From a virus: DNA of 23,532 nt. Where the stretch lies: positions 1-23,532 of IMG/VR virus record IMGVR_UViG_3300012096_000019; one strand, given 5' to 3'. Both the position numbers and the translations under genes were made by a program. The notes beneath the pieces are model-generated. The model worked only from the letters and a program-made list of their open reading frames with translations, was not told where the DNA came from and made no database searches. This document shows, one piece after another, positions 1 through 23,532 of this stretch (within the stretch, counting starts at the first letter, position 1; each line of letters opens with the position of its first letter).

Positions 1-14
1 ACTTTATTTCTATT

Positions 15-269
15 TTACACTTCATTATAGAGATAATTAATTACTAAATACCATTCTTCAATATATATCACCATTCTTTTAATATGAGGAAGAGAATCAA
101 ATAAAGATAAATCAACTCTTTTCGGATCTACAATATATAAATGCAATTCATCTGGAGTTTTCGCCATTGATAGTGCAGAAATTATTGCAGACTCAAATAT
201 AGACTTTCCACTTCCTGTTGATCCTGCAATTAATATATGTGGTTTGAATCGCGCCAGACTTTGCTTCTT
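15..269 (-). pseudogene. FtsK/SpoIIIE-type ATPase fragment, broken at both ends
   Basis: Read leftwards in the frame closed by a TAA at 15-17, the DNA encodes PHILIAGSTGSGKS (Walker A codons at 201-224), followed by LHLYIVDPKRVDLSLFDSLPHI. This matches the FtsK/SpoIIIE order of Walker A, about 25 residues, then the DPK...ELS...PHL segment. The family uses this motor domain to pump DNA. The frame has a TAG at 270-272, no start codon before the Walker A, and stops about 80 residues in, long before Walker B, so it cannot be a working motor. It abuts, out of frame, the truncated VWA end of the next gene. It may be the remnant of a deletion, a sequencing frameshift, or an assembly join at a contig edge. 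I am confident of the family and not of the cause of the break. Confidence 0.72.
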
Positions 270-1158
270 CTAATCTTCCGCCGTTCATAGAACCAGAAGT
301 ATCTATTAGAAGAAAAGCATTTCCGACAAATACAACTTTAACCTTTGTTCCTACCAAACTTGTAGAAGTTTTCTTATTTACGATAGCGCTAGATTTAGAA
401 GAAAGTTTAAGAGCAAACTTATAACCCAAATCAAATATATATTGATCTTTCCATTCTGTTTCTAGGAAATGATCATAGTATTCATTCTCTTTCTCATTTC
501 TAGCAGCAGAATTGTAATAAACTTCCACGTCTTCATTCTTTAAATCAGGATTTCTATGAGAATTATATTTTTCTTCAACCGATTTTCTAAAGCCAGCGTG
601 AAATGCCGAAGTAAATTCATCTTCATCATAGATTCTAGGCAAACTTACTACTTTTTTAGAAAAAGCAGAGATGCCTTTAGAAATTCCTTGTTTATTGATA
701 GCTTCTTTTAATTTTCTACCTTCGTCCTTTGCAATTTCATTTGCTGAAACTGCTAATTTTACTAACATAAAAGCCGCAATTTCTCTATCTAAATCATAAC
801 CGTAAAATGAAACCGCGCCGGATCTTCTAAGAAATCCAACTTTGCAAAAGTAAGTTTCTCCAACTACTTTTGCTAATTTCTCAAACCAAATAGTTCTAGA
901 TTTTACAGAAACAGCGTTTGCACGTTTAATTGGATTTTCAACAATAGATTTGCCTAAATTGTTTCCAATTTCAATATAAGCAACTCTTTGTTCTTCTTTA
1001 GATAAAAAAGAAATATCTAATTTATATTTCTCTAATAATCCCTGAGCCATTTCACCAGCGGTAATTGCTTCATTTGCCATTTCTGCTGAATTAGTAGAAC
1101 CTTCAGCAATTGCTATTAGCTTTCTAATTTTGTCAATTATTTTTTCATCTGTTGACAT
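193..1158 (-). CDS. DUF2786/DUF7168-like protein with truncated C-terminal VWA start
   Basis: Residues 6-47 (KIRKLIAIAEGSTNSAEMANEA, then AQGLLEKYKL) match the DUF2786 helical domain common in phages. The part around TIWFEKLA, CKVGF, YGYDLDREIAA fits the DUF7168 domain that usually follows it. Near the C-terminus FLLIDTSGSMNGG carries a perfect VWA metal-site motif DxSGS (codons at 289-303), then RLEEAKSGA as expected for a VWA helix. Only about 18 more residues follow and they do not look like VWA, so the domain is cut after its first strand. The ATG has a good SD (AGGAAGGA). It is the last gene of the leftward operon and starts 1 base after the 34-aa gene upstream. The function of DUF2786 phage proteins is not known to me. 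Confidence 0.75.
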   Translation of the reverse strand: MSTDEKIIDKIRKLIAIAEGSTNSAEMANEAITAGEMAQGLLEKYKLDISFLSKEEQRVAYIEIGNNLGKSIVENPIKRANAVSVKSRTIWFEKLAKVVGETYFCKVGFLRRSGAVSFYGYDLDREIAAFMLVKLAVSANEIAKDEGRKLKEAINKQGISKGISAFSKKVVSLPRIYDEDEFTSAFHAGFRKSVEEKYNSHRNPDLKNEDVEVYYNSAARNEKENEYYDHFLETEWKDQYIFDLGYKFALKLSSKSSAIVNKKTSTSLVGTKVKVVFVGNAFLLIDTSGSMNGGRLEEAKSGAIQTTYINCRINRKWKVYI

Positions 1159-1159
1159 T

Positions 1160-1264
1160 TTATTTCCTTCCTACTCTATTTTTTATCTCTGTTAAAATTA
1201 TCGAAATATAAACAAGAAATCCAAATAGAGCTGAAATTAGAACTAATTGTTGGGTATAATTCAT
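1160..1264 (-). CDS. 34-aa single-pass membrane miniprotein
   Basis: The protein begins MNYTQQLVLISALFGFLVYI and ends TEIKNRVGRK: a short polar N-terminus, one hydrophobic helix (about residues 7-25) and a basic tail, which predicts an N-out/C-in membrane peptide. A GAAAGGA SD lies about 9 bases before the ATG. The TAA is one base from the ATG of the DUF2786 gene, whose own SD (AGGAAGGA) is encoded in its last codons, so the two are probably translationally coupled. No family recognised. Its size is below common gene-calling cut-offs, but the RBS, spacing and composition all support it. Confidence 0.6.
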   Translation of the reverse strand: MNYTQQLVLISALFGFLVYISIILTEIKNRVGRK

Positions 1265-1291
1265 TTCAATTTTCCTTTCATTTAAATTTAA

Positions 1292-1370
1292 AAATTTCAT
1301 TACTAACTACAATTCTATTTACTTGAAAAATAGTGTATGAAAGGCGAATTGTAGTTAGTTTATGAAATTT
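1292..1370 (-). terminator. Long intercistronic inverted repeat, terminator-like on the - strand
   Basis: The arms AAATTTCAT and ACTAACTACAATT at 1292-1314 are matched by AATTGTAGTTAGTT and ATGAAATTT at 1347-1370, with a 32-base loop. On the - strand the stem begins 3 bases after the stop of the 55-aa gene and is followed by TTTTTAAATTT, so it could act as an AT-rich intrinsic terminator or an mRNA processing and stability element inside the operon. The stem is unusually long and the loop too large for a textbook terminator. Confidence 0.55.
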
Positions 1371-1373
1371 CTG

Positions 1374-1541
1374 TTATTTATTGAAAAACCAGTCACGGTT
1401 TTGGATTTCCTCCAATAAATCTTGAAGCTGATCTGGTTCTGCACATTCTTTCATCAAACCAATTATGATCGTTCTAGCTTCTCTCCAATCATTGTGGTTT
1501 TGTGCCTCTATTAACTTTTCTTGTAATGTTTTTTCGCTCAT
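1374..1541 (-). CDS. Small hypothetical protein, 55 aa
   Basis: The protein starts MSEKTLQEKLIEAQNHNDWR and is mostly helical and acidic, with a DQLQDLLEEIQNRDWF C-terminus. I chose the ATG at 1541 and not the in-frame start 10 codons upstream because GGAGG sits 8 bases before it, and because the upstream start would overlap the previous gene. The gene follows the 61-aa gene by 2 bases and is followed by the long inverted repeat. No family recognised; it resembles many small phage proteins of early operons. Confidence 0.6.
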   Translation of the reverse strand: MSEKTLQEKLIEAQNHNDWREARTIIIGLMKECAEPDQLQDLLEEIQNRDWFFNK

Positions 1542-1543
1542 GT

Positions 1544-1729
1544 TTATTTTCCTCCAAAAGCTAAATTCCAACGTCTATAAACTCTATTCCTTGCATTGTC
1601 AATGATCTTGCAAACTCTAGCATCAAAGCGAGAATTGTCTTCGCCCCAAAATCTTTCTTCAATTAAAAGAAGTGAGGCAAAGGCTTCAGCATGTAACTGT
1701 TCAGCTTTTGAATGAAAATATTTAGGCAT
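1544..1729 (-). CDS. Small hypothetical protein, 61 aa
   Basis: Helical, basic protein starting MPKYFHSKAEQLHAEAFASL, with a conserved-looking middle ERFWGEDNSRFDARV. The ATG has a strong SD, AAGGAGA, 6 bases upstream and overlaps the end of the preceding gene by 8 bases, typical of a coupled operon. The GGAGG that serves the next gene is encoded in its last codons. No domain recognised. Confidence 0.6.
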   Translation of the reverse strand: MPKYFHSKAEQLHAEAFASLLLIEERFWGEDNSRFDARVCKIIDNARNRVYRRWNLAFGGK

Positions 1730-2225
1730 AAACTCTCCTTATTCTCGTAAACTCAAATATCATCCAATTTTCTGTGCATTTATGCAAACTCATTTCTATA
1801 TTATCTTGAAATTGGAATTTACAATCTTTGCAAATAGCAAAGGGATGGTATTCTACATTTTTTCTAGCAAGTAAACCTACCATTTCTAATTCTTCTGGAG
1901 TTTGATATTCAAAATTAGGATTAGTAAATAAAAATCCGCCGTTTTGATTATCACTTGCATGGAATAACTTTAGCGCAAATTGACGGGCTAATCTGCAACC
2001 TATTACTGAATTATCAAAATCGCCTAGATTATTTCCTAATCCATCGAATAGAACTATAATGTTTCCATTTTCAATAGCATTGAAATGAAAACGTCTGAGT
2101 TTATAGTTCTTTCCTCTATTTATTTGACGCTTAGAGAGTCTATTAAACCTCTCTTGAGGAGAAATCAATATTCTATCTCTTGCCATTTTTGGAGTTATTT
2201 TTACTAATTGGATTTTTATTGGCAT
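1722..2225 (-). CDS. Hypothetical protein with C-terminal CxxC...HxC zinc-like motif
   Basis: From the ATG at 2225 the protein is 167 aa and begins MPIKIQLVKITPKMARDRI. The N-terminal third is rich in Arg and Lys (RFNRLSKRQINRGKNYKLRR) and could bind nucleic acid. Near the C-terminus CKDCKFQFQDNIEMSLHKC gives C-x2-C-x11-H-x-C, a plausible single zinc site. The track-style longer start is a TTG at 2249; the ATG 8 codons inside has AGGAAG 9 bases upstream and is preferred. The start overlaps the stop of a 24-aa reading frame, suggesting coupling. No family recognised. Confidence 0.6.
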   Translation of the reverse strand: MPIKIQLVKITPKMARDRILISPQERFNRLSKRQINRGKNYKLRRFHFNAIENGNIIVLFDGLGNNLGDFDNSVIGCRLARQFALKLFHASDNQNGGFLFTNPNFEYQTPEELEMVGLLARKNVEYHPFAICKDCKFQFQDNIEMSLHKCTENWMIFEFTRIRRVYA

Positions 2226-2290
2226 GTTGTGTTTCTTCCTAGTTGCCAATATAGACGGAGAAAAAATATGATCATTATTGCTAGTGTCAT
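2216..2290 (-). CDS. 24-aa hydrophobic miniprotein or leader peptide
   Basis: ATG at 2290 with a GAAAGGA SD about 9 bases upstream encodes MTLAIMIIFFLRLYWQLGRN plus four residues: a hydrophobic stretch then a polar end. The TAA overlaps the first codons of the 167-aa gene, so ribosomes ending here would sit on that gene's start; it may be a coupling leader more than a functional protein. It parallels the 34-aa membrane peptide elsewhere in the operon. Too short for any homology statement. Confidence 0.4.
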   Translation of the reverse strand: MTLAIMIIFFLRLYWQLGRNTTCQ

Positions 2291-2324
2291 ATGTTTTTCC
2301 TTTCTGAACTTAAAGTGTAGGATT

Positions 2325-2397
2325 TAAGAATTTATTTTCACGTTTGAATATTTATGAAGGATATGAGAATTATTCAAACGTGATTTATAAATTCTTA
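2325..2397. repeat. Near-perfect 26-bp inverted repeat between operon genes
   Basis: TAAGAATTTA (2325-2334) and TCACGTTTGAATA (2338-2350) pair with TATTCAAACGTGA (2371-2383) and TAAATTCTTA (2388-2397), leaving a 20-base loop. The right arm contains the stop codon of the 38-aa gene. On the - strand it follows that gene, but no uridine run comes after it, so an mRNA processing or stability role is as likely as termination. Confidence 0.65.
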
Positions 2398-2511
2398 GGA
2401 CTTTGCGAGATTAGTTTCAACTAGTTCACCATTTTTATACTCAATAAGTCCCAATTCGAGGTCTAATTCCAGTTTTTCCACTTGTGCAATTGTTTCTGTT
2501 CGTGATGCCAT
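2395..2511 (-). CDS. 38-aa hypothetical protein
   Basis: The protein begins MASRTETIAQVEKLELDLEL and ends NGELVETNLAKS; it is acidic and helical. The ATG lies 2 bases after the stop of the 67-aa gene. A GAAAGGTATG element lies about 11 bases upstream, the same element that precedes the 67-aa gene, so both seem to use the same kind of RBS. The stop is inside the 2325-2397 inverted repeat. No family recognised; the tight spacing and RBS are the main support. Confidence 0.5.
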   Translation of the reverse strand: MASRTETIAQVEKLELDLELGLIEYKNGELVETNLAKS

Positions 2512-2513
2512 GT

Positions 2514-2717
2514 TTAAAACATACCTTTCTGCGAGCAATTTGTAGCATGTCTATACTGCTTATCTCGCGGCTGAAGTTTAGAGAATTTGCCATTTATTAC
2601 AAAAACTGGCCTACACTCTAAACACTTTTGTTTATCTTTGACAATTAGTCTTTTTATGTGAATATCTCGACTAACTACATTTGCGTTAACTTTTGGGCGA
2701 GCGCAAAAAACTAGCAT
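2514..2717 (-). CDS. Small basic protein with possible zinc-binding residues, 67 aa
   Basis: Basic protein starting MLVFCARPKVNANVVSRDIH. CLECRP in the middle and HATNC near the end give C-x2-C...H-x3-C, compatible with one zinc site, though no family is recognised. The ATG at 2717 has GAAAGGTATG about 11 bases upstream. On the - strand the gene comes just after the terminator-like repeat 2751-2807, so it depends either on read-through or on a promoter in the 2718-2828 gap that I could not identify. Confidence 0.5.
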   Translation of the reverse strand: MLVFCARPKVNANVVSRDIHIKRLIVKDKQKCLECRPVFVINGKFSKLQPRDKQYRHATNCSQKGMF

Positions 2718-2750
2718 TTTAGTCCATACCTTTCTATGTCTTGAAGTCTA

Positions 2751-2807
2751 AAAACTCAATACAAAGCATTCTAGCCGTAAAAATTTGACTAGAATGCTCT
2801 GAGTTTT
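2751..2807 (-). terminator. Hairpin with T-run after the 127-aa gene
   Basis: On the - strand AAAACTCA...GCATTCTAG pairs with CTAGAATGC...TGAGTTTT (arms 2789-2807 and 2751-2774, with a 7-base bulge), followed by TTTTTAGAC. The 9-bp inner stem is perfect. This fits an intrinsic terminator or attenuator after the first gene of the leftward operon. Confidence 0.6.
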
Positions 2808-2828
2808 GCTTTTAGCCAAAAAAGCTAG

Positions 2829-3212
2829 TTAAGCAGCGGCTTCGGTAGCTTCTTCCTCATCGCCTTCGTCTCCAGCAGTTTTAACTACTGTTAGAATCGA
2901 AGCCGAAAGAGTAAATTGATTGCCTTCGCCGTCCAGAATTCCGTAAGTTTCACCATCTTGCTCATAAGTGAGTCCTACTCCGCGAGCACGACCAAAAACT
3001 GACTTTCTTGAAGTTACTTGGTCTTTATTCTCGCCTTTGCCCATACGCTCAACTACCTCGACTTGGTCATCCTCTGGCAAAGGATAAAAAACTGAAACGA
3101 GAATACCCGAAATACCATTTCTCTCTTCTAATGAAGACGAAACAGTAGCTTTCGGCAACTCTGCTTTTTGTTTAATATCGGCTACTTTTTTGCTTGTAAT
3201 TTGAATAGGCAT
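2829..3212 (-). CDS. Hypothetical protein with acidic tail, 127 aa
   Basis: The protein starts MPIQITSKKVADIKQKAELP. The central part (about residues 30-110) has beta-rich character with FGRARGVGLTYEQDGETYG. The last 15 residues are almost all Asp, Glu, Ala or Gly (GDEGDEEEATEAAA), a tail seen in single-stranded-DNA-binding and other phage proteins; this is a resemblance only. An AAAGGAAG SD lies about 10 bases before the ATG. As the first gene after the long non-coding region, followed by a hairpin, it is probably the most strongly transcribed gene of the leftward unit. No family recognised. Confidence 0.65.
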   Translation of the reverse strand: MPIQITSKKVADIKQKAELPKATVSSSLEERNGISGILVSVFYPLPEDDQVEVVERMGKGENKDQVTSRKSVFGRARGVGLTYEQDGETYGILDGEGNQFTLSASILTVVKTAGDEGDEEEATEAAA

Positions 3213-3308
3213 TTATTGATTCTTCCTTTTCTCTCTTAAGAGGCAATGATTAGATATTGAAAGAAACCGTCTAATCGTATCGGCTATCTAGCTAGAAGTT
3301 TAGCTTAG

Positions 3309-3346
3309 TATTGCCTTTAAACCTATTTCCAGAATTAAAGGCAATA
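3309..3346. repeat. Perfect 12-bp inverted repeat in the leader of the leftward operon
   Basis: TATTGCCTTTAA (3309-3320) and TTAAAGGCAATA (3335-3346) pair perfectly around a 14-base loop. It lies about 100 bases upstream of the 127-aa gene and would be in its mRNA leader. No T-run follows on either strand, so it is more likely a leader structure or a protein-binding site than a terminator. Confidence 0.6.
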
Positions 3347-4171
3347 TAAACCATTGCTTATTTACTCTCTTTGCAGAGGCATGATTATTTGATGCGAGAC
3401 AATGAATGTGCTCGCCATTCGCGCTCTGACGGTTTGATTTTAACAAGCAATTTTAAATTGTTAATCTTGCTATTCAATTCGAGTTAGCTAGACTCAAACT
3501 AATATTAACTCTTGCAGCTTGCACTCTAGCGACAAGATAACGCCAGAATGCTAATTAGTTTCTCACGTGTTCACGGCTGAAACAAAACGGCTATCACGGA
3601 TTATTGATTAACTTTTCAAACATGATCGTGAGCCTAGCACTGGCGCACTCATAAAAATCTTTCTACTGAATTATACTGGAATGCCTAAAGACTTGCCAAC
3701 ATAGGCGAGAGATAATAGAAACTCGCAAAGCAATTACTTTGGCAATTACAAGGATTAAATCCCAAACCAGAAACATAAGAAAGAGCTAGCCAATTTGATG
3801 CAATAACTATTCCAAGTGTAGAGTAATGGCTGCGCTTGAGCTAAGTATAAGAGAACACGGCAATTGCCGCTCTGTATCTCTATTGACACGTATCTTTTTG
3901 CTACAAAAATCTATATGAATTCCAATAAGAATCTTGCCAATTTTGCATCTTATTGATTATAAAGCAGTAAAAATCCAACAATATAAATGTGTAATAATTG
4001 CATGGTTCTTTAAAATACACTAGTTCTTTTTGTTTCTCTTTGACACAATTGAAATATGTGTTATTTTGACACACATAGCTCTTTCATTAACTCTAGCTAA
4101 CTATTTGTCTAATTGTTATTTAGTTTTCAAATAACTAAAATACTTATTAATTTTATTACTTTAGATTAAAC

Positions 4172-4240
4172 AAGTTTATTATATTTAACTAAACATAAGA
4201 AGTTTACTTATTCTTTTTTAAGTTTAATCAATGTTTAGTT
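4172..4240. repeat. AAGTTTA direct repeats inside AACTAAACAT/ATGTTTAGTT inverted repeat
   Basis: AAGTTTA occurs at 4172-4178, 4200-4206 and 4220-4226. The last two lie between AACTAAACAT (4187-4196) and its complement ATGTTTAGTT (4231-4240). The surroundings are extremely AT-rich. Iterons beside an AT-rich stretch are typical of replication origins or initiator binding sites, but three short copies in such AT-rich DNA could arise by chance. Confidence 0.35.
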
Positions 4241-4331
4241 TAGTTATCTTTGTTTAATTGTCTCAAAGGGTAGGTTTTGTAGTTTTGTATTTTTGTATTT
4301 AGAGTTCTTCGCAAACATTTTTAATTTTTTT

Positions 4332-4550
4332 TTAATTTTCGGCTAAGTCAAGATAGTAAGAAGGTAATGAAGATTCATAACAAGATTGACAAATAGTATG
4401 ATGAGTTACTTTTGGAAAGAATTCAGGATTGGTTTGATCGAAATCATTAGAAAATAGAATTTTAGTGGAAGTTTGTTTAATCCGTGCAATTATTCCACAT
4501 GATTTTAATTCTAAACAATGTTCACAAATATCTATTAAGTCGTATATCAT
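4332..4550 (-). CDS. Small cysteine-rich, zinc-finger-like protein, 72 aa
   Basis: The protein starts MIYDLIDICEHCLELKSCG and later has HHTICQSCYES. Two C-x2-C knuckles about 44 residues apart, with extra Cys and His nearby, suggest a zinc-stabilised fold like small phage or regulatory zinc fingers. It stands alone on the - strand between two non-coding stretches, facing the leftward operon about 1.1 kb away. The RBS is weak (AAGAGAA), after an upstream A-run that reads as T12 at 4561-4572. No family recognised; it could be a regulator of the flanking control region, which is inference from position only. Confidence 0.55.
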   Translation of the reverse strand: MIYDLIDICEHCLELKSCGIIARIKQTSTKILFSNDFDQTNPEFFPKVTHHTICQSCYESSLPSYYLDLAEN

Positions 4551-4762
4551 ATAAGTTCTCTTTTTTTTTTTTGATTTTTTTTATTTTTATAAAAAATTCG
4601 AGCGAAGCGAGTAGTTATTTTTATTACTATAAGAAAGCTACCGGAGTTTTGCAACAAATGGCGGAGCTTTAAAATAATAATTTAGCTAGCCCAATTTCAA
4701 TTTCAATTATTATTTGCAATGCTTCGCACTATTGATAGGGTTATTATTAATATATACAAACA

Positions 4763-4775
4763 AGTCAAATTGACT
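4763..4775. promoter_or_regulatory. Candidate operator AGTCAAATTGACT
   Basis: An inverted repeat (AGTCA-AAT-TGACT) whose core GTCAAATTGAC recurs at 5003-5013, 239 bases away in the same intergenic region. Two copies of an 11-base palindrome flanking a divergent region are what a dimeric repressor would use. The TTGACT within it could also be a -35 box, so binding would block transcription. No factor is identified; the helix-turn-helix gene at 5748 is a candidate by proximity. Confidence 0.4.
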
Positions 4776-4929
4776 GTATGCTTTTAGTTTTGCAGATTAT
4801 TGAATTTTTAGAAAAATTATAAAAATTAGTTAGAATAGATAAAGTAGATAAAATAGAAAAGTGTAGCATAGTGAGAATTCATGAGAATTGAGTTATTATT
4901 TCTTCCCTTGTTTTCATTATACTAATTTA

Positions 4930-4965
4930 ATCTGAGCTTGTCAAGCTTTTTCTCAAGCCTCAGAT
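4930..4965. repeat. Inverted repeat ATCTGAG-CTTG / CAAG-CCTCAGAT
   Basis: ATCTGAGCTTG (4930-4940) pairs with CAAGCCTCAGAT (4954-4965) with one bulged base; the loop holds a T5 run. It sits upstream of the + strand operon and may be an mRNA leader structure or terminator-like element guarding it. Confidence 0.5.
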
Positions 4966-5002
4966 GTATCATTATGACACACAGAGATAATCTAGTGCTC
5001 AT

Positions 5003-5013
5003 GTCAAATTGAC
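5003..5013. promoter_or_regulatory. Second copy of the GTCAAATTGAC palindrome
   Basis: Same 11-base inverted repeat as at 4764-4774, again overlapping a TTGACT that could be a -35 box. It lies about 110 bases upstream of the first + strand gene. Confidence 0.4.
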
Positions 5014-5121
5014 TCGGTAGAAAAATACTACTCTGTGTTAGAATGTGCTCGTGCAAGAGTTTATCTTATAGCACGATTTAAAAATTCAGTCAACAGTTAA
5101 AATAAGGAAAAATTAAACTTT

Positions 5122-5289
5122 ATGACTTTTACAAACTTTCTACAAGTATTGGCTTTTAATATTTTATCTTCAATTATTCCTACTTGTGCATTTATAGGAA
5201 TAACCATTTATTTTTGTATTAAATATTTTGAAAAGCGAATTGGTCTTTTAATGAAAAAACTAAATGAAAGTAACTCTTCATTGCAATAA
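5122..5289 (+). CDS. 55-aa single-pass membrane protein
   Basis: The protein begins MTFTNFLQVLAFNILSSIIP and continues with a hydrophobic helix to about residue 35, then KYFEKRIGLLMKKLNESNSS: one membrane helix and a basic, probably cytoplasmic, coiled tail. AAGGA lies about 13 bases before the ATG, somewhat far. The last 26 bases overlap the next gene, so translation is coupled. It is the first gene of the rightward operon. No family recognised; size and layout also fit small phage membrane proteins of unknown role. Confidence 0.6.
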   Translation: MTFTNFLQVLAFNILSSIIPTCAFIGITIYFCIKYFEKRIGLLMKKLNESNSSLQ

Positions 5290-5563
5290 CTGCGATTTAA
5301 TTTTTATTAAAACTTGGGATTCTTCTAAACTATCTTGTAGTAAAACGCATATTTCTAGAAGTATAAAATGTTTAGCCTGTGCGGCAACTGCTACATTTAA
5401 ATACTTAAAATCTAGAAAGAACATTAAATTATTAAATTCAAAGTTTTTAGTTTTAGTGGAAAAGCCTAAAGTTAAAAAGAGATACTACGATTTAAAGTTT
5501 CCTTATAAATTAAGTGACAAATACCAAGCCAAACTTATTGAACAGATTAAAGGAAAAGGCTAA
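5264..5563 (+). CDS. Zinc-ribbon-like small protein, 99 aa
   Basis: The N-terminal half has HCNNCDLIF (C-x2-C, residues 7-10) and IKCLACAAT (C-x2-C, residues 36-39), with the 25-residue spacing of a zinc ribbon. The C-terminal half is very basic (EKPKVKKRYYDLKFPYKL). This suggests a nucleic-acid-binding or protein-bridging zinc ribbon. The ATG lies inside the previous gene, and the end overlaps the next gene by 50 bases. No specific family recognised. Confidence 0.6.
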   Translation: MKVTLHCNNCDLIFIKTWDSSKLSCSKTHISRSIKCLACAATATFKYLKSRKNIKLLNSKFLVLVEKPKVKKRYYDLKFPYKLSDKYQAKLIEQIKGKG

Positions 5564-5741
5564 ATCTGCAATAGCAGTATCGGGTCATATAGTACAAATT
5601 CCATCAGATTGCAAAGCTTTTGTCTGTCCTAACCATATTGGCCCAGGTGGAAAACCAATGAAGGTAGTTATTTCTTTTAATCCTAGAGAAAAAGAACGAG
5701 CTTGTGAGTGTGGGATTATTTATAAAAAAGTCAATGCTTAA
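5514..5741 (+). CDS. Small Cys/His protein, 75 aa, uncertain start
   Basis: The C-terminal part has CKAFVCPNHIGPGGKP and ACECG, so C, C-x2-H and C-x-C are arranged like a zinc-binding fold separated by a beta-hairpin (MKVVISFNPREKERA). The track-style start is a GTG at 5514 with no SD and a 50-base overlap with the previous gene. A TTG eight codons in is the main alternative, since no in-frame ATG precedes the conserved part. The frame is clearly coding in its second half; the true N-terminus is unresolved. Confidence 0.5.
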   Translation: MTNTKPNLLNRLKEKAKSAIAVSGHIVQIPSDCKAFVCPNHIGPGGKPMKVVISFNPREKERACECGIIYKKVNA

Positions 5742-5747
5742 ATACTT

Positions 5748-6230
5748 ATGGCTGAAATAGTAATTATAGTAGATAAATTCATTACCATTAGAAAGCTAAT
5801 GCACGATTTGAAGTATTTTACTAATAGAAAAAATGCAGTTCCAATTCAAAACAAAGAACATTTGTATACTAGACAAAGACGCAGAAGATTAGAAAAACAA
5901 GCAATGATGAGAAATGATCCGCGATTCGCGGAATTCTTTGCTTGGGTATTCAGTTTGCAAAGAAGATTGAAAGTAACTGATAAACAATTTGCAGTATTAT
6001 GTGACGTTACTCCACAGATGATAAAATTATGGCGAAATTTCGATATTGGTTGTGGAGGAACATTTCCTAGCAGAAAAACTTTTAGAATTTTATTAAGATT
6101 AGAAGTTGTAGCTCAATCTAAAGTTAAAATTAAAAAGAATAATACTAATTATAAAGATAAGAGATTTACAAAGAGTCGAGTAATAATGCCTAGATTAAAA
6201 AGTAGATTGCAAGCTAATGTGCCATACTAA
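5748..6230 (+). CDS. Helix-turn-helix DNA-binding protein, putative
   Basis: Very basic protein of 160 aa. Residues 71-97 (QRRLKVTDKQFAVLCDVTPQ, then MIKLWRN) read as a Cro/XRE-type helix-turn-helix: a helix, the 'xxFAxLxxVTxxxIxxWR' pattern with alanine and valine in the expected places. An Arg-rich stretch (TRQRRRRLEK) lies before it and a Lys/Arg-rich tail after it. It follows the previous gene by 6 bases and lacks a clear SD. It could repress or activate the adjacent control region or act in packaging; nothing in the sequence decides. Confidence 0.55.
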   Translation: MAEIVIIVDKFITIRKLMHDLKYFTNRKNAVPIQNKEHLYTRQRRRRLEKQAMMRNDPRFAEFFAWVFSLQRRLKVTDKQFAVLCDVTPQMIKLWRNFDIGCGGTFPSRKTFRILLRLEVVAQSKVKIKKNNTNYKDKRFTKSRVIMPRLKSRLQANVPY

Positions 6231-6459
6231 TTACATAAAGAGTTTAATCGCAACAACTCCTTCTCACACAGGACATAACATCGTTCAAATGAGTATGAAA
6301 AGATCAGATGGAGAGTTATTCACTGCGCGAATTGCACTACTTTCTGCAAATGATGCAGAGAAAATTAAAACCTTATTTAATCATTTTGAAGAATTAAGAA
6401 CTTGTCTTTGTACTGGAAATACAGTTTGTGAAAAACATAGTAGTTTGGAGAAAAAATAA
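6217..6459 (+). CDS. Hypothetical protein with C-terminal CxC-x5-CxxH motif, 80 aa
   Basis: The first part is an alpha/beta-like domain (MCHTNYIKSLIATTPSHTGH ... ARIALLSANDAEKIKTLF). The C-terminus carries CLCTGNTVCEKH, a C-x-C-x5-C-x2-H motif expected to hold one zinc ion. A very similar C-terminal motif is found in the protein at 7221. The start overlaps the previous gene by 14 bases. No family recognised. Confidence 0.55.
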   Translation: MCHTNYIKSLIATTPSHTGHNIVQMSMKRSDGELFTARIALLSANDAEKIKTLFNHFEELRTCLCTGNTVCEKHSSLEKK

Positions 6460-6462
6460 AAT

Positions 6463-6960
6463 ATGCAAAGTACATATAACGCACTAAATGGTCAGGAAAT
6501 TCGTAAGATAACAAAGAACAACATAATTGCTGAAATAGATAAACTTAAATATTTGTCAATAGGAAACTCATTTCACCGAGCCTCTATTCAATTTGCTTTT
6601 ACAATGACTGCTTATCCATCTGATGTTCCGGTTCCTGAAAAGGAATTTGAGTTTGAAATAGATGCAGCTAGTGCAGTTTCGCCAGAAGCACTGAAGCAAT
6701 TTAAGAAAGTAGAAGAATTAGATGAACAAATATCTACTTTACAACAACAGAAAAATGACATAGAGGCTCTTATATTAGAAGCTCAAGATATTCGTTCTAC
6801 TTTAGTTATTGAATCAGAAGTTGAAGTAGTAGTAGATGGAGATAAACCAGATGAGGCTAGAATTAAAAGCGGATTAGACATTCCAGTTATGGAAACTAAA
6901 GGTGGGAAGACTATAGAAACTACTATTCCTGCTTCTCAGTTCAAGAAAGTAAGTCTATGA
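6463..6960 (+). CDS. Hypothetical acidic coiled-coil protein, 165 aa
   Basis: The N-terminal 65 residues look globular (ITKNNIIAEIDKLKYLSIGN). Residues about 75-112 are strongly coiled-coil (FKKVEELDEQISTLQQQKND). The C-terminal part is beta-like and acidic (ESEVEVVVDGDKPDEARIK). TGGAG lies 13 bases upstream of the ATG. The stop overlaps the next ATG by 4 bases (ATGA). No family recognised. Confidence 0.55.
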   Translation: MQSTYNALNGQEIRKITKNNIIAEIDKLKYLSIGNSFHRASIQFAFTMTAYPSDVPVPEKEFEFEIDAASAVSPEALKQFKKVEELDEQISTLQQQKNDIEALILEAQDIRSTLVIESEVEVVVDGDKPDEARIKSGLDIPVMETKGGKTIETTIPASQFKKVSL

Positions 6961-7220
6961 TTCTAAATGATATTTTAATAGAACTGCGGCGAATTGCTAC
7001 GGCTTTAGAAACTCAAGCGAATATATCTAGTTCTCCAGTGGATATGAGAAATAAAAAAGCAGAAACTCCTTCTATGTCCACTTCAAATATTGAAAAAGAA
7101 CAAGAAGAGGAAGATGAGAAATATGTAGAAATGGCTAGAGAACGATTAAAAGAATCAGAGAAAGAAGGATACTTCTTTGCTGAAGATGCACTAGAAGAGG
7201 AAGTTTTAGAAAGATTATAA
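6957..7220 (+). CDS. Hypothetical acidic helical protein, 87 aa
   Basis: Starts MILNDILIELRRIATALETQ, a classic amphipathic helix, then a low-complexity linker and an acidic helix (KEQEEEDEKYVEMARERLKE). Coupled by ATGA overlap to the gene before and followed without a gap by the next gene. The N-terminus resembles the short oligomerisation helices of many phage accessory proteins. A 76-aa reading frame on the other strand here is a mirror image of the acidic codons and is not a gene. Confidence 0.5.
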   Translation: MILNDILIELRRIATALETQANISSSPVDMRNKKAETPSMSTSNIEKEQEEEDEKYVEMARERLKESEKEGYFFAEDALEEEVLERL

Positions 7221-7610
7221 ATGTTATTAAATACTGCTAACATTAATGCTGTAGTTAAGGAAGAATTTATAGATTATAAGGCTATAAAAGAAAGAGGATG
7301 GGAATGGTTTCATTTTAGTGGATTTCAGCAAGATATACTAGGATACAAAAATAAAGAAACAGGAGAAGAATTTCCTCCAACTTTTAATTATAGCACGTCA
7401 TTAGAGGGAATGAGGAGAGATGAGAAGTTTTTCTTTGTTAGAGTAACGGTTTTAAAAGATGAAATGGAACAAGAAAACATAGAAGCTTTAATGGCAATAT
7501 TAGATGAAGATATAAAAAATGGTATTGAATTTCTAGATTCTTTTTTAAACTGTAAGTGTAATATAGATGATAATTATACTTGTGAAGAGCACCAGTACTT
7601 ATTAAAATGA
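7221..7610 (+). CDS. Hypothetical protein with CxC-x7-CxxH tail, 129 aa
   Basis: Middle-sized soluble protein with a WEWFHFSGFQQD aromatic segment and a C-terminus CKCNIDDNYTCEEH, giving C-x-C-x7-C-x2-H. This echoes the CLCTGNTVCEKH end of the protein at 6217, so the two share a small zinc tail on different bodies. Immediately after the previous stop, with a 4-base overlap with the next gene. No family recognised. Confidence 0.55.
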   Translation: MLLNTANINAVVKEEFIDYKAIKERGWEWFHFSGFQQDILGYKNKETGEEFPPTFNYSTSLEGMRRDEKFFFVRVTVLKDEMEQENIEALMAILDEDIKNGIEFLDSFLNCKCNIDDNYTCEEHQYLLK

Positions 7611-8398
7611 CAATTCAAATTCAATCAGTTAAACTTCCAAAAAAAGAGGAAGAGAAAGAATTAAAAGTAATTCCTCTAGCCTATGATCGTCCTTTAGAAC
7701 TAAATGAAGAAGAAGCTGAAGCAAAAGCTATTAAACTATCAAAAGTTCAATTTAAACGAATTGCGCCATTGCCTGGAACTTTAGGGTATTTGTTTAGAGA
7801 TTTACTTGGAGGTAATCAATCAGTTTTTACATTTATTAATAATTCTCTAGAAAAAGGCGCAAGGCAAAAAAGTTCTACAGTAGCTTATAAAATATATAAA
7901 GTAATTCTAATATGGAATGCATTAGATACTAATTCTCAAAATCGAGTAGATGTATTCGACTGGCTTTGTGATAGAATAGGAGTTGCGAAAGATAAATTCT
8001 ATGGTCAAGCTGCTATTGGAATGTTTGAGCATTATGAAGCTATTTCTCAGAGATTATTAATGGAATCAAAGCCAGAAATGCTAAATAACATTCGGCAATT
8101 CGCAGGGAAAGAAAGAAATTTTCGAGATAGAGAATTACTTGCAAAGGCTACAGGAATTGCGAAAGACGCACCTTTGATTGGAAGTATAGATAATTCAACT
8201 AAAGTAACTAATTTATCCTTCGAATCGAATTTCAAAGATACTCTCCGTTCAACTGAAAAATTATCTAGAGAGGATGATTTTATAGAAGCGGAAGTAGAAG
8301 AACCAAAACAACTGACTGAGGGTAGTTTAGAAAATATGATTAATACTGAAAATATATTTTCTGATAAAGAACTACTATTAGAATTAGAAAGGAAATAA
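7607..8398 (+). CDS. Putative terminase small subunit or related DNA-binding protein
   Basis: 263 aa. The N-terminal 45 residues are charged and probably disordered (PKKEEEKELK). Residues about 55-145 are helical, with NRVDVFDWLCDRIGVAKDKF fitting a helix-turn-helix. Residues 153-190 have PEMLNNIRQFAGKERNFRDR then ELLAKATGIAKDAPLIGSI, a pattern seen in phage small-terminase-like proteins where an 'xxRDRELLxKATG' helix follows the DNA-binding part. The C-terminal 60 residues are acidic. Position upstream of TerL supports a role in DNA recognition for packaging. A replication or regulatory role is the alternative. Confidence 0.45.
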   Translation: MTIQIQSVKLPKKEEEKELKVIPLAYDRPLELNEEEAEAKAIKLSKVQFKRIAPLPGTLGYLFRDLLGGNQSVFTFINNSLEKGARQKSSTVAYKIYKVILIWNALDTNSQNRVDVFDWLCDRIGVAKDKFYGQAAIGMFEHYEAISQRLLMESKPEMLNNIRQFAGKERNFRDRELLAKATGIAKDAPLIGSIDNSTKVTNLSFESNFKDTLRSTEKLSREDDFIEAEVEEPKQLTEGSLENMINTENIFSDKELLLELERK

Positions 8399-8402
8399 AG
8401 AT

Positions 8403-8546
8403 ATGTTTCCCACCGTTGATGTTCTACTTCTACTTGCAGCTTTAATAATTATCATTCTTGCCTTAGTTAAACAATCAACTACTTATTGCTGCGTGGCAGT
8501 ATTACTAGTAGTAGTAGATTTAATGATTCATGTGGTTCCAAAGTAA
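8403..8546 (+). CDS. 47-aa two-helix membrane protein, possible holin
   Basis: The protein begins MFPTVDVLLLLAALIIIILA, then LVKQSTTY as a short polar turn and a second hydrophobic stretch CCVAVLLVVVDLMIHVV before a PK end. Two membrane helices with a short loop and a very small size fit a class II holin or pinholin, but also many other small phage membrane proteins. The lysozyme is 3.5 kb downstream, so no lysis cassette supports the call. GAAAGGA lies about 10 bases before the ATG. Confidence 0.5.
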   Translation: MFPTVDVLLLLAALIIIILALVKQSTTYCCVAVLLVVVDLMIHVVPK

Positions 8547-8570
8547 TTAAAGGAGGAAATAAATAAAGAT

Positions 8571-9065
8571 GTGTTCGGGATAAATGAAGTAGTTCAAAAG
8601 TTAAATTTTATTCAAGGAGATATTAATAGAATACTTTTCTATGTAAAAGCTATATCTAAAGCTCAAGATAAAAGTAAACTATACTTCTCCAAGGTAATAA
8701 TATTTGAAACTAGCACAATAATTAAAGGAGATATTAAAGAAATGAATTTGGATGATTTGTCAAAAGTAACATTTACACTAGAGGCACTAAATAGAAAAGG
8801 CCAACCTGCGCAGGTACAAAATCCGACTTTTACAATTAGCGATGCAACTCTAGCAACTGGAGCTCAGAATCCAAGCGGAACTAATCCATTAGAATTTGAA
8901 GTTATTAGGCTTCCAGGAACTTCTGGGACTTTTATTGTAGAAGCAACGGCAGATGCAGATTTAGGCGACGGAGTTAGTAATTTAACTGCACAAGAAGCAG
9001 TTAATGCAACTCTTGCACAGGCAAATATTCTTTCGCTAAAAGCTGGAACTCCAGTCGACGCGTAG
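8571..9065 (+). CDS. Ig-like domain protein; start uncertain (GTG 8571 or ATG 8742)
   Basis: From residue 58 on (MNLDDLSKVTFTLEALNRKG to the end) the protein reads as a bacterial Ig-like beta-sandwich: GQPAQVQNPTFTISD, then a GTFIVEATADADLG strand pair, a pattern seen in small virion-associated proteins. Residues 1-57 are a different, helical segment (FGINEVVQKLNFIQGDINRI). The GTG at 8571 has AGGAGG 14 bases upstream, too far to be ideal. The ATG at 8742 has AAAGGAG 11 bases upstream and starts exactly at the Ig domain. Either one protein has two parts, or the 107-aa form is the main product. Confidence 0.6.
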   Translation: MFGINEVVQKLNFIQGDINRILFYVKAISKAQDKSKLYFSKVIIFETSTIIKGDIKEMNLDDLSKVTFTLEALNRKGQPAQVQNPTFTISDATLATGAQNPSGTNPLEFEVIRLPGTSGTFIVEATADADLGDGVSNLTAQEAVNATLAQANILSLKAGTPVDA

Positions 9066-9077
9066 TTAGTTAATATG

Positions 9078-9126
9078 GAAATGGTGGCAATTTGAAATAA
9101 CTGCCGCCAATTTCTCTTGAGAGAAA
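9078..9126 (+). promoter_or_regulatory. Two tandem hairpins in the leader of the Tat-like gene
   Basis: GAAATGGTGGCA (9078-9089) pairs with TGCCGCC-A-ATTTC (9102-9114), with one G-T pair and one bulge. TTTCTC-TTGA-GAGAAA (9111-9126) forms a second perfect 6-bp hairpin that shares bases 9111-9114 with the first, so the two are mutually exclusive. The second covers the GAGAG that is the only SD-like sequence before the ATG at 9131. It may terminate the upstream transcript or tune translation. Confidence 0.5.
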
Positions 9127-9130
9127 CCTA

Positions 9131-9511
9131 ATGAATAGAAGAAAATTCTTTAATTTCCTAGGAAGTGCAGTAATTGGAACTGTAATAGCTTTAAAGCTTC
9201 CAGATGCTATTGCTCCATTAAATAATTTAATTAGAGAAAGAGGAATCTCTTTTCAAGCGTTGTATGAAGCTTATCAAGATTGTGTAAATAAAATAGGGGA
9301 ACCAACTTCTATTGTTATTTCAAAGAAGAATTACGAAAGAATTCATCAGATGTTCGAACCTCAGTATAGATTTGATAATGCCGAGGCACAGCATTTAGTA
9401 TTTCAAAATGCTATAATTCAATCCATAGATAGCGTAGCAGTAGAAGAAGATGAATTTATAGTATTTGCAGGAAAGTATAGAAATCATGCTAAGAAATATA
9501 GTTTTGTATAA
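9131..9511 (+). CDS. Twin-arginine/signal-anchored protein with capsid-like domain
   Basis: 126 aa. MNRRKFFNFLGSAVIGTVIA looks like a twin-arginine signal (RRKFF then a hydrophobic helix), though the consensus is short. Residues 44-115 align by eye with the major capsid protein encoded at 17116: LYEAYQDCVNKIGEPTSIVI against LDRAYKLAKHGPEEPDLIIV, then FEPQYRFDN against LEPAYRYTQ, FQNAI against FHNAY, and EFIVFAGKY against VFFIVNTNH. So it resembles part of the HK97-fold core with a membrane or export signal in front. It lies just before TerL, with 2 bases between. Its role is unknown; capsid-domain proteins with a Tat-like N-terminus do occur in some phage genomes as far as I recall. Confidence 0.55.
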   Translation: MNRRKFFNFLGSAVIGTVIALKLPDAIAPLNNLIRERGISFQALYEAYQDCVNKIGEPTSIVISKKNYERIHQMFEPQYRFDNAEAQHLVFQNAIIQSIDSVAVEEDEFIVFAGKYRNHAKKYSFV

Positions 9512-9513
9512 AA

Positions 9514-11760
9514 ATGTATAATGAAGCAATAATTGAAAAACGTCTAGAGAAGATTAAGCCTACTCTTAATTTTGAACTAACTCGCCATTCTTATCTAGAA
9601 ACCTCACGTGCAGTTGATTACATTAATAATTTAATAGATTTTGATTTATACGAACAATCTCTAGTAGATAAATCAAGAACTAAAATCGAATTTAAAGATC
9701 CAGCTTCAAAGAAAGAATTCTATTCAGAACGAATACAAAATTTCATAAGAAATGAAACTATTCTTTCTAAATTTGATTGTTTCTATTGGATGGAAAGATA
9801 TTATAAAATATCAGATATTAGAAACATATTTATCCAATATCAACATAATAATGCACAAAAAGTATGGGCGCGAATTCATAGTAGACTAGAAGGCTTATTT
9901 CGCGCAATTAGAACTTTAGATTTAAAAGCTAGACAAGTTGGAAAAACCACATTCGCGCAAGGAGTTGTTGAGCATAGGCTACAATTTTATACAGATATAA
10001 AATCTATGATTGCTAGTAAAGATGAAACTTCTACTGGCAAAATGGCTGATATGTTTGTAGATTCTATGAATAAACAACCATTTTGGCTTCGACCACAATT
10101 AAGAAATTTTGAAAGAGGAAGTGAATATGTATATGATAATGGCTCTGGTTTATACTTAGGTTGGGGAACTCAAAGAACATTAGCGAAAGGAACCACTGTA
10201 ACTGTTTCTCACTTATCTGAAATTGCTAATTTTAAATACTTCGTAGAAGCTATAGAAAATGCGCTAATTCGCGCAATGCATGAAACTATTTGGCTTTTGC
10301 AGATTTTCGAAGGAACTGCTGAAAGAAGAGACGATGATTTTCATAAGAAAGTTAAAGAAACAATTCAAAGTATGGAAAGAGGAACTTCTTCTCTTTATTT
10401 CTCATTCATCCCATATTTTGTTAGGGCTGATATTTATCCCCCTCCTGCATATATTAGTGGTCGGACTTCTGCTTTTGCTAATTTTATATCTTCTACCGAA
10501 ACACTAATTCATGCAAAGAAGGCAGAAAATTGGGTAAAAGCAAATATAGATATGCGAGAAGTTCTTGGCTCAAATTGGCAGATGAGCCTAGAAACAATGT
10601 TTTGGTATGAAACTGAAAGAAATGCGGCGATTGCACGAGATGAACTCGGAGTATTTTTATCTCAAGTTCCCGCAGATTGGGAAGAAGCATTTCAACATGC
10701 TGGAAAAACTATTTATCCAATAGAACTAATTACTTCCTATTCTAATTATGCGCAAGGGATTATTCCAGAAGTTTATAAATTAAGAGGAGATCAAAATGAA
10801 ATATCTCCTGATTTTTTTCCAAGTTCTAGCGAAATACTTGAAAACGGTAGGAAAATTCCAATTAGAACGAATTGGACTTCTGCAACACCTGCAAGCGATT
10901 ATGAATTGGTTCAAGTAAGATTTGAAGGATGGGATAAATTTGATCCTATTAATAAAATATTAATTTGGCAGCATCCTAATGTTAAGTATGAATATGGCTG
11001 TGGAGTTGATACTTCTGATGGATTAGGAAGAAAAGTTAGTGATAATGCTATTATTGAGATTTTGCGAAAAGGAACTCCTGAGTTAAAAGATGCACAAGTT
11101 TGCGAGTTTGCTTCTCCTGATTTACAGCAAAAAATAATGTGGCCATTTTTACTTGCATTAGTTACTTATTATTCTCCTAAAGCTCAGTTATTATTGGCTA
11201 TAGAATGTAATAAAGGTTATGAGTTACAAAATGCAATGACTAATCATGGCTGGTGGAATTTGCATAAAGCCATTGATGAAGGGAAAATCGGTCAAGATTT
11301 AAGTAAGATTAATAAATATGGATTTGAAACTAATGGAGCCACTAGAGGAGCTTTAATAGATAATTTCTCTACATTCTTTAAAGGCATGTGGATTGATTTA
11401 TATTCTATGCCGCTAATTGGAGAAATTAAAGATTTGCAGAAAATCCGAACTATATCTGCTATTTCAAAGCTTCAAAGAGATAGAATCGAGGGTGGATTAT
11501 CTGGTGATGATCGATTTATGGCAACTGGAATAATTCTATATTCAATGCATAGAATGGAAATGATGGGATTTGAAAAAGCTAGTTGGCAAAAAAGATTAGA
11601 GAATGAGAATTCTAAGTTTGAAATAAAAAGTTTTCCCGGCTATGAATTTGAGCAAGCTGGAAAAATAGATGTTGACTCTGCCTCGTTTTCTGCTACAATA
11701 GAAGATAACCAGAATTATTTAGATAATCTAGATAGAAATCTAGGCAACGCAGACTGGTGA
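9514..11760 (+). CDS. terL: Terminase large subunit (packaging ATPase and nuclease)
   Basis: The motor that cuts and pumps phage DNA into the procapsid through the portal. 748 aa. ATPase domain: ARQVGKTT at residues 139-146 is the terminase-type Walker A (RQxGKT), and SHLSEIAN at 232-239 is the Walker B region with catalytic Glu 236. RNase H-like nuclease: GVDTSDG with Asp 499, AIECNKG with Glu 564 and SGDDRFMA with Asp 665/666 give the three acidic metal ligands. About 130 residues precede the Walker A, longer than in many TerL proteins. It starts 2 bases after the previous gene and has no strong SD. Both domains look intact. I am sure of the function. Confidence 0.95.
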   Translation: MYNEAIIEKRLEKIKPTLNFELTRHSYLETSRAVDYINNLIDFDLYEQSLVDKSRTKIEFKDPASKKEFYSERIQNFIRNETILSKFDCFYWMERYYKISDIRNIFIQYQHNNAQKVWARIHSRLEGLFRAIRTLDLKARQVGKTTFAQGVVEHRLQFYTDIKSMIASKDETSTGKMADMFVDSMNKQPFWLRPQLRNFERGSEYVYDNGSGLYLGWGTQRTLAKGTTVTVSHLSEIANFKYFVEAIENALIRAMHETIWLLQIFEGTAERRDDDFHKKVKETIQSMERGTSSLYFSFIPYFVRADIYPPPAYISGRTSAFANFISSTETLIHAKKAENWVKANIDMREVLGSNWQMSLETMFWYETERNAAIARDELGVFLSQVPADWEEAFQHAGKTIYPIELITSYSNYAQGIIPEVYKLRGDQNEISPDFFPSSSEILENGRKIPIRTNWTSATPASDYELVQVRFEGWDKFDPINKILIWQHPNVKYEYGCGVDTSDGLGRKVSDNAIIEILRKGTPELKDAQVCEFASPDLQQKIMWPFLLALVTYYSPKAQLLLAIECNKGYELQNAMTNHGWWNLHKAIDEGKIGQDLSKINKYGFETNGATRGALIDNFSTFFKGMWIDLYSMPLIGEIKDLQKIRTISAISKLQRDRIEGGLSGDDRFMATGIILYSMHRMEMMGFEKASWQKRLENENSKFEIKSFPGYEFEQAGKIDVDSASFSATIEDNQNYLDNLDRNLGNADW

Positions 11761-11767
11761 TTGAAAT

Positions 11768-12034
11768 ATGAGTGAAGAAATAGTTTCTGTTATTTTAGTG
11801 CCAAAAACAATCTTTGAAAAAGCAAGAGAATTGGCAGATAATAGCAATTATGAAGAAGCTTTAAAGTTATTAGAGGAAAATAAGACAGAAGTAGAAGTTA
11901 ATGAACATGCTAAGCAAATTAGTATGAAAATTCCTAGACCCAGAACTAGGCCGCCAGAATCTTATTATTATTATCAGAAACATGGAAAGCGTCAGAAACT
12001 AACTAGAAAGAGATTAGTAAAAAGAGATGACTAG
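11768..12034 (+). CDS. Hypothetical protein with basic tail, 88 aa
   Basis: The first 55 residues are helical with a TPR-like turn (KARELADNSNYEEALKLLEE). The tail PRPRTRPPESYYYYQKHGKR and following KRLVKRDD is proline- and arginine-rich. It lies 7 bases after TerL and overlaps the lysozyme start by 8 bases. A small accessory of packaging or head assembly is plausible from position; no family recognised. Confidence 0.55.
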   Translation: MSEEIVSVILVPKTIFEKARELADNSNYEEALKLLEENKTEVEVNEHAKQISMKIPRPRTRPPESYYYYQKHGKRQKLTRKRLVKRDD

Positions 12035-12491
12035 ACAAATAAATGAAGCTGGTTTAGATTTAATTAAGTCATTTGAAAAGTGCGTATTAGAGATATATAA
12101 AGATCCAGTTGAATTGTTGACTATAGGATGGGGACATTTAATTAAAGCTCAAGAATCTTTTCCAACAGTTATATCTCAAGAATTTGCAGATAATTTGTTA
12201 AAGAGCGATTTGTTAGAAGCAGAATATTCAATTGAGAAATTAGTAAAGGTTACTTTAACGGATAATGAATTTGCTGCACTAACTTCTTTAGTATTTAATA
12301 TTGGAGCTAAGAATTTTGCTAAAAGTTCTTTATTAGCTAACTTAAATAATAATAATAAATTAGAAGCAGCAAAAAGATTTATGATGTGGAATAAAGCTAG
12401 AAATCCTCATGGACAATTAATTGAACTAAAAGGATTGACTAGGAGAAGGTTAGCTGAGAAAACTTTATTTTTAGATGTGAAAGAAGTTTAG
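12027..12491 (+). CDS. Endolysin, GH24 lysozyme (T4-type muramidase)
   Basis: Cleaves the MurNAc-GlcNAc bond of peptidoglycan. 154 aa, a normal length for this family. The catalytic triad is visible: Glu 17 in IKSFEKC, Asp 26 in YKDPVE and Thr 32 in LLTIGWGH (compare Glu 11, Asp 20, Thr 26 of T4 lysozyme). The C-terminal GLTRRRLAEKTLF is the family's conserved arginine-rich helix. There is no signal peptide, so export needs a holin. It sits between TerL and portal genes, away from any lysis cassette, so a virion-associated or late-released role is also possible. The ATG lies within the end of the previous gene. Confidence 0.92.
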   Translation: MTRQINEAGLDLIKSFEKCVLEIYKDPVELLTIGWGHLIKAQESFPTVISQEFADNLLKSDLLEAEYSIEKLVKVTLTDNEFAALTSLVFNIGAKNFAKSSLLANLNNNNKLEAAKRFMMWNKARNPHGQLIELKGLTRRRLAEKTLFLDVKEV

Positions 12492-12493
12492 AA

Positions 12494-13057
12494 ATGCCTA
12501 TCTATCAATATGAGTGTTGTTTAACTGGCGAAATAGGAGAAGTAATATTTCCTATATCAGAGGCTAATAAGAAATATATAACTTGTCCTACTCATAAAAA
12601 TTCTGTGGATAGGCATGTAGCAGAAAAAATATGGTCACTTCCAACTTATCCTTCTCATGGCAAACCTACAGTTATTTATAGAAATCCTTTAACAGGCGAT
12701 ACTAGAGTTGCAATTTTAGAAAATCAACAAACTCCAGATGGATATGAAAAAATAGAACTGAAAACTCCAATGGCGCGCAGTGCAGCTGAAAAGCAAATGC
12801 AAGAAAGAAATAGTGCAGAAGACGAATATGTTACTGAGAGAAATAGATATTTAAAAGAAGCTACGCAAAAGAATAGACACGATGATTTAAAAGCTAGAAT
12901 GGGAACTTTAACTAAAGATTCTGATAATCCATCAGCAGCAATCGATTTGTTAAAAGCTGGTATGAATAGAAATAGAAAGAAGAAATTGCCGCCGAAGAAA
13001 ACAGAATTTCATTTCGCAGTGAACCACGAAAATAAAAGTAATTTGGACAAAGGCTAA
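12494..13057 (+). CDS. Zinc-ribbon (FmdB-like) protein upstream of portal
   Basis: 187 aa. MPIYQYECCLTGEIGEVIFP resembles the start of FmdB-type zinc ribbons, and YITCPTHKN gives the second half C-x2-H; one of the usual four cysteines is replaced by His. The middle carries SAAEKQMQERNSAEDEY, a long charged helix, and the end is very basic (NRNRKKKLPPKKTEFHF). Such genes often lie between terminase and portal in phages and their role is unknown. It overlaps the portal start by one base (TAATG). Confidence 0.6.
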   Translation: MPIYQYECCLTGEIGEVIFPISEANKKYITCPTHKNSVDRHVAEKIWSLPTYPSHGKPTVIYRNPLTGDTRVAILENQQTPDGYEKIELKTPMARSAAEKQMQERNSAEDEYVTERNRYLKEATQKNRHDDLKARMGTLTKDSDNPSAAIDLLKAGMNRNRKKKLPPKKTEFHFAVNHENKSNLDKG

Positions 13058-15210
13058 TGAAAAACGAATACACTCAATCGTATGCTCCTCCTTCTGCCAT
13101 TGATGATAATGGAAATCATTATACAATGGATAAAAATGCAAAGTATTATGAAGATTTACTCTCTTATATAAAAACTGGTTTAGATAATGAAAGGGCATTT
13201 TTGCGCTCCTGTAGAGCTTTTAGAAAAGCTGAACTATCTATGTCAGTTTTATATGGAGATAGTAGAAGAAAGGATTATAAAGGACTTTCTAATATTGTAG
13301 TTTCTAAAAGCCGAAGACAGGCTAGAGAAGCAATTGCTAATCAATCCGACATTCGGCAAAATTGGCAGATTAGAACTACAAAATTAGATGATCCAATGTG
13401 CTTAGATCAAGCTGATGATTTTAATAATTTATCGAAAGATTGGTGGAGTAGGCTTTTTGTAGATAGAACAGTGAAAGGCGCACAGCAATATAGCGGTGGT
13501 CATGGTACTGGATATGTGCTTCTCTGGCCTGATTATGACCCTTTAACTGGGGATATTGACATTATGCCCACATATTTGGACTATAAATCAGTCCTAGTCG
13601 GACACATTCCATCGGACAACGACATTCAAAAGGCTTACAGGGTCGATATACGCTTAGAGCTTCCTTTGCCACTTGCCCATAAAAAATTTCCAGATTTTAT
13701 AGAAACTATAAAACCAGATACAGAAGTTCCTTCGCGGATTGCTAGAAATTTTAAGAAAACTAAAAAATCATGGAGAGGATTATGGGAATGGAAAAAGAGT
13801 AGAAATACTCAATCGGCAGTTTCTAATCCATTTCCTTCTGTTAATATTTTTTATACTTTTATAGATGATAATACAATTAATGAAACTGGAAATACAGTTT
13901 GTATGGGCGAACCTGGTTCTCATTGGTATTATGAAGTTCCTAGTTTTTATAATAGTGAAGGAGAAATTAATCAGGTAGGAACTAATGTTTTTAGTGGTGA
14001 AGGAGAAATTAAAAGGTATTTAAATAGAGATGAATGTAAATTTTATCCTGCTAGAAGATTAATAATTTCGTGTTCATCTGGAATATTATATGATGGGCCG
14101 CCACAGTGGGGAGATGGAACAATTCCAGTTTCAGGTTTTTACTTTGATAGAATTGCTGGCGAATTTCTCGGATTTCCAGTAATAATGGATTCTCTTCCAA
14201 TTGAAACTTCTGTAAATAATATGCTTCAAGCAATGGAAGATGCAGTTGTTGGAAGAATTAATCCGCCAATTGGAATTGATTCTAGTATTCCAGATGATAT
14301 TGCTAATAAGATAAAGTCTTTAGGCCTTAGAGGTTTAATAGGGAAAGCATTTAAATATTCAGTTGCACACTTACAAAAAGCAATTGTAACTTTAGTTCCT
14401 GTTGATTATTTTACAATTGACGGAAAAGCTTTTGAATTAATTCAACTTCTACAAACTCTACAAGATTATGTTTCTGGAACGCAAGATTGGGCAGGTGCGG
14501 CGCAATTAAAACAAACTCCTTCTGATGATACACAAGAAGCACTTTTAAGAAAGTTAGGAGTTCTAACTACTGATCAAGCAAGAGAGCAAGAAAAGTCTTT
14601 TATGTATCTTGGCCGAATTTGGCTGTCATTTGCAGACCAAGTTTATACCATTAAAAGAAGACTGCAAATTCTAGGAGTAAATGCACTTAAACCTACTTAT
14701 ATAGACTATGATCCAACTAAGTTTGAAAAAGTGTATAAAGAAGATTCTAGACCTCCGTGGATAGTTCGTAGAGAATGGATGAAGAATTTCGCCACTTATG
14801 TTTCTCCTAATTCTGTACAAGAGAGACAAAGTATGCAGAATAAACTAGCCCTTTTGCAAGTACAAAAAGCTGGTGGGACAATTTCTGATAGAATGATTTA
14901 TAATGCTTTTATAGGCGATGATAATTATGAAAAAGTAAGAAAGGAGTTTTTTGAAGAGCAAGAAGCAAAATCTATTGCTGCTGCTAAAATTCAAGCGCAA
15001 GTACAGAAAATTATGCAAACTATGGGTGGAGATATTGGATCTTCTAATGGAAATGGAAAACCAGATAATCCATTGATTCAACAAGTAGTAGAAGCTTTAG
15101 CTGCTAAATTTAGTTCTCAAGTCGGAAGACCAGATGAAAATACTGCGCCAGCGCATTTGGAACAAAAGAATAGAGAAGGAGTGCCGGATACTACTTTGGC
15201 TACTACTTAA
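13057..15210 (+). CDS. Portal protein
   Basis: The dodecameric ring at the capsid vertex that docks TerL and passes DNA. 717 aa, like long podovirus portals (P22 portal is about 725 aa). The N-terminal part is a helical crown with LLSYIKTGLDNERAFLRSCR, then QAREAIANQSDIRQNWQI as in the core. The middle repeats beta strands (GHGTGYVLLWPDYDPLTGDI, PARRLIISCSSGILYDGPP) typical of the clip/stem region. Residues about 610-700 hold a long coiled-coil (FEEQEAKSIAAAKIQAQVQ). Coding starts in the preceding stop (TAATG). Assignment rests on position after TerL, length and overall pattern more than a single motif. Confidence 0.8.
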   Translation: MKNEYTQSYAPPSAIDDNGNHYTMDKNAKYYEDLLSYIKTGLDNERAFLRSCRAFRKAELSMSVLYGDSRRKDYKGLSNIVVSKSRRQAREAIANQSDIRQNWQIRTTKLDDPMCLDQADDFNNLSKDWWSRLFVDRTVKGAQQYSGGHGTGYVLLWPDYDPLTGDIDIMPTYLDYKSVLVGHIPSDNDIQKAYRVDIRLELPLPLAHKKFPDFIETIKPDTEVPSRIARNFKKTKKSWRGLWEWKKSRNTQSAVSNPFPSVNIFYTFIDDNTINETGNTVCMGEPGSHWYYEVPSFYNSEGEINQVGTNVFSGEGEIKRYLNRDECKFYPARRLIISCSSGILYDGPPQWGDGTIPVSGFYFDRIAGEFLGFPVIMDSLPIETSVNNMLQAMEDAVVGRINPPIGIDSSIPDDIANKIKSLGLRGLIGKAFKYSVAHLQKAIVTLVPVDYFTIDGKAFELIQLLQTLQDYVSGTQDWAGAAQLKQTPSDDTQEALLRKLGVLTTDQAREQEKSFMYLGRIWLSFADQVYTIKRRLQILGVNALKPTYIDYDPTKFEKVYKEDSRPPWIVRREWMKNFATYVSPNSVQERQSMQNKLALLQVQKAGGTISDRMIYNAFIGDDNYEKVRKEFFEEQEAKSIAAAKIQAQVQKIMQTMGGDIGSSNGNGKPDNPLIQQVVEALAAKFSSQVGRPDENTAPAHLEQKNREGVPDTTLATT

Positions 15211-15211
15211 T

Positions 15212-15394
15212 ATGAAAAAATGTGATAAATGCGAAACTAAAATATTTGGAAAGCAGATTTTAAGATTTGCTAGCGATGGTGATGAAATGTTTTTTGATGT
15301 GGCACAGGCTAGAGAGATTTTAAGAAGAAAGCCTAGAAAGGCAACTAAATTTATTTTAAAATATCTAAATGCGTCGAAGTCCTCCAACTGGTAA
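15212..15394 (+). CDS. Small CxxC protein after portal, 60 aa
   Basis: The protein starts MKKCDKCETKIFGKQILRFA with one C-x2-C knuckle and ends in a basic helix (REILRRKPRKATKFILKYLN). A longer in-frame reading frame begins at 15134, but the ATG at 15212 lies 1 base after the portal stop and starts at the knuckle, so I chose it. It is the last gene before a strong terminator. Unknown function; a half zinc ribbon would need to dimerise to bind metal. Confidence 0.55.
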   Translation: MKKCDKCETKIFGKQILRFASDGDEMFFDVAQAREILRRKPRKATKFILKYLNASKSSNW

Positions 15395-15436
15395 GCAATT
15401 TATATAATAATATAAATTTTAATAAAAAACAAACTT

Positions 15437-15470
15437 GACTCTATGCTTTAATTAGTATAGAGTCTTTTTT
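15437..15470 (+). terminator. Intrinsic terminator after the portal operon
   Basis: GACTCTAT (15437-15444) and ATAGAGTC (15457-15464) form a perfect 8-bp stem with a 12-base loop, directly followed by six T (15465-15470). It ends the TerL-portal transcript 43 bases after the last gene. Confidence 0.85.
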
Positions 15471-15567
15471 GTGGGCTAGTCTGAATGGTGAGATAATCTA
15501 GATTGGTTCTTTTATCTTAACTATTCCACGGGGGTTCTTCTAGCCCACAAATTCTTTCTAGAAAGAA
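15468..15567 (+). promoter_or_regulatory. Structured leader RNA element before the 106-aa gene
   Basis: TTTGTGGGCTAG (15468-15479) pairs perfectly with CTAGCCCACAAA (15540-15551), closing a domain of about 60 bases. Inside, GAAT...AGATAA can pair with TTATCT...ATTC around 15483-15525. Next to it TTCTTTCTAGAAAGAA (15552-15567) is a perfect 16-base palindrome that contains the AGAAAG next to the start at 15573. The first arm overlaps the T-run of the preceding terminator. It could be a leader RNA, an RNA-processing site or a protein-binding site; no known riboswitch was recognised. Confidence 0.55.
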
Positions 15568-15572
15568 AATAA

Positions 15573-15893
15573 ATGTCAACTCCACAAGGAATGATTCCTC
15601 CAGCTGCAAATGCTGCTCCTGCTCCTACTACTCCTAATTTATATAATCAAATATCTTCTGCTGGAGTAGCAGGACAAGGACAGCCAACTGGAGAAAATCA
15701 ACAACCTCAACAGGAGAGTTTAGTAGATAAAGCAACTAAGCGATTTGGCGCTGTCTTTTCAATGTTTACTGATTTAACTGATTCCTATCCGGGAGCAGAT
15801 AAAGAAGCACAACTTGTAAAAGATTCAATGGCTAATTGGCTTAACACAGTTGCGAATAAGATTAATGAACAAGGTGGAAGTTCTAATTATTAG
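15573..15893 (+). CDS. Hypothetical virion-module protein with Ala/Pro/Gln-rich N-terminus, 106 aa
   Basis: Residues 1-50 are low-complexity (PPAANAAPAPTTP, GENQQPQQES) and probably disordered. The rest is a helical domain (KATKRFGAVFSMFTDLTDSY, then KEAQLVKDSMANWLNTVANK). The gene stands alone between two terminators, in the position just before the scaffold gene. A small head protein, a decoration or a scaffold helper are possibilities by position. The only SD-like sequence is GAAAG within a palindrome. No family recognised. Confidence 0.6.
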   Translation: MSTPQGMIPPAANAAPAPTTPNLYNQISSAGVAGQGQPTGENQQPQQESLVDKATKRFGAVFSMFTDLTDSYPGADKEAQLVKDSMANWLNTVANKINEQGGSSNY

Positions 15894-15930
15894 ATCATAA
15901 TTAGTTCCAGCCCACCTTGTTTTTCTTTTT
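15868..15930 (+). terminator. Intrinsic terminator overlapping the stop of the 106-aa gene
   Basis: AACAAGGTGG (15868-15877) pairs with CCACCTTGTT (15912-15921), and CTAATTAT (15883-15890) with ATAATTAG (15897-15904) inside it. A T-rich tract TTTTTCTTTTT follows (15920-15930). The left arm lies in the last codons of the gene, and the stop codon is in the loop. Confidence 0.78.
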
Positions 15931-15992
15931 TAATCTCTTAACTTCTTCTCAGGCTTTTTAACAATTAGCTAATTAAAAAGAAAGAGGAACAA

Positions 15993-17036
15993 ATGTCAGT
16001 TAGTACAAATACGAAAGCGGTTTTAGAAGAAATGCGAAAAGCAGGAGTTGACCCGACAATTCTTGCAAGTTTAGAAAGAGATATAGATTCTAAACCAGCA
16101 GCAGATAAAGTTGTTTCAGATGGAATTTTAGCTCAATCTTCTTTTAATTCTTATCGAACAAATAAGGATAACGAAATTGCAGAACTAAAAACAAATTTAG
16201 CAAGATTGGCGAATTTACAAGGGGCAGCTAGTGGTTTGACAGGGGATTTGCAAACAGCGGCAGTTGAACAAATTGCTGCACTGGAGAAAATATTTGTAGA
16301 TCAAGGATATAGTTTAGAAGAAGTAAGAAGCGAAGCTGCAAAATTAGTTACGAATCCTGATGCTATAAAAGCTCTAGCAGAAAAGAAAGATGAGAAAATC
16401 ACTAGTAAGGAGAAAGAAATGCCAAATCCTCAAAATGGAAATTATGTAGATGCAAAAACACTTGCTGATACTTTGTTAACTACTGGAACAAATTTAGCAG
16501 TTGGTGGAATTAATGCTTCTATACATATCGCTCGTGCATTGCGTGAGGCTGATAAATTAGGAATTGAATTAACAGATCAGAAATTGGATACTTTTTCAAC
16601 TGAGCTTGTTAAGGGGTTGGAAGTTGGAAAAAACCCAACTCAAGTAATGGATGAGTTTTTTGGATTTTCAACAGTTCGTGCAGAAAAAGATAAGAAAACA
16701 AGAGAAGCAGAACTTGAAGCAGCCAAACAAGAAGGTGCTAGAGAAGCTTTGAAAGCGAATGGAATTACGATTAGAAAATCTATTCTTAATAGAAAAGTAA
16801 ATCCAAATCCAATTATGGATAGAAAACGACTAGAACTTAATAGAGAAGAGAAGAAAGAAGACGTTAAATTGGAGGATCTTCCAAAGAATGAAAAAGGTGA
16901 TCCAGAATATTTCCGTCTTAGAAACTTTGATTTAAATACTCGTCGTTCTGTTCATACTGAAAATGCAGTAAATAGATTTGCTGAAGTTGAACAAGAATAT
17001 GATACTGATGGAATGTATATTGGTAATAGACAATAA
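15993..17036 (+). CDS. Capsid scaffolding protein, putative
   Basis: Guides assembly of capsid subunits into the procapsid and then leaves. 347 aa, almost entirely helical and charged, with coiled-coil segments (YRTNKDNEIAELKTNLARL) and a basic C-terminal region (RKSILNRKVNPNPIMDRKR) of the kind that binds capsid protein. It lies directly before the major capsid gene, the standard place. AGAGGAAC lies close before the ATG. No protease domain is visible. An internal ATG at 16419 with a strong SD could give a shorter C-terminal form. The name rests on composition and position. Confidence 0.68.
   Translation: MSVSTNTKAVLEEMRKAGVDPTILASLERDIDSKPAADKVVSDGILAQSSFNSYRTNKDNEIAELKTNLARLANLQGAASGLTGDLQTAAVEQIAALEKIFVDQGYSLEEVRSEAAKLVTNPDAIKALAEKKDEKITSKEKEMPNPQNGNYVDAKTLADTLLTTGTNLAVGGINASIHIARALREADKLGIELTDQKLDTFSTELVKGLEVGKNPTQVMDEFFGFSTVRAEKDKKTREAELEAAKQEGAREALKANGITIRKSILNRKVNPNPIMDRKRLELNREEKKEDVKLEDLPKNEKGDPEYFRLRNFDLNTRRSVHTENAVNRFAEVEQEYDTDGMYIGNRQ
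16419..17036 (+). CDS. Possible internal-start product of the scaffold gene, 205 aa
   Basis: Met 143 of the scaffold frame is preceded by AAGGAG with a 6-base spacer, the best SD-to-ATG arrangement in this gene and stronger than that of the full-length start. The product would begin MPNPQNGNYVDAKTLADTLL and keep the basic C-terminus. Nested scaffold products made from an internal start are known in lambda (C/Nu3). The SD lies in codons for SKEKE, where such a match could also be chance. Confidence 0.4.
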   Translation: MPNPQNGNYVDAKTLADTLLTTGTNLAVGGINASIHIARALREADKLGIELTDQKLDTFSTELVKGLEVGKNPTQVMDEFFGFSTVRAEKDKKTREAELEAAKQEGAREALKANGITIRKSILNRKVNPNPIMDRKRLELNREEKKEDVKLEDLPKNEKGDPEYFRLRNFDLNTRRSVHTENAVNRFAEVEQEYDTDGMYIGNRQ

Positions 17037-17060
17037 GTTTATTACTAAACTATTAATTCG

Positions 17061-17086
17061 ACAGTTTAAAATTAAATAACTGTTTT
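17061..17086 (+). terminator. Weak AT-rich hairpin between scaffold and capsid genes
   Basis: ACAGTT (17061-17066) and AACTGT (17078-17083) form a 6-bp stem followed by TTTTA. A second small stem AGTTTA-TTAC-TAAACT lies at 17036-17051 at the scaffold stop. Either may only partly terminate transcription, or may protect the mRNA ends. Confidence 0.35.
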
Positions 17087-17115
17087 AGAGTTCGTGCCAG
17101 TTCGGAGATTAAATT

Positions 17116-18231
17116 ATGAATATCAATTCGCCAGTAAATATTGTGGCGAAACACGAAATCTGGCCTGACCTTATTGATGATTTCTGGTTTACTGAATCAG
17201 CTTTTCTTTCTAGAATGAGAGAAAAGATTCATCCATTTGGCGGTGGCACTTTTTCTAAAGCAGTATTTCGTTTTCGGCCATTAACGGGTTCTCATTATAA
17301 GATGGGAGCTACATTTCAAATTAGCAAACCTCAAACTCTTGCTGAATCAGTATTCGATATGAAGTTTGCTCAGGTTCCTATTGCAGAATATAAAGAAGAG
17401 CTTCAAGTTTATGCAAAAGGACCAGAAGCAGTTTTTTCACTTCTAGATGAAGATTTGGAAAATGGTCTTTCTACAATTTCAGATATTGTTTCATTTGCTG
17501 CTTGGGGAGATGGACAAACTGATGATAGTTTGCCCAATGGATTTGCAGAAATGATTGGGCATCCAACTTTGCCTAGTTGGAATGGATTAGTTGCAACTTC
17601 ATATGGAGGCGCAGATAGAACTGCTTTTTCGCGCGGGCAAATTAACGGAAATATTTATTGGGTTGGAAATCCTGATGGAACTAAAGGCCCAATTGATTTT
17701 GTTAATCTAGACCGAGCTTATAAGTTAGCAAAACATGGCCCAGAGGAACCAGATTTGATTATAGTTAATAAAGCTGGACATAGTTTTATGTATAATAAAC
17801 TAGAGCCAGCATATCGCTATACTCAAGATGTTCGTGATCCATATTGGGGAGGTTCAGGATTTAAATTCCACAATGCTTATGTTATGGAAGATGAGCATTG
17901 CCCGAGTTTTGAAAATGGACTTTCTGATGATGATAACTATGGATTAGGAAATTTTAAAACAGCAGCTTTTAATAATCCAGTTGCAGTTGCTTTGAATAAT
18001 TTTCCAATTACAGGAAATGCTGCAACTCTTGATCCTGGAGAAGTTTTCTTCATCGTAAATACAAATCACATGGTCATGCGCGTTTCTGATGATCCGGAAT
18101 TTGCTTTTGGTTTCTCTGGATTTCAAAAAGCTTTCGATTCTAATAAAGTTGTTGGCTTTATCAACGTAGCATATAATTATGAAGGAATTGGCTCTCGTTA
18201 CCATACGCAAGGATTGGGAATGGGCGGCTAG
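17116..18231 (+). CDS. Major capsid protein, HK97 fold
   Basis: Shell subunit of the head. 371 aa. The N-arm MNINSPVNIVAKHEIWPDLI leads into FRFRPLTG and a beta-rich E-loop-like part. The core motif of this capsid group is clear at residues 210-260: EEPDLIIVNKAGHSFMYNKL, PAYRY, FHNAYVMEDEHCP. The strand near residue 313 (GEVFFIVNTNH) belongs to the A-domain. No N-terminal delta domain, so a separate scaffold is expected and is found just upstream. GGAG lies 8 bases before the ATG. A long hairpin follows the stop. Confidence 0.85.
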   Translation: MNINSPVNIVAKHEIWPDLIDDFWFTESAFLSRMREKIHPFGGGTFSKAVFRFRPLTGSHYKMGATFQISKPQTLAESVFDMKFAQVPIAEYKEELQVYAKGPEAVFSLLDEDLENGLSTISDIVSFAAWGDGQTDDSLPNGFAEMIGHPTLPSWNGLVATSYGGADRTAFSRGQINGNIYWVGNPDGTKGPIDFVNLDRAYKLAKHGPEEPDLIIVNKAGHSFMYNKLEPAYRYTQDVRDPYWGGSGFKFHNAYVMEDEHCPSFENGLSDDDNYGLGNFKTAAFNNPVAVALNNFPITGNAATLDPGEVFFIVNTNHMVMRVSDDPEFAFGFSGFQKAFDSNKVVGFINVAYNYEGIGSRYHTQGLGMGG

Positions 18232-18240
18232 TTCAATCAG

Positions 18241-18325
18241 AAGAAGGAATTAATTTAGATTTCATTATTTTATTTATCCCTAGCAGACATAAATAAGATA
18301 AATCACTTAGAGTTAGTTCCTTCTT
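18241..18325 (+). repeat. 85-base long hairpin after the capsid gene
   Basis: AAGAAGGAATTAATTT (18241-18256) pairs with the segment 18310-18325 over 16 positions (three G-T pairs). Inside, 18265-18277 pairs with 18289-18301 over 13 positions (one G-T) around the loop CCCTAGCAGAC. The result is one long, almost continuous stem in the 190-base gap after the capsid stop. No T-run follows, so it looks more like an mRNA-stabilising or processing element than a terminator. Confidence 0.65.
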
Positions 18326-18422
18326 ATTAATTAACAAATTTTCTTAGCTGTAAATAAGTGCTTAAAGACGTGCTACATTACAGAACTTCTAGGAAAACTA
18401 GAGTGAAAGGGAGAAAATAAAA

Positions 18423-19070
18423 ATGGACTTAGTAACTTATCTTGGCGACAAAAAACTAAATGATTTAGTTATCGCTCGTGGAATTTCTACTGTAAAGGAT
18501 CTTACTAAAGGTGAGCATCTAATGCGGGGAGAAGGATTTTTAGGACAAAGAATCAGACTTTCTGAGAAACAAGCTCTTAAACTTTCTAACACTACAGTTG
18601 GAACTCTTTATGGTTGTGAAGTACAATTTGTAAGAATTCAACCTGATTTTGCAACTGTTCTTCTAACTGATATTGTAGTTGGCAGACCTTTGTTTTGGAA
18701 TGATACTAAGAAATTCTTTGTTACTCCACTAGCTTCAATTACTGCGCGATTGGCCGGAATTGCAATTGGAGTTTTAACTGCTTCTAATTCAAAAGGGGAT
18801 ATTATTCCAATTGTGGTTAGAGGAGATGTTGGAGTTCTTTTGAAAGCTGCGCTAACTAAAGCTTCTCCAGTTGTTAATGATCCAGTTGAATTGAGTGTAG
18901 CTGCAAACTTAGGTTCTGCTGATACAATTCTAGATGCAACTGGCTGGACAAATGTTCAGGAAGCCGTGCGAATGGGCAAAGTTATAGAAGCATGGAATGG
19001 TGCTGCTGGCACAGTTAAAAAGATGTTTCTTGACAATGCACATCAAGTTTATAACGATGGAGTTATGTAG
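18423..19070 (+). CDS. Putative head decoration or structural protein, 215 aa
   Basis: Beta-rich soluble protein with KLSNTTVGTLYGCEVQFVRI and a small-residue-rich middle (GIAIGVLTASNSKGDIIPIV, GVLLKAALTKASP), features of trimeric decoration proteins. The C-terminal third contains a conserved-looking TGWTNVQEAVRMGKVIEAWN. The gene follows the capsid gene, and GGGAG lies 11 bases before the ATG, so high expression is expected. The DUF2190-type decoration family is my best guess, with low certainty. Confidence 0.5.
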   Translation: MDLVTYLGDKKLNDLVIARGISTVKDLTKGEHLMRGEGFLGQRIRLSEKQALKLSNTTVGTLYGCEVQFVRIQPDFATVLLTDIVVGRPLFWNDTKKFFVTPLASITARLAGIAIGVLTASNSKGDIIPIVVRGDVGVLLKAALTKASPVVNDPVELSVAANLGSADTILDATGWTNVQEAVRMGKVIEAWNGAAGTVKKMFLDNAHQVYNDGVM

Positions 19071-19106
19071 TTGATTTCCTAAATCAATTAAAAGGAGAAA
19101 AACTAT

Positions 19107-19439
19107 ATGGCTAATGCTACAATAAGAAAATATCTTAATGGTTATCCAGATGCAGTTGGAAATAAAAAACGGGTTGTTGTTCTTTTAAATGGCCCGAATC
19201 CTTATGCTGCTGGTGGAGTTGGAATTCCAAAATTAGTTGGAGTTAATAACATTCATCAAATTCGTGTAACTCTTAGTAATGCAACTTATTTTTGTGTTCC
19301 GGTTTTGGTCACAACAAATGATTATGCAAAATCTACTGATATTAAACTAATGTTCTTTGTCGTTGCTACAATGTTAGAAGCTGGAGCTATTGATCTTTCA
19401 GCTACTATTGTTAGAGTTGAACTTCAAGGAACTAATTAA
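19107..19439 (+). CDS. Small structural protein of the head module, 110 aa
   Basis: The protein starts MANATIRKYLNGYPDAVGNK and is beta-rich (RVVVLLNGPNPYAAGGVGIP, then NNIHQIRVTLSNATYF). AAAGGAG gives a good SD. A short hairpin TTGATTT-CCT-AAATCAA lies between it and the previous gene. Genes of this size and type between decoration protein and adaptor are commonly minor head proteins. No family recognised. Confidence 0.5.
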   Translation: MANATIRKYLNGYPDAVGNKKRVVVLLNGPNPYAAGGVGIPKLVGVNNIHQIRVTLSNATYFCVPVLVTTNDYAKSTDIKLMFFVVATMLEAGAIDLSATIVRVELQGTN

Positions 19440-19468
19440 CTTTTTCAAGCGTATAGTAAGGAGGTAAA

Positions 19469-20551
19469 ATGTCTTTATCTTTTGCAGATTTAAAAGCTAA
19501 ACTGCTAGGAGCTTTAGATATTTTACCTCCAGCTATGCTTGGAGATTTAATTAATGAAGCATTAGGAGATATTTATAAATCTAATGAGTGGGGATTTTTG
19601 CAGAAGAAAGATTTTGTTAGAACACCAAATGCAATAACTGCTGGAACTGCAAGTGTAGTTAAATTTAGTGAATTTGTTACATTAAATGCTACTGCTTCAG
19701 CATTAGTAATTGCATTAACTCCAAATGATATTCCTTTGATTGAGCGGCAATTTCGAGTAGCTTCTTCTTTGGCAAATACTGGAAATGCTTTTAGTTACAA
19801 TATACTAGCTTCTGATAGTTCAAATCCAGCAGCAATTGTTTTGACACTAGATCAACCATTTTTAGATGAAACAAATATTAGTGCTCAATATCAAATTGTA
19901 AAACTATATTATAATCCTCCTTATATAACTAATTCACTAGGCGATCAAGTAATTGATTTCAAGTATTGGAAATTCTTTATTTCTTTAAAGTTGAGAAAGA
20001 GACTTTGGATTGCTACAACTTTAGAAGAATTAAATAATTTCGATCCTACTAGAGTTTTTCTAGATGATCCAAGACACGTAGTCGCTCATCCTCCGCCTAA
20101 TGATGATAGCTTTCCTTTATTTGAATTATATCCTGCTCCTAAATTTGAAAGAGTTTATCAAGTTATTTATCAAAGAAAAGGATTAAGTTTAATTAAAGAA
20201 GCAGATGTAATTCCTCAGAGTTTAAATGAAAATCTTGTGCGAAAACGCGCAGAATATGTAGCTTATAATTGGACTTTAGCTAATATTCACAAATATCCAG
20301 AATTAAAAGGAAGTGCTGGAAGGTATCAGAATCTAATGGCACTTTGTATGAATCCGAATGATGAAGGTGCTTATCCTAAATTACTAGCTAAACAAATAAA
20401 GGAAGATGAAGAAAATTATCCAAAAGCCTATTTAGGCGATTATATGAGAATGCCATTTATTGACTCTTATATTGGAAACTTTACTTATTCTAATGAATTT
20501 GAGGGAGATGGATATTCTTTCCCAACTTCAGTGGCTTTACTTAATTTTTAA
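19469..20551 (+). CDS. Head-to-tail adaptor protein (SU10/P22 gp4-like), putative
   Basis: 360 aa. The N-terminal LSFADLKAKLLGALDILPPA and LINEALGDIYKSNEWGFL resemble phage adaptor proteins that bind beneath the portal, where a helical bundle is followed by a beta-rich insertion (SFVTLNATASALVIALTPND, QIVKLYYNPPY). The C-terminal half returns to helices (NENLVRKRAEYVAYNWTLAN) with conserved prolines and tyrosines. It has the strongest SD of the window, AAGGAGG. Position after capsid and structural genes fits a connector. The SU10 group is podovirus-like. Confidence 0.6.
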   Translation: MSLSFADLKAKLLGALDILPPAMLGDLINEALGDIYKSNEWGFLQKKDFVRTPNAITAGTASVVKFSEFVTLNATASALVIALTPNDIPLIERQFRVASSLANTGNAFSYNILASDSSNPAAIVLTLDQPFLDETNISAQYQIVKLYYNPPYITNSLGDQVIDFKYWKFFISLKLRKRLWIATTLEELNNFDPTRVFLDDPRHVVAHPPPNDDSFPLFELYPAPKFERVYQVIYQRKGLSLIKEADVIPQSLNENLVRKRAEYVAYNWTLANIHKYPELKGSAGRYQNLMALCMNPNDEGAYPKLLAKQIKEDEENYPKAYLGDYMRMPFIDSYIGNFTYSNEFEGDGYSFPTSVALLNF

Positions 20552-20566
20552 GGGAGAAATAGAAAA

Positions 20567-20878
20567 ATGAATAAAATGCAAAGAGCTAGAACTGATGCAT
20601 CAGAAATTGGTTCTGCCCCAACAAAAGATAGTGGAAGTGGAGTTTTTGGTCGCGGTGGTGGTCCAGGTTTTGATGAATATTCTCAAGATAAAGGGCCGGA
20701 TACTATAGTTGCTAAAACTAGAGAAACAAGTTTTGGCACTGCAAAAGATCAAGTAAATCAATTACAACGAGCAGTAACTGGTACTTCTAGTGGTAGAGCA
20801 AAGCAAGCAACTACTTCTACTATTAAGAAGGATAAAAATAACTATGGTCGTGCTCGCGGAAATACAGATGTTAAGTAG
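20567..20878 (+). CDS. Low-complexity hypothetical protein, 103 aa
   Basis: Starts MNKMQRARTDASEIGSAPTK, with Gly-rich GVFGRGGGPGF and Ser/Thr/Lys-rich parts throughout; probably disordered. GGGAG precedes the ATG and the gene follows the adaptor by 15 bases, so it belongs to the same transcript. A small virion or linker protein is plausible. A reading frame on the opposite strand in this region is a shadow. Confidence 0.5.
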   Translation: MNKMQRARTDASEIGSAPTKDSGSGVFGRGGGPGFDEYSQDKGPDTIVAKTRETSFGTAKDQVNQLQRAVTGTSSGRAKQATTSTIKKDKNNYGRARGNTDVK

Positions 20879-20888
20879 GAATACAATC

Positions 20889-20916
20889 TTGCCTAAAGAA
20901 GTTCTGCTACTATAAT
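20889..20916 (+). promoter_or_regulatory. Sigma70-type promoter reaching the start codon of the fibre gene
   Basis: TTGCCT (20889-20894), 16-base spacer, TATAAT (20911-20916), then CTGCT and ATG at 20922. Transcription would start on or within one base of the A of the ATG, so the mRNA could be leaderless, as with lambda cI from pRM. No SD lies before this ATG, unlike all the head genes upstream. The perfect -10 makes this the clearest promoter-like site I see in the window. Confidence 0.45.
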
Positions 20917-20921
20917 CTGCT

Positions 20922-22415
20922 ATGAACCATTTCAAAATAATATCCTGCCTAAGCGTGCTAATATTTGCTCTTTTTTGCATCTTATTTTTGCCAAAAACAA
21001 AAGCTGATGTGATTAAGAGCAAATATTTTAATTACGTTGAGAAAGGGGGAAAGACTGTAAAAACCTCTCCTTCTACTCAATTTAAATTAATGGAAACTTA
21101 TCCACAGGCTACAGTTACTGTATATTTAGCAGGAACATTAACTTTAGCTAGTTTGTGGGATGATAGAAATGGATTAGTAATTAAAAATAATCCATTTGTA
21201 GCAGATATAGATTCCTTTTATTATTTCTATGTAGATTGTGGAAAATATGACATTAAGTTCTCTGGAACTGGAGTAGCTGCTCCTTATACTTATGGAGATA
21301 TTTTTGTTTGTGGATTAATAGGTTCTGGAGATGTAGATAATGATGGAACTGGTACTCTTAACTATATTCCAAAATGGACTTCTACTACAACTTTAGGAGA
21401 TTCAGATTTATTTAATATTTCTTCGCAAGTTCGCGCAGGAGCTTCTACTTATTTTGGTTGGACAAATGGATTGCCTTCTGCTCCTTTAGATGTTGCGTTT
21501 TTTAGAACTACAACTGGATTACTTGAAATTAACAGTGGAGCAAATGCAGATTATAGAGATTTATTTCTAAGAAGAATAACTCCTCATCCAAATGCTACTA
21601 TTGCTGGATTAAATTTTGGAACTCTGGCTGGCGATCCATCTTCTGTAGTTGCTGGAGATTGCTGGTATAATACTGTTTTAAATAAGTTTAGATGTTTTGA
21701 AAATGGAACTGTTCAGAATATAATTGAACCGGCTGGAAGTGGAATCACTTCTATAAATACATTAACTGCCGTTTCTCAGTTTCTGGTAACTGGAACTGCC
21801 GGAACAGATTTTAATATTGTCTCTTTAGTAGATACTCACACGTTTAATATTCCATCTGCAAGTTTAACTGCTAGAGGATTAGTAACTATTAATGCGCAAA
21901 CTTTTAATGGAAAGAAAACTTTTAATCCAACAGTTACTTTTTCTGGATTTAATTTTGGAGTTTTGGCTGGAGATCCAGCAACTACTGTAGATGGAGATTG
22001 TTGGTATAACTCTTCTTTAGCAAAATATAGATGTACAGAAGCTAGTGCTAATATAACACTAGATCCAAATCCAAATATTCCATATGACGTAGCAACGCAA
22101 ATACAGGGAATTCCAACTGCCTCTGCCGTTGTTTTGCATTTTGTTGCTGTTAGAAGCTTTAATCTTCCTTCTAGCTTTACTGGAACTAAATGTGATGCGA
22201 TAGTTGCTGCTACAGCACAAACAGATTTTGTTGTAAAAGTTAATGGAGTTACTAAAGGAACTTTAAGATTTGCTATTGCTGGAACCACTTGTTCTATAGT
22301 TTCTGGAACTGCAACTTCTATAGTGGCTGGTGATATTGTAACAATAACTGCGCCAGCTTCGCCAGATGCTACTCTTTCTGATATTGCTCTAGTTCTAAAA
22401 GGGACTATGCTTTAA
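20922..22415 (+). CDS. Tail-fibre-like protein with N-terminal signal peptide
   Basis: 497 aa. MNHFKIISCLSVLIFALFCI then LFLPKTKADV is a Sec-type signal with a probable cut after TKA. The rest is a beta-rich, Gly/Ser/Thr-rich fibre body. Two copies of a Cys-paired repeat occur: FGTLAGDPSSVVAGDCWYN...KFRC near residues 231-260 and FGVLAGDPATTVDGDCWYN...KYRC near 343-372. Such 'GDP...GDCWYN...RC' units occur in phage fibre and collar proteins. Residues from 380 form a separate beta domain (VLHFVAVRSFNLPSSFTGTK). It is odd for a virion protein to be exported. The next gene starts at its last base. Confidence 0.65.
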   Translation: MNHFKIISCLSVLIFALFCILFLPKTKADVIKSKYFNYVEKGGKTVKTSPSTQFKLMETYPQATVTVYLAGTLTLASLWDDRNGLVIKNNPFVADIDSFYYFYVDCGKYDIKFSGTGVAAPYTYGDIFVCGLIGSGDVDNDGTGTLNYIPKWTSTTTLGDSDLFNISSQVRAGASTYFGWTNGLPSAPLDVAFFRTTTGLLEINSGANADYRDLFLRRITPHPNATIAGLNFGTLAGDPSSVVAGDCWYNTVLNKFRCFENGTVQNIIEPAGSGITSINTLTAVSQFLVTGTAGTDFNIVSLVDTHTFNIPSASLTARGLVTINAQTFNGKKTFNPTVTFSGFNFGVLAGDPATTVDGDCWYNSSLAKYRCTEASANITLDPNPNIPYDVATQIQGIPTASAVVLHFVAVRSFNLPSSFTGTKCDAIVAATAQTDFVVKVNGVTKGTLRFAIAGTTCSIVSGTATSIVAGDIVTITAPASPDATLSDIALVLKGTML

Positions 22416-23098
22416 TGAGAAGATTTTTAATCTCTCTATTTTTACTGTTTTCAATCAGCGCACTAGTTTTTCCTCAAGGAGTTATAAAACTTCAGTGGAA
22501 AAATGTAGCAACTGGTTGTTGCTCTTTTGCCGGAGCAGTTGTAACTGATACTTTTGATAGAGCAGATAGTGCAGTAACAATGGGAACTGCAAGTGATGGA
22601 ATTCATGCTTGGACTGCTGGAGATGGAGTTTGGGGAATTTCTTCCAATAAAGCTTATACCGTTACTCCAGGATCAATTCATACTGGTGGTGAAACTTCTT
22701 TTGTTACTGTCAATTATGGTTCTCCAGATGCAGTAATACAAGTTACAATTTCTGGAGAAAGCGCTCATAGTGGTGGAATTGTTTTTAATTATATAGATAA
22801 TAATAACTTTGAAGCTATTTATTCAGTTCCAATTTTTGGTGAATGGAGATATGAATGTGTTGTAGGTGGAGCAGAAGTTGATGCTAGTTTAATGTTTATG
22901 GTTCCAGTTCCAGATCCAACCACTATAAAAGTTATTTTGCATTGCGGAACTCATGAATTTTTTGTTGATGGAGCTTCAGTTTTTGGGCCATTTAATAATT
23001 TAGGTGGCCAATTCAGCAATAAACATGGACTTTCTTCGGCTGACTCAAGTGCATCTGTTAGATGGGATAATTTTTCTATAACTCATTGTACGCCATGA
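22415..23098 (+). CDS. Secreted lectin-like (LamG/concanavalin fold) protein
   Basis: 227 aa. MRRFLISLFLLFSISALVFP is a signal peptide. The mature part reads as a concanavalin A-like beta-sandwich: TDTFDRADSAVTMGT, then DGIHAWTAGDGVWGISSNKA, and GGIVFNYIDNNNFEAIYSV, with the final WDNFSITHC strand. Such domains bind carbohydrate. Seven cysteines include CC at the start, a pair that would be stable in an oxidising space. It overlaps the previous gene by one base. It could be a receptor-binding fibre tip or a secreted glycan binder. Confidence 0.6.
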   Translation: MRRFLISLFLLFSISALVFPQGVIKLQWKNVATGCCSFAGAVVTDTFDRADSAVTMGTASDGIHAWTAGDGVWGISSNKAYTVTPGSIHTGGETSFVTVNYGSPDAVIQVTISGESAHSGGIVFNYIDNNNFEAIYSVPIFGEWRYECVVGGAEVDASLMFMVPVPDPTTIKVILHCGTHEFFVDGASVFGPFNNLGGQFSNKHGLSSADSSASVRWDNFSITHCTP

Positions 23099-23111
23099 TG
23101 GAAATTAAACG

Positions 23112-23532
23112 ATGAAAAGAAATATTTTAATTGCAATTATAGTAATTATAGGTTTAGCCTCTCTTGCATTTCAAACTTCACCCTACGCTAGAAGGATATT
23201 TCCTGTAACTGGAGTTCCCGGATCTTGTCAGGAAAATCAAATTGCTTATGATATGACAGGCCATGCTCTTTATATTTGTACAAATGCTGGCTATCAAGCA
23301 GTATCAACTGGTGGAGCAGGAGCAGTTACTTCTGTTTTTACTAGAACTGGAGCAGTAATTGCAGCTACTAATGATTACACTTGGGCGCAAATTAATAAAG
23401 CAACTTCTAGTTTAGCAGATATTACAACTAAAGCAGAAATTTTAGGAGTCGTAGATTTAACGGATTATGCAACTACTTCTGGAACTGGCACAACTGCGCT
23501 TAAAGCAACTTTCACTTCTTTAACAACAAATG
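23112..23532 (+). CDS. Tail-fibre-like protein with signal peptide, 3' end outside the window
   Basis: 140 codons seen. MKRNILIAIIVIIGLASLAF is a third signal or anchor sequence. GSCQENQIAYDMTGHALYIC resembles the Cys-paired fibre unit of the gene at 20922. GAVTSVFTRTGAVIAATNDY followed by TWAQINKATSSLADITT is the widely found fibre motif 'SVFGRTGAVxxxxxDYTxxQIxxxTSSLADI'. It starts 13 bases after the previous gene. The sequence ends within a Thr/Ser/Gly-rich shaft, with no stop before position 23532. Confidence 0.7.
   Translation, partial: MKRNILIAIIVIIGLASLAFQTSPYARRIFPVTGVPGSCQENQIAYDMTGHALYICTNAGYQAVSTGGAGAVTSVFTRTGAVIAATNDYTWAQINKATSSLADITTKAEILGVVDLTDYATTSGTGTTALKATFTSLTTN

Follow-up and report, generated by a model that had tools for sequence, protein, structure and literature searches.

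The DNA analysed here (the window) spans an entire IMG/VR record (23,532 bp), in which the fibre gene at the 3' end is cut by the record end. Its GC content is 33%, unlike that of other clade members. The window encodes the head module of a tailed phage, comprising TerL (phrog_5989), an endolysin (phrog_7) and the major head protein (phrog_9953), along with a portal-sized protein and connector-like genes. TerL is 25% identical to the TerL proteins of phages Tunturi 1 and Tunturi 2 over 92% of the length, and the portal, MCP and connector also match those of both phages (22-31% identity). These similarities mark the window as a 23.5 kb fragment of a podovirus with two distant cultured relatives, Tunturi 1 and 2, both published as podoviruses that infect Tunturiibacter psychrotolerans, a species of the Acidobacteriota (PMC11924767). 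A nearer relative, L003/G001 (71,351 bp, 79% identity in MCP), was found through the first gene of interest. No prophage was found in the bacterial genome contigs that were scanned. The endolysin gene of the window (12027-12491) has no leader and sits between terminase and portal, which is an unusual site for a lysis gene; the endolysin gene of Tunturi 1 is located after the fibre block.

The conserved position of the fibre block is marked by a connector-like gene, after which come the three genes of interest (Table 1). The first-pass annotation had ascribed Sec signal peptides, paired cysteines and fibre or lectin features to all three. Signal peptides (SPs) were called throughout by a rule-based test of the n-, h- and c-regions, which genes 1 (MNHFKIISCLSVLIFALFCILFLPKTKA↓DV) and 3 (MKRNILIAIIVIIGLASLA↓FQ) pass (pass rates of shuffled proteins, 1.5% and 3.0%, respectively), and which flagged only one other ORF in the window, with a twin-arginine-like leader (9131-9511). 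In gene 2 (MRRFLISLFLLFSISALVFPQG) the n-region and the hydrophobic core are clear, but its SP is a weaker call for want of a strong A-x-A motif at the cleavage site. The leader of gene 1 is 38% identical to that of its L003 ortholog, versus 82% identity in the first 105 mature residues; for gene 3 the corresponding values are 39% for the leader and 61% for the mature part. Past the predicted cleavage sites, gene 1 has eight cysteines (an even number), the visible part of gene 3 has two, and gene 2 has five, so that "paired" is true of genes 1 and 3 only, the count in gene 2 being odd.

Table 1. Coordinates of the predicted features of the fibre block and of the gene upstream of it.
Feature	Position in window	Strand	Basis
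Upstream anchor gene, connector-like, 360 aa	19469..20551	+	70% identical to L003, ~30% to Tunturi_1 gp11 "tail protein"
Gene 1, predicted exported tail fibre/tailspike, 497 aa	20922..22415	+	ORF; C-terminal tail-fibre PHROG; ortholog L003:9411-11225
Sec signal peptide of gene 1, residues 1-28 (predicted cleavage TKA↓DV)	20922..21005	+	Rule-based call, shuffles, leader divergence
Tailspike head-binding (virion-anchor) domain, gene 1 residues 37-130, own conserved C106/C130	21030..21311	+	Model, fold, profile
GDCWYNTVLNKFRC repeat 1, C247/C258	21654..21695	+	Sequence
GDCWYNSSLAKYRC repeat 2, C360/C371	21993..22034	+	Sequence
Gene 1 C-terminal fibre domain, residues 385-497, C424/C457	22074..22412	+	phrog_11585, phrog_7049 (tail fiber), phrog_11660 (tail)
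Gene 2, 227 aa, signal-like hydrophobic N-terminus (residues 2-18), possible minor tail/lectin-like protein	22415..23098	+	
Gene 3, fibre, 140 aa visible, cut by record end	23112..23532	+	Ortholog L003:11690-12991 (433 aa), which also has an SP
Sec signal peptide of gene 3, residues 1-19 (predicted cleavage SLA↓FQ)	23112..23168	+	Rule-based call
Gene 3 fibre motif SVFTRTGAV...NDYTWA	23331..23393	+	Common to fibre genes of unrelated contigs L004-L008

The fibre character claimed earlier is confirmed for gene 1, which has a match to tail-fibre PHROG 7049 (residues 385-497, E 9e-14), two GDCWYN-x8-C repeats and a head-binding domain. Its C-terminal domain is related to tail proteins of phiCbK-like and Erwinia phages, and the spacing of its cysteines (C106/C130, C247/C258, C360/C371, C424/C457) suggests local pairs. 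The fibre evidence for genes 2 and 3 is at motif level or weak: gene 3 shares its motif with other fibre genes, and gene 2 has weak similarity to minor tail proteins of Arthrobacter phages. The lectin fold proposed for gene 2 finds no support here, with no Pfam match, a similarity to minor tail proteins of only E 0.04, and a single-sequence structure model of pLDDT 36 in which a hydrophobic N-terminal helix is predicted. No relatives of gene 2 were found among the viral contigs searched, and a Pfam search with all three genes found nothing. Among these genes, gene 2 makes the weakest case, having a weak cleavage site, an odd number of cysteines and a lectin fold that is putative. Upstream of gene 1 there is no clear ribosome-binding site (20905-20924), and a TATAAT-like hexamer, not seen in L003, lies approximately 5 nt before the ATG; the transcript is possibly leaderless.

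Directly behind the leader of gene 1 is a domain (residues 37-130) that aligns with the N-terminus of Tunturi gp12. Its AlphaFold2 model, built with 33 sequences, has a pLDDT of 85.5, and its best solved matches in Foldseek are tail complexes of two cyanophages, Pam1 and Pan3, with modest E values of 0.02-0.05. A sequence profile of the domain independently finds the Pan3 tailspike (9vyg/9vyh, E 1e-4 to 8e-4) and a Pam1 chain named "Tailspike head-binding domain" (7eeq, E 4e-3); Pfam gives no consistent family. Tailspikes homologous in this domain come from phages of Serratia, Escherichia and Erwinia; in them it starts at residue 10-17 with no leader. Because profile and fold both give a head-binding domain, the leader is placed directly before a domain that anchors the protein to the virion, and predicted cleavage in the window would leave approximately eight residues ahead of the domain, much as in the SP-less relatives. 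Capture of secreted host proteins was considered and rejected, the part behind the leader being a virion-anchor domain. In one SP-less phage (L087) the head-binding domain is found on two separate genes (9919, 13511), one of them with an insertion inside the domain.

The earlier suggestion that related contigs be searched for similar N-termini on fibre genes proved fruitful, in L003, Tunturi 1 and Tunturi 2 among others. At the position of the window's fibre block, L003 has five large genes with leaders (MKNRTVAFLFLFLALSCIFILRSSKA, MKIKIVAILILLSISALA, MKIKSLSIFAIGIIIYSLFLFLCLDNNLTAEAFA, MKFKLFILFMFFICVSIFTIDSYYA, MKLREVLISFFLIILFTTYTKA; the third and fourth, weakly called or missed by the rule, were read by eye), interrupted solely by small ORFs. 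One of these, a stand-alone HNH-endonuclease-like ORF (L003:11385-11681), is inserted between the first and second SP fibre genes. At the equivalent position of Tunturi 1, SPs are predicted for gp12 (1190 aa, MKKFIQLALLFILPAAASA↓Q), gp13, gp14 (annotated as tail spike), gp16 and gp17, which include four large fibres or spikes, and these four large SP proteins all have even numbers of mature cysteines. No credible leader was found on the other structural genes of Tunturi 1 that were tested; one later ORF, annotated as an acetyltransferase, was flagged by the rule. Tunturi 2 has the same pattern of SPs at the fibre position. Another relative (L037) encodes four consecutive SP fibres of 879, 697, 412 and at least 2356 aa. 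In 42 clade loci, SPs were called for 65 of 163 ORFs in the fibre block versus 22 of 444 outside it, where some of the calls will be true exported lysis proteins, for example a lipoprotein-like ORF (L018:18180-18644). Chance leaders were rejected as an explanation by the shuffles (1-3%), the clustering in the fibre block and the conservation. No structural gene tested in Tunturi 3, a podovirus of the same strain as Tunturi 1 (X5P2), or in the siphovirus Tunturi 4 has an SP; therefore export is a trait of the lineage and not a demand of the host. A host requirement for export was rejected on these grounds, the fibres of Tunturi 3 showing no SP on strain X5P2.

Domain scans of viral contigs yielded loci L030-L065 and L067-L110, most of which share a virion chassis like that of Tunturi 1. 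Among 50 distinct domains of the clade, 36 lie directly behind an SP; of the 14 others, 13 are at or near the N-terminus and one is internal. Three loci whose fibres carry SPs (L032, L051, L076) had their duplicate domains removed from this tally. A cysteine pair within the domain (GxC...PxC) is present in 31 of the 36 SP forms versus 1 of the 14 SP-less forms (Fisher p 3e-7, related sequences being treated as independent in this and the other cysteine statistics), and the lone SP-less case (L041) is inside a protein with a signal-like N-terminus. On the best domain tree the signal changed at least seven times, three of these changes being forced by well-supported branches, and the cysteine pair moved the same way as the signal in two to three of the three well-supported independent contrasts. 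Gene 1 and its nearest relative are without the domain pair typical of SP forms and have the other pair, C106/C130. Complete SP fibres (n = 62) have a median of 16.45 cysteines per 1000 aa, and SP-less fibre-like proteins (n = 83) have 4.7 (p 4e-11). Even counts are found in 46 of 59 SP fibres (p 1e-5), with no significant bias in SP-less fibres (25/42) or other genes (126/234). A second disulfide test, on the GDCWYN motif, comprised few cases. Enriched, even numbers of cysteines are a known mark of disulfide-bonded exported proteins, and here they suggest folding with disulfide bonds outside the cytoplasm. The cleavage signature [AG]↓Q recurs in 23 of 38 SPs. The signal and the predicted export are well supported, by several independent sequence signatures. 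The argument of the first-pass annotation for targeting to the envelope, and for an oxidising space to suit the cysteines, is thereby supported, and more strongly than it was first put, the trait recurring in dozens of relatives with these disulfide statistics.

No SP-less fibre-like gene of at least 300 aa was found in the stretch read of about a dozen SP phages (Tunturi 1, L003, L030, L032, L037, L040, L053, L056, L069, L070 and L096), and the fibres of SP-less phages of the clade are mostly SP-less. If SP fibres were only decoration, the virions of these SP phages would seem to be left with no receptor-binding proteins. This lack of alternative fibres, together with the head-binding domain, points to gene 1 being a component of the virion.

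The tailspikes or tail fibres of the phage itself are most likely made as Sec preproteins. The steps that we infer, from export and cleavage to the moment of docking and a place in the virion, would run as follows. During infection, fibre preproteins would cross the inner membrane, signal peptidase I would cut the leader, and the mature fibres would fold and form their disulfide bonds in the periplasm, the heads and short tails being put together in the cytoplasm. Upon disruption of the membrane by holin and endolysin, the compartments would mix and the mature fibres would dock on the tail via the head-binding domain, left at the N-terminus by cleavage. With the leader, the domain, the disulfide signature, clade-wide conservation and lineage-specific presence all read from sequence, a probability of roughly 0.6 is assigned to the proposal that the receptor-binding proteins of the virion leave by Sec, fold in the periplasm and dock at lysis. 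The wider proposal, to which we give slightly better than even odds, is that this clade of short-tailed phages from soil has virions built in two compartments, with cytoplasmic heads and tails and Sec-secreted, disulfide-folded periplasmic receptor-binding proteins joined only at lysis, as a separate route of Caudoviricetes morphogenesis that has been switched on and off several times within one chassis. The accepted view of tailed phages, with assembly in the cytoplasm, counts against the proposal, as do the absence of the common cysteine pair from gene 1 of the window and the odd cysteines and weak cleavage site of gene 2. For P22 it is a classical finding that tailspikes are added in extracts to particles already complete, which makes the docking chemistry plausible.

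Gene 1 resembles other podovirus tailspikes in having a head-binding domain, a C-terminus of fibre type and a site among virion genes. It departs from them, as does the clade, in having a leader, synthesis and assembly in the cytoplasm without one being a usual property of podovirus tailspikes and not a strict definition. Features of a Sec-exported protein are present as well: an n/h/c leader with small residues at -3 and -1 in genes 1 and 3 and most relatives and, at the family level, cysteines suited to an oxidising space. This would be a tailspike family with a different biogenesis.

Sec export would put the fibres outside the cytoplasm before lysis whatever their use, and they might not be (mainly) virion parts, serving instead as a coat on the host surface or as soluble depolymerases or decoys, with a part in blocking superinfection, stripping surface polymer or aiding spread. 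Enzyme-like parts fit such uses (a beta-helix and chitobiase C-terminal domain in Tunturi 1 gp17; Tunturi 2 gp14, annotated as a pectin lyase), and a study of RcGTA TspA has proposed that this tailspike is released in soluble form as well as being carried on the particle (PMC13420450). Yet gene 1 and its relatives keep the head-binding domain right behind the leader, several SP phages show no SP-less fibre with which to equip the virion, the fibre genes lie in the structural block flanked by two connector genes, and neither an outer-membrane anchor nor a lipobox pattern is general among the fibres. Proteins of superinfection exclusion or surface conversion are separate from the virion and have a membrane anchor or an outer-membrane barrel, a description that the fibres do not fit. 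A non-virion use is accordingly considered unlikely, and the surface decoration offered as an option in the first-pass annotation loses ground through the retained virion-anchoring domain and the missing alternative fibres.

The same annotation offered two further options. An uncut hydrophobic N-terminus, acting as a virion anchor or in membrane contact at infection and only resembling an SP, would suit gene 2, with its predicted hydrophobic N-terminal helix and no strong cleavage site, but is very improbable: canonical [AG]↓Q cleavage sites recur, fast divergence is confined to the leader while the residues just past it are conserved, SP-less relatives begin directly with the head-binding domain, and the content and parity of cysteines fit export. 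Assembly at the membrane, in which fibres would dock at the inner membrane and tails would meet them or protrude into the periplasm before lysis, would also unite exported fibres with particles, and export is supported; however, there is no membrane-anchoring segment besides the cleavable leader, nothing in the loci specifically suggests it, and we know of no precedent in podoviruses, so that it appears improbable in this form. The "membrane-assembled fibres" of the first-pass annotation nevertheless come closest among its three options, soluble folding in the periplasm with docking at lysis being preferred.

The tailspikes of Pam1 (PDB 7eeq) and Pan3 (PDB 9vyg/9vyh) have the same head-binding domain by profile and fold and the same structural role, but in them the domain is at the N-terminus with no room for a signal peptide, whereas here a Sec leader comes first and the fibres are cysteine-rich. 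Tailspikes of enterobacterial phages (Serratia MTx and MQ-4, Escherichia ECO1230-10, Erwinia Cronus) have a homologous head-binding domain, but at residue 10-17, with neither a leader nor the domain cysteine pair. Tunturi 1 and 2 (PP887698, PP885685) share gene order, homologous TerL, portal, MCP and connector, and SPs at the fibre position with the window, but are distant in sequence and composition. The published Tunturi description searched (PMC11924767) makes no mention of signal peptides, and its main text contains no virion proteomics. SP endolysins (fOg44), the T4 antiholin RI, lambda Lom and o-spanins are likewise encoded by phages and use the export pathway of the host, but none is a tail fibre or receptor-binding protein, their action being in lysis or in change of the host surface. 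RcGTA TspA is similar in being a spike that can detach and for which soluble release has been suggested too, but no signal peptide or periplasm is mentioned for it, and its N-terminal domain is said to differ from the anchors of phages (PMC13420450). Phage-encoded target proteins of DGRs are reported to lack signal peptides (PMC6199706). No description of Sec leaders on tail fibres was found in the open-access literature searched, which does not prove priority.

The morphogenesis of tailed phages is taught as wholly cytoplasmic. If a set of tailspikes is exported and disulfide-bonded, the last step of assembly would fall during or after lysis, the making of disulfide-rich binding proteins would be explained, and such proteins would already sit in the envelope ahead of lysis, with a possible effect on superinfection as well. 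Both forms of the chassis are found, one having the signal and the other lacking it, and Tunturi 1 (with) and Tunturi 3 (without) share a host strain, which makes the question directly testable. The signature of an SP, a head-binding domain and a GxC...PxC pair could serve to find receptor-binding proteins in phages of little-studied soil bacteria.

The SP-on-fibre trait may reach beyond the clade: a GC-rich viral contig (L006), with none of the virion genes of the clade in the part of it that was read, has a fibre-like gene (9149-12202) whose product begins with an SP (MRRLSFLLALFALLTLSARA↓Q) and contains the RTGAV motif, followed by a small SP gene (12209-12604). The other flagged ORF of the window (9131-9511) is a small gene just upstream of the terminase, with a twin-arginine (Tat-like) leader (MNRRKFFNFLGSAVIGTVIALKLPDAIAP), and the small gene at this place in L020 (11619-11900) has one as well (MNRRRFLELLGTAALGSGIVYSF). 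Tat-like leaders are also found on small genes of relatives (L070:1122-1385) and within fibre blocks (L032:14649; L040:15564 and 16664; L053:15686), and all of these genes possibly encode phage proteins exported by the Tat pathway.
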